This document shows positions 1-62,877 of a stretch of DNA of 62,877 bases, piece by piece (the stretch's first letter is position 1; every line of letters begins with the position of its first letter). Source of the stretch: Pseudomonadota bacterium (GTDB lineage: Bacteria > Pseudomonadota > Alphaproteobacteria > UBA828). The notes below the pieces were generated by a model. That model was not told the origin of the DNA, did no database searches, and worked only from the letters and a program-made list of their open reading frames with translations. The translations under genes and the position numbers were made by a program. The DNA lies in contig JAQBTG010000018.1 in NCBI GenBank assembly GCA_027624955.1, positions 1-62,877 of the forward strand, in the 5' to 3' direction.

Positions 1-90
1 CGATGAGACAGAAACCCTCCCTTATGCAATCCGACTAGTTTGTTCCATAGGCGCTGACGTCAGACAGTCGCCAATCGTGGAAACCGGGAC

Positions 91-1596
91 ATGCGAATCT
101 CCTTAAAACCCGCTCATCTCGCGCCTGCACTCTTTCTAATCTTGGCCGCGGCGCTGGCTGCACCCGTGGCTGCGCCGGCGGCGGCACAGGATATTGCGAC
201 CGCGGAAGCAGCCTATAAGCGCGGCGATTACCCGGCGGCTTTGCGCGAAATTCAGCCGCTGGCCGAGCACGGCGATGCCGCTGCCCAGACCATCCTCGCC
301 GCTATGTATCGCACCGGACGGGGTGTCGCAAAGGACCCGGGAGAAGCGCTAAAATGGTACCGTAGAGCGGCCGACCAGGGCTTCGCCAAGGCACTTTACA
401 GCCTTGGGCTAATGTACGAATCTGGCCAGGGTGTTACTGCTAACGAGAGCGAGGCGCTGCGCTGGTACCGAAGGGCAGCAGACGCGGGCGACGCCGCCGC
501 GCAATCCAATATCGGGCTGTTATATTATGAAGGCCGCGGCGTAGCCGAGAATATTGCCGAGGCGCTCCTCTGGCTCCGGCGGGCCGCCGAACAGGACTAC
601 GCCGTCGCCCAATTTAATCTCGGGCTCCTGTACGTTAAAGACCGAGGCATACCGGCAGACCCTGTTCAGGCCTATATGTGGTGGAGCCTCGCGGCCGACC
701 AGGGCGTCGAGCAGGCGGCCACTTACCGCGATGAGGTGGCCCTCGGGATGTTTACCGAGCAAATCGCCGAAGCGCAGAAACTTGCCCTCGAATGGCGCGC
801 CACGCACAGCGCCGCGAAGGCGGATAGCGCGACCAAGGCAGAGAATGCCGCGAAGGCCACAGAAACCAAGAGAGCCGCGAAGGCCACAGAAACCAAGAGA
901 GCCGCGAAGGCCGCAGAAACCAAGAGAGCCGCGAAGGCGGCAGAAACCGAGAAAGCCGCGAAGGCCGAGAAAGCCGAGAAAGCCGCGAAAGCCGAGAAAG
1001 CCGCACAAGCCGAGAGGGCCGCGAAGGCCGAGAGCGCCGTCGCACCCCCAACTCAGACATCGCCAGCCGCTGGCGATGCGGTGGCGGATTTTGCCGTTGG
1101 AAAAGAAGCCTATCAGCGCGCCGACTATGAAGCGGCGCTAAAACAGTGGCGGCCACTTGCGGAACAGGGTCTCGTCACTGCCCAGTTCGGCCTCGGAGTG
1201 TTGTACGCCAAAGGCCAAGGCGTCGCCAAAAATTTCGGCGAAGCGATAAAGTGGTACCTGAAAGCGGCCCAACAGGGCGACGTCTCGGCGCAATATAATC
1301 TCGGCAATTTGTACCGCCGCGGCGACGGCGTGCCCGAGGACCCTGCTGCCGCAGTCAGGTGGTACCGCGCCGCTGCAGATCGCGGCCAAGCCGCCTCCCA
1401 GGCCATCTTGGGAGTCATGTACGCCAACGGTTTGGGCGTCCCTGGCGACGTGGTGCAGGCCTATGTTTGGCTGACCCTTGCAGCTGGCCAGGGCAATCAG
1501 GCCGCGGCCCAAAACCGAACGATTATGGCAAGCCGAATGGCTGCCGCGCAGATTGCCGAGGCCGAAAATCTGGCCCTGGAATGGAAGCCCAAATAA
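91..1596 (+). CDS. Sel1-repeat (TPR-like) periplasmic protein with Ala/Lys/Glu-rich linker
   Basis: A 501-residue protein with a signal peptide (hydrophobic stretch about residues 10-32, ending AAAQ). It has two blocks of Sel1 repeats, about residues 36-235 and 330-495, recognised by repeated GxGVAxDxxEAxxWYRxAA-type units. Between them lies a low-complexity linker (about 240-325) of AAKA-TETKR and AEKAEKA units. Sel1 proteins are helical solenoid scaffolds for protein-protein contacts, often in the envelope; the partner here is unknown. A second, short Sel1-like gene follows 90 bp later on the same strand, suggesting co-transcription. The linker is encoded by tandem 27-bp repeats and may vary in length. 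Family call is firm, exact role unknown. Confidence 0.85.
   Translation: MRISLKPAHLAPALFLILAAALAAPVAAPAAAQDIATAEAAYKRGDYPAALREIQPLAEHGDAAAQTILAAMYRTGRGVAKDPGEALKWYRRAADQGFAKALYSLGLMYESGQGVTANESEALRWYRRAADAGDAAAQSNIGLLYYEGRGVAENIAEALLWLRRAAEQDYAVAQFNLGLLYVKDRGIPADPVQAYMWWSLAADQGVEQAATYRDEVALGMFTEQIAEAQKLALEWRATHSAAKADSATKAENAAKATETKRAAKATETKRAAKAAETKRAAKAAETEKAAKAEKAEKAAKAEKAAQAERAAKAESAVAPPTQTSPAAGDAVADFAVGKEAYQRADYEAALKQWRPLAEQGLVTAQFGLGVLYAKGQGVAKNFGEAIKWYLKAAQQGDVSAQYNLGNLYRRGDGVPEDPAAAVRWYRAAADRGQAASQAILGVMYANGLGVPGDVVQAYVWLTLAAGQGNQAAAQNRTIMASRMAAAQIAEAENLALEWKPK
847..1035 (+). repeat. Tandem 27-bp repeats decaying to 18/9-bp units, in frame
   Basis: Four successive 27-bp units (847-873, 874-900, 901-927, 928-954) encode AAKATETKR-type peptides. 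They are followed by 18- and 9-bp derivatives (955-1035) encoding AAKAEK-type peptides. All unit lengths are multiples of three, so copy-number change keeps the frame. The first two units are identical as read. Confidence 0.9.
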
Positions 1597-1686
1597 CCCC
1601 GCAACATCTCGCCCGTGAAACCTGCCGAACAGCCAGTCTATCCGGATTGGGGTTGTCGCCATGGCAAATGCACCTATATGCAAGGG

Positions 1687-2142
1687 ATGCGTATTTTTCT
1701 CACCACTGCCGTGGTCGCGCTGGCACTGACGGGCCTGGCGATCACCACCGGCCCCGGCGCAAGGGCCGAAATGGCTGCCCCCGAAGCGTCGCGCCATAGC
1801 GGCGAAGTTCAGATTGCGCAGGTCGTGCGTGAGAAAGGCGCCAGCAACCGCTACAAAGAGCAACTCCGGCGAAACCTGTTCAAGGGCCAGCACGGCGACG
1901 CCGCGGCGCTGCGCCAAATCGGCTTTCATTATGCCAAAGGCTGGGGCGTGATACGCGATATGACGAAAGCCTATATGTGGTTCACCCTAGCCGCCCAGGA
2001 GGGTAGTGACGATGCCCTGGAGAACCGCAAAACCATCGCCTATCGCTTAAGCGATACACAGATCGCCAACGCCGAAGCCATGGCTGCGCGCTGGCTACAA
2101 ACCTATGAATGGGAAATCGAAGCCGGCTCCTTCGGCGGCTAA
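1687..2142 (+). CDS. Small secreted Sel1-like protein
   Basis: About 151 residues from the ATG at 1687, chosen because it begins directly at a signal peptide (MRIFLTTAVVALALTGL, cleavage near GARA). An upstream GTG at 1615 would add a non-hydrophobic 24-residue extension. The mature part has one or two degenerate Sel1 units (GWGVIRDMTKAYMWFTLAA) and a C-terminal segment similar to the end of the preceding 501-residue protein (IANAEAMAARW). It probably arose by partial duplication of that gene. Function unknown; likely periplasmic. Confidence 0.7.
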   Translation: MRIFLTTAVVALALTGLAITTGPGARAEMAAPEASRHSGEVQIAQVVREKGASNRYKEQLRRNLFKGQHGDAAALRQIGFHYAKGWGVIRDMTKAYMWFTLAAQEGSDDALENRKTIAYRLSDTQIANAEAMAARWLQTYEWEIEAGSFGG

Positions 2143-2203
2143 CCAGTTTGGCGGCTAGCCGGCGCTCTTGCGACGCCGAGTTTACGGCGCTTCGGCCATT
2201 TTT

Positions 2204-3367
2204 CTAGATGCGGTGTGCCTCGGCGATATAGCCTGAGGTTTGCATTTCATTGAGGCGGGACGTGGTGCGGGCGAACTCAAAAACACCGGCGCCTTCGGAA
2301 TAAAGCACATCTGGTTCCGCCGCCGCTGAGCAGATGAAATTGACGCGGTGTTCATAGAGCACATCGATCAAGGTGACGAAGCGCTTGGCCTCGTTGCGCA
2401 TATCCGGCCCCATACGTGGGATATCGCTGACGATCACGGTGTGGAACGCGGCCTGCAGTGCGATATAGTCGGCCGGGCCAAGAGGGCGCGCACAGAGCTC
2501 CTCGAAGCTTGCCATCGCCACGCCACGCGCAGTGCGCGCAATGGTGAGCGTGCGGCCCTTTACGGTGAAGGTTTCCGGCTCCGGCGGAATACCATCGCTT
2601 AGATGCCGGAACATGCGCTCAAGCTCCACCGTCGCCGCCGCCGTGAGCGGCGTGTGATAGAGGCGCGAGCGGCTGATGAATCGGGTGCGATAATCCGTCG
2701 GCCCATCCAGCGCAACCAGTTCGAGGCGCGCCTTGACCAACTCAATAAACGGCACGAAGCGCGCGCGGTTGATGCCGTTTTCGTAGAGCGTATCGGGTGT
2801 GCGGTTGGAGGTCATCACGACGATCACGCCGGCCTCGATCAATGCCGTGAACAGCGGCCCGAGCACCATTGCGTCACCTATATCGGTGACGTGAAAATCG
2901 TCGAAGCACAGCAGCCGCGCCCCTTCCGCGAGGCGCTGGGCGTAGCGCACCAAGCCACCGTCACCGCCGGTCTCCTGGCCGCTGACCAGCGCACGGTTGA
3001 TCTCTCCATGGGCTTCCTGCATGAAATGATGGTGGTGGACGCGGCGCTTGGGCGTCACCGGCGCGGTCTCAAAAAATATATCCATCAGCATGGATTTGCC
3101 GCGCCCGACACCGCCATGGATATAGACGCCACGCGGGCCGTCCGTAGCCTCGCGCGACATGCGGCCGAAAAGTTTGAAGCCGCGCCGCGCCGGCGCAGCG
3201 AGCCCCACCGCCAAGCGATCATGCAGCGCCTGCAGGCGCGCCGCCGCCGCTTCCTGGTCAGGGTCGGCAAGGATGCCTTCGGCCGCGTCAGAAAGCAGTG
3301 CGCGATAGGCCGCCAATGGTCCGGCCGCGCCGCCCTTAGGCGCCGAATCTTCCGGCCCGGCGCTCAC
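2204..3367 (-). CDS. zapE: ZapE/AFG1-family ATPase (cell division protein ZapE)
   Basis: 387 residues, the usual length for the AFG1/ZapE ATPase family. Walker A GGVGRGKS lies at residues 85-92 and Walker B RLLCFDDFHV at 151-160, with the family HHHHFMQ segment between them. In E. coli ZapE associates with FtsZ at the septum; mitochondrial AFG1 homologues help protein quality control. It is a cytoplasmic P-loop NTPase. The next gene upstream on the same strand is hspQ (9 bp apart), so the two are probably co-transcribed. Family confidence is high; the division role is taken from homologues. Confidence 0.93.
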   Translation of the reverse strand: MSAGPEDSAPKGGAAGPLAAYRALLSDAAEGILADPDQEAAAARLQALHDRLAVGLAAPARRGFKLFGRMSREATDGPRGVYIHGGVGRGKSMLMDIFFETAPVTPKRRVHHHHFMQEAHGEINRALVSGQETGGDGGLVRYAQRLAEGARLLCFDDFHVTDIGDAMVLGPLFTALIEAGVIVVMTSNRTPDTLYENGINRARFVPFIELVKARLELVALDGPTDYRTRFISRSRLYHTPLTAAATVELERMFRHLSDGIPPEPETFTVKGRTLTIARTARGVAMASFEELCARPLGPADYIALQAAFHTVIVSDIPRMGPDMRNEAKRFVTLIDVLYEHRVNFICSAAAEPDVLYSEGAGVFEFARTTSRLNEMQTSGYIAEAHRI

Positions 3368-3376
3368 GATTTCGCG

Positions 3377-3700
3377 TTAATGCGACTGATGATCGACCAC
3401 TTTATAGTGGCCGTCGCGAAGTTCACCGAACATCATCGACACTTCGGGGTGGGATATCGGTAACCCCGTATCGTCGATCAGCAGATTCTGCTCCGACACA
3501 TAAGCTTCGTAGGCGATCTCATCGTTCTCGGCCAGGAGATGATAATACGGCTGCTCCTTGGCGGGGCGGATATCCTCTGGGATCGCCAGCCACCATTCCT
3601 CGGTATTACTGAACTCCGGATCGACGTCATAGATGACGCCACGGAACGAATAAACGCGGTGTTTGACGACTTGTCCTAAGGCGAATTTTGCGGCTTTCAC
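3377..3700 (-). CDS. hspQ: Heat-shock protein HspQ (YccV-like, hemimethylated-DNA-binding domain)
   Basis: 107 residues matching the YccV/HspQ fold throughout: KFALGQVVKHRVYSFRGVI at the N-terminus, a DPEFSNTEEWW segment, then PYYHLLAEN and YVSEQNLL. In E. coli HspQ is heat-induced and acts as a specificity factor for Lon protease; homologues were first described as binding hemimethylated oriC DNA. It lies 9 bp upstream of zapE on the same strand, so a shared quality-control transcript is likely. Confidence 0.93.
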   Translation of the reverse strand: MKAAKFALGQVVKHRVYSFRGVIYDVDPEFSNTEEWWLAIPEDIRPAKEQPYYHLLAENDEIAYEAYVSEQNLLIDDTGLPISHPEVSMMFGELRDGHYKVVDHQSH

Positions 3701-3899
3701 GGCTTCTATCCAGGCTGTTCGCTCAATTTTAGCGCCTCATTTGCGCCAGATAGCATGATCTTAGCAAATGATTAGTGAATATTCCCCCCACGCCAGAAAT
3801 AAATTCTAGCTGGCCCGGCGTGGTATCAGCCGCTCGACGACTTGCGTATCGACTTCTAAGAGTTGGTGATCAGCCCGGGCCTCCCTCGGCCACAATAGA

Positions 3900-4307
3900 T
3901 TAGTCCGGCTCGGATTTCGCGGCACTGAGTTCGATCGCCTGGCCATGCGGTGTATTCAGATAGGCGTGCCGCCAATCATCCTTACGCCCGGTCATTTCGG
4001 CTCGCGAAGCCAGGCCTTTGTCGGCCACCAACTTTTCCAGCGCCGCCAACCATTGGCGGTAGTAGGTGCTGATCGCCTCTTCCGCCCCGCCTCCAGCACC
4101 GCCATCAGCTCGCGCGGCCCTTTCACCAGGCTCCGCAGCGATCTCGGCGCTCAGATATTGTGCCCATTCGGGCCAGCTAAAATGCCCCTCGGCGGACAGC
4201 CGCACCGCCATGGCAAAGGCCTGGGCCTGCCATGGCTCGGCGAATAGCGGGCCATCTTCAGTGAGAGGAAGCGACGGGGTTGCCGTCAGTTGTGCCTTAT
4301 CCACCAT
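3900..4307 (-). CDS. Nitrile hydratase accessory (activator/metallochaperone-like) protein
   Basis: 135 residues from the ATG at 4307; a longer reading upstream would run through the beta-subunit gene in another frame. It matches the nitrile-hydratase accessory family: EPWQAQAFAMAVRL, FSWPEWAQYLSAEI, YYRQWLAALEKLVADKGL and the terminal TPHGQAI. These proteins resemble the beta N-terminal domain and are thought to deliver cobalt to, or mature, the alpha subunit. It is the last gene of a five-gene operon (alpha, beta-N1, beta-N2, beta-C, accessory) with a 7-bp gap from the preceding gene. Confidence 0.88.
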   Translation of the reverse strand: MVDKAQLTATPSLPLTEDGPLFAEPWQAQAFAMAVRLSAEGHFSWPEWAQYLSAEIAAEPGERAARADGGAGGGAEEAISTYYRQWLAALEKLVADKGLASRAEMTGRKDDWRHAYLNTPHGQAIELSAAKSEPD

Positions 4308-4314
4308 CTCAGGC

Positions 4315-4665
4315 TCAGGCCGGGTCGAGATAATCGTCCCACATATCGACATAGAGGCTGTCCCGGGCCGAAGCCTCGGCGCCCCACAATTCCCGCGCCG
4401 TAAAGCGCACGCTATAGATATTCTGCGGCGTCTCGCCCCGGCCGTGCGCCATGGTATCGGGTAAACCGAAGACGCCATGCACCTTATGGACGATGCCGCG
4501 CTTGCCGCGCAGATAACGCGGCAGGCGGGTGTGGCCGGCCGGATTGATGTTGCGCGCGACGACATCATCACCGGCTTTGAACTTAGGCGCCACGTCGGCG
4601 TCGATGCGCGCCGATCCACCGGTCATGAACAGGGGGACGACATCTTCTGCTTTCAGCACCCGCAT
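4315..4665 (-). CDS. Nitrile hydratase beta subunit, C-terminal half as a separate polypeptide
   Basis: 116 residues from the ATG at 4665, which overlaps the stop of the preceding gene (TGATG), indicating translational coupling. It corresponds to the C-terminal SH3-like barrel of nitrile hydratase beta: FKAGDDVVARN, HTRLPRYLRGKRG, HGVFGLPDTMAHG, YSVRFTARELWG, LYVDMWDDYL. In ordinary two-subunit enzymes this is fused to the N-terminal half. Separate halves are known from thiocyanate hydrolase and toyocamycin nitrile hydratase. This gene is therefore a gamma-like third subunit. Confidence 0.92.
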   Translation of the reverse strand: MRVLKAEDVVPLFMTGGSARIDADVAPKFKAGDDVVARNINPAGHTRLPRYLRGKRGIVHKVHGVFGLPDTMAHGRGETPQNIYSVRFTARELWGAEASARDSLYVDMWDDYLDPA

Positions 4666-4985
4666 CAGACGGCTCCTTGGGCAGCTTGGGCAGCTTGGGC
4701 CCAAGACGCATGCAGCTCGGCGCCGCTAAATTGGCCTTTCTCGATCATCACTTGCTCCATGGCAATCAGCCAGTGTTCGTAATAGCTGGTCGAGAGATAT
4801 TCCCCCGGTGCGATGCGCTCGATGGCGTGGCGGAATTCATTGTCGTCATAAATGCCGCAGGCGAACGCCGCCATCCAGAGTGCAAACATGCGGCGCTCCC
4901 AATCAGCATGAAACACCGGTTCATCGGTTTCCACATCGATCGGTCCCATGCCGTGCATGCCGCCGAGATCATGAATGCCGTTCAT
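4665..4985 (-). CDS. Nitrile hydratase beta subunit, N-terminal half, copy 2
   Basis: 106 residues starting MNGIHDLGGMHGMGPI, the signature start of nitrile hydratase beta subunits. It continues through WERRMFALWMAAF and LSTSYYEHWLIAMEQV, then stops after a short Ala/Gln-rich tail. It covers only the helical N-terminal domain. It is roughly 70% identical to the adjacent gene at 4987-5316, so the pair is a tandem duplication. One base separates it from copy 1, and its stop overlaps the start of the C-terminal-half gene. Confidence 0.92.
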   Translation of the reverse strand: MNGIHDLGGMHGMGPIDVETDEPVFHADWERRMFALWMAAFACGIYDDNEFRHAIERIAPGEYLSTSYYEHWLIAMEQVMIEKGQFSGAELHASWAQAAQAAQGAV

Positions 4986-4986
4986 C

Positions 4987-5316
4987 TCATACCGCCTCTG
5001 CCGCAGCCGCGGCCGCAGTCTCTGCCCCAGCCCAAGCCGCTTCCAATTCAGCGCGGCTGATTTGGCCTTTTTCGATCATCACCCGTTCCAGCGCATGCAG
5101 CCAATGTTCGTAATAGCTGGTGCTAAGGTATTCCGCCGGCGCCATGCGCTCGACGCTGTGGCGAAACTCATCGACATTAAAGATATCGCTGGAAAAGGCG
5201 GCCATCATCACCGCAAACATCCGGCGCTCCCATGGCGCAGAAAAGAGCGGCTCATCGGTGATGGGATCAATCGGTCCCATGCCGTGCATGCCGCCGATAT
5301 CATGAATACCGTTCAT
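4987..5316 (-). CDS. Nitrile hydratase beta subunit, N-terminal half, copy 1
   Basis: 109 residues with the same MNGIHDxGGMHGMGPI start and LSTSYYEHWL core as its neighbour, ending in an Ala/Glu-rich tail (AGAETAAAAAAEAV). The start lies one base after the alpha-subunit stop codon. Whether the two N-terminal copies form a heteromeric enzyme, are alternatives, or one is redundant cannot be told from sequence. Both lack stops or frameshifts and keep the family motifs, so both look functional. Confidence 0.92.
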   Translation of the reverse strand: MNGIHDIGGMHGMGPIDPITDEPLFSAPWERRMFAVMMAAFSSDIFNVDEFRHSVERMAPAEYLSTSYYEHWLHALERVMIEKGQISRAELEAAWAGAETAAAAAAEAV

Positions 5317-5317
5317 C

Positions 5318-5917
5318 TTATGTCGCCGCCACGAGCGCGGTGCCGATCATTGAATCTCGTGACACCAATGCCGCCAGCTCCGCTTCACCGAGGCCTTCGG
5401 TGCCGGCCGGGCGTTCCGGCAACACCATGTAGCGCACCTCCGCCGTGCTGTCCCACACGCGAACCTCGACATCTTGGCCGATATCGACGCCGAATTCGGC
5501 CAACACAGTGCGCGGCTCACTGACGGCGCGGGCGCGGTAAGGCGCCGCCTTGTACCAAACCGGCGGCAGGCCGAGCACCGGCCAGGGGTAACAAGAGCAG
5601 AGTGTGCAGACGAGAAGGTTGTGCACTTCCGGCGTATTCTCCACCACCACCATGTCCTCGCCCTGGGCGCCACTATAGCCAAGCTCGGCAATCGCAGGTG
5701 TCGCATTCTCCAGCAGGCGGGCTTTGTATTCCGGATCCGTCCAGGCGCGTGCCACCACATGGGCGCCGTTCTGCGGCCCGATATTATGCTCATAAAGATC
5801 GATGATAGCGTCGAGCGTATCGGCTTCGACCAATCCCTTCTCGAGCAACAGCGATTCGAGCGCTTTAACGCGGAGCGCGATGTCGGATGGTGGTTCGGTA
5901 TGATCGTGACCGGCCAT
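5318..5917 (-). CDS. nthA: Cobalt-type nitrile hydratase (or thiocyanate-hydrolase-like) alpha subunit
   Basis: 199 residues matching nitrile hydratase alpha end to end. The metal-binding claw C-T-L-C-S-C is at residues 104-109; Thr in the second position is the hallmark of cobalt rather than iron enzymes. Flanking family segments are [39 protein letters not shown] and [11 protein letters not shown]. It hydrates nitriles to amides in the cytoplasm; thiocyanate hydrolase is an alternative because its gamma subunit carries the same claw. It is first gene of the operon and has GGGAGG in its leader. Confidence 0.93.
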
Positions 5918-5999
5918 GAAGGACCTCCCTTGCGCCGCGTTTCCAAAATAGCGGTGGAAAAAGTTTCACCTATCAGCGCCGCACCCGTCAAGCCACCGC

Positions 6000-7505
6000 T
6001 TAACTGATTTGCCCTTCGCGCCCAGCCCAATAGGGTTTGCGCAGTTCGCGCTTCAATATCTTGCCGGGGCCGGACAACGGCAGCGGCTCATCCCAAAAAT
6101 CGATTCCCTTCGGCACTTTGTAGCCAGCGATCTTGCCATGGCAAAAAACGATCAATTCCGCCGCCTCGACCGGATAACGCAATTGGATGGCCGCATGTAC
6201 CGCCTCGCCCCATTTTTTATCGGGAATGCCGAACACTGCGGCCTGCAATACCGCCGGATGCTGGTGCAAAACCTCCTCCACTTCGGCGCAATAGACGTTT
6301 TCAGCGCCGCTGACGATCATGTCCTTGGCCCGGTCCATCAGAAAGATGTAGTTGTTTTCATCCGCATAGCCGAGATCTCCGGAGAAATACCAGCCGTCGC
6401 GGAGAACTGCCGCCGTCTCCGCCGGTTTGTTCCAGTAGCCCTGCATGACGTTCGGGCCCCGCACCGCGATCTCGCCAACTTCATGCGGCGCGCATTCGCC
6501 GTCCGTCTCGTTAACCACTCGCACCGCCACCCCGGGCACCGCCTGGCCGCATGAACGCAGCATATCGGAGTGCGGCATGCGCTCCTCATGGCGCAACCCT
6601 GTGGCCAGTGGCGCCAGTTCCGTGGCGCCGTAAAGATGGATGAATTCGGCGCCAGGAAACGCTGTGATGGCGCGCCGGATCACTTCCGTGGCAATCGGCG
6701 AAGCGCCATGCGCCACCGTACGAACGCTCGATACATCGCGCGGATTGGCGTGTTGCTCCTCAGCCAGGGCGGCAATCATGATCGGCACGCCGAGCGTCTG
6801 GGTGGCGCGTTCGCGCGAAATTTGGTCCAGAATATCGCCAGGATTGAACGCCGGGATCACCAATTGAGCGCCGCCGCTCCATATGCTGGCGATGACGGAA
6901 TTCGACCCGGCGGCATGAAACAACGGCGCCATCACTGTCGATATATCTTCAGATGTCGGCTGCGTGATGGCTGTCCAGTTATGGCAATTGGCGATCAGAT
7001 TGCGGTGGCTCAGCATCACGCCCTTGGACGCGCCGGTGGTGCCGCCGGTGTAAAATAGCCCGGCCAGGGTTTGCTCGGTAACGCCCACACCCAGGTCGAT
7101 TTCATCGGCCTCGCCGATCAAGGACTCGTAGCCGTCGGGGATTTGGATAACGCGCTCGACATGCGCCGCCAAACCGCCAGGCTCGCGGTCGATCAAGAGG
7201 ATTTTGGCGCCCGAATCTTGCAGCGCATAGACAAGCTCTGCTTCGGCATGGCGGGTGTTGAGCGGCACCACGGCAAAGCCGGCCGCCGGTACCGCCATAT
7301 AGGTCTCGATATATTGATGTGAATTGGCGGCGAGGATGGCGACCCGATCGCCCGGCGCCAAGCCGAGCGCCTTCAGCGCCCCAGCCAGGCGGCGGCAGCG
7401 CGCCGTCATTGCGGTGTAATTCATGCGGACATCGCCGCAAATAATCGCCGGATTATCAGCGTAATGGCGGGCGGCGTGACGCAGCGGATCGGCGAGTGTG
7501 TGCAT
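6000..7505 (-). CDS. AMP-dependent acyl-CoA synthetase/ligase
   Basis: 501 residues of the ANL (adenylate-forming) superfamily. The AMP-binding motif FYTGGTTGASKGVML is at about 151-165. The core motifs HLYGATELAPLATG and GYWNKPAETAAVLRDGWYFSGD and the C-terminal PLSGPGKILKREL lysine motif are all present. It activates a carboxylic acid to its CoA thioester; the substrate is not predictable here. It lies 82 bp upstream of the nitrile hydratase alpha gene on the same strand, so a shared pathway (nitrile to amide to acid to acyl-CoA) is possible but the amidase step is not in this operon. Confidence 0.88.
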   Translation of the reverse strand: MHTLADPLRHAARHYADNPAIICGDVRMNYTAMTARCRRLAGALKALGLAPGDRVAILAANSHQYIETYMAVPAAGFAVVPLNTRHAEAELVYALQDSGAKILLIDREPGGLAAHVERVIQIPDGYESLIGEADEIDLGVGVTEQTLAGLFYTGGTTGASKGVMLSHRNLIANCHNWTAITQPTSEDISTVMAPLFHAAGSNSVIASIWSGGAQLVIPAFNPGDILDQISRERATQTLGVPIMIAALAEEQHANPRDVSSVRTVAHGASPIATEVIRRAITAFPGAEFIHLYGATELAPLATGLRHEERMPHSDMLRSCGQAVPGVAVRVVNETDGECAPHEVGEIAVRGPNVMQGYWNKPAETAAVLRDGWYFSGDLGYADENNYIFLMDRAKDMIVSGAENVYCAEVEEVLHQHPAVLQAAVFGIPDKKWGEAVHAAIQLRYPVEAAELIVFCHGKIAGYKVPKGIDFWDEPLPLSGPGKILKRELRKPYWAGREGQIS

Positions 7506-7638
7506 GTTGGGGCCAAAGCTGATTGCAGCGGCTTCAAGCTAACCTGTTCTGCCCCACATCTCCAGATGCTGCGTCATTCATAATTTTGGAACAACGCGCC
7601 GAGAAGTGGCAAGCTGGGGCAATTCCGGAAAGAGATAA

Positions 7639-8577
7639 ATGCGAAGACTGCACGCCACGCTGAGCGCCCTTTTACTGATTGCGGCACTGATCGCACTGGC
7701 GCTAGCGGCGGCACCAGCTGCGGCCGATTTCGAAACCGGGCGCGCGGCTTATCGCGCCGGCGAATATTCCGCCGCGATCGATGCCTGGCGCGCGCCGGCG
7801 GAAGCTGGTGAACCAGCAGCGCAGTTCGCGCTTGGCACGCTTTATGTTACCGGTGAAGGGGTCGAGCAGGATTTTGCCGAAGCCGCTTCCTGGTTCCAAA
7901 AAGCTGCCGAACAGGGCCATGCAAGCAGCCAGTATAATCTTGGCCTGATCCTCGATCAGGGCTGGACGGGCATGCCGGATTCCGAGGTCGCTGCGGAATG
8001 GTGGCGTAAAGCGGCAGCCCAGCACCATGCCGGCGCAGCCTATCAACTGGGGCTGCAAAACGAGCATGGCTGGGGTGTTGAGCCCGATATCACCGAAGCG
8101 ATCCGCTGGTATGAGCAGGCGGCGGGTCATAACTATGCCAGCGCGCAATATACGCTCGGCCTGATTTACGCTACGGGCCGCGGTGTCGTGCCCGACGCCG
8201 CCATGGCGGCTGCCTGGTACCGCAAGGCCGCCGACCAGGATTTGGCCGAGGCCGCGTACAATCTCGGTGTGCTCTATTTTAACGGCGAGGGCGTGGCTGA
8301 GGATCACACCGCCGCCGCGAGGCTCTATCTGCAAGCGGCAGAAAAAGGCCATATCGAAGCGCAGAACAATCTTGCTGGCATGTATGCGCTGGGCATCGGC
8401 ATCGCGCAGGATTTAGTACACGCCTACATGTGGTCCACCCTCGCGGTCGATGAAGACGCCGATTTGGCGGAGGAAAACCGCGCCCGCCTGGCCAAACTCA
8501 TGAGCGCCGAACAAATCGCCCATGGCGAGCGCTTGGCGCAAGCATGGCAGCCGCGCCAGCCGGCCGCCGGCGAATAA
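7639..8577 (+). CDS. Sel1-repeat periplasmic protein
   Basis: 312 residues with a signal peptide (about 1-28, ending AAPAAA-DF) and about seven consecutive Sel1 repeats (for example GEGVEQDFAEAASWFQKAAE, GRGVVPDAAMAAAWYRKAAD). Its organisation matches the repeat blocks of the 501-residue protein at the start of the window, including the terminal MSAEQIAHGERLAQ-type segment. It has no linker. Probably an envelope scaffold; partner unknown. Monocistronic as judged from flanking gaps. Confidence 0.87.
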   Translation: MRRLHATLSALLLIAALIALALAAAPAAADFETGRAAYRAGEYSAAIDAWRAPAEAGEPAAQFALGTLYVTGEGVEQDFAEAASWFQKAAEQGHASSQYNLGLILDQGWTGMPDSEVAAEWWRKAAAQHHAGAAYQLGLQNEHGWGVEPDITEAIRWYEQAAGHNYASAQYTLGLIYATGRGVVPDAAMAAAWYRKAADQDLAEAAYNLGVLYFNGEGVAEDHTAAARLYLQAAEKGHIEAQNNLAGMYALGIGIAQDLVHAYMWSTLAVDEDADLAEENRARLAKLMSAEQIAHGERLAQAWQPRQPAAGE

Positions 8578-8736
8578 AACCTCGCCCTGAACAACGGCGC
8601 CAGCCGCCTTGCTTGGCGGTTGGTGGTTGCATGCACGCGCTGATGCGCTTATGTGAGCGCCATCGCATTTTCACTTTTCCCTGTTGCACCGCTGCCGCCT
8701 ATTGCCCTGGCGACAGACGGCGAGGAATGAACTCAC

Positions 8737-10302
8737 GTGTCGCCACGTAAGACGTTTGCCATCATCTCGCATCCGGACGCCGGCAAGACGACGCTGACCG
8801 AGCGTCTGCTGCACGCTGGCGGCGCCATTCACTTGGCCGGCGACGTCAAAGGGCGCGGCGAGCGCCGGCGCACGCGCTCGGACTGGATGACGATCGAACG
8901 CGAACGCGGCATCTCAATTTCAAGCTCGGTGATGACCTTCGAACATGCGGGAATCACCTTCAATCTTTTGGATACACCGGGCCATGAGGATTTCAGCGAA
9001 GATACTTATCGCACCCTGACGGCTGTCGATTCGGCGGTCATGGTGATCGACGCCGCCAAAGGCATCGAGAGCCAGACGCGAAAATTGTTTGAAGTGTGCC
9101 GTCTGCGCGATATCCCGATTCTCACCTTCATCAACAAAGTTGACCGCGAAGGCTTGAGCCCGTTCGAACTGCTCGACGAGATCGAGCAGGTGTTGGCGCT
9201 TGATGTGTGCCCGATGGTGTGGCCGGTCGGCATGGGCGGCCTGTTTCATGGCTGCTTCGACCTCCGCGGCAACAATTTTCTCAGCTCGAAGACCGGCGCC
9301 ACGGGGCGTTTTGACACAGTTCGCGCCACCAGCGGCGTGGATGACCCGCATTTTGACACTTGTATTTCCAACGAGGTGCTGCCGGGCTTCCGCGAGGACG
9401 CCGAACTGGTGCTGTCTGGCTACGCGGAATTCAATCAGACGAGCTACCGCGAAGGCCATCTGACACCGGTATTTTTCGGCTCGGCGCTCAAGGATTTCGG
9501 CGTCAGCGAACTGCTGCAGGCGCTCACCGATCATGCACCCACGCCGGGTCCACAGCCGGCTGAGCCGCGCGATATCCAGCCCGACGAAGACAAAGTCACC
9601 GGCTTTGTGTTCAAGGTGCAAGCCAACATGGACAAAAATCACCGCGACCGGGTGGCGTTTTTCCGCCTCTGTTCCGGGCGCTTCAAGCGCGGCATGAAGT
9701 TAAAACAGGGACGTGGCGGCAAGACCGTGGCGATCAACAACCCGACCTTCTTTTTCGCCCAAGATCGCCAATTGGCCGAGGACGCTTATCCCGGCGATAT
9801 TATCGGCATCCCCAATCACGGCACGCTGCGCGTCGGCGATACGCTGAGCGAGGGCGAGGATCTGCGCATTACCGGTATTCCTAATTTCGCGCCGGAAATC
9901 CTCCGCCGGGTGCGCCTCGGCGATCCCATGCGAATGAAGCAATTGCGCGGCGCGCTCAACGATCTGGCTGAAGAAGGCGTGACCCAAGTGTTTCGCCCAC
10001 GTATCGGCGCGCAATGGATCGTCGGCGTTGTCGGCCAGCTTCAACTCGACGTTCTAGTATCGCGCATTCAGAACGAATATCAGGTTGCCGTCGCCCTTGA
10101 GGCAGCGCCCTATGAGACCGCGCGTTGGCTCGCCGCTGACGACGCACAAAAGCTAAAAGAATTCGAAAAGAGCCAGCAATCCAACCTCGCCGACGACCGC
10201 GACAGCTGCCCCGTGTTCCTGGCGCGCAACGCCTGGGAACTCGACTACATCACCAAAAAATGGCCCGACATCCGCTTCAGCGAAACCCGCGAACGCGGAT
10301 GA
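8737..10302 (+). CDS. prfC: Peptide chain release factor 3
   Basis: 521 residues, normal for RF3. GTPase motifs are G1 SHPDAGKTTL (11-20), G3 DTPGHEDF (79-86) and G4 NKVD (133-136). C-terminal RF3 segments follow (RIGAQWIVGVVGQLQLDVL, YEVAVAxE-like). RF3 is a GTPase that recycles RF1/RF2 from the ribosome after termination. The start is GTG; a GAGGAATGA sequence lies just upstream, and no in-frame ATG fits better. Confidence 0.96.
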   Translation: MSPRKTFAIISHPDAGKTTLTERLLHAGGAIHLAGDVKGRGERRRTRSDWMTIERERGISISSSVMTFEHAGITFNLLDTPGHEDFSEDTYRTLTAVDSAVMVIDAAKGIESQTRKLFEVCRLRDIPILTFINKVDREGLSPFELLDEIEQVLALDVCPMVWPVGMGGLFHGCFDLRGNNFLSSKTGATGRFDTVRATSGVDDPHFDTCISNEVLPGFREDAELVLSGYAEFNQTSYREGHLTPVFFGSALKDFGVSELLQALTDHAPTPGPQPAEPRDIQPDEDKVTGFVFKVQANMDKNHRDRVAFFRLCSGRFKRGMKLKQGRGGKTVAINNPTFFFAQDRQLAEDAYPGDIIGIPNHGTLRVGDTLSEGEDLRITGIPNFAPEILRRVRLGDPMRMKQLRGALNDLAEEGVTQVFRPRIGAQWIVGVVGQLQLDVLVSRIQNEYQVAVALEAAPYETARWLAADDAQKLKEFEKSQQSNLADDRDSCPVFLARNAWELDYITKKWPDIRFSETRERG

Positions 10303-10445
10303 GAGATCACGTAAAGATTCCCGCAAACGGAACCCCCAACAGGAGTGCGATAGCATTCCGGCAAGCGCGACCGCGCGCCCGAGTTAGTACGAGGTAACCA
10401 AGAGAGCGAATGCGACCGCCCGGCGATTGAGGGACCAAACAAAAA

Positions 10446-10883
10446 CTACTGCAACCGCGAGAAATTACCGTGCCAGCTCTTGAGTGTCCGAGGCCGGATG
10501 AAAATCAGCCAGCGCGGGTCCTTCATGGTGGGTTCGAGATATTTGGGACCGTCCTCGCCAAGATAACGCAGCGCCATGCGGCGCGCGATCGCCACCCATT
10601 TGCCGCCGATATTGGGCCGCTCTATGACTTCCGCCGCGCCCTGGACCAGCACTTTGCGCGGCACCGCAACGGTATCGATGCAGAGCGAGACGCGTGGATT
10701 GCGCGACATGTACTGCGACCACAGCGATTCCTCACGCCCAACCAGGTAAAACCCGCCATCGCTATATTCGTGCCAAACCGGCGCCGCGTACGGCCAGCCG
10801 TCATCGTCGAGGCATGTCGCACGGCAAATCTCGCCGCCGTCCAAAAAAAGTTGCAGTTCCGCCTCACTCATCGGACCGGCCAT
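10446..10883 (-). CDS. Pyridoxamine-5'-phosphate-oxidase-like FMN/F420-binding protein
   Basis: 145 residues with the split-barrel PPOX fold: RATCLDDDGWPYAAPVWHEY at the N-terminus, YLVGREESLW, NPRVSLCIDT, VLVQGAAEVIE and a C-terminal WLIFIRPRTLKSWH. Members bind FMN or F420 and reduce small substrates or act as heme oxygenases; no specific substrate can be given. It lies 10 bp downstream of the DUF983 gene on the same strand, so they are probably co-transcribed. Confidence 0.85.
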   Translation of the reverse strand: MAGPMSEAELQLFLDGGEICRATCLDDDGWPYAAPVWHEYSDGGFYLVGREESLWSQYMSRNPRVSLCIDTVAVPRKVLVQGAAEVIERPNIGGKWVAIARRMALRYLGEDGPKYLEPTMKDPRWLIFIRPRTLKSWHGNFSRLQ

Positions 10884-10893
10884 ATTTCCCTCC

Positions 10894-11301
10894 CTAATGC
10901 TGTTCGTCGCCCCTGAGGCCGAGTGCCCACATCAAGCCAAGGCAAAAACCTTTGGCATGGGGCAGCAGCAGAAGCACCAGGATAACGCTAAGCGCGGCCG
11001 CGAACAGCAGAATGATCCACAGCGCCGGCGTGAACAGATAATCCACCGTGCCGAGCACCGGCACCAGAATGTGGCCGAGCAGGAGGATCGTCAGCCAGGG
11101 TGCGAAATCGTCAGTGCGGATTGCCCCAAGCGCTGCGCCGCAATGGTCGCAGGCAGAGACGGGCTTGAGATAGCGCCGGTAAATGCGCCCGGTGCCGCAA
11201 CTGGGGCAGCGTTTCCTGAAACCGCGCCACAGTGAGCGTGGAATCGGACGGCGCACCTCTTCTCCGGTTAAATCTTCTCCGGCGAGATTTTTGGTGTGCA
11301 T
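10894..11301 (-). CDS. DUF983 zinc-ribbon membrane protein
   Basis: 135 residues from the ATG at 11301, chosen because an AAGGAGAG ribosome-binding site sits immediately upstream; a longer in-frame extension lacks one. An N-terminal zinc-ribbon-like CPSCGTGRIYRRYLKPVSAC-DHCG pattern is followed by two membrane segments (about 70-90 and 95-115). This is the DUF983 architecture, common in alphaproteobacteria and sometimes near cytochrome oxidase genes. Function not known. Confidence 0.88.
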   Translation of the reverse strand: MHTKNLAGEDLTGEEVRRPIPRSLWRGFRKRCPSCGTGRIYRRYLKPVSACDHCGAALGAIRTDDFAPWLTILLLGHILVPVLGTVDYLFTPALWIILLFAAALSVILVLLLLPHAKGFCLGLMWALGLRGDEQH

Positions 11302-11403
11302 AGCAATCTCTCCTTCCCGTGCCATACGAGATAGGGTGGCGGCGGGCGATTGTACATGCGGCATTTCGTCCATGGGCGCAGGCATGGCGAGAGGAGAGAA
11401 GAA

Positions 11404-12156
11404 ATGCGGTTGAAGGGTAGGAAAGCGGTCATTACCGGCGCGGCTGCCGGGATTGGGCTTGAGACGGCGCGGCGCTTTGCCGAGGAAGGCGCGCGGGTGG
11501 TGTTGTCGGATATCGATAGCGCCGCGGTTGAGGCGGCGGCGGCAAAAATTGAGGGCGGGTTGGCCATCGCGGCCGATGTCACCGATCAGGGGCAGGTCGA
11601 TGCGCTGGTAGCCCAAGCGATTGCGGCGATGGGCGGCCTCGATATCTTAGTCAATAATGCCGGCATCCCGATGCTCGGCGGTGTCGAGACCCTGGCCGAG
11701 GCCGATTGGGACCGCGAATTGGACGTCAATCTAAAGAGCGTTTACCGCACCGGGCGCGCCGTTTGGCCGCATTTCAAGGCACAAGGCCATGGCGTGATTC
11801 TCAACACCGCGTCGATCGCCGGGCTCACCGGCAGCGCCGGTCAAGCGAGTTACGGCGCCGCCAAGGCTGGGGTGATCAATCTCACGCGCTGCATGGCGAT
11901 TGACGGGGCCAATATACCGATCCGCGTCAATTGCATCTGTCCGGGATTTATCGAAACGCCGATGCTGATGGATTATCTCGCCGGTCAGGATGACCCGGCG
12001 GCGGCGCGCGCCCAAGTCGATGCGATGCATCCCTTGGGCGGCATCGGCCGGCCGGCGGATATCGCTGGCGGCTTCGTCTATCTCGCTTCCGACGAAGCCG
12101 CCTGGATCACCGGCACGGCGCTCACCATCGACGGCGGCCTGACTGCTGGAGTTTAG
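11404..12156 (+). CDS. Short-chain dehydrogenase/reductase
   Basis: 250 residues from the ATG at 11404, preceded by GAGAGGAGAGAAGAA. Classical SDR: TGAAAGIG cofactor motif, NNAG, the catalytic Ser and the YxxxK motif (SYGAAKAG), then a NCICPGFIETPM segment. It is an NAD(P)-dependent oxidoreductase, similar in type to 3-oxoacyl-ACP reductases, but the substrate is unknown. It is divergent from the DUF983 gene, with a 102-bp shared promoter region. Confidence 0.88.
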   Translation: MRLKGRKAVITGAAAGIGLETARRFAEEGARVVLSDIDSAAVEAAAAKIEGGLAIAADVTDQGQVDALVAQAIAAMGGLDILVNNAGIPMLGGVETLAEADWDRELDVNLKSVYRTGRAVWPHFKAQGHGVILNTASIAGLTGSAGQASYGAAKAGVINLTRCMAIDGANIPIRVNCICPGFIETPMLMDYLAGQDDPAAARAQVDAMHPLGGIGRPADIAGGFVYLASDEAAWITGTALTIDGGLTAGV

Positions 12157-12162
12157 CGGGGT

Positions 12163-12489
12163 TTAATCGGCCTCGTTATGGTTTGCCAGCGTTGTCTCGC
12201 GTACCCCCAGCCTGTTGAAGCCAATATCACGCAACAGGTGATCGTTAACCACGCCAAGCGATGGCGTCCGGCGGGCTTTACGCGCCTTGCGCGCCTTGGG
12301 CGCGGCCCGCGGCGTTACCGTCACGCGCGAACCCGTCATTTGCGTCCCGATCGCATAGGCCCAAATCTGAAGCCCGGAGAGAATGTCGCCGGCCAGCGCG
12401 CCGCTCCGACGTATCCAGGGTGTTGGCTGTGCGGTCGGCCGTGGATTTGCCCGCCGAGTAAATGAACCGCCCATGCTCGTGATTGCCAT
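12163..12489 (-). CDS. DUF1127 small basic protein
   Basis: 108 residues from the ATG at 12489, preceded by GGGAGAG; a longer in-frame reading to 12597 is possible. The C-terminal NDHLLRDIGFNRLGVRE is the DUF1127 core. Before it lies a basic KARKARKARR stretch. In alphaproteobacteria DUF1127 proteins affect RNA metabolism and phosphate or carbon homeostasis; this one is longer than the usual 50-70 residues. It is convergent with the SDR gene. Its promoter region carries the paired TetR-like sites. Confidence 0.75.
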   Translation of the reverse strand: MAITSMGGSFTRRANPRPTAQPTPWIRRSGALAGDILSGLQIWAYAIGTQMTGSRVTVTPRAAPKARKARKARRTPSLGVVNDHLLRDIGFNRLGVRETTLANHNEAD

Positions 12490-12634
12490 GATTCTCTCCC
12501 TTTGCTTCCCATCCGGGTCTCTCGGCGCCCTCAAGCGCCGGCGGGAAACCCTGACGGATTGTTGTGGTGGCAGGCGTTGGCTTTCTCCTTGGTTCACTGC
12601 CTAGAGCCGCGACCGCACCATCAAAAATTCAATA

Positions 12635-12678
12635 CATACCAACCAGTCTGTAATGTAATATACAGACCGGTTGGTATG
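12635..12678. promoter_or_regulatory. Paired inverted TetR-type operator sites
   Basis: Two 18-bp arms, 12635-12652 and 12661-12678, form an inverted repeat with one mismatch and an 8-bp spacer. Each arm has the form CATACCAACCxGTCTGTA, which resembles TetR-family operators. A third copy of the same 18-mer lies at 12805-12822. The pair sits between the DUF1127 gene (start 12489) and the tetR gene (start 12839). Confidence 0.75.
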
Positions 12679-12804
12679 CTGTCAATGCTCGACCGAAAAA
12701 TATTCATCATTGGTCAAACACCACAATAATATGCCCAAACTAACGGTACTATCTGAACAAATTTATCAGCAATCTCGGCCCTTGTAATTGCTGTGACATT
12801 CTAT

Positions 12805-12822
12805 AACATACTGATTGGTACG
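12805..12822. promoter_or_regulatory. Third TetR-type operator copy, just upstream of tetR
   Basis: AACATACTGATTGGTACG matches the reverse complement of the left arm at 12635-12652 at 14 of 18 positions. It ends 16 bp before the tetR start codon, a position that would block initiation or the promoter. This supports autoregulation by the adjacent TetR protein (inference). Confidence 0.6.
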
Positions 12823-12838
12823 TTGCAGAAAGGTATAA

Positions 12839-13465
12839 ATGATGGAACGCGGCCACGACACCAAAGAGCGCATCCTTGATACGAGCCAAGCGTTGATCCT
12901 GGAAAGAGGCTTCGCCGCCACTTCGCTCGATAACATCCTCAAGACGACCGGCGTCACGAAGGGCGCGTTTTTCCATCATTTCGATTCAAAGGCCGATCTG
13001 GCGCAGACCCTGATCCAGCGCTTCGCGGCAAATGATTTCGCCATGTTCGACGAATGGGACCGCCGCGCCGACGCGCTGTCTGACGATCCCCTTCAAGCTT
13101 TGATGCTATTTCTCAAGTTTTTCGAGGAGTGGATTGACGGTCTCAGCAAGCCATTCGCCGGCTGCATGTTCGCTGTCTATGTCTATGAGAGTACGCTGTT
13201 CAGCGACGATGTGAATGGCTTCGTCCAACAGTCGCTCGATCATTGGCAGCGCTATTACAGGAAGAAATTTGCTGCCATTATCGCCGTGCGCCCACCGAAA
13301 TTAGAAGTTCGCGCCGCTGAGCTTGCCGAAATGATCGTCGCTATCCTCGAAGGCGCGTTTATTCTCTCCAGATCGAGCGGCAAGCCCGAATTGATCTCGC
13401 GCCAATCGCGGCTGTTCCGCGGCTATATCAAATTACTGTTCGACGACACGCCGGCAATCGCCTGA
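12839..13465 (+). CDS. TetR/AcrR-family transcriptional regulator
   Basis: 208 residues. The N-terminal helix-turn-helix spans about 10-55 (KERILDTSQALILERGF, then AATSLDNILKTTGVTKGAFFHHF), followed by a ligand-binding helical domain. It resembles the AcuR/NemR-type group with its FHHFDSKADLAQTL start of helix 4. The ligand is unknown. Candidate targets are itself, the divergent DUF1127 gene and possibly the pxpA operon starting 130 bp downstream. Confidence 0.9.
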   Translation: MMERGHDTKERILDTSQALILERGFAATSLDNILKTTGVTKGAFFHHFDSKADLAQTLIQRFAANDFAMFDEWDRRADALSDDPLQALMLFLKFFEEWIDGLSKPFAGCMFAVYVYESTLFSDDVNGFVQQSLDHWQRYYRKKFAAIIAVRPPKLEVRAAELAEMIVAILEGAFILSRSSGKPELISRQSRLFRGYIKLLFDDTPAIA

Positions 13466-13594
13466 TGCGCGCGCCCCGGCCCTCCCCGTTCAACCATCGC
13501 AATCCCTCCCCTGCCCGCTTGGCACGGCCCGGGCGCAGCCGTAAACTGTTGTCGCAATGGGGCGGCCAACGCGCCTGAAGGCTGGGAGAACGGC

Positions 13595-14308
13595 ATGAAA
13601 GTGGACATCAATTGCGATATGGGCGAGGCCTATAGCATCTACACTTGCGGCGACGATGCTGCGATCATGCCCTATGTCAGCCAGGCCAATGTTGCGTGCG
13701 GCTATCATGCCTCCGACCCAAGCGTCATGCAGGCGACGGTGCGCCTCGCGAAAGAGCATGGCGTTGCCGTCGGCGCGCACCCGTCCTATCCGGACCGCCA
13801 GGGTTTCGGCCGGCGCGCGATGAAACTAGACCCTGATGAGTTGCTCGACTGTCTGGTCTATCAGGTCGGCGCGCTGAAGGGCTTTCTCGATGCCGAAGGC
13901 ATGGCGCTCAACCATGTCAAACCGCATGGCGCGCTTAACGGCGTCGCCTGGGACGATGAGGCAACCTGCCGCGCTATCGGCCTCTGCGCCCAATCCTTTG
14001 GCGTACCGGTGATGGCGATGTCGGGAACCGGCCACGAAAAAACCTATGGCGCGCTCGGCTTGCCAGTTATCTTCGAGACCTATGTCGATCTCGATTATAA
14101 CGATGCCGGCCAGGTGGTGATCACCCGCGAGCACACCGCCGTCGCACCTGAGGCAGCGCTTGCTCAAGCTCGACGCGCCGCCAATGACGGCACGGTCATG
14201 GCGCTTTCAGGCAAGCTGGTGGCGGTAAAATGCCAGTCCATCTGCGTCCATTCCGACACCCCCGGCGCCGTCGAGGTGGCCAAGGCGATCCACGCCGAAC
14301 TGGCCTAA
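13595..14308 (+). CDS. pxpA: 5-oxoprolinase subunit A (LamB/YcsF family)
   Basis: 237 residues matching LamB/YcsF: VDINCDMGEAYSIY at the N-terminus, VACGYHASDPSVM, GAHPSYPDRQGFGRR, LNHVKPHGALN and VAVKCQSICVHSDTPGAV. PxpA acts with PxpB and PxpC to hydrolyse 5-oxoproline to glutamate with ATP. It is first gene of a five-gene same-strand operon (pxpA, biotin carboxylase, pxpB, pxpC, biotin carrier). A GGGAGA ribosome-binding site precedes the ATG. Confidence 0.92.
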   Translation: MKVDINCDMGEAYSIYTCGDDAAIMPYVSQANVACGYHASDPSVMQATVRLAKEHGVAVGAHPSYPDRQGFGRRAMKLDPDELLDCLVYQVGALKGFLDAEGMALNHVKPHGALNGVAWDDEATCRAIGLCAQSFGVPVMAMSGTGHEKTYGALGLPVIFETYVDLDYNDAGQVVITREHTAVAPEAALAQARRAANDGTVMALSGKLVAVKCQSICVHSDTPGAVEVAKAIHAELA

Positions 14309-14339
14309 CCCCCGGCCACACGAAACGAAAAAGGCACCC

Positions 14340-15701
14340 ATGAAGAAAGTTCTCATCGCCAATCGCGGCGAAATCGCCTGCCGTATTATCAAGAGCTGCC
14401 AGGCCCTCGGGTTGCAGACCGTCGCCGTCCATTCTGAGGCCGACGCCAATGCCAAACATGTGGCCGCGGCAGACGAGGCGCGCGCCATCGGCCCGTCGGC
14501 GGCCAAGGAAAGCTACCTCGTTGCCGAAAACCTGCTCGCCGCGGCGCGCGATACTGGCGCCGACGCCGTGCATCCGGGCTATGGCTTCCTTGCAGAAAAC
14601 GCTGGGTTTGCCAACGCCGTCGCCGATGCCGGCATGACCTGGATTGGCCCGCGTCCCGAAACCATCGCCGATATGGGCGACAAGGAGCGCGCCCGCATGC
14701 TCGCGCATGGCGCTGGCGTGCCGATCGTGCCCGGCAGCGCACGCTTCGCCGTGGGCGACAATGCCGGCCTGGAAGCGGCCGGGGCGGAGATTGGCTTTCC
14801 GTTGCTGGTCAAGGCGACGGCGGGCGGCGGCGGCATCGGCATGAAACGCGTGGACGCGGCGGAGGCCCTGGTCGGGACCGTCGAAGCGACCCAGAGCATG
14901 GCTGAAAAAGCCTTCGGCAACGGTACGGTTTATCTCGAAAAACTGATCGACCGGCCGCGCCATATCGAGATTCAAGTGTTCGGCCTCGGCGATGGTGGCG
15001 CGGTGCATTTATTTGAGCGCGAATGCTCGATCCAGCGGCGCTTTCAAAAGATCATCGAGGAATCGCCCGCACCCGGCCTCGCGCCCGAAACCCGCCAGGC
15101 CATGGCCGAAGCGTCGATCGCCTTGACCAAGGCGGAGCGCTATCGGGGCGCCGGCACAATCGAATTCATCATGGCGCCCGACGGTAATTTCTATTTTCTC
15201 GAGATGAATACCCGCATCCAGGTCGAGCATCCGGTGACGGAAATGATCACCGGCGAAGATCTGGTCAGTCTGCAATTGCGCCTGGCGCGCGGCGATGATT
15301 TGTCGGCGCTCAATCAAAACGACATCAGCACGCGCGGCCACGCCATCGAATGCCGCATCTATGCCGAAAACCCGGCCAAGAATTTTCTGCCCTCACCGGG
15401 CCCGCTGGAAATCTTCCGCCCGCCGGCTGAGAGCACAACCATCCGCGTCGATACCGGGTTCAGAGAAGGCGACCAGGTAACCTATTTCTACGACCCGATG
15501 ATCGCCAAGCTGATCGCTCACGGCGCTGACCGTGCGGCTGCAATCGAGAATATGTTGGCGGCTCTCGGCGAATTCCGTATAGAAGGCATCGTAACGAATA
15601 TTTCCTTCCTCAAGCGCGTCTTGGCCCATCCGGCATATCTGGATGGAGAGACGCATACCGGTTTTGTCGACCAGCACAAAGCCGAGTTGATGGCGGAATA
15701 G
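14340..15701 (+). CDS. Biotin carboxylase (AccC-type)
   Basis: 453 residues, full-length biotin carboxylase. KKVLIANRGEIACRII starts the preATP-grasp domain, VHPGYGFLAEN follows, the ATP-grasp glycine loop KATAGGGGIGMK is at 158-169, and the MNTRIQVEHPVTEMITG signature is present. It carboxylates biotin on a carrier protein with ATP and bicarbonate. Its place between pxpA and pxpB, with a biotin carrier gene at the end of the operon and no accA/accD nearby, suggests a dedicated carboxylase rather than the housekeeping acetyl-CoA enzyme (inference). Confidence 0.92.
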   Translation: MKKVLIANRGEIACRIIKSCQALGLQTVAVHSEADANAKHVAAADEARAIGPSAAKESYLVAENLLAAARDTGADAVHPGYGFLAENAGFANAVADAGMTWIGPRPETIADMGDKERARMLAHGAGVPIVPGSARFAVGDNAGLEAAGAEIGFPLLVKATAGGGGIGMKRVDAAEALVGTVEATQSMAEKAFGNGTVYLEKLIDRPRHIEIQVFGLGDGGAVHLFERECSIQRRFQKIIEESPAPGLAPETRQAMAEASIALTKAERYRGAGTIEFIMAPDGNFYFLEMNTRIQVEHPVTEMITGEDLVSLQLRLARGDDLSALNQNDISTRGHAIECRIYAENPAKNFLPSPGPLEIFRPPAESTTIRVDTGFREGDQVTYFYDPMIAKLIAHGADRAAAIENMLAALGEFRIEGIVTNISFLKRVLAHPAYLDGETHTGFVDQHKAELMAE

Positions 15702-15764
15702 ACCGCCCGTTCGGGCGGCGCGAAGGAAAGCTAGACCGCTCGTTCAGGGCGGATTGGGGGAAGC
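15699..15764 (+). repeat. Two 33-bp imperfect direct repeats with a GC hairpin
   Basis: Unit 1 at 15699-15731 and unit 2 at 15732-15764 share the pattern TAGACCGCxCGTTC-GGGCGG and the ending AAGC. Unit 1 contains a perfect hairpin CCGCCC-gttc-GGGCGG; unit 2 a near copy. The repeats fill the gap between the biotin carboxylase and pxpB genes, and unit 2 supplies the GGGGGAAG ribosome-binding site of pxpB. Confidence 0.8.
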
Positions 15765-15769
15765 TACAT

Positions 15770-16642
15770 ATGATTTATGACGAGCCCAAATTTTTGCCCG
15801 GCGGCGACCGCTACATCACGGTCGAGTTCGGCAATGAAATGAATCTGGAACTCAATTTCAAGGCCCAGGGGCTGGCCGCTGCGCTGGCGCAATCCGGCAC
15901 CAAGGGACTGGTGGAATCGGCGCCCTGCTTCGCGACCTTGCTGGTGCATTACGAACCGCGCGACATTTCCTATGACGATATGGTGCGCGAGCTTAAAAGC
16001 CTGTGCGCCTCCCTCGGCTCGGCAGAAGAGATTGAGATGGACAGCCGGCTCTTTACCTTCGAGACGCTCTATCTCGATCCCTGGACCAAAGAATGCATCG
16101 ACGATTACCGCGAAAAAATTAACCCGGACAAGGATTACGATCCAGATTTCGTTGCCCGCCTGAACGGGCTGGAGGATCGCCACCAATTGGTGCGTGTCCA
16201 TTCGGGCACGGAATATTGGGTCGCGTCGCTCGGCTTCTGGCCCGGCCTGCCGTTCCTGCAACCGCTCGATCCGCGCACCATGATCACCTGCCCTAAATAT
16301 AATCCACCGCGCACCTGGACGCCGCAAGGCGCGGTTGGCATGGGCGGCTCGGCTTCCTCGATCTATCCGGTGGCGACGCCCGGCGGCTACCAGCTCTTCG
16401 GCCGCACGCCAGTGCCGATTTGGGACACCACCAAGCGCTTCGACGTCTTTGCCGGCGATATCGTGCTGTTCCGCCCTGGCGACCGGATCAAATTCGTGCC
16501 TGTCACCCGCGACGTTTATGACCAGGCCGAGCGCAAGATCAAAGAGGGCACGTATATCTACAACGTCATCGAGTATCAGAAATTTTCGGTGCGTAATTAC
16601 AATCAATGGGTCAGCAAGCTCGATAAGAGCGAACGGTTTTAG
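15770..16642 (+). CDS. pxpB: PxpB/KipI-type carboxyltransferase-domain protein (allophanate hydrolase subunit 1 family)
   Basis: 290 residues with the KipI/urea-carboxylase CT fold: DRYITVEFGNEMNLELN near the start, VESAPCFATLLVHYEP, then FWPGLPFLQPLDPR, GAVGMGGSASSIYP and GGYQLFGRTPVPIW. It is longer than typical PxpB (about 220-240) because of an inserted region around residues 85-130. It pairs with the next gene (PxpC). Family is firm; whether the substrate is 5-oxoproline or another amide is open. Confidence 0.88.
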   Translation: MIYDEPKFLPGGDRYITVEFGNEMNLELNFKAQGLAAALAQSGTKGLVESAPCFATLLVHYEPRDISYDDMVRELKSLCASLGSAEEIEMDSRLFTFETLYLDPWTKECIDDYREKINPDKDYDPDFVARLNGLEDRHQLVRVHSGTEYWVASLGFWPGLPFLQPLDPRTMITCPKYNPPRTWTPQGAVGMGGSASSIYPVATPGGYQLFGRTPVPIWDTTKRFDVFAGDIVLFRPGDRIKFVPVTRDVYDQAERKIKEGTYIYNVIEYQKFSVRNYNQWVSKLDKSERF

Positions 16643-16654
16643 GAGGGTCCGGAT

Positions 16655-17626
16655 ATGTTGGAAGTTATCAAACCCGGCCTGGAAACTTCGATCCAGGACT
16701 TCCCCGGCCGCATTGGATATTGGAACCAAGGCTTTCCGCCATCGGGACCGATGGACAGTTGGTCATTCCGCCTGGCCAATATATTGGTTGGTAACGACGC
16801 CGGCGCGCCCGGTCTTGAAGCCCAGTTCATGGGCCCGACCCTGAAGTTTCAGAACGATGGCGTGATCGCCGTCACCGGCGCCAATATGGCGCCGAAGGTG
16901 GACGGCGAGGAAATCCCGTTGTGGCAGAGCGTTGCCGTCAAAGCTGGCCAAACCCTGGTGATGGGCCCGGCGTTCCAGGGCGCGCGCGGTTATTTCGCCG
17001 TCGCCGGCGGCATCGACGCGCCCGAATGGCTGGGCTCGGCAGCGACCTTCCACAAAGCGAGCGTCGGCGGCCTCGACGGCAGCGCCATCAAGGCCGGGCA
17101 AGTGCTGCCGGTGAAAGCCGGCACCGGCCAGGCCGGACGCCGGGTAAAGGATTCCTGCCGGCCGAAATTTGCCAGCGACAAACAATGGCAGATCGAAGCG
17201 GTGGCCGGGCCAAATGACGATTGGATCGACGAGGCCGGTCATCAACGCTTCCTCACCACGCCGTGGAAACTAGAAGCGCGCAGCGACCGCACCGGCTACC
17301 GGCTCGACGGGCCGGATTGGACCTTCACCGAAAAAGCGACCAACAAACCGCCGGAAAACGGCGTGTTCCCGTCCAACATCGTCGACCATGGCTATCCCAT
17401 GGGCGGGGTTAATCTATGCGGCCAAAAACCCATCATTTTGGTCAATGACGGGCCGTCCATGGGCGGCTTCATTGTCCCCTATACGGTGCCGTCGGCGGCG
17501 TTCTGGAAACTCGGCCAGATGAAGCCCAATGAATTTATCAATTTCAACCGGGTCAGCGTTGCCGAAGCGCAGGCGCTCCGCATCGAACTCGACGATCTTT
17601 GCGATGAAAATTCTATTGAATCGTAG
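16655..17626 (+). CDS. pxpC: PxpC/KipA-type biotin-dependent carboxyltransferase-family protein
   Basis: 323 residues of the KipA/allophanate-hydrolase-subunit-2 family: LEVIKPGLETSIQDFPGR at the N-terminus, GPMDSWSFRLANILVGND, GAPGLEAQFMGPTLKF, and the C-terminal MGGFIVPYTVPSAAFWKLGQ. It follows pxpB by 12 bp with an AGGAGG ribosome-binding site. KipA and KipI together make up the two parts of the carboxyltransferase module of urea carboxylase. Confidence 0.9.
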   Translation: MLEVIKPGLETSIQDFPGRIGYWNQGFPPSGPMDSWSFRLANILVGNDAGAPGLEAQFMGPTLKFQNDGVIAVTGANMAPKVDGEEIPLWQSVAVKAGQTLVMGPAFQGARGYFAVAGGIDAPEWLGSAATFHKASVGGLDGSAIKAGQVLPVKAGTGQAGRRVKDSCRPKFASDKQWQIEAVAGPNDDWIDEAGHQRFLTTPWKLEARSDRTGYRLDGPDWTFTEKATNKPPENGVFPSNIVDHGYPMGGVNLCGQKPIILVNDGPSMGGFIVPYTVPSAAFWKLGQMKPNEFINFNRVSVAEAQALRIELDDLCDENSIES

Positions 17627-17656
17627 CAGACCGAATCATAACAGGGAGACCGCAAC

Positions 17657-17872
17657 ATGGCAGAACAGGTAATGACCCAGGCGCCCGGCAATGTGTGGAA
17701 GGTGCTGGTCAAGGAGGGCGATAGTGTGGCGGTTGGCGATACGCTGTTCATCCTCGAAGTGATGAAGACCGAAGTCCCGCACGACGCCGAATCCGCCGGC
17801 AAAATAACCAAGCTGCACATCGCCGAGGAAGACGCCGTCGATGTCGGCCAATTGGCGGTCGAGATCGAATAG
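17657..17872 (+). CDS. Stand-alone biotin carboxyl carrier (biotinyl-lipoyl) domain
   Basis: 71 residues consisting of just the biotinyl domain. The EVMKTE motif holds the biotinylation lysine at residue 37 (M-K-T in place of the canonical M-K-M). Typical AccB is about 150 residues with a proline/alanine-rich N-terminus that is absent here, so it resembles the C-terminal domain of urea carboxylase cut out as a gene. A GGGAG site precedes the ATG. It is last in the operon and presumably partners the biotin carboxylase three genes upstream. Confidence 0.9.
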   Translation: MAEQVMTQAPGNVWKVLVKEGDSVAVGDTLFILEVMKTEVPHDAESAGKITKLHIAEEDAVDVGQLAVEIE

Positions 17873-17889
17873 CGAGACGACCGCTCTCT

Positions 17890-17918
17890 GACGACAGCCG
17901 ATGGCGTGGGCTGCCGTC
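17890..17918 (+). terminator. Hairpin downstream of the pxp/biotin operon
   Basis: A 10-bp stem with one mismatch (GACGACAGCC ... GGCTGCCGTC) and a 9-base loop begins 18 bp after the biotin carrier stop codon. There is no T-run, so intrinsic termination would be weak. It could instead protect the 3' end. Confidence 0.35.
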
Positions 17919-18012
17919 AAACGCCGCCTCACAGCCACGGCAATATTTCGCCCTTAACCCCTCCTGCCCACGAGGGTGATTTCGAGTTCCTGCTCGAACG
18001 CCTGCGCCTGAA

Positions 18013-18597
18013 TTAATTCGGGTCGGTCGCGGCAAAGCTTGGGCGTGCCATCGCATCGTCGTACCAGGCGGCGAGATTGGGAGCGTCACCGCGCCAATCT
18101 CCACCATGGCGAAATTCCATATGGCCGATGCCCATGACCGCACAAATCTTATCCATCCGCATCTCGCCTTCGGCCAACGCGTCGGCCTGGCCATCAAGCG
18201 CCGCTACAGCGCGCGCCATGCGCTCCGCATAGCGCGTCTTCAGCGTCGCGCTCTGCTCACCATCGGGTAGCACCTGTTGCAGACGAAGCTGCACGCTGGC
18301 CTCGGCCAGGCCATGACCGATCATCATGCGCGTGCGCCACAGCCAGCGGTTGGCTTCAGGATAGAGTGTCGGGCCGGTGCCGATGGAATCGAGATATTCG
18401 CATATCAAATGGCTCTCAAGCAGAACCGCGCCGTCATCCAGCACGAGCACGGGTATGAGCTTCAGCGGATTAATCCGCGCCAACTGATCCGATTCGAACG
18501 GATTGGTGGTTTCTTCGTCGAGTTTGATGCCGTGCTCGCGCGCGACGATCGCCGCCTTGCGCCCAAACGGCGAAGTCGGTGCATTGTAAAGCTTCAT
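18013..18597 (-). CDS. Glutathione S-transferase family protein
   Basis: 194 residues. The N-terminal thioredoxin-fold domain (KLYNAPTSPFGRKAAIVARE) has a SPFGRK motif, and a cis-Pro region LIPVLVLDDGAVLLES marks the glutathione-binding site. A helical C-terminal domain follows. The Ser of SPF is the probable catalytic residue. Function is detoxification or thiol transfer, substrate unknown. GGGAGATG precedes the ATG. It is convergent with the pxp operon. Confidence 0.87.
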   Translation of the reverse strand: MKLYNAPTSPFGRKAAIVAREHGIKLDEETTNPFESDQLARINPLKLIPVLVLDDGAVLLESHLICEYLDSIGTGPTLYPEANRWLWRTRMMIGHGLAEASVQLRLQQVLPDGEQSATLKTRYAERMARAVAALDGQADALAEGEMRMDKICAVMGIGHMEFRHGGDWRGDAPNLAAWYDDAMARPSFAATDPN

Positions 18598-18624
18598 ATT
18601 TTCATCTCCCTTGTGGCTCTTTAT

Positions 18625-18957
18625 CTAAGTTAGTTCTTCGAACGGATTCTCGCCACCCGGATTTTCCACCTCAACGATCCAGAGGTCCGGATCAAAGCGG
18701 ATTTCCGATTGCAGGCGTTTTTCGATGTCGGCGTCGGGCAGCCAATCCTCGCCGCTTGAACGCTGCCATTCGGTGCCGCCGGAAAACGACGTGACGCGGG
18801 CGAAGAGTGCGGCACTGCCGTCTAGGCGGTTTACTTTCACGAACAGCGCGCCGGCATCGGCGTCACCGCGCCGGCGCAGCATGGCGGTGATCAGCTTGCC
18901 TTCGCAAAAACGGATTCCCGCCTGCACCAACAGGCCGGTTTTTATGCGTGCTTCCAT
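18625..18957 (-). CDS. DUF1491 family protein
   Basis: 110 residues from the ATG at 18957, where the family start MEARIKTGLLVQAGIR lies; an in-frame extension to 19077 has no family match. Further DUF1491 segments are FVKVNRLDGSAALFARV and RFDPDLWIVEVENPGG. DUF1491 is largely restricted to alphaproteobacteria and has no known function. It lies 27 bp upstream of the GST gene on the same strand. Confidence 0.85.
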   Translation of the reverse strand: MEARIKTGLLVQAGIRFCEGKLITAMLRRRGDADAGALFVKVNRLDGSAALFARVTSFSGGTEWQRSSGEDWLPDADIEKRLQSEIRFDPDLWIVEVENPGGENPFEELT

Positions 18958-18990
18958 AAATACTCTTAACACCCGATTGCGCCGACGTTG

Positions 18991-19023
18991 CAAGCCCTTC
19001 CTCCTCAACGGGGAAGGAGGATT
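18991..19023. repeat. REP-like intergenic palindrome, copy A
   Basis: CTTCCTCC...GGAAGGAGG imperfect palindrome flanked by CAAGCCC and ATTG. Similar elements occur at 35147-35185 and 45213-45252 (shared pattern CAAGCCC-CTTCCTC-GGGGAAGG-GG-TTG). Confidence 0.5.
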
Positions 19024-19070
19024 GTTAGCGTATAGCCAATCCCGCACTCCCAAGTTAGTTTGCACCCGCC

Positions 19071-19715
19071 ATGACAAACCAACAGGACAACAGCAATACT
19101 GACGCCGCGCTGAACAGCGCGATGGCGGAGACGCTGGCGCATTACAACAGCTCGCCGGAATCCTTTTGGCAGGGCACGCGCGACCATGATGTGAGCCAGA
19201 ATATCAACGCCCTGCTCAACGCCATCGAGGGCGAGGCGCCGTTCGCCATTTTGGATTTTGGCTGCGGGCCGGGGCGCGATTTAAAGCGCTTCGTCGAGCT
19301 CGGGCACAATCCCGTCGGGCTCGACGGCTCAGGCGAATTCGCCGCCATGGCGGGCGCCCATTCGGGCTGCGAGGTCCTGCAACAAAATTTCATCGCCCTC
19401 AACCTGCCGCCAACGCGCTTCGACGGCGTGTTCGCCAATGCCTCGCTGTTTCATGTACCGAGCGCTGCGCTGCCACAGGTTTTGGCCGACTTGTTTGCCA
19501 CGCTAAAGCCGGGCGGCGTGCTGTTTGCGTCCAATCCGCGCGGCGACAACCAGGAAGGCATGGAGCGCGGCCGCTATGGCTGTTTCCATGATTTCGAAAG
19601 CTGGGGTGCTTATGTCTCAGGCGCCGGCTTCACGGAGATCGACCATTATTACCGCCCGGCCGGCCTGCCGCGCGAACGCCAGCCCTGGCTGGCGACCGTC
19701 TGGCGCAAACCTTAG
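19071..19715 (+). CDS. Class I SAM-dependent methyltransferase
   Basis: 214 residues. Motif I is ILDFGCGPGRDLKRF, followed by an acidic PVGLDGSGEFAAMA, then DGVFANASLFHVP and LKPGGVLFASNPRG. It is a Rossmann-fold methyltransferase with an N-terminal helical extension (about 1-45). Substrate unknown; the overall style is that of small-molecule methyltransferases. It is 48 bp upstream of the ABC-F gene on the same strand. Confidence 0.88.
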   Translation: MTNQQDNSNTDAALNSAMAETLAHYNSSPESFWQGTRDHDVSQNINALLNAIEGEAPFAILDFGCGPGRDLKRFVELGHNPVGLDGSGEFAAMAGAHSGCEVLQQNFIALNLPPTRFDGVFANASLFHVPSAALPQVLADLFATLKPGGVLFASNPRGDNQEGMERGRYGCFHDFESWGAYVSGAGFTEIDHYYRPAGLPRERQPWLATVWRKP

Positions 19716-19763
19716 ATCGAGAATCCTTGCCCCTTGAGGGCGAGACATTGTAAAGGCGCCGGG

Positions 19764-21587
19764 ATGGCCCCACCGCTTCTGATTCTACGTGACATCAACC
19801 TCCGCTTTGGCGCCGAGCCGCTGTTGGAGGGGGCGGAGCTATCTGTATCTGAAGGCGAGCGCTTGTGCCTGGTCGGGCGCAACGGCTGCGGCAAATCCAC
19901 ATTGCTGAAGATCGCCGCCGGAACGGTCGAGGCTGACACCGGCGAGCGTTTCGTCCAGCCCGGCGCGACCCTCCGCTATCTGCCGCAGGAGCCCAATTTG
20001 AGCGGCTTTGCCACCGTGTTGGCAGCGGTCGAAAGCGATCTCGGCCCAGGCGACGATGTGCACCGGGCGCGCACCCTTGTCGAGCGCCTCGGCCTCACCG
20101 GCGACGAAGACCCGGCGCATCTATCGGGCGGCGAAACCCGGCGTGCCGCGCTGGCCCGCGCGCTCGCGCCATCGCCGGATATTCTGCTGCTCGACGAGCC
20201 CACCAACCATCTCGATTTGCCGGCGATCGAATGGCTCGAGAACGAGCTTAAATCGATGCGCGGAGCGCTGGTGCTTGTCAGCCATGATCGGCGCTTCCTC
20301 GAGAACCTGTCGCGGGCCACGGTGTGGCTCTCCGACGGCGCGATCCACCGCATCGACCGCGGCTTCGCCGAATTCGAACCCTGGCGCGACGATTTCATCG
20401 AGCGCCGCGAAAGTGAGCGCCACAAACTGAAGCGCAAGATCGCGGCGGAGACCATGTGGCTGCACAAAGGCGTCACGGCGCGGCGAAAACGCAATCAGGG
20501 CCGCCTCCGGGCATTGATGTCGCTGCGCAAACAACAAAGCGAGCAGCGCGCACAGGCCGGCAATGTCAATTTGGAAGCCAGCCAGGCCGCTAGCTCCGGC
20601 AAGCTGGTGATTGAGGGCAAACATCTCACCAAGTCTTACGCTGGGGTGCCGGTGATCGAAGATCTTTCGGTGCGCATCCCGCGCGGTGCGCGGATCGGCA
20701 TTGTCGGTCCCAACGGCGCCGGCAAGACCACCCTCATCAACCTGCTGTGCGGAACTTTGACGCCGGATAGCGGCACCATCCGCCTCGGCGCCAACCTCCA
20801 AATGGCCACCCTCGATCAAAAGCGCGACCAGCTCGATAGCCACGCCACCCTGCAGGACGCGCTGACCAGCGGCGGCGGCGAAATGATCTCAGTGAATGGC
20901 AAGGCGCGCCATGTGGTCAGCTATATGAAGGATTTTCTGTTTCTGCCCGAACAGGCGCGGACGCCGGTGAGCGTGCTATCCGGTGGTGAGCGCGGGCGGC
21001 TGATGATAGCGCGTGCTCTGGCGCGGCCGAGCAATCTTCTTGTGCTCGACGAGCCGACCAACGATCTCGACCTCGAAACCCTCGACCTGTTGCAGGAAAC
21101 CCTTGCCGAATATGGCGGCACGGTGTTGCTGGTGAGCCATGATCGAGACTTTCTCGACCGCGTGGCGACCTCAGTGATCGCCTGGGAGGGTAGCGGAAAA
21201 TGGCTCGAATATGCCGGCGGCTATAGCGACATGCTGGTCCAGCGCCGGGGCGCGGCGGCACCGGTACGGCGCGGCGTTGAACTACACAAGAGCAAGCGCC
21301 AGGCGGGGTCAACACTTGCCCCAATCGCCGGCGCCGCGCCGAGCCAGGTCAAGCTGTCCTACAAAGACAAATTTGCGCTGGACAATTTGCCCAAGCGCAT
21401 CGCCACGCTGCAAGACGAAATCAAGGCACACAACAAAGCGCTGGCCGATGGCGGATTGTTCGCCCGCGAGCCAGACGCCTTCACAGCGGCAGTGAGTGGG
21501 TTAAAGCAAGCCGAAGCGGCGCTGGCAGCGGCCGAAGATCAATGGCTCACCCTGGAACTGGCGCGCGAAGAAGCGGAGAGCGCGTAG
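19764..21587 (+). CDS. ABC-F family ATP-binding protein
   Basis: 607 residues from the ATG at 19764; starts further upstream add a short extension unlike the family. Two ABC domains are present: first P-loop GRNGCGKST (38-46) with LSGGETRRAALARAL, second GPNGAGKTT with LSGGERGRLMIARAL, separated by the ABC-F interdomain linker, plus a C-terminal coiled-coil region (about 540-605). No membrane segments, so it is soluble. ABC-F proteins act on the ribosome. It resembles the Uup group with its charged C-terminal coil. Confidence 0.9.
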   Translation: MAPPLLILRDINLRFGAEPLLEGAELSVSEGERLCLVGRNGCGKSTLLKIAAGTVEADTGERFVQPGATLRYLPQEPNLSGFATVLAAVESDLGPGDDVHRARTLVERLGLTGDEDPAHLSGGETRRAALARALAPSPDILLLDEPTNHLDLPAIEWLENELKSMRGALVLVSHDRRFLENLSRATVWLSDGAIHRIDRGFAEFEPWRDDFIERRESERHKLKRKIAAETMWLHKGVTARRKRNQGRLRALMSLRKQQSEQRAQAGNVNLEASQAASSGKLVIEGKHLTKSYAGVPVIEDLSVRIPRGARIGIVGPNGAGKTTLINLLCGTLTPDSGTIRLGANLQMATLDQKRDQLDSHATLQDALTSGGGEMISVNGKARHVVSYMKDFLFLPEQARTPVSVLSGGERGRLMIARALARPSNLLVLDEPTNDLDLETLDLLQETLAEYGGTVLLVSHDRDFLDRVATSVIAWEGSGKWLEYAGGYSDMLVQRRGAAAPVRRGVELHKSKRQAGSTLAPIAGAAPSQVKLSYKDKFALDNLPKRIATLQDEIKAHNKALADGGLFAREPDAFTAAVSGLKQAEAALAAAEDQWLTLELAREEAESA

Positions 21588-21619
21588 CCAGCCCTGGGCA
21601 CCAAGCGCCGTGTCCGTGC

Positions 21620-22378
21620 CTAACGGATGTAGGAGCCGCCCGTGACATCCACCGTGATGCCCGTGGCGTGACGGGCGCGCCCGGAAGAGAGAAAGGTGAT
21701 GATCTCGGCGACATCCTCGGGCGGCGTTATTTCGCCGAGCGGCATGTCCCGCACCGCCGCCGCGAGATGTTCGGGCGTCGCGCCCTGGAGCGCCATATCC
21801 GTTGCCGTCCAGCCAGGTGAAACCGCATAGGCGAGCACGCCGTCTTTGCCGAAGGCGCGGGAGATGGTGCGTGTCAGAGAGCCGAGCCCGCCCTTGGAGG
21901 CTGAGTAGTGGCAGTATTCGGGCTGCTCGCCGCGATAGGCACCGCGGCTGGTTACGTTGACGATGATGCCGCCGCCACGAGTGCGGTAATGTTGGATGGC
22001 GGCACGGCAAAGATCGCCCGGCGCCTGAAGATTGACTTGCAGGGTACGTGCCCAGCTGGCGTGCCAATCCTCAAGATTCGAATCGACAGCGGCTGGCTCA
22101 TAGACCGCAGCATTGTTGACCAACACGTCGATCCGCCCCTTCCAGGCGAGCGCCTCATCCCACAAGCGGGCGACTTCCTCGGGCTTGGCAAGGTCGGCGG
22201 AGATCGCCTTGCTGCGCTCCGCTCCTGCCGCATCGACCAGGCGCGCCGCCGCGTCATGGCTCTTGCCGTAATGCAGGATCACTTCGCCGCCGGCGGCGAT
22301 AGCCTGCTCGAAGGCCGCTTTGCCGATGCCGCGCGATGCGCCGGTGATAAGAATTACTTTGCCGTCCAACTCAGCCAT
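21620..22378 (-). CDS. Short-chain dehydrogenase/reductase
   Basis: 252 residues from the ATG at 22378, where the family start MAELDGKVILITGASRGIG lies; the reading frame is open further upstream but without family similarity. TGASRGIG, NNAAVY, the catalytic Ser-Tyr-Lys set (YCHYSASKGGLG) and VSPGWTATDM are present. An NADP-preferring 3-ketoacyl-ACP-reductase-like SDR. It is 17 bp downstream of the D-amino acid dehydrogenase gene and likely co-transcribed. Confidence 0.9.
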   Translation of the reverse strand: MAELDGKVILITGASRGIGKAAFEQAIAAGGEVILHYGKSHDAAARLVDAAGAERSKAISADLAKPEEVARLWDEALAWKGRIDVLVNNAAVYEPAAVDSNLEDWHASWARTLQVNLQAPGDLCRAAIQHYRTRGGGIIVNVTSRGAYRGEQPEYCHYSASKGGLGSLTRTISRAFGKDGVLAYAVSPGWTATDMALQGATPEHLAAAVRDMPLGEITPPEDVAEIITFLSSGRARHATGITVDVTGGSYIR

Positions 22379-22395
22379 GGTGTCGCTCCCTAACG

Positions 22396-23652
22396 TTACA
22401 AGAATCTGTTGATAGTAAACCCGTCCAATGAAACCGCCGGCGGGCGGCCCGAGATTATATCTGCGATTACCCGCCCAGAGCCACAGGCCAATGTCCACCC
22501 GAGGCTGCCATGGCCGGTATCGACGTAAAGATTGTCGCAAGGTGTCGGTCCAATGATCGGGGTACAATCGGGCGTCAGGGGCCGCAAGCCGGTCCATAGC
22601 TCTGCTTTCGAGGGATCGCCGCAATTCGGCAGGATCGCCATGAGATCGTCGAGCAGGGCGGCGGCGCGGCGCGGATCGGCACGTTTGTTGAAGCCGTCCA
22701 GCTCCGCCGTGCCGGCGATGCGCAAGCGGTTGCCGAACGGCGTGATGCCGGTTTTATGCGCGACATCCTGTAGCGCCATTTTGGGCGCACCGGCCCCGTC
22801 GGCTAGAAGCGTCTGGGCGTACCCCTTGACCGGATAGATCGGCACGCGAAGTCCGAGCGGGCGCAACAATTGGGCGCTGTGGCAGCCGAGCGACAGCAGC
22901 ACGGTATCTGCCGTAACATCGCCCTGATCGGTTTCCACGCCCGTCACCATGGCGCCCGAATGCCGCAATCGTTTGACGGTGCAGCCATAGTTGAATGTCG
23001 CACCGAGGCGCTCGGCGGCGGCGGCCAGGGCGCGGCTGAACTTATGTGCATCGCCGGTCTGTTCCTGATGGTAGTGCAAGCCGCCGGCGAAGCGGACACG
23101 GCTAGCGCTGAGCGCCGGCTCGATGGCGAGGCATTCCTGCCACGTCATTTTCACCGGTCGGCGCGCCGGATCATCTTCGCCGAGCGCGGCATTTGTGGCG
23201 GCGGTATATTTACTGGCGTCGCGGTAGAGCCTCAGCACGCCGAGGCCGCTATGGTCAAAATCAAGCGGCTCGGCTTGGCGCAATTCCGCCAGCACCGCCA
23301 TGCTGTAAACCGCGAGGCGCCGGAGATCAGCGGTGATACGCGCCACCCGCGCGGCGGTGCAATTGCGCAAAAACCTCGCGCCCCACAGCCAACGCTCGGG
23401 CGCTGGCGAAAAGCGCACCCGGTACGGCGCATCAGCACGGGCGAAATTGCGCAGCACCATACCCGGCACGTCGGGCGCCAACCACGGGTGGATGGTCTCA
23501 CCAAGAAGCTGGCCGCCATTGGCGTAACTGGCCTCCAAGCCGGGTCCTTCGCGGCGCTCCAGCACCTGCACCTCATGCCCGGCGCGCACGAGATAATAGG
23601 CTGCCGCCACGCCGACCACGCCCGCTCCCAGCACCAGTACTTTCATCGCCAC
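22396..23652 (-). CDS. dadA: D-amino acid dehydrogenase, small-subunit type (DadA-like)
   Basis: 418 residues; start could also be the second Met at 23646. The FAD-binding motif KVLVLGAGVVGVAAAYYL is at the very N-terminus, followed by EASYANGGQL, the DadA-type motif. LWTGLRPLTPDCTPIIGPT and VDTGHGSLGWTLACGSG lie near the C-terminus. DadA oxidatively deaminates D-amino acids and passes electrons to the respiratory chain. No alr/dadX racemase is adjacent. Confidence 0.9.
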   Translation of the reverse strand: MAMKVLVLGAGVVGVAAAYYLVRAGHEVQVLERREGPGLEASYANGGQLLGETIHPWLAPDVPGMVLRNFARADAPYRVRFSPAPERWLWGARFLRNCTAARVARITADLRRLAVYSMAVLAELRQAEPLDFDHSGLGVLRLYRDASKYTAATNAALGEDDPARRPVKMTWQECLAIEPALSASRVRFAGGLHYHQEQTGDAHKFSRALAAAAERLGATFNYGCTVKRLRHSGAMVTGVETDQGDVTADTVLLSLGCHSAQLLRPLGLRVPIYPVKGYAQTLLADGAGAPKMALQDVAHKTGITPFGNRLRIAGTAELDGFNKRADPRRAAALLDDLMAILPNCGDPSKAELWTGLRPLTPDCTPIIGPTPCDNLYVDTGHGSLGWTLACGSGRVIADIISGRPPAVSLDGFTINRFL

Positions 23653-23743
23653 CGCCCCAGATCGATTTGCATTGGCGCGATGGTAGTACAGCCCTAAGAT
23701 CGGCCCTAGGAAATTGCAGATAATTCAACGGGGAGACTTCAAG

Positions 23744-24586
23744 ATGGCATTTACGGAAGTGAACGGCGCCAACCTCTGGTACGAGGTGACGGGCGAAGGC
23801 GATCCGGTGATCCATATTCACGGCGCCGGGTTCGGCCATTTCAATTTCGCCACGGCGACGCCGATCGAATCGAAATATTTCCAATGCGTCGATTTCGATC
23901 AACGCGGCTACGGCCAATCCGACAAGCCGATCCAGGATTACGATATGGAAGTGTGGGCCGACGATGTCGCCGGGCTAATGGACTTTCTCGGCCTGGAAAC
24001 CGCGCATATACACGGCACCTCCATGGGCGGCATGGTGGCGCAAGTGTTTGGCGCTAAATACGGCCACCGCACGCGCCGCCTGATCATCAATTGCTCCGCC
24101 GCCAAGCTCGATCTCGCCGGCCGGCTCACCTTCAAAACCTGGATCGATATCGCCGAATCGATGGGTTGCGGCAGCCGCGCGCTGGCCGAGCTGTTGGCGG
24201 TGCAGGCGCTGTCACGCAAATTCCTCGACGGTCCTGACGGACCCGGCGCCGTCAATATGATCCAGGACATTCTCGAGCGCTCCAATCGCAAAGAGGTCTT
24301 TCAACGCGCCTGCCAGGCGATGATCGACATGGATCTGAGAGACTGGGCGACCAGCATCGCCGTCCCCACCCTGATCATCGGCGGCGATGAGGACATCATG
24401 ACGCCCTGGGAAGTCGGACCCGACGGCTGCGGCCAGGAATGGCTGGCGCAAAACATCCCGGGCGCGGTGAAATATGTCGTCAAGGGCTCGAACCATTCGT
24501 CCCTGTTCGACGGCACCGAGGAAAACATGCGCGTGGTGGTAAACTTCCTCCAAGCCAACAACGACCTGACAGCGGCGTTGCGTTAG
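23744..24586 (+). CDS. Alpha/beta-hydrolase fold protein
   Basis: 280 residues from the ATG at 23744, with GGGGAG upstream; a longer start at 23714 is less likely. The oxyanion region IHGAGFGHFNF and the nucleophile elbow GTSMGGM (catalytic Ser) are present, and the acid/His pair is in the C-terminal third (GGDEDIMTPWE and GSNHSSLFD). It hydrolyses an unknown ester or amide. Monocistronic. Confidence 0.9.
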   Translation: MAFTEVNGANLWYEVTGEGDPVIHIHGAGFGHFNFATATPIESKYFQCVDFDQRGYGQSDKPIQDYDMEVWADDVAGLMDFLGLETAHIHGTSMGGMVAQVFGAKYGHRTRRLIINCSAAKLDLAGRLTFKTWIDIAESMGCGSRALAELLAVQALSRKFLDGPDGPGAVNMIQDILERSNRKEVFQRACQAMIDMDLRDWATSIAVPTLIIGGDEDIMTPWEVGPDGCGQEWLAQNIPGAVKYVVKGSNHSSLFDGTEENMRVVVNFLQANNDLTAALR

Positions 24587-24644
24587 ACCCCGTCAGCTCA
24601 CTTGAAGGCGCCGCGGCGGGTCATTTGGGCGCGCCGCGGCGTTC

Positions 24645-25589
24645 TCACTTGTACGCAGCGCGGCTAAACGCGTCGCGGCGCGCAAAGACCGGGAGCGCGA
24701 TGGCGGCGAGGACCAGGGCGAGGGCGGCAAACTCGGCCAGTCCAAGCGGCTCGCCGAGAACGGCGGCACCGGAAAAAACACCGACCACGGGGGCGATCAT
24801 CACGCCGATAGTGGTCATGCCGACGGGAAAGATGCGCACCACCTCAAAATAGGCGTAGAAGCACAAAGCGGTGGCGATAAAAACATTGTAAAGCACGCCG
24901 AGAATCGGCCACAGGCCAGGAAACTCAACCCCGTCGTAATCCACCAAGGCCGCACCGATGGCAAGCGGCACCGAGTTCAACAGCGATTGCCACGTAACCA
25001 GCACCAGGGTCGGAATGGTCCATTCGAGTTTCTTGAGGGCGATGGTGGCGCCAGCCCAGATGAGCGCCGTCACCAGCATCAAAGCCATGCCGATCGGCGC
25101 GCCGCCCAAGGTATCGATATCTGTGATCAGCAACAGTGCCATGCCACTTAGACCGAGCAGCAGGCTGGCGAGTTTGCGCCAGGTGATCCGCTCGGCCAAG
25201 AATAACACGCTCAGGGGAATCGCCCAGACCGGCATGGTATAGGCCATCACAGCGGCGCGGCCGGAGTCGGTTAGCAGCACGCCATATCCCGACAAGACGG
25301 TAAAACCGAAGATCAGCACCGTTACCAACAGAAGCGGCGCCCACTGATCGCGCGGAACTTTCAGCGAATATCCCATATGCCGGCAAACCGCCGCCAGGCA
25401 AAGGCCGCCGAAAAATATCGCGATGGCGCGGAAGGTGAAGACCGGAATGGCCGCCATGCTGATCTTCATGATCGGCCAGTTGACGCCCCAAAACACGCCG
25501 ACCGCGAGCAGCAAAATAAGCCCCCGCAACGGATAGGATGTGCCGCGCCATCTCACCGGATGGCGCGGTTCCGGCAGGTCCGGTATCAC
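24645..25589 (-). CDS. DMT-superfamily (EamA) transporter
   Basis: About 314 residues from a proposed GTG at 25589; the frame is open to 25733 but the extra part overlaps the amidase gene. About ten hydrophobic segments are arranged as two EamA repeats, with FWGVNWPIMKISMAAIPVFT at the first. An inner-membrane exporter of small metabolites such as amino acids; substrate unknown. It starts 43 bp after the amidase stop codon, suggesting one transcript. Confidence 0.85.
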   Translation of the reverse strand: MIPDLPEPRHPVRWRGTSYPLRGLILLLAVGVFWGVNWPIMKISMAAIPVFTFRAIAIFFGGLCLAAVCRHMGYSLKVPRDQWAPLLLVTVLIFGFTVLSGYGVLLTDSGRAAVMAYTMPVWAIPLSVLFLAERITWRKLASLLLGLSGMALLLITDIDTLGGAPIGMALMLVTALIWAGATIALKKLEWTIPTLVLVTWQSLLNSVPLAIGAALVDYDGVEFPGLWPILGVLYNVFIATALCFYAYFEVVRIFPVGMTTIGVMIAPVVGVFSGAAVLGEPLGLAEFAALALVLAAIALPVFARRDAFSRAAYK

Positions 25590-25632
25590 CGGGTTACTGT
25601 CCGCTGATCGAAGCGCGCGCGGGGTGGCGCTA

Positions 25633-27045
25633 CTATTCTGCGCAGCGTGGCGGCGTTCCGAGACGCTGACGTGCGGTGCCGAGGACCTTCTCGCAGGCAA
25701 GTGCGGCGGCGAGCAGGCGTTCCTCGCGCCCACCGCAAGAGATCAACTGCAACCCAACCGGCATACCGGCGCTATCGAGCGCCACCGGCATGGTGATCGA
25801 GCACAGCTCGAGCAAATTCACCGGATGGGTGTTTTGCGTCATGCGGCCGAGATGATGCTTGTAGCTGTCCACATCCGCGACCTCCTCCACCGTCGGCGGA
25901 GTTACCGCCAAGGTCGGCGTGATCAGGACATCGACATGGCGTAGCTTGTCATTGGCGATACGGGCGAAGCCGGCGATGCGCCGCAGCGCCTTGAGATATT
26001 CGATCGCCGTGATATCGCGCCCCTCGTCGAAGCGCGCGGCGACGAACGGGTCCAGTGTGGCGACGCGATCGGGATAATACTCCTCAATGAAAGACAGCCC
26101 CTCGGCGCCGAAAATGCCGCCGCGGAGCGAACTTTCTCGCGCCAACGTGGCTTCAGGCAATGACACCGAACCCATACGCGCACCCTTGGCGCTAAGCTCG
26201 GCAATTGCCTGGCGCACGCCTTCGGCGATGCCGGGCGAACAGCCGTCCCAAAAATGCTCGTCACAGAGCGCGAATGCAATGTCGCTAACTTCCGCGCCAT
26301 TGGCGTGCTGGAAGAACGCCTCGGCGTCCGAATGCGCCGGGTCGATCGCAGCAAAGGCCAGCGCCGAATCGGTAACATTGCGGGTGAGCGGGCCCGGCGT
26401 ATCGAAGGTATGGCTCAGCGGCACGATGCCTTCGAGCGACCAGCGGCCGGCGGTGGTCTTCAAGCCAACATTGCCGGTGACGCTGGCGGGAATACGCACC
26501 GAACCGCCGGTATCGGTGCCCATCGCGACCAGTGCCGAGCCTTGGCTGAGGCTAACGCCGGCGCCCGAGCTGGAGCCGCCGGTGACGCGGTGATTGTCAG
26601 CGTCCCAAGGATTAACCGGCGCGCCCCAATGGGCGTTGGTGCCGATGCCGCCATAGGCGAATTCCACCGTGTGGGATTTGCCCATGATGACGCCGCGGGC
26701 CACCCGCAGCGCCTCGGTCACCGGCCCCTCTTCGCGCCATTTTTCCGGCAGTTCGGCAGGCGAGCCGCCGAATGTCGGCATGCCGCGCACGCCATACAGA
26801 TCTTTTAGCGAAATCGGCATGCCCATCAGCGCGCCAGCATCATAGCCCGACGCCAGCAGCGCATCATTTGCTTTGGCCTCGCGGCGCGCCCGTTCGGCGT
26901 CCCAATATTTGTAAGCGTTGAGCGCCGTTCCATATGCCTGGTGCCGCCGTGCGGCTTCGTCGATCAGCGCCTCAGAGCTGGTATCGCCGTCCCGCATCGC
27001 GGCGGCGATGACGCGCATGTCGCTGTCTAAAATATGATCGCTCAC
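25633..27045 (-). CDS. Amidase (amidase-signature family)
   Basis: 470 residues with the amidase-signature Ser-cisSer-Lys triad: Lys81 (ISLKDLYG), the cis-Ser in GGSSSGAG (about 158-160) and nucleophile Ser182 in DTGGSVRIP. It hydrolyses amides to acids and ammonia; the family also includes GatA and allophanate hydrolases but no Gat partners are present. The start is GTG with GGGAG upstream. It could supply the amidase step after the nitrile hydratase, but it is 20 kb away so this is speculative. Confidence 0.92.
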   Translation of the reverse strand: MSDHILDSDMRVIAAAMRDGDTSSEALIDEAARRHQAYGTALNAYKYWDAERARREAKANDALLASGYDAGALMGMPISLKDLYGVRGMPTFGGSPAELPEKWREEGPVTEALRVARGVIMGKSHTVEFAYGGIGTNAHWGAPVNPWDADNHRVTGGSSSGAGVSLSQGSALVAMGTDTGGSVRIPASVTGNVGLKTTAGRWSLEGIVPLSHTFDTPGPLTRNVTDSALAFAAIDPAHSDAEAFFQHANGAEVSDIAFALCDEHFWDGCSPGIAEGVRQAIAELSAKGARMGSVSLPEATLARESSLRGGIFGAEGLSFIEEYYPDRVATLDPFVAARFDEGRDITAIEYLKALRRIAGFARIANDKLRHVDVLITPTLAVTPPTVEEVADVDSYKHHLGRMTQNTHPVNLLELCSITMPVALDSAGMPVGLQLISCGGREERLLAAALACEKVLGTARQRLGTPPRCAE

Positions 27046-27191
27046 CTTGATCTCCCATTTTGATTTGCCCGCATGTTACAGCGAAAGCGCGATCAAGCGA
27101 GTGCTTTTGCCGCGCCGCGCTTCACCGCTTCCGCCGCGCTAGGGCGCCACGGCGCCACAACATCAGCGCGCCAAAAAGCAAGACTGCCTGT

Positions 27192-27524
27192 TTACGCCGT
27201 CGGCAATACGAAGCCCATGTCGCGCTTGCCGGCAATATCGTAGATCTCAGCCGAATAATTCTTGATATCGCCGCGTATATTGGCCGCGCTCAGCGCCGCG
27301 ACGAGGGTATCCATATAAGGATGGGTGAAATGCGCATCGAGCGCCGCCTGATCGTCCCACACCTCGAAAATAATCGCCCGGTCAGGCGCCGTCACATCGA
27401 GCGCCCAGTCATATATCCGCGCCCCTTTTTCTTTCCGCGAATTCTTGATCGCATCCAAAATCTCGCCCTTGATACGCTCGAACCCACCCGGCACAAAATC
27501 AAACACCACAGCAACGATCAGCAT
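27192..27524 (-). CDS. Antibiotic-biosynthesis-monooxygenase (ABM) domain protein
   Basis: 110 residues of the dimeric alpha/beta-barrel ABM fold: VAVVFDFVPGGFERIKGEIL at the N-terminus, IYDWALDV, IIFEVWDDQAALDAHFTHP. Members are cofactor-free monooxygenases or quinol oxygenases such as YgiN. GAGGGGGATAA precedes the ATG. The substrate is unknown. Confidence 0.85.
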   Translation of the reverse strand: MLIVAVVFDFVPGGFERIKGEILDAIKNSRKEKGARIYDWALDVTAPDRAIIFEVWDDQAALDAHFTHPYMDTLVAALSAANIRGDIKNYSAEIYDIAGKRDMGFVLPTA

Positions 27525-27629
27525 AAGTTATCCCCCTCGAATGATTGTTTTTTGAACGTCTTAATCACTGACTATTCCACGCTCCGCCCAAATATTCCTC
27601 TCAATTTCCCGAACCATCCAGCCTCGTCA

Positions 27630-28163
27630 TCAATCCGCGCGCTCCGCACCGATCTGAACGGCAATGAGGCGGCATGGCACCTCGCCGGGGTTGCGCCAGG
27701 CATGGCGCGTGCCGCTTTGGACGATCGTGTCGCCGGCGGCGAGATGCACTTCGGCGCCGTCGTCGAGCGTCATGATGACTTCGCCGGAAATCACATAGAT
27801 GAAATCAATGCTATCAGTGGTGTGCATGCCGGGCGTATCGGGCTCCATCACTGCAAGCAAGCCCGGCGCAAAGGCTTCCAGTTCCGCCACGGCCGCGGAC
27901 TCATCGGTGATTTCGGGCGCTTCGTCCGAAGCCGGCGGCAGGGTGACGGCAAGGAAGCGAAAGCCGCCGAGCGGTGGGAACCAACCATGCTGCGGCAAAG
28001 GCGCGCCGGCATCCGGGTAGGTCGGCGCCTGATCGCCGCCCCATAGCGCATGAAACTCCATGCTGGGGAACAGTTGCGGCCGAAAACCGTCAATCACGCT
28101 ATCGCTCGCGACGATTGCCTTGCCATCGCCGGAATGGCCCGTTACCACGCGTCTGATCTGCAT
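27630..28163 (-). CDS. Cupin-domain protein
   Basis: 177 residues from the ATG at 28163. The C-terminal cupin domain has the first motif GMHTTDSIDFIYVISGEV and second motif AAGDTIVQSGTRHAWRNPG; H and E residues for metal binding are largely conserved but the second motif is loose. The N-terminal half is less conserved. Possible roles are sugar, aromatic or regulatory small-molecule binding; not assignable. Confidence 0.85.
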   Translation of the reverse strand: MQIRRVVTGHSGDGKAIVASDSVIDGFRPQLFPSMEFHALWGGDQAPTYPDAGAPLPQHGWFPPLGGFRFLAVTLPPASDEAPEITDESAAVAELEAFAPGLLAVMEPDTPGMHTTDSIDFIYVISGEVIMTLDDGAEVHLAAGDTIVQSGTRHAWRNPGEVPCRLIAVQIGAERAD

Positions 28164-28293
28164 CGCACAACTCCCACATCGGCCCAATTTCCCGCAACTT
28201 TACGCGCGCCGCCACGGCGCGTCGAACGCAGAAAACAGGTGCTGCCACGCTTGAGCGCGTTCAGGTTAAACTCTGGCAAGAACGGGGGAAGGC

Positions 28294-28368
28294 TGGTGCC
28301 GCCGGGGTGGATCGAACACCCGACCTCGCCCTTACCAAGGGCGCGCTCTACCACTGAGCTACGGCGGC
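28294..28368 (-). tRNA. tRNA-Thr (GGT anticodon)
   Basis: 75 nt including encoded CCA. The acceptor stem GCCGCCG pairs with CGGCGGC. The D arm is GCTC...GAGC, the anticodon stem CGCCC/GGGCG has loop TTGGTAA (anticodon GGT), and the T arm is GTGTTCGATCC-type. All arms fold cleanly by eye. Confidence 0.96.
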
Positions 28369-28450
28369 GAATAATCGCCGGGAACATGGCATATTGGCTG
28401 CCGGGCAGCAACATTCCTGGCGACCCTCACAACATAGAAAAGAGATACCC

Positions 28451-28633
28451 ATGAACGGCAAATGGCAAGATAAGAAGGGCCCGACGAAAGCGCCGGGGCG
28501 GGCGCAGGAGCAAAAGGAGCATAAACAGCGCCTGGCTGAGGCACTGCGCGAAAATTTGCGCAAACGAAAAGACCAAAAGCGTGAACAGGCGCAAACCCCA
28601 GCGCTTACAACGGACGGCAACGATAAAATTTGA
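28451..28633 (+). CDS. Small charged conserved-type hypothetical protein
   Basis: 60 residues from the ATG at 28451, highly charged and helical (RLAEALRENLRKRKDQKREQ). Short Lys/Arg-rich proteins with a similar LAEALRxNLRRRK core sit just upstream of murA in many alphaproteobacteria (from memory). No domain assigned. It is 194 bp upstream of murA. Confidence 0.7.
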   Translation: MNGKWQDKKGPTKAPGRAQEQKEHKQRLAEALRENLRKRKDQKREQAQTPALTTDGNDKI

Positions 28634-28827
28634 CACCACGCCGACGCATTCTGCGCCGCCATACTCACCGCCGGGCGCATCGCCGCCGCTTGTTCGGCGC
28701 ATTTCCCTGACATATCTTGACTCGGCAACCGGCGCCGCATGGCAATCGACGTTGCACCGCAACCGAACTTGTAGCGCGACAGAAATTGCCCGGAAGCCAG
28801 GAAGAAGCCGAAAGGCCAGGATCAGGC

Positions 28828-30120
28828 ATGGATAAGATTCGCATCCGGGGGGGGCGCCCACTGCACGGCGACGTAAAAATCTCCGGTGCCAAGAACGCTG
28901 CGCTGCCGCTAATGGTTGCCGCACTTCTGACCGATGAGCCCGTCACCTTGTCGCGCGTGCCCCGCCTTGCTGATATCGACACCCTGGCCAAGCTCATGGC
29001 AGAGCTCGGGGTCAACATCGAGACACGGGAAAATAGCGCTGATGACGGTGTCGGCGTTGGCGGTGGCTATGCCCTTACTCTGACCGCTGGGCGGGTCACC
29101 AGCACCACAGCGCCCTATGACCTTGTGCGGCGCATGCGCGCCTCCATTCTGGTGCTCGGGCCGCTGGTGGCGCGCTTCCGCGAAGCCGCCGTGTCGCTGC
29201 CGGGTGGCTGCGCCATCGGTACGCGGCCGGTTGATCTCCACCTCGCCGGATTGGAACGGCTTGGCGCACGCATTGATTTGGAAGAGGGCTACATCCGCGC
29301 CAGCGCGCCGGGCGGCCTCAAAGGCGCCGAAATTCATCTTGCTTCGCCGTCTGTCGGTGCCACGGAAAACTTGATGATGGCGGCGACGCTGGCGGCGGGC
29401 GAAACCGTATTGCACAACGCCGCGCGCGAACCGGAGATCACCGATCTAGCCGAATGCCTGATCGGCATGGGCGCCGTGATCACCGGCGCCGGCAGCGATT
29501 GTCTGCGCATCCACGGCCAGCCGAGTCTGCACGGCACCCAACATCAAATCATGGCCGACCGCATTGAGGCCGGCACCTATGCCATCGCCGCCGCGATCAC
29601 CGGCGGCGCGGTGACGCTGCACGGCGCTCAGGCCGGGCATTTGGCATCGCCAATTGAGTGCCTGCGCCAGGCCGGAGTCACGGTCGAGGAGAGCGCCGAT
29701 GGCTTCCACGTCGCGGCAAACGGGCCGCTTCGCGCAGTGGACTTAACCACGCACCCCTACCCCGGCTTCCCAACCGATCTGCAAGCTCAGATCATGGTGC
29801 TGCTGACGTTGGCCGACGGCGCCTCGCTGATCGGCGAGACGGTGTTCGAAAATCGCTTCATGCATGTCCCCGAATTGGCGCGCATGGGCGCCGATATATC
29901 TGTCAGCGGTGGCAACGCCCTGGTGCGCGGCGTCGCATCCCTGCGCGGCGCACCAGTGATGGCGACCGATCTGCGCGCCTCGTCCTGCCTGGTCCTCGCC
30001 GGGCTGGCGGCGGTCGGTGAAACGGTGATCAGCCGGGTTTATCATCTCGATCGCGGCTATGAGCGGATCGAGACCAAACTCGCGGCGCTTGGCGCCGATA
30101 TCGAGCGCATCGCGTCATGA
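28828..30120 (+). CDS. murA: UDP-N-acetylglucosamine 1-carboxyvinyltransferase
   Basis: 430 residues from the ATG at 28828. MDKIRIRGG start, KNAALPLM (about 22-29), the catalytic Cys128 in [10 protein letters not shown] and the C-terminal [13 protein letters not shown] are the expected MurA landmarks. It transfers enolpyruvate from PEP to UDP-GlcNAc, the first committed step of peptidoglycan synthesis; Cys128 is the usual fosfomycin target. Its stop codon overlaps the next start (ATGA), coupling it to the DUF2948 gene. Confidence 0.97.
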
Positions 30121-30701
30121 GCGATATAAGGGCGTTGAAACTGCGCGCCGTGGACGATGAAGACTTGGGTATCATTGCCGCCTGCCTGCACGGCGCCATC
30201 GGCTGCCTGAATGAAAAGGCCTACGACCGGGAAGCACGGCGCTTCGCCGCCATATTGGTGCGCCCCCTGTGGGAATCGGGGGTGGAAACTTCAGCACCGG
30301 AAACTTCAGCACCGGAAACTTCAGCACCGGAAACTTCAGCACCGGAAACTTCAGCACGGGAAACTTCAGCACGGGAACCGGCGGTTACGCCAGAAGCACC
30401 AGTAGAAATGCCGATGCTACCGCAATTGCCGGCGCTCAAGCGCATGCGCGCCGGCCTCCATTTCGATCACGTCAATGCCGTGCGCTATCGTCGCCTCGAC
30501 CGGCGCGCGCCGCACGCCTTGCTGCATCTCATTTCGATCGTCTCGGCGCCCCTGTCCGAGCGTTTCGGTATAATCCTCTCTTTCCAAGGCGGCGGCGAAG
30601 TGTTCTTAGAAGTCGATAAACTGAGCGGCCAATTGCGCGATTTAGACGCGACACCGAACGAAACGCCGCCACAAGCCAAATCGCCACCGCCAGCAACATG
30701 A
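30117..30701 (+). CDS. DUF2948 family protein with inserted ETSAP repeats
   Basis: 194 residues overlapping murA by 4 bp. The N-terminal [20 protein letters not shown] and C-terminal segment [19 protein letters not shown] are DUF2948 and follow murA in many alphaproteobacteria. An insertion around residues 57-86 of six 5-residue repeats (four ETSAP, two ETSAR) interrupts the domain, followed by a Pro-rich stretch. Function unknown. Confidence 0.88.
30285..30374 (+). repeat. Six tandem copies of a 15-bp unit inside DUF2948
   Basis: Six contiguous 15-bp units (30285-30374) of the form GAAACTTCAGCACCG/GG, the first four ending CCG and the last two CGG. Being a multiple of three, copy changes stay in frame; the encoded peptides are ETSAP and ETSAR. 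Near-identity of units indicates recent slippage expansion. Confidence 0.95.
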
Positions 30702-30708
30702 GGCCGAT

Positions 30709-32082
30709 ATGATCCCGAGTGACGTCCGCACGATCAAAGACCTGCACCGCATCGTTGAAGAACGCGATGCCAAAAACGTCACCATCGCGCTTACTGACAC
30801 CAACGGCCTGTTGCGCGGCAAATATGTCTCCCGCGACAAGCTATATTCGGTGCTCGAAAACGGCTGGGGCATGCCACCAGTCGTGCTGGCGCTGGATTTC
30901 AGAGACATCATCATGGAGGCGCCGCTGATCGCAGATGGCTCGGACGGTTTTGCCGATACCATGACCCGGGCGTTGCCCGAGACATGCCGCGAAATCCCGT
31001 GGGAGACGCCGGGACGAAACCTTCTCGTGCTGGCCGAGTTCGCCGGAGAGCATGAGGAGATCTGTCCGCGCGGGATTTATCGGCGGATCGAGAAAATGGC
31101 CGGCGATATGGGGTATCAGCCCTATCACGCGCTGGAATAGGAATGCACCATGTTCGAAGAAACCGCGCTCAGCGCGCATGAAAAAGATTACCGCGACCTC
31201 AAGGTGGCGACCCCGTTGCTCACCTATGAAGTGATTCAGCGCCAGGCCGTCTGGTCAGAATTTTATAATGAATTGCTCGATTGTTTCGCCACCATGGACG
31301 TCGCCGTTGAGACCGCCCATGAGGAAATGGGCCCTGGTTTCATGGAGTGCAGCCTGGCACCACAAGCAGGTGTACGCGCCGGCGACAACGCCATTCTGTT
31401 CAAAACCTACACCAAGGCCTTGGCCCAGCGCATGGGGCGCTTGGTCACGTTCATGGCGCGCTGGAGCAACGATGCCGATGGCCAGAGCGGCCATATCCAT
31501 ATCTCGCTCAAGGATCTGGAAGGCCAGCCGGTATTCCGCGACGACAGCGCCAAAGACGGCATCAGTGCGACCATGCGACATTTTCTCGGCGGCATGCAGG
31601 CGCTGTTACCAGAACTATTGATCATGCTGGCACCGAACGTGAACAGCTTTAAACGCTACGCGCCCAATATTTTCGCGCCGATCGCCGCCACTTGGGGCTT
31701 TGACAACCGCACCTGCGCCTTACGGGTGATCCGCGGCGCCGCCAAATCTCAGCGCATCGAATGCCGTGTGCCGGGCGCCGACGCCAATCCCTATCTCGCC
31801 CTCGCCTGCGTGCTCGGCGCCGGGCTCTACGGCATCAAACATGAGCTCGAGCCACAAGCGCCGATGCAAGGCAATGTATATAACCAGGAGGTGCCGGAGG
31901 TTCAGCGCTTTCCAGAGAGCTTCCGCGCTGGCATCGAGCGTTTCCGCGCGAGCGAGGCGGCGCGCGAACTGTTCGGCACGCGCTTCGTTGAAACCTACGC
32001 CGCGACCCGTGATTTCCAAGAACGCGAATTCCGCGCCAAGGTGACCGATCAGGAATTGCGCCGTTTCTTCGAGCTGGCGTGA
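30709..32082 (+). pseudogene. Glutamine-synthetase-family gene interrupted by an in-frame amber codon
   Basis: One reading frame of 457 codon positions, normal for a glutamine synthetase / gamma-glutamylamide synthetase, is cut by TAG at 31138-31140. The upstream 143 codons carry the beta-grasp domain (TDTNGLLRGKYVSRD). The downstream part carries the catalytic barrel (AHEEMGPGFMECSL, MARWSNDADGQSGHIHIS, APNVNSFKRYAP). The TAG lies at x of the ALE-x-EC motif between the two Glu that bind metal in this family. A downstream ATG at 31150 would lack both. Either a real nonsense mutation, readthrough, or a sequence error. Confidence 0.85.
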
Positions 32083-32154
32083 AAAGAATCAGCGACAAAC
32101 CGGGCCAGGCCCAGTATATCCGCGTGCCATACAGACACCGGTGACGCAGACGCT

Positions 32155-32820
32155 ATGACGGACGAGCTTATTTTCGCCCTGCCGAAAGGCCGCATCCTCA
32201 AGGAGGCCGCGCCGCTGCTGGCGCATGCCGGAATCGAACCGGAGGCGGCGTTTTTCACCGATGAAAGTCGCAAGCTGCGCTTCGACACTAATATCGCCGG
32301 CCTTAGCATCATCCGGGTGCGCAGTTTTGATGTCGCGACCTTCGTAGCCTTTGGCGCGGCGCAATTAGGCATTGCCGGCTCTGATGTGCTGATGGAATTC
32401 GATTACCGCGAGCTCTACGCGCCACTCGATCTCGGTATCGGCAAATGCCGCATGGCGGTCGCCGAGCCCACTCAATTGGCATCGGAAGATGATCCATCGC
32501 GTTGGAGCCACGTGCGTGTCGCCACTAAATATCCGCACGTCACTCAGCGCCATTTCGCGGCGCGCGGCGTGCAGGCCGAGTGTATCAAACTGCACGGCGC
32601 GATGGAGCTGGCGCCCGGCCTTGGCCTTTGCCGCCGGGTCGTCGATCTGGTGCATTCAGGCGCGACGCTCGCGGCCAACGATCTGGTCGAGGTCGAACAT
32701 ATCGCTGATGTCTCCGCCCGCCTAGTGATCAACCGCGCCGCGATGAAGACCCGCGCCGAGGAAATGCAAGGCTGGGTGCAACGCTTCCGGGAAGCCGTCA
32801 ATGTTGCGCAGGCTCAATAG
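32155..32820 (+). CDS. hisG: ATP phosphoribosyltransferase, short form
   Basis: 221 residues: [17 protein letters not shown] at the N-terminus, [20 protein letters not shown] and the phosphate loop region [17 protein letters not shown]. This is the short HisG lacking the regulatory C-terminal domain, which in other bacteria needs HisZ (not in this window). First step of histidine synthesis. Its end overlaps the hisD start by 20 bp. Confidence 0.94.
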
Positions 32821-34105
32821 CGCCCAAGCCGGCTTCGAGGCCGAATTCGCCACATTGCTGGCGGAGAGGAGCGACGGGCCGAGCGACAATACCGCCAAGG
32901 TCGCGGAAATCATTGCCGACGTGCGGGCGCGCGGTGACGCCGCGCTGTTGGAATATACCGCCCGCTTCGACGACCTTGATTTAAGCGCGGCGGAACTCCG
33001 CCTCAAGCCAGAAGAAATCGCGGCAGCAGCAGCGCAATGCCCGGCTGAAACCCGGGCTGCACTCGTCTTCGCGGCGAAACGCATCGAAGATTTTCACCAG
33101 CGGCAAATGCCGGCCGATCTCGACTACGTCGACGCTTCGGGCGTGCGCCTCGGCGCGCGCTGGGGCGCGCTCGCGGCAGCCGGCCTCTATGTGCCGGGCG
33201 GCACCGCAGCTTATCCGAGTTCGGTGCTGATGAATGCCATTCCCGCCAAGGTGGCCGGCGTGGCGCGTATCGTCGTGACCGTGCCGACGCCGGGCGGAGC
33301 GCTCAATCCGGCGGTGATGGCAGCGGCAGAGATCGCCGGCCTTGATGAAATCTACCGCATTGGTGGCGCACAGGCGGTAGCAGCGCTGGCCTATGGCAGC
33401 GCGACCATCCGGCCGGTCGATAAAATCGTCGGCCCGGGCAATGAGTGGGTGGCCGAAGCCAAGCGCCAGGTGTTCGGCACCGTCGGCATCGACATGATCG
33501 CCGGCCCGTCGGAAATCCTGGTGGTCGCGGACGGCGCCAACAATCCCAAATGGATTGCCGCCGATCTCCTCTCCCAGGCCGAGCATGACAGCGCTGCTCA
33601 AGCGATACTCATTTGCGACGATCCGGGCTTTGCCAATGCGGTGGCGGCAGCCATAGAGAAAATCCTGGAAACCCTGCCGCGCCGCGATATCGCCAGCGAA
33701 AGCTGGCGCCAACACGGAGCGATTATACTTGTCGGCAGCCTCGACGAGGCTCCCGCCCTGGTAGACCGCATTGCGCCTGAGCATCTCGAGCTTGCCGTGG
33801 CCGAGCCTGAGGCTCTGTTCACGCGTATCGCCCATGCCGGCGCGGTGTTCCTCGGGCGCCACACGCCGGAAGCGGTCGGCGATTATGTCGCCGGACCCAA
33901 CCATGTGCTGCCGACATCAGGCAGCGCACGCTTTTCCTCCGGCCTGTCGGTCTATGATTTTCTGAAGCGCACCAGCTTCGCTGCCTGCGACCCAAGCGGC
34001 CTGGCCAAGATCGGCCCCGCCGCTCACACGCTGGCAGAAGCTGAGGGCCTACACGCCCACGCCCTGTCTTTGGCGCTCCGTCTCGAAGTGGATGACGGTA
34101 AATAA
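32801..34105 (+). CDS. hisD: Histidinol dehydrogenase
   Basis: 434 residues of normal length. [20 protein letters not shown], the NAD-site [16 protein letters not shown], the zinc/catalytic stretch [10 protein letters not shown] and RIAPEHLEL and the [19 protein letters not shown] segment are all present. It oxidises histidinol to histidine in two NAD-dependent steps. Overlaps hisG, so translation is coupled. Confidence 0.96.
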
Positions 34106-34133
34106 TTCGCGGCACGCGCCACATATTTGCGCC

Positions 34134-34170
34134 TTGACAAGTTCCCAACATTGGTCTGAATAATAGACCA
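34134..34170 (+). promoter_or_regulatory. Promoter-like TTGACA with palindromic operator-like TGGTCT...AGACCA
   Basis: TTGACA at 34134-34139 is followed by AATAAT at 34159-34164. A perfect 6-bp inverted repeat TGGTCT-gaataat-AGACCA (34152-34170) overlaps the -10 region. The transaminase gene starts 67 bp downstream. The palindrome is a candidate repressor site; the regulator is not identified. Confidence 0.45.
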
Positions 34171-34236
34171 TTCAAATTCACAGCGCGCCGGAGTGACCAG
34201 TGAAGCGTCGCGCATGGCTCGCAAAGGGAGGGCACT

Positions 34237-35136
34237 ATGTCTGCCGGTTGCGTTCATATTAATGGCGAGTTCGTCACGCTCGAAGACGCCAAGATTTCGA
34301 TTTTCGATACGGGATTCCTGCACTCAGATGTGGTCTATGACGTCACCACTTCGTGGAAGGGATACATCTTTAAGCTCGATGAGCATCTTGAGCGCTTCGC
34401 CGCGTCCTGTGCCGGGTTTAAGCTAAAAAACCCCTATTCCGACGCCGAGACCAAGGCGCTTCTGGCCGAATGCACGACGCGCGCTGAATGCGAGGATGGC
34501 GCCTTCATCCACATGCATGTCACGCGCGGCGAATATGCCGAGGGCTCACGCGATCCCAGGCTCTGTGAAAATCAATTCGCCTGCTATGTGGTGCCCTATG
34601 TATGGCTGTGGGGCGAGGAAAAGAGCAAAGCCGGGATCAACATCCACATGGCCGATATCGAGCGCATCTCGAGCAAGTCGGTCGATGCACGCTACAAAAA
34701 TTTCCATTGGGGCGACCTCATTCAGGCGCAATTCCAGGCCTATGAAGCAGGCCGCGACGATGCCGCGCTGCTTGCCGCCGATGGCAATCTCGCCGAGGGC
34801 CCCGGCTTTAACATCTGGGTCGTCAAAAACGGCGTGTGCGCAACACCGGACGCCAACTGCCTCTTGGGCATGTCGCGGAAATCCGTGATCGAGCTATGCG
34901 GCATGGAGGGCATCCCGTTTGAAACCCGCACCGTTCACCCCGACGAGCTACGCGGCGCCGACGAAGCGTTCGCCACTTCTTCAGCCGGCGGCGTACTGCC
35001 GATCACAAGGGTCGACGACAAGCCGCTAGGCAACGGCGGACCTGGCATCGTCACCTCGCAGCTGTTCGACGCCTATTGGCGCAACCGCGAAGCCGGTTGG
35101 TGCGGCACCAAGATCAGCGATTTGCTTGATTCCTAA
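34237..35136 (+). CDS. Fold-type IV PLP aminotransferase, (R)-selective amine transaminase-like
   Basis: 299 residues. It resembles the Aspergillus (R)-selective amine transaminases more than BCAT: MHVTRGEYAEGSRDP, DARYKNFHWGDL with the PLP lysine K154, LAEGPGFNIWVVKNGV, SRKSVIELC and FATSSAGGVLPIT. Such enzymes move an amino group between a keto acid and an amine or D-amino acid with (R) stereochemistry. D-alanine transaminase or BCAT is the alternative; the substrate cannot be fixed from motifs alone. Confidence 0.8.
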   Translation: MSAGCVHINGEFVTLEDAKISIFDTGFLHSDVVYDVTTSWKGYIFKLDEHLERFAASCAGFKLKNPYSDAETKALLAECTTRAECEDGAFIHMHVTRGEYAEGSRDPRLCENQFACYVVPYVWLWGEEKSKAGINIHMADIERISSKSVDARYKNFHWGDLIQAQFQAYEAGRDDAALLAADGNLAEGPGFNIWVVKNGVCATPDANCLLGMSRKSVIELCGMEGIPFETRTVHPDELRGADEAFATSSAGGVLPITRVDDKPLGNGGPGIVTSQLFDAYWRNREAGWCGTKISDLLDS

Positions 35137-35146
35137 CCTCCCCTGA

Positions 35147-35185
35147 CAAGCCCGTCTTCCTCTGCGGGGAAGGCGGGTTGGGGGA
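35147..35185. repeat. REP-like intergenic palindrome, copy B
   Basis: CCCGTCTTCC (35151-35160) and GGAAGGCGGG (35168-35177) pair at 9 of 10 positions around a 7-base loop. It lies between the convergent transaminase and SnoaL-like genes and could act as a bidirectional terminator-like hairpin. Confidence 0.6.
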
Positions 35186-35208
35186 ACGGGCAAACCAAGG
35201 GCGCGGTG

Positions 35209-35616
35209 CTACCCGAACGCCCGAAACATTGCGTGCGTGTCGTTATATTCTCTTACGTAAGTAAAGCGACCATCGTCGTCGGTCTTAAATATCCAAACAA
35301 ACGCGATGTCTCGGCGATTACCCGTCGACAGCGATTTGCCGTTTGCCTCAACGCCGATTGCCGCACAGCGTTTCCCGTCTCCACTGACAATGACTTCGGC
35401 AATGTCTAGCGTACCGATTTCCCAGTTGTTCGCGAGCTGATCGAAATAGCGTTTCATTCCCTCCGCGCCTTCATAGCGCCCGCCAAACGGCACATTTTCG
35501 GGCAGCCGATTCTCCCATGCGAAACCATCGGCCATCATCTCGGCGGCCGCGTCCATATCGCTGGTCAACAGCGTAACGAACTGAAGGATTTTGTCTTTGA
35601 AGCCTTCCTCCGTCAT
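35209..35616 (-). CDS. SnoaL/NTF2-like protein
   Basis: 135 residues with an NTF2-like cone fold: FVTLLTSDMDAAAEMMADGFAWENRLP, then FGGRYEGAEGMKRYFDQL and FVWIFKTDDDGRFTYVREYND. Ketosteroid-isomerase-like and polyketide-cyclase-like enzymes share the fold, but it also serves as a plain ligand-binding domain. No function can be given. Convergent with the transaminase. Confidence 0.8.
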   Translation of the reverse strand: MTEEGFKDKILQFVTLLTSDMDAAAEMMADGFAWENRLPENVPFGGRYEGAEGMKRYFDQLANNWEIGTLDIAEVIVSGDGKRCAAIGVEANGKSLSTGNRRDIAFVWIFKTDDDGRFTYVREYNDTHAMFRAFG

Positions 35617-35771
35617 GTCGTTCTCTCCTCTCGTAAATTATCGGTGCAGGCGAGTGTAGCGCGGAACCGGCGCCCGAGTTGGCGTCTCAATATCGCCGGT
35701 GCTAGCCTGCCCGCCGCAAGGGCTGCACCGGGTAACCTTCCAGAAAAACAAACCGCACAAGGGAGCATGCA

Positions 35772-36929
35772 TTGAGCCTGTTCGAACCCCTCACCATTGG
35801 CGATGTGACGTTGAAAAACCGCATTGCCGTCTCTCCCATGAGCCAATACGCCGCCACCGATGGCGTCGCCGACGAATGGCAAATTGTCCATCTCGGCCGT
35901 TTCGCGATGGGCGGTGCCGGGCTGGTATTTACCGAGGCGGTCGGCGTCGAAGCGCGGGGCCGGCGGACCCCTGGCGACCTCGGCCTGTGGCAGGACGATC
36001 AAATCGCACCTATGGCACGCGTCGCCGAAACCATACGCATGTTTGGCGCGGTGCCGGCGATCCAACTCGGCCATGCCGGGCGCAAGGGAAGCGAGCGGCG
36101 GCCCTGGCACCGCGACCACTGGGTTGACGACGAGGATGTGGCGCTGCGCGGCGAAGCGCCGTGGCAGACCATCGCGCCGACGGATGAGCCGTTTGCCCCC
36201 GATTGGCACACGCCGACGGTTATGACGGAATCCGATATCGCGGTGGTGATAGAGGCGTTCGGAGCAGCGGCGGCGCGCGCTAAGGACGCCGGCTTCGAGG
36301 TCCTAGAAATTTACGGCGCGCACGGTTTTCTGTTGCATCAATTCTTGTCACCGCTCGGCAACAGACGGACGGACGAATATGGCGGCTCGGCGGAAAACCG
36401 CATGCGCCTGCCGTTGGCAGTGGTGGACAGCGTGCGCCGCGCCTGGCCGGCGCCGCGTCCGCTGTTCTACCGTCTCTCGGCCGTCGATTGGGCCGAGGGC
36501 GGGTTGTCGCTGGCGCACACTATCCCGTTCGCCGCCGCATTGAAGCAGCATGGTGTCGATGTCGTCGATTGTTCCTCCGGCGGAATCGGGGGTGCTGCGC
36601 AAAGGCAGCAGATTCCGGTGGGGCCTCTTTTCCAGGTGCCGTTTGCCCAAGCCATTCGCCACGACGCGGACATCAAAACAATGGCGGTTGGATTCATCAG
36701 AACGGGTGCTGAGGCAAACAGTTTGATCGAGGACGGGCGCGCAGATATCGCGGCGATCGGCCGTGAGATTCTGTTCAATCCCAACTGGCCGCACCACGCC
36801 GCCCGCGAGCTCGGCGTAGACCTGGAATACCGCGCCTGGCACCCACAGTTCGGCTGGTGGCTGAGAAATCGCGACCGCGCCCTCAATGCCACCAAGGGCA
36901 CCACCAGCCAATGGGCGGCGGCAGGTTAA
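35772..36929 (+). CDS. Old-Yellow-Enzyme-family NADH:flavin oxidoreductase (YqjM-like)
   Basis: 385 residues from a TTG at 35772; the only ATG nearby (35767) hits a stop after one codon, and AAGGGAG lies upstream. OYE landmarks are present: RIAVSPMSQYAATDGVADEW, FTEAVGVEARGRRTPGDLG, QLGHAGRKGSERRPW, GAHGFLLHQFLSPLGNRRTD and the C-terminal DIAAIGREILFNPNWP. It reduces activated C=C bonds with FMN. Confidence 0.92.
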   Translation: MSLFEPLTIGDVTLKNRIAVSPMSQYAATDGVADEWQIVHLGRFAMGGAGLVFTEAVGVEARGRRTPGDLGLWQDDQIAPMARVAETIRMFGAVPAIQLGHAGRKGSERRPWHRDHWVDDEDVALRGEAPWQTIAPTDEPFAPDWHTPTVMTESDIAVVIEAFGAAAARAKDAGFEVLEIYGAHGFLLHQFLSPLGNRRTDEYGGSAENRMRLPLAVVDSVRRAWPAPRPLFYRLSAVDWAEGGLSLAHTIPFAAALKQHGVDVVDCSSGGIGGAAQRQQIPVGPLFQVPFAQAIRHDADIKTMAVGFIRTGAEANSLIEDGRADIAAIGREILFNPNWPHHAARELGVDLEYRAWHPQFGWWLRNRDRALNATKGTTSQWAAAG

Positions 36930-37155
36930 CTGGCATCGCCAACATGGCGGCCCTTCCAACAACCATCCCCCGCAGGTGAATTTCTCCTCGGCGATTTTGT
37001 GCAGGGGTTCGGATGCGATGTGTACGGCCGAGAAGAGCACCATGACGGTAGTGCCGCCTCCGATGTGCCAGATTGGTTTGATAAATAGTAAGAAAAATTT
37101 ATCTATATGAAAAATAATATTGCTATAGATAATTTATTATCATACATAGCGCGCC
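36930..37155. promoter_or_regulatory. AT-rich leader of the RimK cluster with 9-bp inverted repeat
   Basis: A gap of 226 bp whose last 80 bp are strikingly AT-rich against the surrounding GC-rich DNA. TTATCTATA (37099-37107) and TATAGATAA (37124-37132) form a perfect inverted repeat, and TATAGAT is a plausible -10 element. This looks like the promoter for the 37156 gene. The earlier part (36930-37070) holds nothing recognised. Confidence 0.4.
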
Positions 37156-37434
37156 ATGATCGAACGTCCCCTAGCTTCTGAAGTGGCGCGCAGACTGGCT
37201 GAATTCTATGAACAGCCATTTGGCGGCAAAGCCAATGGGCGCTATCGCGTCTCGCCCAAACTTCTTCGCCGTTTGGCGCAGCGCCGACGTATATCCGATG
37301 AATTCGCCGCGCAGCTCGCCGAGGAAATGTTTGAACTGGGATATGTCTTTATCGACTTGGAATCTTTTTACGTGGTGACCGGCGCGCGGACGTACACAAA
37401 TTATCGCCGCCTGGCCGAATCATCGATCAAATAG
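37156..37434 (+). CDS. Hypothetical protein at head of RimK cluster
   Basis: 92 residues, not recognised. It is basic in the middle (SPKLLRRLAQRRRISDEFAAQLAEEMFELGYVFI) and all-helical in look, with no signal peptide or membrane segment. It lies 14 bp upstream of the RimB-like gene and is therefore probably co-transcribed with the RimK cluster. Confidence 0.7.
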   Translation: MIERPLASEVARRLAEFYEQPFGGKANGRYRVSPKLLRRLAQRRRISDEFAAQLAEEMFELGYVFIDLESFYVVTGARTYTNYRRLAESSIK

Positions 37435-37448
37435 CCGAATCTACCGAC

Positions 37449-37889
37449 ATGAAAAAGAAAAAATCTGAGAACTCGCGCATTGGCTGGCGGGAATGGGTCA
37501 GCTTTCCCGATTTCGGCATCGACCGGATAAAAGCTAAAATCGATACGGGGGCGCGAACCTCGGCGATCCACGCATTTCGCGTTCGCAAAATTTTCGGCGG
37601 GGCCGGCCAGCAGGTGGAGTTTTACCTCCACCCCATCCAGCACAGGCGCCGCCCGGAGCTGCGCTGCGTCGCCAATCTCGTTGGCGAGAGAGCTATCAGG
37701 AGTTCAAACGGAGAAGCTGAGACCCGATATGTCATTAGAACGCCGATGCGCCTCGGCGACGATATCTGGCCGATCGAACTTACCCTGTCCAACAGAGATC
37801 AAATGGGATTCCGCTTGCTGATTGGACGATCAGCGATTCGCAAACGATACATTGTTGACCCAGGCTCATCATATTTATCTGACCACTAA
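37449..37889 (+). CDS. RimB-like retropepsin-fold protein (putative ATP-dependent zinc protease family)
   Basis: 146 residues of the PF05618 family. The aspartic-protease-like IDTGARTSAIHA motif lies at about 32-43, followed by a variable region and NRDQMGFRLLIGRSAI near the C-terminus. In characterised systems RimB-type proteases trim poly-glutamate tails that RimK adds to ribosomal protein S6. The following gene is rimK, which fits this pairing. Confidence 0.85.
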   Translation: MKKKKSENSRIGWREWVSFPDFGIDRIKAKIDTGARTSAIHAFRVRKIFGGAGQQVEFYLHPIQHRRRPELRCVANLVGERAIRSSNGEAETRYVIRTPMRLGDDIWPIELTLSNRDQMGFRLLIGRSAIRKRYIVDPGSSYLSDH

Positions 37890-37932
37890 CTTTTATTTTT
37901 CTAACCACTAGTTTTTAGATTTGGAGAAGATC

Positions 37933-38838
37933 ATGAAAATCGCCCTTATGTGCCGCAATGCGGAACTGTACTCGCACAAACGGATTATCGAAGCGGCCAG
38001 GCAACGAGACCATGAGATTGAGGTAGTCAACCACTTACGGTGCTACGTCAACGTTACCTCGCATCGCCCACAAATCCACTACCAGGGAAAAATTCTGCCA
38101 CAATATGATGCGGTTATTCCGCGTATTGGCGCGTCGGTCACGTTTTTTGGCACCGCCGTATTGCGCCAATTCGAGATGATGGGCGTTTATCCGGTCAACG
38201 AATCTGTTGCGATCACCCGGTCGCGGGACAAACTCCGCAGTCTGCAACTGCTGGCGCGCAAGGGCGTTGGCATGCCCGTCACGCTATTCGCCCACCGCAC
38301 CGGCAATGCCGATGAATTGCTCGAAATTATTGGCGGTGCGCCAGTGGTTATTAAATTGCTCGAAGGTACGCAGGGCATCGGTGTTGTGCTCGGCGAGACG
38401 CATGACGCCGCCGCCAGCATCATTCAGGCATTTGGCGGGGTAAAGACGAATATTCTTATTCAAGAGTTCGTCAAGGAAGCGAAGGGCGAAGACATCCGCT
38501 GTTTGGTGATTGGTGACAAAGTCGTCGCGGCGATGCGGCGGCGCGGCAAGGAAGGTGACTTTCGCTCCAATTTGCATCGCGGCGGCACGGCAGAAACGAT
38601 CAAAATTTCCCCGGCGGAACGTCAAACGGCAGTTTCTGCGGCGGCTATCATGGGGCTCAATTTTTGCGGCGTGGACTTGTTGCGGTCAAATCATGGCCCG
38701 GTGGTGATGGAAGTTAATTCCTCGCCCGGTCTCGAAGGTATCGAGAATGCGACCGGCATCGATGTCGCGGGCAAGGTCATTCAATTCATAGAACGAAATG
38801 CCAAACCCGGAAAAACAAGGACAAGAGGTCATGGTTAG
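37933..38838 (+). CDS. rimK: RimK-type ATP-grasp glutamate ligase
   Basis: 301 residues from the ATG at 37933, with GGAGAAGATC upstream; a TTG at 37921 is an alternative. ATP-grasp landmarks are present: [25 protein letters not shown], the ATP-binding [19 protein letters not shown], and [16 protein letters not shown] with the metal-binding E/N. RimK ligates glutamate to the S6 C-terminus or builds related peptides. It overlaps the deacylase start by 8 bp. Confidence 0.93.
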
Positions 38839-39812
38839 ACCGGACCACAATAAGCTTGTTCTTGGCGGCGTGCAGGTCGCACCCGGGACTCGGGCAACGA
38901 TTGATCTTCCGCTAAGCCTCCTGTCAGACCACACACCGAGCACTCTAACGGCCCAAGTTGTACGCGGACGGCGGCCAGGCCCGACGTTGGTCGTGAACGG
39001 CGCGGTTCATGGGGATGAAATAAATGGCGTCGAAATCATCCGCCGGATGCTGCGCCACTCTTTAATCAAAAATATAGCGGGGACCCTGATCGCGGTCCCG
39101 ATCGTCAACGTCTATGGATATTTGACGCATACGCGTTATCTGCCTGACCGCCGCGATCTCAACCGAAGTTTTCCGGGCTCTCCTGCTGGGTCTCTGGCTT
39201 CTAGGCTGGCCCATCTCTATATGAGCGAAATCGCTATCCATGCTAGCCATGGCATCGACCTGCACACGGGCGCTATCCACCGCTCGAATTTTCCGCAGGT
39301 TCGCGGCGATCTATCGAATCCCGACGTGCGGTCCATGGCGATCAATTTCGGCGTTCCGGTTGTGTTGAACCGGCATACCGTTCTTGGTCTACGAAGCCGG
39401 TGAGGCTTTGCGCTTCGACGAGGTTTCAATCCGCGCGGGGGTTAAGGGAATCATCCGCGTCATGGCTGGATTGGGCATGGTCCGGCAACGCACGCGAGAC
39501 AAAGTGCCGCTGGAGCCTGTCATTTCGCGAAGAAGCACCTGGGTGCGAGCACCAGAAGGCGGCATTTTTCGTGTTCAGACAAAGCTCGGCGCTCGGGTCT
39601 TTGCCGGTAGCCAGCTCGGCCTCATCGCAAGCCCGTTTGGCGACAATGAATTTCCTATCGTCTGCCCGGCGGACGGCATCGTGATCGGCCGGAACAATTT
39701 GCCCAACGTCAACCAAGGCGACGGTATTTTCAATATCGCCTTGGTCGAAGATCCCGGAGCGGCCGCCGACGCGGTAGAAATATTCCAAGACGATTGGGAG
39801 CAGAACGAATAA
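38831..39812 (+). pseudogene. Succinylglutamate desuccinylase/aspartoacylase-family gene, broken by frameshift with internal deletion
   Basis: The first part (from ATG 38831) reads VVNGAVHGDEINGVEIIRR (zinc motif HGDE), YLPDRRDLNRSFPGSP and the second zinc-site region HGIDLHTGAIHRSN, then FGVPVVLN, after which it goes out of frame and stops at 39403. The second part (another frame, from about 39370) continues with GIPFLVYEAGEALRF, GLGMVRQR and a beta-barrel C-terminus to 39812. In intact homologues about 20 residues lie between PVVLN and the VYEAGEA segment; these are missing, so a small non-triplet deletion caused the shift. Usual partner of RimK/RimB. Confidence 0.85.
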
Positions 39813-39944
39813 CGGCAAATCGCCGATGCTTGCCAGCACCGCCATATGTCCATCTGACGCGCTTTGTCGCTTTGCGGCGTGAAATAATTGGTCGCAAACT
39901 TGAGCCGGGGATGCCTCTGTCTGCACACAGTCCGGCGGCATCGA

Positions 39945-40055
39945 TTAATCCTCGTATTTTTCTCCCCGTTCGCGCATCGCGCACACCACGGGGCCAAGAT
40001 CGCGGCCTTTTCGCGTCAGGACATATTCAGCGCGCGGCGGATGCTCGGAGTAGAA
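39945..40055 (-). pseudogene. Remnant of an HxlR-family regulator (C-terminal part)
   Basis: On the minus strand the bases 40055 down to 39945 read FYSEHPPRAEYVLTRKG then RDLGPVVCAMRERGEKYED and a stop. This matches the winged-helix wing and last helix of HxlR regulators. No N-terminal half precedes it: an in-frame stop (TGA) lies immediately upstream, and the remnant abuts a fragment of a different gene on the other strand. Confidence 0.7.
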
Positions 40056-40069
40056 TCGCCCTCAGCATG

Positions 40070-40261
40070 GGCGCCCTGACCTCGCCCGGGCGCATTCAGC
40101 TATTGGCGAACGACGCGCCAAACGCGCTCATTTCAGCCTATCCCCTGGTGATGATCCCGACGTTTGCCGTGCCGTTGTCAATTATCCTGCCCGGCCTTTG
40201 CATTTGGAAACTACGCCGCATGCGGGCTGACCGGCAAACCGCACAGGCCGTCCCCGCCTGA
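40070..40261 (+). pseudogene. Remnant of a multi-spanning membrane protein (C-terminal part)
   Basis: The plus strand reads ALTSPGRIQLLANDAPNALI then SAYPLVMIPTFAVPLSIIL and WKLRRMR before a stop at 40261. It resembles the last one or two membrane spans of small alphaproteobacterial membrane proteins (from memory). The reading continues open upstream to 39794 but that part has no family similarity and overlaps the HxlR remnant. Best read as a truncated gene. Confidence 0.55.
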
Positions 40262-40267
40262 GGCCAA

Positions 40268-40298
40268 TATTGGCCGGGACGTCGTGTCCCGACCAATA
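40268..40298 (-). terminator. 13-bp hairpin downstream of the selenoprotein gene
   Basis: TATTGGCCGGGAC (40268-40280) and GTCCCGACCAATA (40286-40298) pair at 12 of 13 positions around a 5-base loop. It lies 41 bp past the stop of the minus-strand redoxin gene. No T-run follows, so it is a possible terminator or 3'-end hairpin only. Confidence 0.4.
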
Positions 40299-40339
40299 GC
40301 GGACGCCGATGGGATGACCTGTGGTCGCCCGCCCGCGCC

Positions 40340-41437
40340 CTATTTTGGCATGCCCGCAAGTTCTACCGGCGGGTAATAATGGTCGTCGCCCAAGGCCTGC
40401 ACACGATCCCAAAATTTGGCACTGGCGGCGAGGCCGGTTTCGTTCTTTTCTGCCGCCTGGCGCCAAATGTTCCACGAGGTTGGGTGGAGACGCGAGGCTT
40501 CCGCCAGGTGTTCCCGCGCTTCCGTCTCGCGGCCCTGACGAAGCAGATATTGCCCGAGATGAAAATGGCAATGCGCCTGCGCTGACTCCTTGCTCGGCAA
40601 GGCGGTCCGGGCTCTGGCTTGATCGGAATTGAACAAATGGCCACTTTCTGCACCTAAACGGACCCAATCTCCCACCGCCGCAAAATAGGTAGCCTGGGCG
40701 CTGATGGTGGTGGCGAGTTCACCATCCGGCATCGTCCAAGTTTCCAGATCCATTGCCCGGAAGCCTTCATAGGCGCCAGCATTTTCAGCCGGGCGCACGA
40801 TTTTTCCGGTTTCGTCGATCCAAACCGCTTGCGGTACATTGACCATATTATAGAGCTCGGCCACGCGATGATCGCGGTCAATCAGGGCCGGATAACCCGG
40901 CGCCGCCGCCTCGATCCAGGGTCGTGCCGCGTCCGCCTCACTATCCATGGCAATGGCGATAATGGTGAAGTTCTGGTCTTTCAGCTCGTCGTAAAGTTTT
41001 TGCCACACGGACAAATCGTTACGACAGCCTCACCAGGACGCCCAAGTCGCTAATAAAACTTTCTTGCCGCGATGGTCCGAGAGGCTGTGCTGAACACCGG
41101 CCAAATCCGGCAGCGTGAAATCCGGCGCCTCAAGCGATCGCAGCTCGGCGGCGCGGTTCTCAGCGCCCTCACCAAGCGCCCACACATCACCGTCGGCACT
41201 TTGAGCAATCGGCATGCCCATATGATCCCATAACGCGGCAAGGTTGATCTTGCCATCGGCAACCAGCGTCTCCGCTTTGCTCGGCGGCACCGGCACGCAG
41301 ACATCGCCGCGGCACAGACCCTCTGGCCGCAATTCCCAACCGCTTACCGCGGTCGCTTGCTCCGGCTCAAGCCAGAGTCCCCCCGGCGGTCCGGCGGGCA
41401 CCTCAAATTCGCCCAATTGCGACAATATTACTGTCAT
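40340..41437 (-). CDS. Redoxin (thioredoxin-fold) protein, probable selenoprotein with UGA-encoded Sec136
   Basis: From the ATG at 41437, chosen for AGGAGG 7 bases upstream, the frame runs 135 codons to LLATWASW, meets TGA at 41032-41030, and continues in the same frame as GCRNDLSVWQKLYDEL to a stop at 40340 (365 residues if TGA is read). Redoxins of this type have W-C-G-C here, so TGA stands for the peroxidatic/nucleophilic Cys, giving U-G-C. The rest is intact: FTIIAIAMDSE, LIDRDHRVAELYNMVNVP with the cis-Pro, VWIDETGKIV, and a C-terminal TPR-like region (HLGQYLLRQGRETEAREHL). A bacterial-SECIS-like hairpin follows the TGA. Divergent from a Tat amine oxidase. Confidence 0.8.
40988..41025 (-). 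promoter_or_regulatory. SECIS-like hairpin immediately after the in-frame UGA
   Basis: On the minus strand, 4 bases after TGA, GUCGUAA (41025-41019) pairs perfectly with UUACGAC (40994-40988). Inside, UUUG then a bulged U then CC (41015-41009) pairs with GG-CAAA (41004-40999), leaving the apical loop GUGU (41008-41005). The bulged U below a short upper stem and a GU in the loop match the E. coli fdhF SECIS, and the loop lies 25 bases from the U of UGA, within the bacterial range. Confidence 0.7.
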
Positions 41438-41568
41438 CGTACACCCTCCTATTTCGGTATCACTCACGATGTTAGCCCGGAACAGGACGCCAAGGGAACG
41501 CTATTCCGCCGTTTGCCAACCCTGTCGGGGGCGCTATTGTAAGTGCAAAGCAATACCGGAGAAGAATC

Positions 41569-42951
41569 ATGGAAAAAGCCTTTTTCAATCGTCGCCAGTT
41601 CATCAAGGCGGCGCTTTATGGATCGACGGCGGTGGCGGCGCTGGCGCCATTTTCAATCGGACGGGCGCGGGCGCAAGCGCTAGCGGGCTCCAAAGTGATC
41701 GTCGTCGGCGCTGGCCTCGCCGGCCTCGGCGCCGCAAAAACCCTCGCCGAGCAGGGTGCCGAGGTGGTGGTTCTCGAAGTTAAACCACATATTGGCGGGC
41801 GCCTTTTCACCGATTATTCCATGGGCGCGCCGTTCGAATACGGCGCCGGCTGGATTCATGGGCCGAGCGAGGAGAACCCTTCCAAGCAATTGGCCGACGC
41901 GGTGAACGCGCAAACTATCGTCACGGATAACGATTCCATGATCGTCTTCGACGACGAAGGCGAGGAATTGGATGACGAAGAACTCGAGGAAATCGATGAG
42001 GCTTGGGTTGGCGCGCTCAGCGCCGTGGACGAACAACTCGAGCTCAACGACCCGCGAAGCTTGCTACAGGCGGTCAAAGATCTGGTCCCCAATGCGATGA
42101 ACGACGAAGGACTCGTGTGGGCGCTCTCGGCCTTTACTGAATTTTCAAAGGGCGGGCCGATCGAGAATCTATCGGCGGTCCTGCACGATGATGACGATGC
42201 CTTCGATCTGCCCGATGTTGTGGTGACGACGGGCTATGACAAGATCCTCGGGCCCATCGCCGAGGGGCTCGACATTCGCCTCTCGACCAAGGTGACGGCT
42301 ATCCAATATGGCGAGGACGGTGTGACAGTCACCACCGATCAAGGCGATTTCGCGGGCGACTATGCCGTCTGCAGCCTGCCGCTTGGGGTCTTAAAAGCCG
42401 GGACCGTCGCTTTCAATCCGCCGCTTCCCAGCGACTACCGCAAAAACATCAATAAAATCGGATTCGGCAGCGTCACCAAGATCGCATTCAAATTCGAAAA
42501 ACCCTTCTGGGATATCGAGACGCAATATTTCGGCGTCATGACGCAGCCCAAGGGGCGCTGGAACTATTGGCTCAATTACCGCACGTTCTCCCCGGAAAAC
42601 ATCATTCTCGGCCTCAGCGTCGGCGCCTACGCGCCGCTGGCCGACCAGATGAGCGACGAGGAGATGAAGGCCGATGCGCTTGAGGTGCTGCGTGACGTTT
42701 GGGGCGACGCGGTCGGTGAGCCAACAGAAATGCTTGCCACCCACTGGTTTGTCGATCCGGCAAGCCTTGGCGCCTATGCCTTCCCAACGCCGGGCTGCCG
42801 CCCCAGCCAATATGATGATCTGGCGGAGCCGGTTGAAGACGTTTTGTTCCTGTGCGGCGAGCACACTGTTTTTGATTTCGCCGGCACCACCCATGGCGCA
42901 TACATGTCCGGCCTGCGCGCCGCTGAAATGATTATCGACAAGGAGGGCTAG
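41569..42951 (+). CDS. Tat-exported flavin amine oxidase
   Basis: 460 residues. A twin-arginine signal NRRQFIKAALYG (Arg8-Arg9) followed by a hydrophobic stretch ends RARAQ, so it is exported folded with FAD. FAD-binding VIVVGAGLAGLGAAKTLAEQ and GGRLFTD follow, and the C-terminal FLCGEHTVFDFAGTTHGAY is the amine-oxidase FAD site. It oxidises primary or polyamines with release of aldehyde, ammonia and peroxide. It lies opposite the redoxin gene, 131 bp away. Confidence 0.92.
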   Translation: MEKAFFNRRQFIKAALYGSTAVAALAPFSIGRARAQALAGSKVIVVGAGLAGLGAAKTLAEQGAEVVVLEVKPHIGGRLFTDYSMGAPFEYGAGWIHGPSEENPSKQLADAVNAQTIVTDNDSMIVFDDEGEELDDEELEEIDEAWVGALSAVDEQLELNDPRSLLQAVKDLVPNAMNDEGLVWALSAFTEFSKGGPIENLSAVLHDDDDAFDLPDVVVTTGYDKILGPIAEGLDIRLSTKVTAIQYGEDGVTVTTDQGDFAGDYAVCSLPLGVLKAGTVAFNPPLPSDYRKNINKIGFGSVTKIAFKFEKPFWDIETQYFGVMTQPKGRWNYWLNYRTFSPENIILGLSVGAYAPLADQMSDEEMKADALEVLRDVWGDAVGEPTEMLATHWFVDPASLGAYAFPTPGCRPSQYDDLAEPVEDVLFLCGEHTVFDFAGTTHGAYMSGLRAAEMIIDKEG

Positions 42952-42987
42952 AATCGGCAATGGCAAGAGGCGTCCGGAGGCCAAAAA

Positions 42988-43323
42988 GTGCCCAGTGAAG
43001 TGAGAGCCATCAAGTTCTCAAATGAGGAACTGATGACGGCCCTCTTCAGGTATGGCCGGCGTAATGACGTGTTCCAGAAAGGCGGCATGCCGTCCAAAGT
43101 CGAGCTGTCATCGAAAGGCGAAATCTCGGCGCGGCTTCACGCGTCCCTTCAGGACCCGATCGATTGCAATGCTGCCTACATCGCCGCGGCCCTGATATTG
43201 CTTTGCGTGCGGCAAAGAATTCCGATGCCCAAGATGGCGAAGAAGTCCATCCACGTTGAGGGCGGGTTCGTCGTGCTCGTCTTGACCTCCGGAGACTCAC
43301 CGCCGACACAATTTCCGTCGTAA
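42988..43323 (+). CDS. Hypothetical protein
   Basis: 111 residues, GTG start at 42988 with GGAGG 10 bases upstream. No domain recognised. It has a basic N-terminal half (RYGRRNDVFQKGG) and a hydrophobic stretch around 62-78 (CNAAYIAAALILLCV). It is 36 bp after the amine oxidase stop and same strand, so likely co-transcribed. Confidence 0.65.
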   Translation: MPSEVRAIKFSNEELMTALFRYGRRNDVFQKGGMPSKVELSSKGEISARLHASLQDPIDCNAAYIAAALILLCVRQRIPMPKMAKKSIHVEGGFVVLVLTSGDSPPTQFPS

Positions 43324-43359
43324 CGCGCCGCCCGGCTGCTCGTCCTCGGCGCCGGCGTG

Positions 43360-44400
43360 CTACACCACTTTGTGTTCGATCATGCTCTCGGCCATTGACG
43401 TCACCATTTCCTCGGCGCCGCGCGGCTCCCAGTCGAGCACTTCCTTGATGCGGCTGTTGTCGACCTCGGCTAGTGTGTCGAGTTCGTAGAGAATCAGGCG
43501 GACCGGCTTGTCGAACAGAGAGACCAGGCGCACCAGGAAACTGGGCATGACGCGGGTCGGTATTTTGTAACCGCGCGCGGCGAAATTCTTTTTCAAAATG
43601 CGGGCGACATCGGTCATCCAGAGTGACTCGGCGACGCAGCAAAAGCGCTGGCCCGCCGCTGCCGCCACAACCATGGCCTTCACGTGGGCGCTGGCCAAAT
43701 CGCGCACATCCACTGAGCCCCAACCGAGCTTCGGCACGCCCGGCATGTCACGCCGCATAAGTTTGCGCACCACCTCGCCGGAGGTGCCATAATCGGCCTC
43801 GAGAATTGGGCCATAGACCGTGCCGGAATTGATCACCACCAGTTCCAACGCGCTGTCGTCTCCAAGGCTTACCATATAGTCCCAGGCGGCACGCTCGGCG
43901 ATGGTCTTGCTCTTTGGGTAAGGCGGCAGTGGCTTATCGAGATTGGTCCAATCCTTCTCGCTGTAGAGATAGGTTTTGGCGTGGCTGTGGCCATTAATAA
44001 TGGCGGCAATGGACGAGGTTAGCACAACCCGGCTAACGCCGGCGGCGTTGGCCGCGGCGAGGACGCGGAGCGCGCCGTCGCGCGCCGGCACGATCAAATC
44101 ATCTTCGTTCTTGGGCACGGCGCGCGGAATTGGCGACGCGACATGCAGCACATAGGTGCAATCCTTGAGCGCTTCGGCCCAGCCCGCGTCGCGGGTCAAC
44201 TCAGCGGCCACAAATTCCAGCCGATCGCCGATCTCGACATGTTTTTCCAGCGCCTGGCGCAACCTTTGGGCGCGCCCGAGATCGCGCAGCGTGCCACGCA
44301 CGCGATAGCCCTCCTGCAGCAGCGCCAGCACGCAATGCAGGCCAACAAAGCCCGATGCGCCGGTTACCGCAACAAGCGTCGCGCTCTTGCCGTTGCTCAT
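43360..44400 (-). CDS. NAD(P)-dependent epimerase/dehydratase-family reductase (extended SDR)
   Basis: 346 residues from the ATG at 44400 (a GTG at 44406 is an alternative; GAGAGG lies upstream). VTGASGFVGLHCVLALLQ is the Rossmann motif, ASPIPRAV, TSSIAAI with the catalytic Ser and PYPKSKTIAE with Tyr/Lys. It resembles dihydroflavonol-reductase and aldehyde/ketone-reductase types (NADPH-dependent). Substrate unknown. Convergent with the 42988 gene. Confidence 0.88.
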   Translation of the reverse strand: MSNGKSATLVAVTGASGFVGLHCVLALLQEGYRVRGTLRDLGRAQRLRQALEKHVEIGDRLEFVAAELTRDAGWAEALKDCTYVLHVASPIPRAVPKNEDDLIVPARDGALRVLAAANAAGVSRVVLTSSIAAIINGHSHAKTYLYSEKDWTNLDKPLPPYPKSKTIAERAAWDYMVSLGDDSALELVVINSGTVYGPILEADYGTSGEVVRKLMRRDMPGVPKLGWGSVDVRDLASAHVKAMVVAAAAGQRFCCVAESLWMTDVARILKKNFAARGYKIPTRVMPSFLVRLVSLFDKPVRLILYELDTLAEVDNSRIKEVLDWEPRGAEEMVTSMAESMIEHKVV

Positions 44401-44562
44401 GTTCACGTCACCTCTCGCCGTCTCCTACACCTAGGATATTGTGCGTGGCCGACACGACGTCAAGTTTGCTAATCTTGAACATTGCGCCACAGGACTATAC
44501 GGCTATACGGCTATACATATGTCCGGACTCGGAAATAGACACCTAAGGGGTGGGAGAACAGA

Positions 44563-45198
44563 ATGTTTTACGAACCAAAAAAAGGCGATCACGGCCTGCC
44601 CAAGAACCCGTTCAACAGCTTGGTGATTCCGCGCCCGATCGGCTGGATCACGTCGCTCGACGCAAACGGCGTGGTCAATCTCGCGCCGTACAGCTTTTTC
44701 AATGCCGTGTCGTACCGCCCGCCAACGGTGATGTTCGCGGCCGGCGCCGGCCCGAGCACGTCGGAGGGCGGTGATTGGAGCAAGGATTCCAGGCGCAATA
44801 TCGAAGCCACCCGGGAGTTCGTCTGCAACCTCACCACCTGGGATACGCGCGAGCAAATGAACAAGACCTCGGCCAGTGTCGGCATGGATGTCGATGAGAT
44901 GGCGCTCGCCGGCCTAACGCCAGAGCCGTCAGCCCTGGTCAAACCGCCGCGCGTCGCCGAAGCGCCAATTCATCTCGAATGCCGCTACGTCACCAGCCTG
45001 GAGATTCCCGTTTGGGATGAGGCGGATCAATATTTCGTGGTGTTCGGCGAAGTGGTCGGCGTCCATATCCGCGACGACATGATCACACCCGAGGGCCTCA
45101 TCGATGTCGCCAAACTCCGCCCCATCGCCCGCCTCGGATACAACGATTATACCGTCGTCAATCCCGACAATATTTTCACCATGCTAAGACCCGATTAA
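44563..45198 (+). CDS. Flavin reductase family (FMN-binding split barrel) protein
   Basis: 211 residues: PFNSLVIPRPIGWITSLDA near the start, NLAPYSFFNAVSYRPPTVMF, REFVCNLTTWDTREQMNKTS and HLECRYVTSLEIP. This is the DIM6/NTAB flavin-reductase fold: uses NAD(P)H to reduce FMN, often for a partner monooxygenase. GGGAGAACAGA precedes the ATG. No monooxygenase is adjacent. Confidence 0.9.
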   Translation: MFYEPKKGDHGLPKNPFNSLVIPRPIGWITSLDANGVVNLAPYSFFNAVSYRPPTVMFAAGAGPSTSEGGDWSKDSRRNIEATREFVCNLTTWDTREQMNKTSASVGMDVDEMALAGLTPEPSALVKPPRVAEAPIHLECRYVTSLEIPVWDEADQYFVVFGEVVGVHIRDDMITPEGLIDVAKLRPIARLGYNDYTVVNPDNIFTMLRPD

Positions 45199-45212
45199 GC
45201 CGAAACTGCCCG

Positions 45213-45252
45213 CAAACAGCCCGCCTTCCTCAGAGGGAAGAAAAGTTGAGAA
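45213..45252. repeat. REP-like intergenic palindrome, copy C
   Basis: CTTCCTCAGAGGGAAG palindrome with the flanking CAAACAGCCCGC and GTTGAG related to copies A and B. It lies between the convergent flavin reductase and sulfotransferase genes. Confidence 0.4.
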
Positions 45253-45334
45253 GAACGGCAATATAGGCGCGTATGGCACGCTTAGCTTCGACGGGTGTCG
45301 GGGAATAACGTCGATCTGGACCGGCACCCGGCCC

Positions 45335-46264
45335 TCACTTCGTTTTCACCTGCGGACGAAGTGCCAAATCATCGAGGCTGTAGCCGAAATTTCTTACTCG
45401 ACCGCCGAACTGCGCGATCGCGTCCTCCGCTTCGAATGTGGGGTTGGTCAATAGCATTTCGCTCGGCCCGGCAAACAACCCGCCCGAGCCCTGCGGCACA
45501 CGCACCAGGTAGTGCATCCCTTTCGAGGGCAACGGCCTGTCCGCCGGAGGGGCCGTGACTCGTCCCTGATTTACAATGGGATTATTTCGGCCTGTCTTGG
45601 TGCGAAAATGTTTGTTCCAAATATTGAAATAATTTTCGTTTAGGTGCTTATCCAAGCGGAATTTATAAGCTGATTTCCGCAACCCCAACACGCTTTCTAT
45701 GGTGCGCAGGACAGGCTCTGGGTCTGCCATAAATATCTCGTATGGCAGGATGGTGAATCGCGGCAGGAACTTCAGGTCATCTCTCAGAGTCTCATGGGCG
45801 ACAAGCCAATGATTGATGAGCGCATAGATGCTGGTGCCGGACCATTTCTGCGTGGCGATCGAGACCGCGATCGGATGGCGGATCAGGAAAATGAAATGAC
45901 TGTCGGGAAATACTTCGTTCAAGAACCTGGATTTCAAGATATTCATCGGCGTTTTTTCGACAAGAACCGCCTTGTCGAGATCCCAATGCTCGTTCCATTC
46001 ACGCTTCAGGGTAGCTTTGTTGTCCTTGGTCAGCAGCGGCGAAGCTTCGGTAAAATGCGCCGCCGCATCAAAGGCAAAGCGGCCCGGCCCGCCATAGGCG
46101 TGACTGCTGACAGGAAATACAGATTGAAGAAATTGGCCCTCGTCCTGGATCACACCGGTATTGCTGAAGGCGCTCACATCGGGGTGCTGGCCTAACACGC
46201 GCGCGAAAAGCGTGGTGCCGCTTCGCATTAAGCCGCCAATGAAAACGTGACGCGGCCGCGTCAT
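45335..46264 (-). CDS. Sulfotransferase-domain protein
   Basis: 309 residues. The PAPS 5'-phosphosulfate loop lies near residues 9-24 (IGGLMRSGTTLFARVL), and the 3'-phosphate region is FIFLIRHPIAVSIA. It transfers sulfate from PAPS to an alcohol or amine; the acceptor is unknown. It is 45 bp downstream of a class III aminotransferase gene on the same strand, so they are co-transcribed. Confidence 0.86.
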   Translation of the reverse strand: MTRPRHVFIGGLMRSGTTLFARVLGQHPDVSAFSNTGVIQDEGQFLQSVFPVSSHAYGGPGRFAFDAAAHFTEASPLLTKDNKATLKREWNEHWDLDKAVLVEKTPMNILKSRFLNEVFPDSHFIFLIRHPIAVSIATQKWSGTSIYALINHWLVAHETLRDDLKFLPRFTILPYEIFMADPEPVLRTIESVLGLRKSAYKFRLDKHLNENYFNIWNKHFRTKTGRNNPIVNQGRVTAPPADRPLPSKGMHYLVRVPQGSGGLFAGPSEMLLTNPTFEAEDAIAQFGGRVRNFGYSLDDLALRPQVKTK

Positions 46265-46309
46265 GGGTTGAATTTCTGGCTTCGCCGCGGAGCGCCGATC
46301 CCTGGTCGC

Positions 46310-47653
46310 CTAGCTAAGGCCCTTGGCGATTTCCAGGATCGCCTGTTCAGTAATATCGACGCAATGATCGAGCTGGTCGCGGGTGGCGGTGAAAGCTGGG
46401 GCGAATTCAATCGCCGTGCCCTCCTCGCCGCCGAGCACGCCAAGCTCGGCCATGCGGTTGGCGATGGCCTTTACCGTATCGTCCCTGAACGGTGCTTTGG
46501 TCTTCTTGTCCATGGTGAAATCGACACAGGTCCACGTGCCGATGCCGCGCACATCGCCGACGATGGGAAGCTCGCGCAGGCGCTGCATGCGCTCGAGGAA
46601 ATAGGCGCCGTTTTCACTGCCCTTGGTGAGCAGATCGCCCTCCTCCAATATCGCGATCGTCTCCAGCGCCGCGGCGCAGCCGCCGGGGTGGCCGTTATAG
46701 GTCTGGACATGGACATATTGCGACAACGCATCATGCACTTTGGCCGAAACCGTGGAGACGCCGAGCGGGAAATAGCCAGCTGAAATGGCCTTGCCGGTCG
46801 ACATAATATCGGCCTCGATGCCCCAATGCTCCATGGCGAACCATTTGCCGGTGCGCCCGAAGCCGGTGATCACTTCATCGGCGATCAGCAGCACGTCGTA
46901 TTTGTCGCAAATGGCGCGCACACGAGCGAAATAATCGTCCGGCGGCACCTGCACGCCGTCACCTTGCATGACCGGCTCAGCGATGAAGGCGGCGACATAA
47001 TCGGGGCCCTCATGGAGAATCTGTTGCTCGAGATAGGCAGCGCAGAACTCGCTCACTTCCGAGGCATCCATGTCGAACGGCGTGCGGTAGAGATTGGGCG
47101 CCGGGATATGGCTGTAGCCCGGCACGCCGGGCTCGGTGATGTGGCGGGTGCCGAGATAATCGGTTGCGGCGAGGGCGCCCATGGTGGCGCCGTGATAGGC
47201 GTTCCAGCGCGCGATGATCTTGTGGGCGCGCGGCTTTACGCCGTTGAGCAAATGATATTGCTTGGCCGCCTTGAACGACATCTCATTGGCTTCCGAGCCC
47301 GAGCCGGCGAACACGCTGGCGGTGAGGGTGCCAGGCGCAAGTTCGGCGATCTTGGCCGCGAGACGCACCGTCACATCGACGACATTGGCGAAGGTGCCGC
47401 CATAATGCAGGCCGACAAGCTGATGGTAGATCGCCTTAGCGATGCGGTCCTGGCCGTAGCCGAGCGAGGAAGCGCGGGTTTGCGTGCTCATCATGTCGAG
47501 ATAGGTCTTGCCCGACGCGTCGGTAATCTCCAGCCCCTTCGCCGAGACGAAGATCGTGGCGCCGTCGGTGCGCATTTCGTCCTTGCGCGCGAGCGGGAAA
47601 AGATAGTGATCGAGCGCGTTTTGCGTCAGCGTGTCGATATTGGGCAATGTCAT
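46310..47653 (-). CDS. Class III (omega) aminotransferase
   Basis: 447 residues from the ATG at 47653, with GGGAGG upstream; the open frame upstream of this is not family sequence. PLP landmarks are GSGSEANEMSFKAAKQYH, NAYHGATMGALAATDY, Asp259 (LIADEVITGFGRTGKW) and the PLP lysine K288 in STGKAISAG. Transfers an amino group between an omega-amine or beta-amino acid and pyruvate or 2-oxoglutarate. Its substrate is probably sulfated by the adjacent sulfotransferase or is its acceptor (inference). Confidence 0.9.
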   Translation of the reverse strand: MTLPNIDTLTQNALDHYLFPLARKDEMRTDGATIFVSAKGLEITDASGKTYLDMMSTQTRASSLGYGQDRIAKAIYHQLVGLHYGGTFANVVDVTVRLAAKIAELAPGTLTASVFAGSGSEANEMSFKAAKQYHLLNGVKPRAHKIIARWNAYHGATMGALAATDYLGTRHITEPGVPGYSHIPAPNLYRTPFDMDASEVSEFCAAYLEQQILHEGPDYVAAFIAEPVMQGDGVQVPPDDYFARVRAICDKYDVLLIADEVITGFGRTGKWFAMEHWGIEADIMSTGKAISAGYFPLGVSTVSAKVHDALSQYVHVQTYNGHPGGCAAALETIAILEEGDLLTKGSENGAYFLERMQRLRELPIVGDVRGIGTWTCVDFTMDKKTKAPFRDDTVKAIANRMAELGVLGGEEGTAIEFAPAFTATRDQLDHCVDITEQAILEIAKGLS

Positions 47654-47793
47654 GTTGCAGCCTCCCTGTTCCTGGGATCGATCTTGCGGCGTCGCCAGCC
47701 GGCGCGCAAGCGCGGTGGTGAGGCGATGCGTCACTTTGCTTCGCCGCCGCACATGACTATTCTCTGTCGCGCAAAATTCAATGAGGAAATGCC

Positions 47794-48798
47794 ATGGCCG
47801 CCGTCCGCTGGGGAATCTTGAGTAGCTCCAACTTCGCCGTCGAACATATCGTTCCGGCACTGTTGCAATGCGAAGGTCTCGAACTCTGCGCAATCTCCAG
47901 CCGGAGTGCCGATACGGCGCAACAATTGGCGGCGAAATTCGCCATTCCGCGCGCCTATGGTTCCTATCAAGAGCTGGTGGACGACCCCGAAATCGACGTG
48001 GTGTACAATCCACTGCCCAATCATTTGCATGTGCCGTGGTCGATCAAGGCGCTCGAGGCCGGCAAGCATGTGTTGTGCGAAAAGCCGCTGGCGATGAACG
48101 CGGCGGAGGCCGAGCAATTGATTGCCGCGCGCGACAAAGCCGGCCTGTTGGTGCAGGAAGCGTTCGTCATCCGCCACCACCCGCAATGGCGGCGCGTGCG
48201 TGAATTGGTTAAGAGCGGGCGGATCGGCACGCTCAAAGGCGCGCAAGGGTGGCTCAGCTATCGCCTCGAAGACGCCGGCAACTTCCGCAACAAGCCCGAG
48301 ATGGGCGGCGGCGGCCTGTTGGATATCGGCGTCTATCCGATGGTGACGTCGCGCTATATTTTCGCCGAGGAGCCGACCCGCGTGTTCGCCGCCATCCGGC
48401 GCGACGGCGAAACCGGCGTTGACTGCCTGGTGAGCGCGATCCTCGACTACCCGGCTGGGCAGGCGGGCTTCACCTGCTCTACCGAGCTTGCGGTGCAGCA
48501 GCATATGGCATTTTTCGGCAGCCATGGCCGGATCGAGCTTACTGACCCGTTCGCCCAAGCGCCCGACCGCAAAGCGCAAATTCTGATCGGCGGCGACCGC
48601 GGCATCTGGGACGACGCCGTGGAGGAGTACGAGACCTTCGAGCCGCTCAATATGTATGTTAATCAGGCCGAAGAATTCAGCGCCGCAGTGCGCGGCGGAA
48701 CGCTCGAATTTCCGCTCGAAGACGCGCTCGCCAATATGCGGATTCTCGACGCACTGTTCCGCTCCGGAAAAAGCGGCGCCTGGGAAAATGTTGCATAA
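47794..48798 (+). CDS. Gfo/Idh/MocA-family oxidoreductase
   Basis: 334 residues. N-terminal NAD(P)-binding fold (RWGILSSSNFAVEHIVPALL), VYNPLPNHLHVPWSIKALEA and the KHVLCEKPLAMNAAEAEQL motif with the catalytic Lys, then GGGLLDIGVYPM in the C-terminal domain. It oxidises sugars, inositols or dihydrodiols with NAD(P); substrate unknown. It is divergent from the aminotransferase and 48 bp upstream of a second sulfotransferase. Confidence 0.9.
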   Translation: MAAVRWGILSSSNFAVEHIVPALLQCEGLELCAISSRSADTAQQLAAKFAIPRAYGSYQELVDDPEIDVVYNPLPNHLHVPWSIKALEAGKHVLCEKPLAMNAAEAEQLIAARDKAGLLVQEAFVIRHHPQWRRVRELVKSGRIGTLKGAQGWLSYRLEDAGNFRNKPEMGGGGLLDIGVYPMVTSRYIFAEEPTRVFAAIRRDGETGVDCLVSAILDYPAGQAGFTCSTELAVQQHMAFFGSHGRIELTDPFAQAPDRKAQILIGGDRGIWDDAVEEYETFEPLNMYVNQAEEFSAAVRGGTLEFPLEDALANMRILDALFRSGKSGAWENVA

Positions 48799-48845
48799 AT
48801 TTGCCCACGAACGGGCCACGCATCGGATCAAAAAAGGCCGCTCAG

Positions 48846-49799
48846 ATGGCTGAAAAGAATAATAACGTCAACCTGTGGCAAAACCTCCGCGAAATCGCCG
48901 ACCGCGTGCCGCCGCCGGAAGCTTTGGCGGCGCTCCACAAAGGCGCCGATGCGGCCACCTCTAAGCCGCTATTCTTCATTTGCGGCGCGCTGAAATCAGG
49001 CACGACGTGGCTGCAACTCATGTTGAATGCCCATCCGGAAATCGCCTGCCGAGGCGAAGGGCATTTGCTAAACTTTCTGCTCCCCGGCTTGGGAAAAGCA
49101 CTACAGGAATACAATAGCAAGATCGGTTTTAAGAACCGCTCCATCTTCAACGAGATCGAAGGATATCCACGTTTCGCTGAACCGCAGCATTACGCGTTGT
49201 TGCAAATGGCCGTGAGTCTCCTGTTGGCCCAGTATGACGGGGAGAACATCCGCATTATCGGTGAGAAATCACCGGACAACGTGCTCGGACTGCACTTGTT
49301 TGCTCGCCTTTTTCCGCATGTGAAATTTCTTCATCTCATCCGCGACGGTCGTGACGGTGCGGTCTCGGGCTGGTTCCATAATTTACGCGTGTCAAAGGAA
49401 TGGGCGGAAACTGGGTTCGGTGACCTCAAAGGTTTTGCCGAGAATTACGCGAAATCATGGGTCAGAAGCATACGCGCCGGGCAAGAATTCGGAGCCGAAT
49501 TCCCTGAAAGCTATTATGAAGTTAGATATGAAGACCTATTGTCCGATGGCGAGACTGAGCTGCGCGGTATCTTGAAGTTTCTCGGTGCCAGCGCAGACAA
49601 GGAGGAAATAATAAACTGCTTGCAGGCGAGCAGTTTTAAAAACCTGGCCAAGGGACGCGGCGCCGGCAAGGAAGATCGTGACTCTCATTTCCGCAAAGGC
49701 GTTCAGGGTGATTGGCGGAGCCATTTCGATGACCAAACCCACGCCAACTTCCGGTCTCACGCCGGGGCGCAATTGGTTGCGCTCGGATATGACGACTAG
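48846..49799 (+). CDS. Sulfotransferase-domain protein
   Basis: 317 residues from the ATG at 48846. The PAPS loop is FFICGALKSGTTWLQLML (about 44-60) and FLHLIRDGRDGAVSGW is the 3'-phosphate site. NFRSHAGAQLVALGYD closes the C-terminus. Unlike the 45335 sulfotransferase it is the type with the W-L-Q loop, related to eukaryotic cytosolic sulfotransferases in style. Acceptor unknown. Confidence 0.86.
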   Translation: MAEKNNNVNLWQNLREIADRVPPPEALAALHKGADAATSKPLFFICGALKSGTTWLQLMLNAHPEIACRGEGHLLNFLLPGLGKALQEYNSKIGFKNRSIFNEIEGYPRFAEPQHYALLQMAVSLLLAQYDGENIRIIGEKSPDNVLGLHLFARLFPHVKFLHLIRDGRDGAVSGWFHNLRVSKEWAETGFGDLKGFAENYAKSWVRSIRAGQEFGAEFPESYYEVRYEDLLSDGETELRGILKFLGASADKEEIINCLQASSFKNLAKGRGAGKEDRDSHFRKGVQGDWRSHFDDQTHANFRSHAGAQLVALGYDD

Positions 49800-50110
49800 C
49801 GCCCCGGGGGGGGGTGCCGCGGGACAAAGCCGCGGCATAGGACTTTCCTGCTCGGCAGCGGAGAAACTCCTTATAAGAGCGCAACGAAATCCGAACCGAT
49901 CGATGTAATATTTATCTAGTTATAGGCATATTTACTGATCAATTGGCCGCAACCCCTGCATCGGCTATGGGAATTGAAAAATGCGCATGGAATCATTCCA
50001 GCTGCTAGAATTCCTATTTTTGACAGTTATAAGAAATAATGTTTGTCATTTCGCACCATTCCGTATACGTGAGGTTTAGTAAATAACCCTTACCCAAAAC
50101 GAGTGTGAGC
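49800..50110. other. 311-bp intergenic region; 8-bp hairpin, then AT-rich promoter-like stretch
   Basis: The first bases after the sulfotransferase stop contain a run of nine G's and a perfect hairpin TGCCGCGG-gacaaag-CCGCGGCA (49815-49837), which may terminate transcription weakly as no T-run follows. The remainder to 50110 is AT-rich with no ORF and could hold the promoter of the small 50111 gene. Nothing else recognised. Confidence 0.45.
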
Positions 50111-50404
50111 ATGGCTAAGAAATCTTCCGGAAAATTTGACGAAAGCAGCCTCAACAAGGGACAAATGCGCAAACTAAACGCGCTCAGAAAGTCTCTTGGT
50201 GCGGACATCGCCAACAAGGCCTTTGGCGAATGGTTTGAGAAACAAACGAGCGAGCCCGACAGCTCACCAATCGACCCCAACGCCACGCTGATCACCGACA
50301 CGCTTGAGCCTTTGGCCAAGCAGGGAAAATTGCGAATTCCACGTGGCGGCTATCTGGTTCGGCGCGGTAGAGGACGGGTGATCGTTGAGCGTGTGCGCGC
50401 CTAA
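50111..50404 (+). CDS. Small conserved-type hypothetical protein
   Basis: 97 residues from the ATG at 50111. Lys/Arg-rich at both ends; MRKLNALRKSLGADIANKAF in the N-terminal half and a basic C-terminal LVRRGRGRVIVERVRA. No domain recognised. A rho-independent terminator lies about 140 bp downstream. Confidence 0.65.
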   Translation: MAKKSSGKFDESSLNKGQMRKLNALRKSLGADIANKAFGEWFEKQTSEPDSSPIDPNATLITDTLEPLAKQGKLRIPRGGYLVRRGRGRVIVERVRA

Positions 50405-50542
50405 GCGCCGTTTGAGATCCCTTTATAAGAACGATTCGGATGCCATGTCGTAATCCATTTCGGATTCCTGTGGCGGTCGTTACGTGCAACAGCCACGGGA
50501 ATCGGTGCAGGAATCGGCACAGCGCTTTGAACTGATAACAAG

Positions 50543-50570
50543 AAGGCGCCCCCCGACCGGGCGCCTTTTT
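50543..50570 (+). terminator. Rho-independent terminator
   Basis: AAGGCGCCC (50543-50551) and GGGCGCCTT (50559-50567) form a perfect 9-bp stem with a 7-base loop, followed by a run of five T (50566-50570). On the minus strand the T-run is interrupted but the hairpin would also serve the sthA gene, which ends 20 bp away. Confidence 0.85.
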
Positions 50571-50589
50571 CAATTCTTATTGCGATTTT

Positions 50590-52068
50590 CTATTCGAGCC
50601 GATTGAGGCCATCGAATGCGGCGGTTTTGTAGCATTCCGCCAAGGTCGGATAGTTAAATACCGAATCGATAAAATATTCGATGGTGCCGCCGAAGCTGAG
50701 CACTGTCTGGCCGATATGCACGAGTTCGGTTGCGCCTTCGCCCATAATTCCTACGCCGAGCAATTTATGCGATTCGATATCAAACAGCAATTTTAGAACT
50801 CCGGTAAGGTCGCCCATAATTTGGCCGCGCGCGATTTCCCGGTAGGTCGCCTTGCCGACCTCATATGCGGTTCCAGCTTGAGTAAGCTCGATTTCGTTCT
50901 TACCCACCACGGAAATCTCCGGAATGGTGTAAATGCCATACGGAAAGAATTTCGGGAAACTCTTAACGGTCGCACCGCACGCATGCGCCGCCGCATGGCG
51001 GCCCTGTTCCATGCCGGTTGACGCCAGACTCGGAAAGCCGGCAACATCGCCAACCGCATAGATATGCGGAACTTTGGTCTGGAAATCGTCATTGGTCTCC
51101 AGCATGCCGCGCTCATCCACACACAGGCCGGCCACATCCAGATTGAGGCGTTCGGTATTGCCCATGCGCCCGGCTGCATAGAGTGCCTTGTCCGTATTGA
51201 TGCGCTTGCCGCTCTCCAGATTTATGCGCACCCGCTCACCGGTGCGGTGCTGGTAGGTTTCCACGCTCGCCACTGCTTCGCCGAGCCTGAGCGTCAGGCG
51301 GTTTTGCCGCATGTGATAGACAAGCGTATCGACCAGTTCATAGTCGATGAACGGCAGCAGGCGGGTGCGCTTGTCGATCAGCGTGACGCGCACGCCGAGC
51401 GTGGCGAAAATGGATGCGTATTCGCAGCCAATCACGCCGGCGCCGATGATGGCGATCGTGGAGGGTAGATCCTCCAGGCCGAGGATATCGTCACTGTTGA
51501 AGATTCGTTGGCCGTCGAATTCCACCGTATCTGTCCAAGGCGCCTGGGTGCCGACGGAAATAATAATCGCTTCGGCGCTGATTTCGCGACGACCGCGATT
51601 GCCGCTAAGGTCCAGGCTGAGGCGATGCGGTCCGGTAAACGAAGCACGCGCGTTGAACATTTCGACATGGTTACGCTGCAATTGATGCTGCGTCACGTCG
51701 ATCTCATTGCTGATTACTTTTTCGGCGCGATACAGGAGATCGGCCATGGTGATACTGCGCTTAAACGCGTAGGACGCGCCGTAAACACTGCGTTCGCGAT
51801 ATCCCGAGAGATGCAGCGCCGCTTCACGCAAGGTTTTGCTCGGAATGGTGCCGGTGTTGATGCAGGCGCCACCAACGACCGATTTCATTTCCGCCACCGC
51901 CACCCGCTTGCCGAGCTTGGCGGCCTGAATGGCGGCGCGCTGGCCGGCCGGGCCTGAGCCGATAACGAAAAGATCGTAATCATAACTTTGCGTCACCGCC
52001 GAGCGCGCTCCGGCGGAGCCCATGTCGCCGGTCGTATTTTCGAATGTGCCGGTGCCCAAAGACTGCAT
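50590..52068 (-). CDS. sthA: Soluble pyridine nucleotide transhydrogenase (SthA-like)
   Basis: 492 residues including about 28 extra N-terminal residues before YDYDLFVIGSGPAGQRAA (FAD motif 36-41). The active-site region is GGACINTGTIPSKTLRE with Thr instead of the second redox Cys, which separates SthA from dihydrolipoamide dehydrogenase and glutathione reductase. NAD-binding IAIIGAGVIGCEYASIFA and the C-terminal dimer domain follow. It transfers hydride between NADPH and NAD+ in the cytoplasm. Confidence 0.9.
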   Translation of the reverse strand: MQSLGTGTFENTTGDMGSAGARSAVTQSYDYDLFVIGSGPAGQRAAIQAAKLGKRVAVAEMKSVVGGACINTGTIPSKTLREAALHLSGYRERSVYGASYAFKRSITMADLLYRAEKVISNEIDVTQHQLQRNHVEMFNARASFTGPHRLSLDLSGNRGRREISAEAIIISVGTQAPWTDTVEFDGQRIFNSDDILGLEDLPSTIAIIGAGVIGCEYASIFATLGVRVTLIDKRTRLLPFIDYELVDTLVYHMRQNRLTLRLGEAVASVETYQHRTGERVRINLESGKRINTDKALYAAGRMGNTERLNLDVAGLCVDERGMLETNDDFQTKVPHIYAVGDVAGFPSLASTGMEQGRHAAAHACGATVKSFPKFFPYGIYTIPEISVVGKNEIELTQAGTAYEVGKATYREIARGQIMGDLTGVLKLLFDIESHKLLGVGIMGEGATELVHIGQTVLSFGGTIEYFIDSVFNYPTLAECYKTAAFDGLNRLE

Positions 52069-52228
52069 GATCGAACCAAACTTTCATTTGCCGCCCGCGT
52101 AAACGCGGACGGTGAGACAAACCCATTGAAAGTTAAGCAAAATTGGTAAATTAAGCCTTTAGATTAAAGCCGCCGCCGGGCGCTGCGCAGGTTGCGGCAA
52201 TCTGCGCCTCACCCTTCCTTGCTCTTCA

Positions 52229-52804
52229 ATGTCCAAATTGAACGGTTTGGTGCTAGGCTGGCTCATGTTTGGCTATTCAAGCTTTTCCGCCTACCGGGCG
52301 GGTATGGTCGGGGCTGCAGCCGCGGCCGTCACAATGCTGGCGCTTCTAACGCAAGCCGCCATGCCAGCTGCGGCGCAGGATATCGCCGGCCAGGCACAGG
52401 TTATCGACGGCGATACGATCGTCATCGAAGGTCAAGTCATCGACCTTTTCGGCATCGACGCGCCCGAGCTAGATTTTAACGGCCGCGAACAAATCTGTTT
52501 TAGGGACGGTCACCCTTACCGCTGCGCGCTGATCGCCGCCGGCAGGCTGGCCGAAAAGATCGCCGGCCGTACGGTTTCATGCGAAGGCCATTCGACCAAC
52601 GCCGAGGGCCGGCTGATGGCCTCCTGCTTTATCAAAAAGCGCGAAAACCTTAGCGGCTGGCTGGTCAATAAGGGCTTTGTCGTAATCGACAGCCGCTACA
52701 GCAGTGAATTTGAGGATTGGGAGATTTGGAACACGGGATCTGGGACCGGCTTGTGGTCCGGGCAGTTCGAGCTGCCTTGGCTATGGCGCGCGCAAAACGA
52801 ATAG
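52229..52804 (+). CDS. Secreted thermonuclease (SNase)-like protein
   Basis: 191 residues with a membrane-spanning signal/anchor (about 25-47) ending AAAQ, then the SNase fold: VIDGDTIVIEGQVIDLFGID (catalytic Asp), RCALIAAGRLAEKIAGRTV, EGRLMASCFI and LSGWLVNKGFVV. The catalytic Arg of the family (usually YGR in EYGRxLA) is not cleanly seen, so activity is uncertain. Next gene 24 bp on is a Sel1-like protein. Confidence 0.85.
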   Translation: MSKLNGLVLGWLMFGYSSFSAYRAGMVGAAAAAVTMLALLTQAAMPAAAQDIAGQAQVIDGDTIVIEGQVIDLFGIDAPELDFNGREQICFRDGHPYRCALIAAGRLAEKIAGRTVSCEGHSTNAEGRLMASCFIKKRENLSGWLVNKGFVVIDSRYSSEFEDWEIWNTGSGTGLWSGQFELPWLWRAQNE

Positions 52805-52828
52805 CGGCAAAACGAACAGAGATCAGAA

Positions 52829-53200
52829 GTGAGGAGCGGAGCTATCGCCGACACCGACTTAACACTGGCCAATGCGGTTGCGCGGGCGATGGATAAATCG
52901 GCCGAACTGCTGCGCGCCGCTGTTGAGGCCGGCGACAATGACGCACGGTTTGCCCTTGGCCTGCTCTATTTGCTCGGTCGCGGGGTCGAAAAGGACGCCG
53001 GCAAAGCGTTGTTTCTGTTCAGCCTCGCGGACGAGGCCGGCGATTCCCAGGCCGCGCATTTCCGCGACATGGCGACCGAACATCTGGCACAGGAAGAAAA
53101 TAAGAAGAGCGAAAGCGATAAATCAACGCGCGCGGCCATCAAAGAAGCCCAGCGCCGCCAACGCTTCCCGAAGCCCCAATTGGTGATGAAAGAAGATTAA
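52829..53200 (+). CDS. Short Sel1-like cytoplasmic protein
   Basis: 123 residues from GTG at 52829. It has a couple of Sel1 units (DARFALGLLYLLGRGVEKDA-GKALFLF) and a charged C-terminal helix (EENKKSESDKSTRAAIKEAQRRQ). No signal peptide. It follows the nuclease gene and is likely in the same operon. Function unknown. Confidence 0.75.
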   Translation: MRSGAIADTDLTLANAVARAMDKSAELLRAAVEAGDNDARFALGLLYLLGRGVEKDAGKALFLFSLADEAGDSQAAHFRDMATEHLAQEENKKSESDKSTRAAIKEAQRRQRFPKPQLVMKED

Positions 53201-53428
53201 AGGCGGCGAGCAGCCTGGCCGCGAGAGATTATCCAACTGAAGAGCGTCGGGCGTGCGGCCGCAGCTCGTGAAACCGATGCAACGCCGAAGTGACGCTCTA
53301 AGCGACTTTCCCGGGTAATCACCACTTTATTAGCGATTGGTAAACCCTTAAGCTGCTCATATATAGAGACCCCAGGTTTTGAATTATTAGAACTATCAGA
53401 AAACGTAAAACTTGATGTTCGGACCTTG

Positions 53429-55849
53429 ATGACGCGTGCCAACAAGCCAGTTCAGCGCCCGGCAAAAGACGCATCTAGTGCGGCGAAGTCGCATGGCGCG
53501 TATCTTGATGGGACACAAGAGTCGGAGGCACAGTTCGCGGAACGCTTCGACTTAGTCTTATGGGCAACCAGTACCGAAGTCTGGGATTGGGATATAGAGC
53601 GCAAGCTGCTCTGGAGTAAGTCCCGCAAGCAACCTCTTCATGGCGAAGGCGACACCGAAACCACGCGGCATTTCGATATAGACGATGCTGAAGAGGTGTG
53701 GGCGAAGCGCCTGCATCCCGAGGACCGGGAGCGTGTATTGCAAAGCATTCGCGCGCATCTCGATCACAACGACCCGTTTGACGTCGAATATCGCCAACGC
53801 CAATTGAATGACGACTACATGTGGGTGCGTAGTGTCGGGCGGGCGGTCCGCGACGCCGATGGCAGTCCGGTGCGCATGGTGGGAACGCATAGCGACATCA
53901 CCACACAAAAACTGGCCGAGATCGAAAAACAGCAATTGCGCGACGCGGTGGACAGCGCGTCGGAAGGCATTGTTCTCTTTGATGCGGATGAGCGTTTCGT
54001 TTACGCCAACAAAAGATATCGCGAACTTTTTCCCCGAATCGGACAATTCCTGGTGCCGGGCACGCCACGCGACAATATTCGCCGGGCATATTTTGCGATC
54101 GGCGCGATGACCGCGACCGTCGGCAGTGTGGACGATTATATTCTCGAAGTGCGCCAGCACATTGACGCCGGCGAGGCGTCCGAGGTTTGCCTCACCAACG
54201 GCACCTGGCTTAAACGCAGCGACCACGTCCTACCGACCGGCTACGCTGTCAGCATTCGTACCGACATCACGGCAATGAAGGAGCGCGAGGAAGCGCTTGG
54301 CGCCAGTGAAAAGCGCTACCGAAGCCTGGTGGAGGACCAGCCCGAATTCGTCTGCCGCTACAAGCCGGACGGCAGCCTGCTGTTTTCGAACGCAGCTTAT
54401 GCCAAGCAATGCGGCTTCGATCTTGAAGACATCAGCGGGATAAATATTTTCGATTTCGTGCCGCCGGAAGAGGTCGCGGCGCTCAAGCGTTATGTCGCCA
54501 GCCTGGGGCCGGACAAGCCGTTCGCCACGGTCGAGCACCGCTTGGACTTGCAAGACGGCTCGGTGCGCTGGCAGGAGTGGAGCGATAGAGCCTTCTTCGA
54601 TGAATCGGGCCGCGTGTTCGAGTTTCAGGCGTTCGGCCGCGACGTGACGGACCGCAAAATCGCGGAAGAGGAATTGCGAAAGAACGAAGCGAGCCTGACC
54701 GAAGCACAAGAGACCGCCAATGTCGGCAGCTGGTCCCTAGAAATCGAGGACCAGAATCAAATGCGCACGCTGTGGTCGGCGCAGCTATGCCGCATATTTG
54801 GTATCGAGCCAGATTCGGTGCCACAAGAATTTGATGCCTATATGCAGTATACGCATGCCGATGATCGCGAGCTGGTTGGGCGTAGGTGGACGCATTCGCT
54901 GAAAACCGGAGAGCCCTACGATTTGGAACACCGAATTGTCTGGCCCGACGGGCAAATACGCCACGTCCATACGCGCGCGCGCGCGATGAAGGATCAGTTT
55001 CACCACACCACTCGGTGGAGCGGCGCCAGGGTCGATATTACGTACCGGATCGAGGCCGAGCGCGAGATTCTGGAAGCGAAGGAGCGTGCCGAATTCGCCG
55101 ATCAGCAAAAATCTGAATTCCTGGCCAATATGAGCCACGAATTGAGAACGCCGCTGAACGCAATCCTTGGCTTTTCCCAGATGATGGAGACAGAGATTTT
55201 TGGGCCGCTGGGCGACGCGCACTACGAAGGCTATGTCACCGATATCCTTTACAGCGGCCGGCATTTGCTCTCCCTGATTGACGATATTCTCGACCTCAGC
55301 CGGATCGAAGCGGGCAAGGCGGAGTTCCACGAAACGGAAGTCGATCTCGGCACGACGATCGAACGCTGCACGCACATGATGACGGTTAATATTCGCCAGG
55401 CCGAGCTCGTGTTGGATGTTGAACTTGGCACCGAGTTGCCGCTTCTCAGGGGCGACGCGCGAGCGCTCGATCAGATCGTTCTCAATCTGCTGTCCAACGC
55501 GCTCAAATTCACCCCTGCCGGCGGCCGCATCACTGTGGCAGCGCGGCTTTCTGACACTGGCTGTCTCGCTCTCTCGGTGCGCGATACCGGGGTCGGCATC
55601 AAATCCAGCGACATTCCGCGCGTGCTATCGCGTTTTGGCCGGGTCAATAGCGCCGACAACCGCAAGATCGCCGGCACCGGATTAGGCCTGCAACTGGTTG
55701 ATGCTCTCGCCCAGTTGCATGACGGCGAACTCAAGCTCGACAGCGAGTTCGGTGTCGGCACCACCGTCTCGGTGCTGTTTCCGAAATCGCGTGTCATTCC
55801 GCTCCCTTCCGGCTTGCGCAAACGCCCCGACGGCGGCGCGGCCGGATGA
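53429..55849 (+). CDS. Multi-PAS soluble sensor histidine kinase
   Basis: About 806 residues (TTG 53426 or ATG 53429 start). Four PAS-type sensor modules, each with PAC tail, occupy about 30-525 (for example WVRSVGRAVRDADGSPVRMV and EFQAFGRDVTDRKIAEEEL). The HisKA domain has the H-box MSHELRTPLNAILGFSQMME with the phosphoacceptor His near residue 570. HATPase: N-box NLLSNALKFTPAGG, G1 DTGVGI, G2 GTGLGLQLV. No membrane segment, so it senses a cytoplasmic signal. No response regulator is adjacent, so an orphan kinase. Confidence 0.93.
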   Translation: MTRANKPVQRPAKDASSAAKSHGAYLDGTQESEAQFAERFDLVLWATSTEVWDWDIERKLLWSKSRKQPLHGEGDTETTRHFDIDDAEEVWAKRLHPEDRERVLQSIRAHLDHNDPFDVEYRQRQLNDDYMWVRSVGRAVRDADGSPVRMVGTHSDITTQKLAEIEKQQLRDAVDSASEGIVLFDADERFVYANKRYRELFPRIGQFLVPGTPRDNIRRAYFAIGAMTATVGSVDDYILEVRQHIDAGEASEVCLTNGTWLKRSDHVLPTGYAVSIRTDITAMKEREEALGASEKRYRSLVEDQPEFVCRYKPDGSLLFSNAAYAKQCGFDLEDISGINIFDFVPPEEVAALKRYVASLGPDKPFATVEHRLDLQDGSVRWQEWSDRAFFDESGRVFEFQAFGRDVTDRKIAEEELRKNEASLTEAQETANVGSWSLEIEDQNQMRTLWSAQLCRIFGIEPDSVPQEFDAYMQYTHADDRELVGRRWTHSLKTGEPYDLEHRIVWPDGQIRHVHTRARAMKDQFHHTTRWSGARVDITYRIEAEREILEAKERAEFADQQKSEFLANMSHELRTPLNAILGFSQMMETEIFGPLGDAHYEGYVTDILYSGRHLLSLIDDILDLSRIEAGKAEFHETEVDLGTTIERCTHMMTVNIRQAELVLDVELGTELPLLRGDARALDQIVLNLLSNALKFTPAGGRITVAARLSDTGCLALSVRDTGVGIKSSDIPRVLSRFGRVNSADNRKIAGTGLGLQLVDALAQLHDGELKLDSEFGVGTTVSVLFPKSRVIPLPSGLRKRPDGGAAG

Positions 55850-55924
55850 GCGCGCAGGAGATTATGAAGTGGCGCAGAGGGCTTGGCGGCGCCGTAGAAT
55901 TGACCGCAGTAACTAGGCCATCCC

Positions 55925-56641
55925 TTAAATCAAGGACCCGCCGCCATCTATGGTGAGGCAGCTTCCCGTCACGTAACCCGTCTCCATCATAAAGATCACG
56001 GCGGCGGCAGCTTCCTCAGGGCGGCCGATGCGGCCAACCAACAGCCGCGCTTCGAGATCGGCGACCACGGCAGCCCGTTGATCGCCGAGTACATCATCGA
56101 GAAACGGGGTGTCGAAGAAGCCGGCGCGAAGCGCATTTACCCGGATCGGCGCGAAATCGACAGCGAGCCCACGCATCAAGCCCTCGATGGCTCCACAGGA
56201 TGCCGATGACATCGATGTGCCTGGGATGGGGCGCACGCTGGCGGTACCCGACATCAGCGTGATCGAGCTCGTCGCGCTCATTTTCGCCAACGCATATTTC
56301 GTCGCGTGCAGCGCGGCGTTCAAGCGCGTGTCGACCGGGCCGCGCAACGCGCCCATTGCCGGTTCAAGATGGTGATCAGCGACATAGGTGCCAATCGTCA
56401 CGAACAGATGATCGATGCGATCACGGCTTTCCAGGAATGCCTTCATCGCCGCCTCGTCGAGCGCATCGACGGCGACCGTCTCCAAGCCGTCGCCAAGCTC
56501 TGATTGTATCGCACGTAGTCGCTCCGGCGACCGGCCGGTAACGGCGACTTGCGCGCCCTTCGCGAGCGCCGCTCGCGCGGTCGCTAGCCCGAGCCCGGAG
56601 CTACCGCCGATAATGACCACGTTGGTTCCTTGTAAGCTCAT
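55925..56641 (-). CDS. Short-chain dehydrogenase-family protein with degenerate catalytic motif
   Basis: 238 residues from the ATG at 56641, preceded by GGGGTGAAGAG. Cofactor motif VVIIGGSSGLGLATARAA is intact, and the C-terminal VNALRAGFFDTPF and GSCLTIDGGG are SDR. The active-site YxxxK is replaced: the aligned stretch reads SSASCGAIEGLMRGL, with Ser and Cys where Tyr and Lys should be. Divergent SDR groups without YxxxK are known. It may be a binding or structural protein, or use a different catalytic residue. Confidence 0.8.
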   Translation of the reverse strand: MSLQGTNVVIIGGSSGLGLATARAALAKGAQVAVTGRSPERLRAIQSELGDGLETVAVDALDEAAMKAFLESRDRIDHLFVTIGTYVADHHLEPAMGALRGPVDTRLNAALHATKYALAKMSATSSITLMSGTASVRPIPGTSMSSASCGAIEGLMRGLAVDFAPIRVNALRAGFFDTPFLDDVLGDQRAAVVADLEARLLVGRIGRPEEAAAAVIFMMETGYVTGSCLTIDGGGSLI

Positions 56642-56732
56642 CTCTTCACCCCCTGTTATCTCCGCTTGGGAGAAACTTACTATCTCGGCAACGATGTTGG
56701 CGACAAATAGGTTTTTCGACCCGAGCAGGACC
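56626..56732 (-). repeat. Duplicated leader block, copy R1 (upstream of the SDR)
   Basis: A 107-bp block running from the SDR start to its leader is repeated at 58168-58274 at roughly 75-80% identity. Shared anchor sequences on the plus strand include CTTGGCGACAAAT / TTGGCGACAAAT, CTTACTAT and TTCCTTGxAAGCTC. Confidence 0.85.
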
Positions 56733-56780
56733 AGGCTGATAATTATCGTATGGCCGGGCGTGCCTTGCATCGGTGTGGGT

Positions 56781-56857
56781 TGGACGGAGCGAGAGGGTTT
56801 AAACCTCGGGCTCCTGCTTCGTAAGAACCGTTCTCTACCACGCTCGGACACATGCCA
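56781..56857 (-). pseudogene. Decayed tRNA-Pro-like copy
   Basis: On the plus strand this matches the tRNA-Pro gene at 58325-58401 at about two thirds of positions without gaps over roughly 60 bases: TGGxCGGAG, GAGAGG, AACCTC, GG, CCTGC, and CTCTACCA are shared. The acceptor and anticodon stems no longer pair. It lies about 48 bp beyond block R1, the same spacing that separates block R2 from the intact tRNA. Confidence 0.75.
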
Positions 56858-56893
56858 GCCAGGCGAGACCGGCCGGCTCGGGTATAGGATTCT

Positions 56894-58048
56894 TTAGAGC
56901 GTGATATTATCCAAAGGCAGACCGTAGAGCGTGCGTCCGTAGCTCTTGAAATTTGGGTCCTTGTTCTGGGTGAAGTGCTGATTGGCGACGATGAGATCGG
57001 TATAGAGGCCGCCGAGCACGCTAGAATTTAGAACGCTGAGGGCGCCCGAGAGATCCCACACGGTCTTAGCCGAATCCATCGCTGTGTTGCCGGCGAACGT
57101 CGCCAACGCTCGGCAGCGCGCACGCTCCAAATCGGTGGGTGTGCGCGCCTCCTCGGTCGCGATGGCGAAAAATTCGTCGGCGGCGAAGCGGAGGATTTCA
57201 GCCGCGCTGTCAGCGGCGCATTTGGCCTCAGCAAATTTGATTTGCTGCGATGAAAAATCGGCAACCCGCTGTTCGCTCATCACCGACGCTTTCTTACTGA
57301 CGATGGCGTTGTATTCAGCGGCTATTTCCCGCGCGATGCCGACGGCGCCGCTGGTGATTCCCAGGCCAAAAATAGAATAGCTCGGCAACAGATAAAGCGG
57401 ATTGTCGCGCCACTGCCCGCCCGGTGATTCTCCACCGCGCAGCTCGGCCATCGTGAGCGATAGATAGCTCGGAACGAATATTTGTTTCATTTCAACGTCA
57501 TTGGTGCCGCTGCCTTTGAGACCAATGGCGTACCAGGTATCGAGGATGGTGAGCTGTTCGCGCGGGAGCAAAAAATGGCGGTGCGTCTCGGGGCCAGGAT
57601 TGTCTTTTTCATAGGCGGTGACGATGCACCAATCGCAAGTATCGACTCCCGTCACCCATTGCCAACGACCACTCACTGAAAAACCGCCGTCCTTCACCTC
57701 GTAGCTGCCCATACTGGGGACGAGGATGCCGGCGACCAGAGCTTTCGGATCTTTCCCCCAGACCGCCTCGCGGCCTTCATCCGGCCACTGCGAAACCATG
57801 TAATTGTGCAGGATATACTGGGCGATGACCCAGCCGCTCGAGCCGCAAGCCGCGCCGATCTGGGTGAGCGCCTCAACGATATCCCGCAACGGACCGCCTG
57901 CCCCGCCATGGCTGCGCGGCTGAAGAATTCGCGCGACGCCCGATTCACGGACGCTGTCACGGATCTCGGGCAGCATCTTCCGGTTTGCACGTGTCTCGGC
58001 GCGCCGGTTTCTGAGCTGTTGGTACAGCGGTTCAAAATCTACCGGCAT
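56894..58048 (-). CDS. Acyl-CoA-dehydrogenase-fold flavin monooxygenase (HsaA/HpaB-C2 type)
   Basis: 384 residues from the ATG at 58048 (MPVDFEPLYQQLRNRRAET). It matches the flavin-dependent monooxygenase branch of the acyl-CoA dehydrogenase fold: RILQPRSHGGAGGPLRDIV, GSSGWVIAQYILHNYMVSQW, FSVSGRWQWVTGVDTCDW, and GIGLKGSGTNDVEMKQIFVP. Members hydroxylate phenols or steroids with a partner flavin reductase. It lies between the two diverged copies of the tRNA-Pro/leader block. Confidence 0.88.
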   Translation of the reverse strand: MPVDFEPLYQQLRNRRAETRANRKMLPEIRDSVRESGVARILQPRSHGGAGGPLRDIVEALTQIGAACGSSGWVIAQYILHNYMVSQWPDEGREAVWGKDPKALVAGILVPSMGSYEVKDGGFSVSGRWQWVTGVDTCDWCIVTAYEKDNPGPETHRHFLLPREQLTILDTWYAIGLKGSGTNDVEMKQIFVPSYLSLTMAELRGGESPGGQWRDNPLYLLPSYSIFGLGITSGAVGIAREIAAEYNAIVSKKASVMSEQRVADFSSQQIKFAEAKCAADSAAEILRFAADEFFAIATEEARTPTDLERARCRALATFAGNTAMDSAKTVWDLSGALSVLNSSVLGGLYTDLIVANQHFTQNKDPNFKSYGRTLYGLPLDNITL

Positions 58049-58129
58049 CCGACACACTCCAATTCGAACCAAACTTTGACTTGGGCCACGACAACAATCC
58101 GTTTAGTTCATTGAGCAAATTGGATGGTG

Positions 58130-58186
58130 AGAGACAGACAAATCGGCGCCAACTATGACCCATCTCATTCCTTGCAAGCTCGTCAT
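58130..58186 (-). pseudogene. Fossil start of a second SDR gene
   Basis: On the minus strand from 58186 the sequence reads ATG then TSLQGMRWVIVGADLS. This parallels the SDR start SLQGTNVVIIGGSSG about 1.5 kb away, including the Rossmann motif. It then diverges and ends in a stop within 30 codons. It marks the truncated end of a duplicated SDR gene. Confidence 0.7.
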
Positions 58187-58274
58187 TTCGCCCCCCTGTT
58201 TTCTGCGCCTGGCAGAAGCTTACTATTTCGGCGATGGCCTTGGCGACAAATGGGTTGTCGGTCCGAGCCGGACC
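58168..58274 (-). repeat. Duplicated leader block, copy R2
   Basis: The partner of block R1 (56626-56732). It lies between the intact tRNA-Pro gene and the fossil SDR start, upstream of the monooxygenase gene on the minus strand. Confidence 0.85.
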
Positions 58275-58324
58275 TTGCAGGAAACCTTGGCATAGTGGGG
58301 AGGACTTGGCGTCGCCGCAAAAAA

Positions 58325-58401
58325 TGGTCGGAGTGAGAGGATTCGAACCTCCGGCCCCTGCCTCCCGAAGGCAGTGCTCTACCAGGCTGAGCTACACTCC
58401 G
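58325..58401 (-). tRNA. tRNA-Pro (CGG anticodon)
   Basis: 77 nt including encoded CCA. Acceptor stem CGGAGTG/CACTCCG with discriminator A, D arm GCTC...GAGC, anticodon stem CTGCC/GGCAG with loop TTCGGGA (anticodon CGG), T arm GAGG-TTCGAAT-CCTC. All arms pair by eye. Confidence 0.96.
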
Positions 58402-58499
58402 ATACCGGGACTTATGTTGTTTTAGCGTTTTCGCTGCGGGCGGCGGCTTTATAGCGCTATCGGCGGCGCGCGGCAAGCGGGCGGCGCGCCGGCGTGGCG

Positions 58500-59417
58500 T
58501 TAGAATTCATGATCGCGCAGCCATTCGGCATAGGCCCGCACGCCTTTGTCGAGCGGCCAATTGGGGCGCCAGCCGAGAACGGCGGCTGCGGCCGATAGAT
58601 CCATCGGCGCGTGATGCATGTCAGCGCCGGTGCTGCCTTGGTTGACGATCTCCGCCGCCGGCAGCGCAGCGACCACGGCGGCGGCGATATCCTCAAAGCT
58701 GGCGCGCGTGCCGCCGGTGATGTTAAAGGCGCGCGCGCCGAGTTCAGCGCTGTCATAGGCGGCGATGCAGGCATCGACGACATCCTCGATATAGACATAT
58801 TGGCGCGCAAAGCCGGGACCGAAATCACGCGGGCTGGCGCGCCCGTCAAGGGCATCGCGCAGCAATTCGCGGATCAGGCAGTCGGTGCGCCGGCGCGGGC
58901 CATAGACCCAGGAGAAGCGCAATGCCACGGCATCGAGACCATGCTGCGCGGCATAGGCGCGGGCGAGGATATCGCCGCCAGCCTTGGTCGCACCGTAGAC
59001 ATCGACCGCGTTCAGCGCCACCGCCTCGCTGCAAATCTCGAGGTCCTGGGGGTGCTCGCCATAGGCCGAAGTGGAGGAGCAATAAACCACGCGGCGCAAC
59101 GCCCGCTGGCGCGCCGCTTCGAACACATTGGCGCTGCCCATCAGATTGGATTCGACGATCGCGCGCGGATTGTCGGTGAGCAGCATCGGCCCCGAGACGG
59201 CACCGCAATGGATGATCCCCGTGGCACCGCGGTCGAGCGCTTCATAGAGCTTGTGCACGTCAGCCAAATCGGCGGCGATGAAGGGAAATTCAAAATCCTC
59301 CGGCGGCGCAACGCGGTCCATGCCGATCACTGCCCGGCCCTCCGCGTGCAGCCGCGCCGCCACGGTAAAACCGATCAACCCGGCAGCGCCGGTCACCACT
59401 ATCGCATCGTCCGCCAT
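58500..59417 (-). CDS. NAD-dependent epimerase/dehydratase (extended SDR)
   Basis: 305 residues from the ATG at 59417 with GAGG upstream; the upstream open frame is not family sequence. IVVTGAAGLIGFTVAARLHA, CSSTSAYGEHP with the catalytic Ser and VYGATKAGGD with Tyr/Lys, and FARQYVYIEDVVDACIAAY. Typical of nucleotide-sugar epimerases but the substrate is unknown. Ends near the tRNA-Pro gene and is 14 bp from the prenyl synthase gene. Confidence 0.9.
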   Translation of the reverse strand: MADDAIVVTGAAGLIGFTVAARLHAEGRAVIGMDRVAPPEDFEFPFIAADLADVHKLYEALDRGATGIIHCGAVSGPMLLTDNPRAIVESNLMGSANVFEAARQRALRRVVYCSSTSAYGEHPQDLEICSEAVALNAVDVYGATKAGGDILARAYAAQHGLDAVALRFSWVYGPRRRTDCLIRELLRDALDGRASPRDFGPGFARQYVYIEDVVDACIAAYDSAELGARAFNITGGTRASFEDIAAAVVAALPAAEIVNQGSTGADMHHAPMDLSAAAAVLGWRPNWPLDKGVRAYAEWLRDHEF

Positions 59418-59430
59418 CACTAATCCTCGC

Positions 59431-60459
59431 TCAATGTGTCCGTCGAATACAAAAATCAATGACGTCGAGCAGGCCCTTCTTCTCCGCGCAGTCCGGGAAA
59501 ATAGCGAGCGAATCGCGCGCCACGTCGCCGTAATGGCGGGCGCGCTCGAAGGTGTCGTGGATCGCGCCATGACGCTCCATCAACATCACCGCGCGCTCAA
59601 AATCTTCATTCGTCTGCTCGCCGTCTTCCATCGTGCGGCGCCAAAAATCGCGCTCTTCCTCGCCGCCGCGGCGGAACGACAGCACCACGGGGAGGGTGAT
59701 CTTGCCTTCGCGGAAATCATCGCCGATGGATTTGCCGAGGGTTGTTTCGCGCGCCGCATAGTCGAGGGCATCATCAACGAGCTGATAGGCGATGCCGAGA
59801 TTGAGGCCGTAATTCTTCAGCCCGTCCTCCTCGCTGGCCGGGCGCTCGGCGACGATGCCGCCCAACTGGCAGGCGGCGGCGAACAGCGTCGCGGTCTTGG
59901 CGGTGATAACCTCGAGATAGGCCGCCTCACTGGTTTCGGTATCATTCGAGGTGAGCAGCTGCATCACTTCACCCTCGGCGAGGACGGCCGAGGTGTTTGC
60001 TAATATAGCTAAAACTTTGAGCGAGCCGTCTGCAACCGACAGTTGAAAAGCGCGCGAGAAAAGAAAGTCGCCGACCAGCACGCTCGGCTTGTTGCCCCAC
60101 ACCGCGTTGGCGGTCGCCGCGCCGCGCCGGAGATCGCTCTCATCGACAACATCGTCATGCAGCAGCGTCGCGGTATGGATGAACTCTATGCACGCCGCCA
60201 AGCTGACATGACGGGCGCCCGAATAGCCGCACATCCGCGCCACCGCCAAAGTCAAAATCGGACGCAGCCGCTTGCCGCCCGACGCGATAATATGCCCGGC
60301 CAGCGTCGGGATCAGCGCCACATTGCTCTGCATATGTTCAAGGATGACGCGATTTACATGGCGCAAATCCTCGGCCACGAGCGCCTGTAAACGATCGAGC
60401 GTCACATCTTCGCCAGACGCGGCCGGAACGTCTTTGTCGAATTGAATGATCTCTCCCAA
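59431..60459 (-). CDS. ispB: Polyprenyl diphosphate synthase (octaprenyl-type)
   Basis: 342 residues from a TTG at 60459, chosen because AAAAGAGGG lies directly upstream and homologues start with MG-x-x-x-Q; a GTG at 60495 adds 12 residues without a ribosome-binding site. First Asp-rich motif LLHDDVVDESDLRRG, second QLVDDALDYAA, ASGGKRLRPILTLAVARM for IPP binding. It makes the long isoprenoid tail of ubiquinone. The gene order ispB/DUF2007/TrmN6/S49 is alphaproteobacterial. Confidence 0.93.
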   Translation of the reverse strand: MGEIIQFDKDVPAASGEDVTLDRLQALVAEDLRHVNRVILEHMQSNVALIPTLAGHIIASGGKRLRPILTLAVARMCGYSGARHVSLAACIEFIHTATLLHDDVVDESDLRRGAATANAVWGNKPSVLVGDFLFSRAFQLSVADGSLKVLAILANTSAVLAEGEVMQLLTSNDTETSEAAYLEVITAKTATLFAAACQLGGIVAERPASEEDGLKNYGLNLGIAYQLVDDALDYAARETTLGKSIGDDFREGKITLPVVLSFRRGGEEERDFWRRTMEDGEQTNEDFERAVMLMERHGAIHDTFERARHYGDVARDSLAIFPDCAEKKGLLDVIDFCIRRTH

Positions 60460-60698
60460 GATTCCCTCTTTTCGATTGCGCCAGCTCGCCGACACGGACC
60501 GTGTCTTGACGCCGGGCGTTCAAGCGGCAAGCATGTTTGCGCTCGCGCCGAAGCAGCACATTAATACCGCCTCGGCGCGGCATTGCACACATTTTTTGGC
60601 CGCGGCAGCGGTATTGTTCTCGGGTGTTGTCCCCGGCTGTTGTCCTCGGGCGTTGTTCTCGGTTGCAGCAGCGATATAGCTAGATTGGCGGATATTCG

Positions 60699-60917
60699 GT
60701 GTTGGAACTGTTAAGATTAAACGATCCGGTCAAATTATCCTTTTTGGAGGCTCTGTTGCGCGATGGCGGCATCGAAAGCTTCGTTTTGGACCAATATATG
60801 AGCGTTCTCGAAGGCAGCGCCTCCGCCATTCCGCGCCGTTTGATGGTACTTGATGAAGATGCCGAGCAGGCCCGCTACATCCTGCGCGAAGCCGGAGAGC
60901 TTGATGGCACTGCCTGA
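60699..60917 (+). CDS. DUF2007 small protein
   Basis: 72 residues, GTG start at 60699. MLELLRLNDPVKLSFLEALL and DGGIESFVLDQYMSVLEGS match the DUF2007 (putative signal-transducing) family. It overlaps the following methyltransferase start by 14 bp, implying coupling. Function unknown. Confidence 0.85.
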   Translation: MLELLRLNDPVKLSFLEALLRDGGIESFVLDQYMSVLEGSASAIPRRLMVLDEDAEQARYILREAGELDGTA

Positions 60918-61809
60918 AAAAATCACCCACGACGCTCTTTTGGGCGGCCAAGTGACGCTGCGCCAACACGCCGCCGGATACCGCGTCGCAATGGACCCGG
61001 TGCTGCTGGCGGCGAGCGTCCCGGCGACAGGCGGCGAAGCGGTGCTCGATGTCGGCGCCGGCGCCGGCGCGGCGATGCTGTGCCTCGCCTGGCGCGTGCC
61101 CGGCATCAGGATCACCGGCGTCGAGGTGCAGAGCGAGCTGGTGCATCTGGCGGTCGAGAATATCGCTGATAATGGCCTCGGTGAGCGTCTCGAAGTGATG
61201 GTCGGCGATTTGCAGCGCCCGCCGCCGCGCATGGTGCCGCGCAGTTTTGATCATGTCATGGCCAACCCGCCCTATTTTGAGGCCGGACGGGTGCGCGCAT
61301 CAGGCAAGGACGAGAAGGCCACCGCCAATATCGAAGGCGCCGGCGGGCTCGGCGCCTGGGTAGCGTATTGCCTGAGCATGGTGCGCCCCGGCGGCACCAT
61401 CACCATGACCCACCGCACCGACCGCCTGGCCGAGCTCCTGGCCCTGCTGGGCGGCAAGACCGGCGACCTGGTGATATTTCCGCTGTGGCCGCACGACCCC
61501 TTCGCCACAGAAGGCACAGCAGAGGGCCCAAGAGAGGGCCAAAGAGAAAGCGCAAGTGAAGATGGCCGGGCCAGCATGCGGGGAGGCGTACGGGACGCCG
61601 CGAAAGGCACAAAGAGCGCCGCCAACAACATCGCCGATGGAGATGATGCCGAGCCGCCGGTGGCGGCCAAACGGGTGATCGTCCAGGCCACTGCCGGCAG
61701 CAAGGGGCCGCTCCGGCTTTCCGCCGGGCTGGTGCTGCACAAGGCGAACGGCAATCCCACCAAGGCCGCGAATTCAGTTTTGCGCCACGGCAACGCGCTT
61801 ATGTTATAG
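60904..61809 (+). CDS. TrmN6-like tRNA (adenine-N6) methyltransferase with low-complexity insertion
   Basis: 302 residues from the ATG at 60904. GGQVTLRQHAAGYRVAMDPV, motif I LDVGAGAGAAMLCLAWR, and the N6-adenine motif NPPY at 121-124 are the TrmN6/YfiC hallmarks. Target would be A37 of tRNA1(Val). Between about 200 and 260 there is a charged Ser/Gly/Glu-rich insertion (EGTAEGPREGQRESASEDG) absent from typical members. Confidence 0.88.
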   Translation: MALPEKITHDALLGGQVTLRQHAAGYRVAMDPVLLAASVPATGGEAVLDVGAGAGAAMLCLAWRVPGIRITGVEVQSELVHLAVENIADNGLGERLEVMVGDLQRPPPRMVPRSFDHVMANPPYFEAGRVRASGKDEKATANIEGAGGLGAWVAYCLSMVRPGGTITMTHRTDRLAELLALLGGKTGDLVIFPLWPHDPFATEGTAEGPREGQRESASEDGRASMRGGVRDAAKGTKSAANNIADGDDAEPPVAAKRVIVQATAGSKGPLRLSAGLVLHKANGNPTKAANSVLRHGNALML

Positions 61810-61819
61810 AGGGTGTGAT

Positions 61820-62689
61820 ATGTCCTCCCGCTTGATCGCCCGCCTCACCTTCCGCCGCCCACCGCCGGTGGTGGCCGTCATCCGCCTGACCGGCGTGATC
61901 GGCCAGGGCGGATTTATGCGCGGCGGCCTTAATCTCGAATCTGTGGCGCCATCGCTGGAGCGCGCTTTCCGCCTGCCCGGCGTTGAGGCAATCGCGCTCA
62001 GTATTAATTCGCCGGGCGGCTCGCCGGCGCAATCGGCCTTGATTCAGCGCCGCATCCGCGATCTTGCGATGGAGCGCGAAGTGCCGGTGATGGCGTTTGT
62101 CGAGGATGTCGCGGCGTCGGGTGGCTATTGGCTGGCCTGTGCGGCGGATGAAATATTTATCAACGACAATTCGATTGTCGGCAGCATCGGCGTGATTTCC
62201 GCCGGCTTCGGCTTTACCGATGCGCTGGAGAAACTCGGCATCGAGCGCCGCCTGCACGCCATGGGCAGCAAGAAATCCTTGCTCGATCCGTTCAAGCCGG
62301 AACGCCCGGAAGATGTCGCCCGGCTGGTGAACGTGCAGCGCCAAATTCATGAAAATTTCAAAGACCTGGTCAGGAGCCGGCGTGGCCAGCGCCTCAGCCT
62401 GGACGAAGAGGAATTGTTCAGCGGTGATTTCTGGCTGGGCGCGCGCGCCGTCGAGATCGGCCTGGCCGACGGCATCGGCGATATCCGCGGTGTGCTGCGC
62501 GAGCGCTACGGCAAAAAAGTCCGCATGCGCACCGTCGGCCGCCGCCCAAGCTGGCTCCGCCGGCGCTTCGGTTTTGGCGCCGCCGGCGCTATGGGCGCAG
62601 CGTTTATCTCGGAAGACGGCGGCGGGCTGGTCGATAATATCCTGGCGTCGGTCGAAGCTCGCGCCTGGTGGAGCCGCTTCGGGCTTTAA
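61820..62689 (+). CDS. S49-family serine peptidase (SppA/SohB-like)
   Basis: 289 residues. The catalytic Ser100 lies in FVEDVAASGGYWLACAAD, and a Lys (K151/152, GSKKSLLDPFKP) supplies the dyad. SINSPGGSPAQS binds the peptide backbone. There is no clear N-terminal signal sequence, so cytoplasmic or peripheral. Such peptidases degrade signal peptides or membrane fragments. It is 10 bp from the methyltransferase. Confidence 0.92.
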   Translation: MSSRLIARLTFRRPPPVVAVIRLTGVIGQGGFMRGGLNLESVAPSLERAFRLPGVEAIALSINSPGGSPAQSALIQRRIRDLAMEREVPVMAFVEDVAASGGYWLACAADEIFINDNSIVGSIGVISAGFGFTDALEKLGIERRLHAMGSKKSLLDPFKPERPEDVARLVNVQRQIHENFKDLVRSRRGQRLSLDEEELFSGDFWLGARAVEIGLADGIGDIRGVLRERYGKKVRMRTVGRRPSWLRRRFGFGAAGAMGAAFISEDGGGLVDNILASVEARAWWSRFGL

Positions 62690-62877
62690 GAAGGGTTCGC
62701 GCCGGGGCCTGCCAGTTTTAATTTCTTGCGTAGACGGCTGCGTTGCTCAGAAGGTCCAATCTAGAGCTCGTCCGGATTGGTAAAGCAGTTTGCCATGTCT
62801 CCTTCCCGCCCAATTCTGTTGCAAAACTCTTGAACGAATTATGAGAACGTGATTCCTATTTTCTGAAGATATTCAGG
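62690..62877. other. Short 3' end region without recognised feature
   Basis: The last 188 bp hold no gene, RNA or clear hairpin that I can support. In related genomes glyQ often follows the S49 peptidase, but no start of it is visible here. Confidence 0.4.

Follow-up and report, generated by a model that had tools for sequence, protein, structure and literature searches.

In the window, by which we mean the whole stretch of DNA that was analysed (62,877 nt, positions 1-62,877 of contig JAQBTG010000018.1, assembly GCA_027624955.1, Pseudomonadota bacterium), a unit composed of tRNA-Pro(CGG), a leader and the first codons of a short-chain dehydrogenase (SDR) gene is present twice, and this repeat is real rather than a product of chance. 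We propose that the locus probably records the capture of cargo at an integration hotspot, the tRNA-Pro(CGG) gene, together with a tandem duplication of the tRNA-leader-SDR unit, one of the two SDRs having shrunk to a short upstream open reading frame (ORF).

The duplicated unit

Read along the minus strand, the locus starts with an NAD-dependent epimerase gene (58500..59420, Pfam Epimerase 2.3e-42), which is the upstream neighbour of the tRNA and the left anchor of the site. It is followed by the intact tRNA-Pro(CGG) (58325..58401, ARAGORN and Rfam RF00005, 66 bits), spacer S2 (58266..58324), leader R2 (58187..58265), an ORF of 27 codons (58103..58186) and a flavin monooxygenase of the acyl-CoA dehydrogenase fold (56894..58048, Pfam Acyl-CoA_dh_2 4.8e-14). 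Then come a decayed full-length copy of tRNA-Pro (56781..56857), spacer S1 (56722..56780, assigned by its position and a weak alignment with S2), leader R1 (56642..56721) and the intact SDR (55925..56641, Pfam adh_short_C2 4.5e-31). The original prediction had given this order from the intact tRNA to the intact SDR, and on re-reading the window each part lies where it had been placed. About the first dozen codons of the short ORF, MTSLQGMRWVIVG, are an SDR fossil, recognised by alignment to the SDR start.

The two blocks lie on the same strand and are collinear over ~240 bases with few small gaps. Their pairwise alignment against shuffled sequence, the check that had been suggested with the prediction, gives a local score of 107, the maximum in 500 dinucleotide shuffles being 30. 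Taken part by part, the tRNA copies are identical at 55/76 positions with a score of 30 (shuffled mean 4.1, maximum 11), the leaders match at 69/90 positions with a score of 46 (shuffled maximum 12), and the fossil codons align with the intact SDR start with a score of 15, reached by 0/1000 shuffles. Spacers S1 and S2 taken alone show a weak likeness, 58/1000 shuffles being as good. The blocks are two head-to-tail copies of one contiguous segment, which is the arrangement of a tandem duplication.

The tRNA covariance model does not detect the inner tRNA copy at E<=10. Its nearest match in a set of 45 distinct tRNAs, taken from the loci examined, is tRNA-Pro(CGG), and its 5' half is also homologous to that of the intact gene (20/31, 0/5000 shuffles). 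It is a full-length tRNA that is too decayed for the tRNA model. Since the copy spans the whole tRNA including the 5' half, site-specific integration into the tRNA 3' end would not alone have duplicated it.

The leaders, as read from the sequence, contain promoter-like hexamers, which in R2 are TTGTCG, 16 nt and AATAGT at 58249-58222, followed by a G-rich ribosome-binding stretch, and in R1 are TTGTCG (56706-56701), 16 nt and GATAGT (56684-56679). Those of R2 agree with the consensus at 8/12 positions, below the threshold of the promoter scanner, which does not list the hexamers. R1 is 77-79% identical to R2 and 75-80% to a leader in a relative, G001. In the three-way alignment the blocks ATTTGTCGCCAA and ATAGTAAG are invariant and at a constant distance apart in 3/3 leaders. 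No known RNA family was found in the leader at Rfam gathering scores. Leader R1 likely drives the SDR, and leader R2 the monooxygenase.

Two leader copies are present in the window's genome and one in G001, and no convincing copy was seen in the other relatives searched (G006, G010, G011), whether upstream of the SDR in G006 and G011 or upstream of the monooxygenase in genus g6, of which G010 was the only genome searched, a thin basis for that genus; a widespread repeat was rejected on this count. If the leader were a small element, mobile or repeated, that inserted twice independently, its presence at three places in two genomes would agree with this. This origin is nevertheless very improbable, with so few copies in the window's genome and with a repeat that extends into the tRNA on one side and into the SDR codons on the other.

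The site between the epimerase and the kinase

On the far side of the SDR lies, on the plus strand, a PAS histidine kinase gene (53426..55849, assigned by Pfam), the native downstream neighbour of the tRNA and the right anchor. Between the two, at ~55910-55851, the tRNA end and spacer recur a third time as a partial copy (55851..55910, minus strand), which is absent from the original prediction. By shuffling, the likeness of this stretch to the end of the intact tRNA with its adjoining spacer has p ~0.001 or less. When 3140 stretches on both strands of the whole window were compared, it shared first place with the inner block among matches outside the site itself. The match of its spacer, S3, is strong, with p 0.0005 by shuffling for S2 against the pre-kinase stretch, and its tRNA part, ACTGCGGTCA, is about 10 bases. 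A tRNA body adjoining the kinase was considered and rejected, as nothing matches past those bases. S1 and S3 compared directly show no resemblance, and each resembles only S2. With this pre-kinase copy, the insert appears to have a repeat at either end, as expected of captured cargo, the tRNA part at the kinase side being short.

The gene order in relatives, by which the original prediction was also to be checked, shows that epimerase, tRNA-Pro and histidine kinase was the native order before the insert. The epimerase-tRNA-Pro junction is kept in four relatives (G001, G002, G004 and G011), with the contig of G001 ending inside tRNA-Pro and other genes following tRNA-Pro in G004. The kinase, TPR and Pyr_redox genes are grouped in both G001 and G002. 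In G002 a tRNA-Pro 3' half, beginning at the anticodon loop, immediately precedes the kinase relative, whose stop codon lies about 9 bases beyond the end of this half, and matching TPR and Pyr_redox genes follow. Based on this order, the monooxygenase and the SDR are an insert of 2.4 kb that breaks the conserved arrangement directly downstream of the tRNA, at its 3' end.

Several side observations concern the same genes. In the window a staphylococcal-nuclease-like gene (52229-52804) lies between the TPR and Pyr_redox genes, which in G001 and G002 are close neighbours with no room for it. In G001, the kinase relative (G001:C391, L129 1312-2520) has an internal stop, is followed by transporter-like sequence and looks broken, and a tRNA-Pro fragment (positions 10-51) is present after an endoribonuclease-like gene (G001:C606, L142 8532-8573). 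Another tRNA-Pro 3' fragment, again starting at the anticodon loop, is present in G016:C346 (L143 about 2467-2517); the tRNA-Pro gene may serve as a target in another genus too. An integrase was looked for in the fragment upstream of this piece, which gave no Pfam hit.

In G002 the right end of an integrated element was observed (G002:C269, L141 1-379), where the C-terminus of a tyrosine integrase (Pfam PF00589 7.3e-07) ends about 70 bases before the tRNA-Pro 3' half and the kinase. The intact tRNA-Pro beside the epimerase of G002 is on a different contig. The intact tRNA and the tRNA half have the look of an attL/attR pair, and the two contigs, which are not joined, would then bound one element.

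It could be proposed that two related integrative elements were stacked successively at the tRNA-Pro 3' end, each with a leader-SDR beside the point of attachment; the old attachment sites would then be the decayed tRNA and the pre-kinase remnant. The use of the same tRNA by the G002 element with its integrase and tRNA half, the tRNA end and spacer repeated three times in series, and the islands of Dehalococcoides, which are known to be stacked at ssrA with repeated scars of the gene end (PMC3146451), are all consistent with this. If this proposal is true, the inner copy should lack the 5' half of the tRNA, since integration at the anticodon or T loop would leave that half uncopied, and this is inconsistent with the homology found there; moreover, the locus is without an integrase. 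We consider such stacking possible but unlikely. Site-specific stacking would copy the tRNA 3' part only, and tandem duplication is therefore preferred as the better explanation of a second whole tRNA with leader and coding start. The same facts divide the original suggestion that the layout is that of an integrated element: the place is right, since in G002 this tRNA is occupied by an element with an integrase, but for this insert the evidence does not support a simple integrated element, as the search for PF00589 across the window contig gave no match and the copy spans the whole tRNA. The suggestion that a tRNA-leader-SDR unit was duplicated and lost the SDR of one copy, by contrast, fits all the findings, the same junction in G001 included.

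The cargo and its proposed history

The monooxygenase is closest to the HsaA-type two-component flavin hydroxylases, its nearest solved structures being 2rfq and 3afe, and the SDR is closest to classical dehydrogenases. It is a guess that the two belong to one pathway. Among 385 class genomes at E<=1e-60, the SDR has relatives, besides itself, only in G006 and G011, at 52-53%, and none nearer.

The monooxygenase of G001 (92% identity in amino acids) has the same leader before it, with the SDR fossil in shortened form. There is one such leader-fossil-monooxygenase copy in that assembly, on a broken contig without the tRNA, and neither a tRNA copy nor an SDR was seen after the monooxygenase there, where the assembly is broken. 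With the same junction in G001, the arrangement is either older than the split from G001 or transferred, and not an accident of the window. At four-fold sites the monooxygenases of the window and G001 differ by 0.235, compared with 0.35-0.53 in seven neighbouring genes (p 2e-5, Fisher test with six of the seven pooled), and a horizontal transfer is possible.

It could also be that a cassette of leader, SDR fossil and monooxygenase moved horizontally between lineages and came to lie next to the tRNA when it recombined with a leader-SDR that was already resident. Such a movement would be consistent with the low four-fold-site difference, with the different neighbours of the cassette in G001 and with the start of an IstA-like transposase upstream of it there (read from the translation, Pfam giving only helix-turn-helix matches). 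It leaves the second full tRNA copy unexplained, however, and one gene is a thin basis, on a contig that may be a contaminant of the G001 bin (630 contigs, about 7% contamination); we hold it to be improbable.

In the history that we favour, duplication after capture, the ancestral order epimerase, tRNA-Pro, short spacer and histidine kinase, shown by the relatives, would have been interrupted between the tRNA and the kinase by a leader-SDR gene, probably together with the monooxygenase, and this insertion probably left a copy of the tRNA end and spacer on both sides. A tandem duplication of the unit tRNA-spacer-leader-SDR would have followed, for which ordinary recombination is the most likely cause because the whole tRNA was copied. 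The outer tRNA would have kept its function while the inner one decayed, and the SDR of the first unit would have been lost save for its first codons, the second unit retaining its SDR. In the gap before the monooxygenase, neither an SDR 3' end nor SDR downstream sequence was found above shuffles, and a full SDR there is thus deduced from the first codons alone. The loss would have set the promoter and ribosome-binding site, with the short upstream ORF, before the monooxygenase, and the outcome would be one promoter type for two oxidoreductases on separate transcripts. A further reading, in which the tRNA-anchored promoter is reused in series, rounds of capture and duplication putting the same leader before new cargo as in a simple expression dock, seems to us decidedly improbable.

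Relation to known systems

The evolution of the locus is that of an ordinary genome island, with its steps clearly recorded, and no new kind of system is needed. The way in which cargo at a tRNA hotspot may gain a promoter can be read from it: duplication and loss of one coding region pass the promoter and start region to another gene. The locus also indicates that a decayed tRNA next to an intact one is not necessarily the scar of an attachment site.

Among known systems, the islands at tRNA and tmRNA 3' ends, including the tandem ssrA islands of Dehalococcoides, which are stacked with gene-end repeats (PMC3146451), are alike in having variable cargo directly downstream of the tRNA, gene-end repeats in series between conserved outer anchors, and, in a relative, an integrase element at the corresponding site. 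By contrast, the locus here is very small (2.4 kb) with no integrase left, and its inner repeat is a whole tRNA with promoter and coding start. In Pseudomonas fluorescens, tRNA genes were born through recent tandem duplications of 45-290 kb that were selected for the tRNA (PMC7661048); a tRNA gene copied inside a tandem duplication is common to both cases, whereas the duplication here would be a few kb at most and is old, with a decayed tRNA copy. Finally, non-canonical tRNA gene fragments, i.e. partial tRNAs, remain after integration (PMC9897764), and these too are tRNA-like remnants beside an intact gene, but the remnant described here is of full length.
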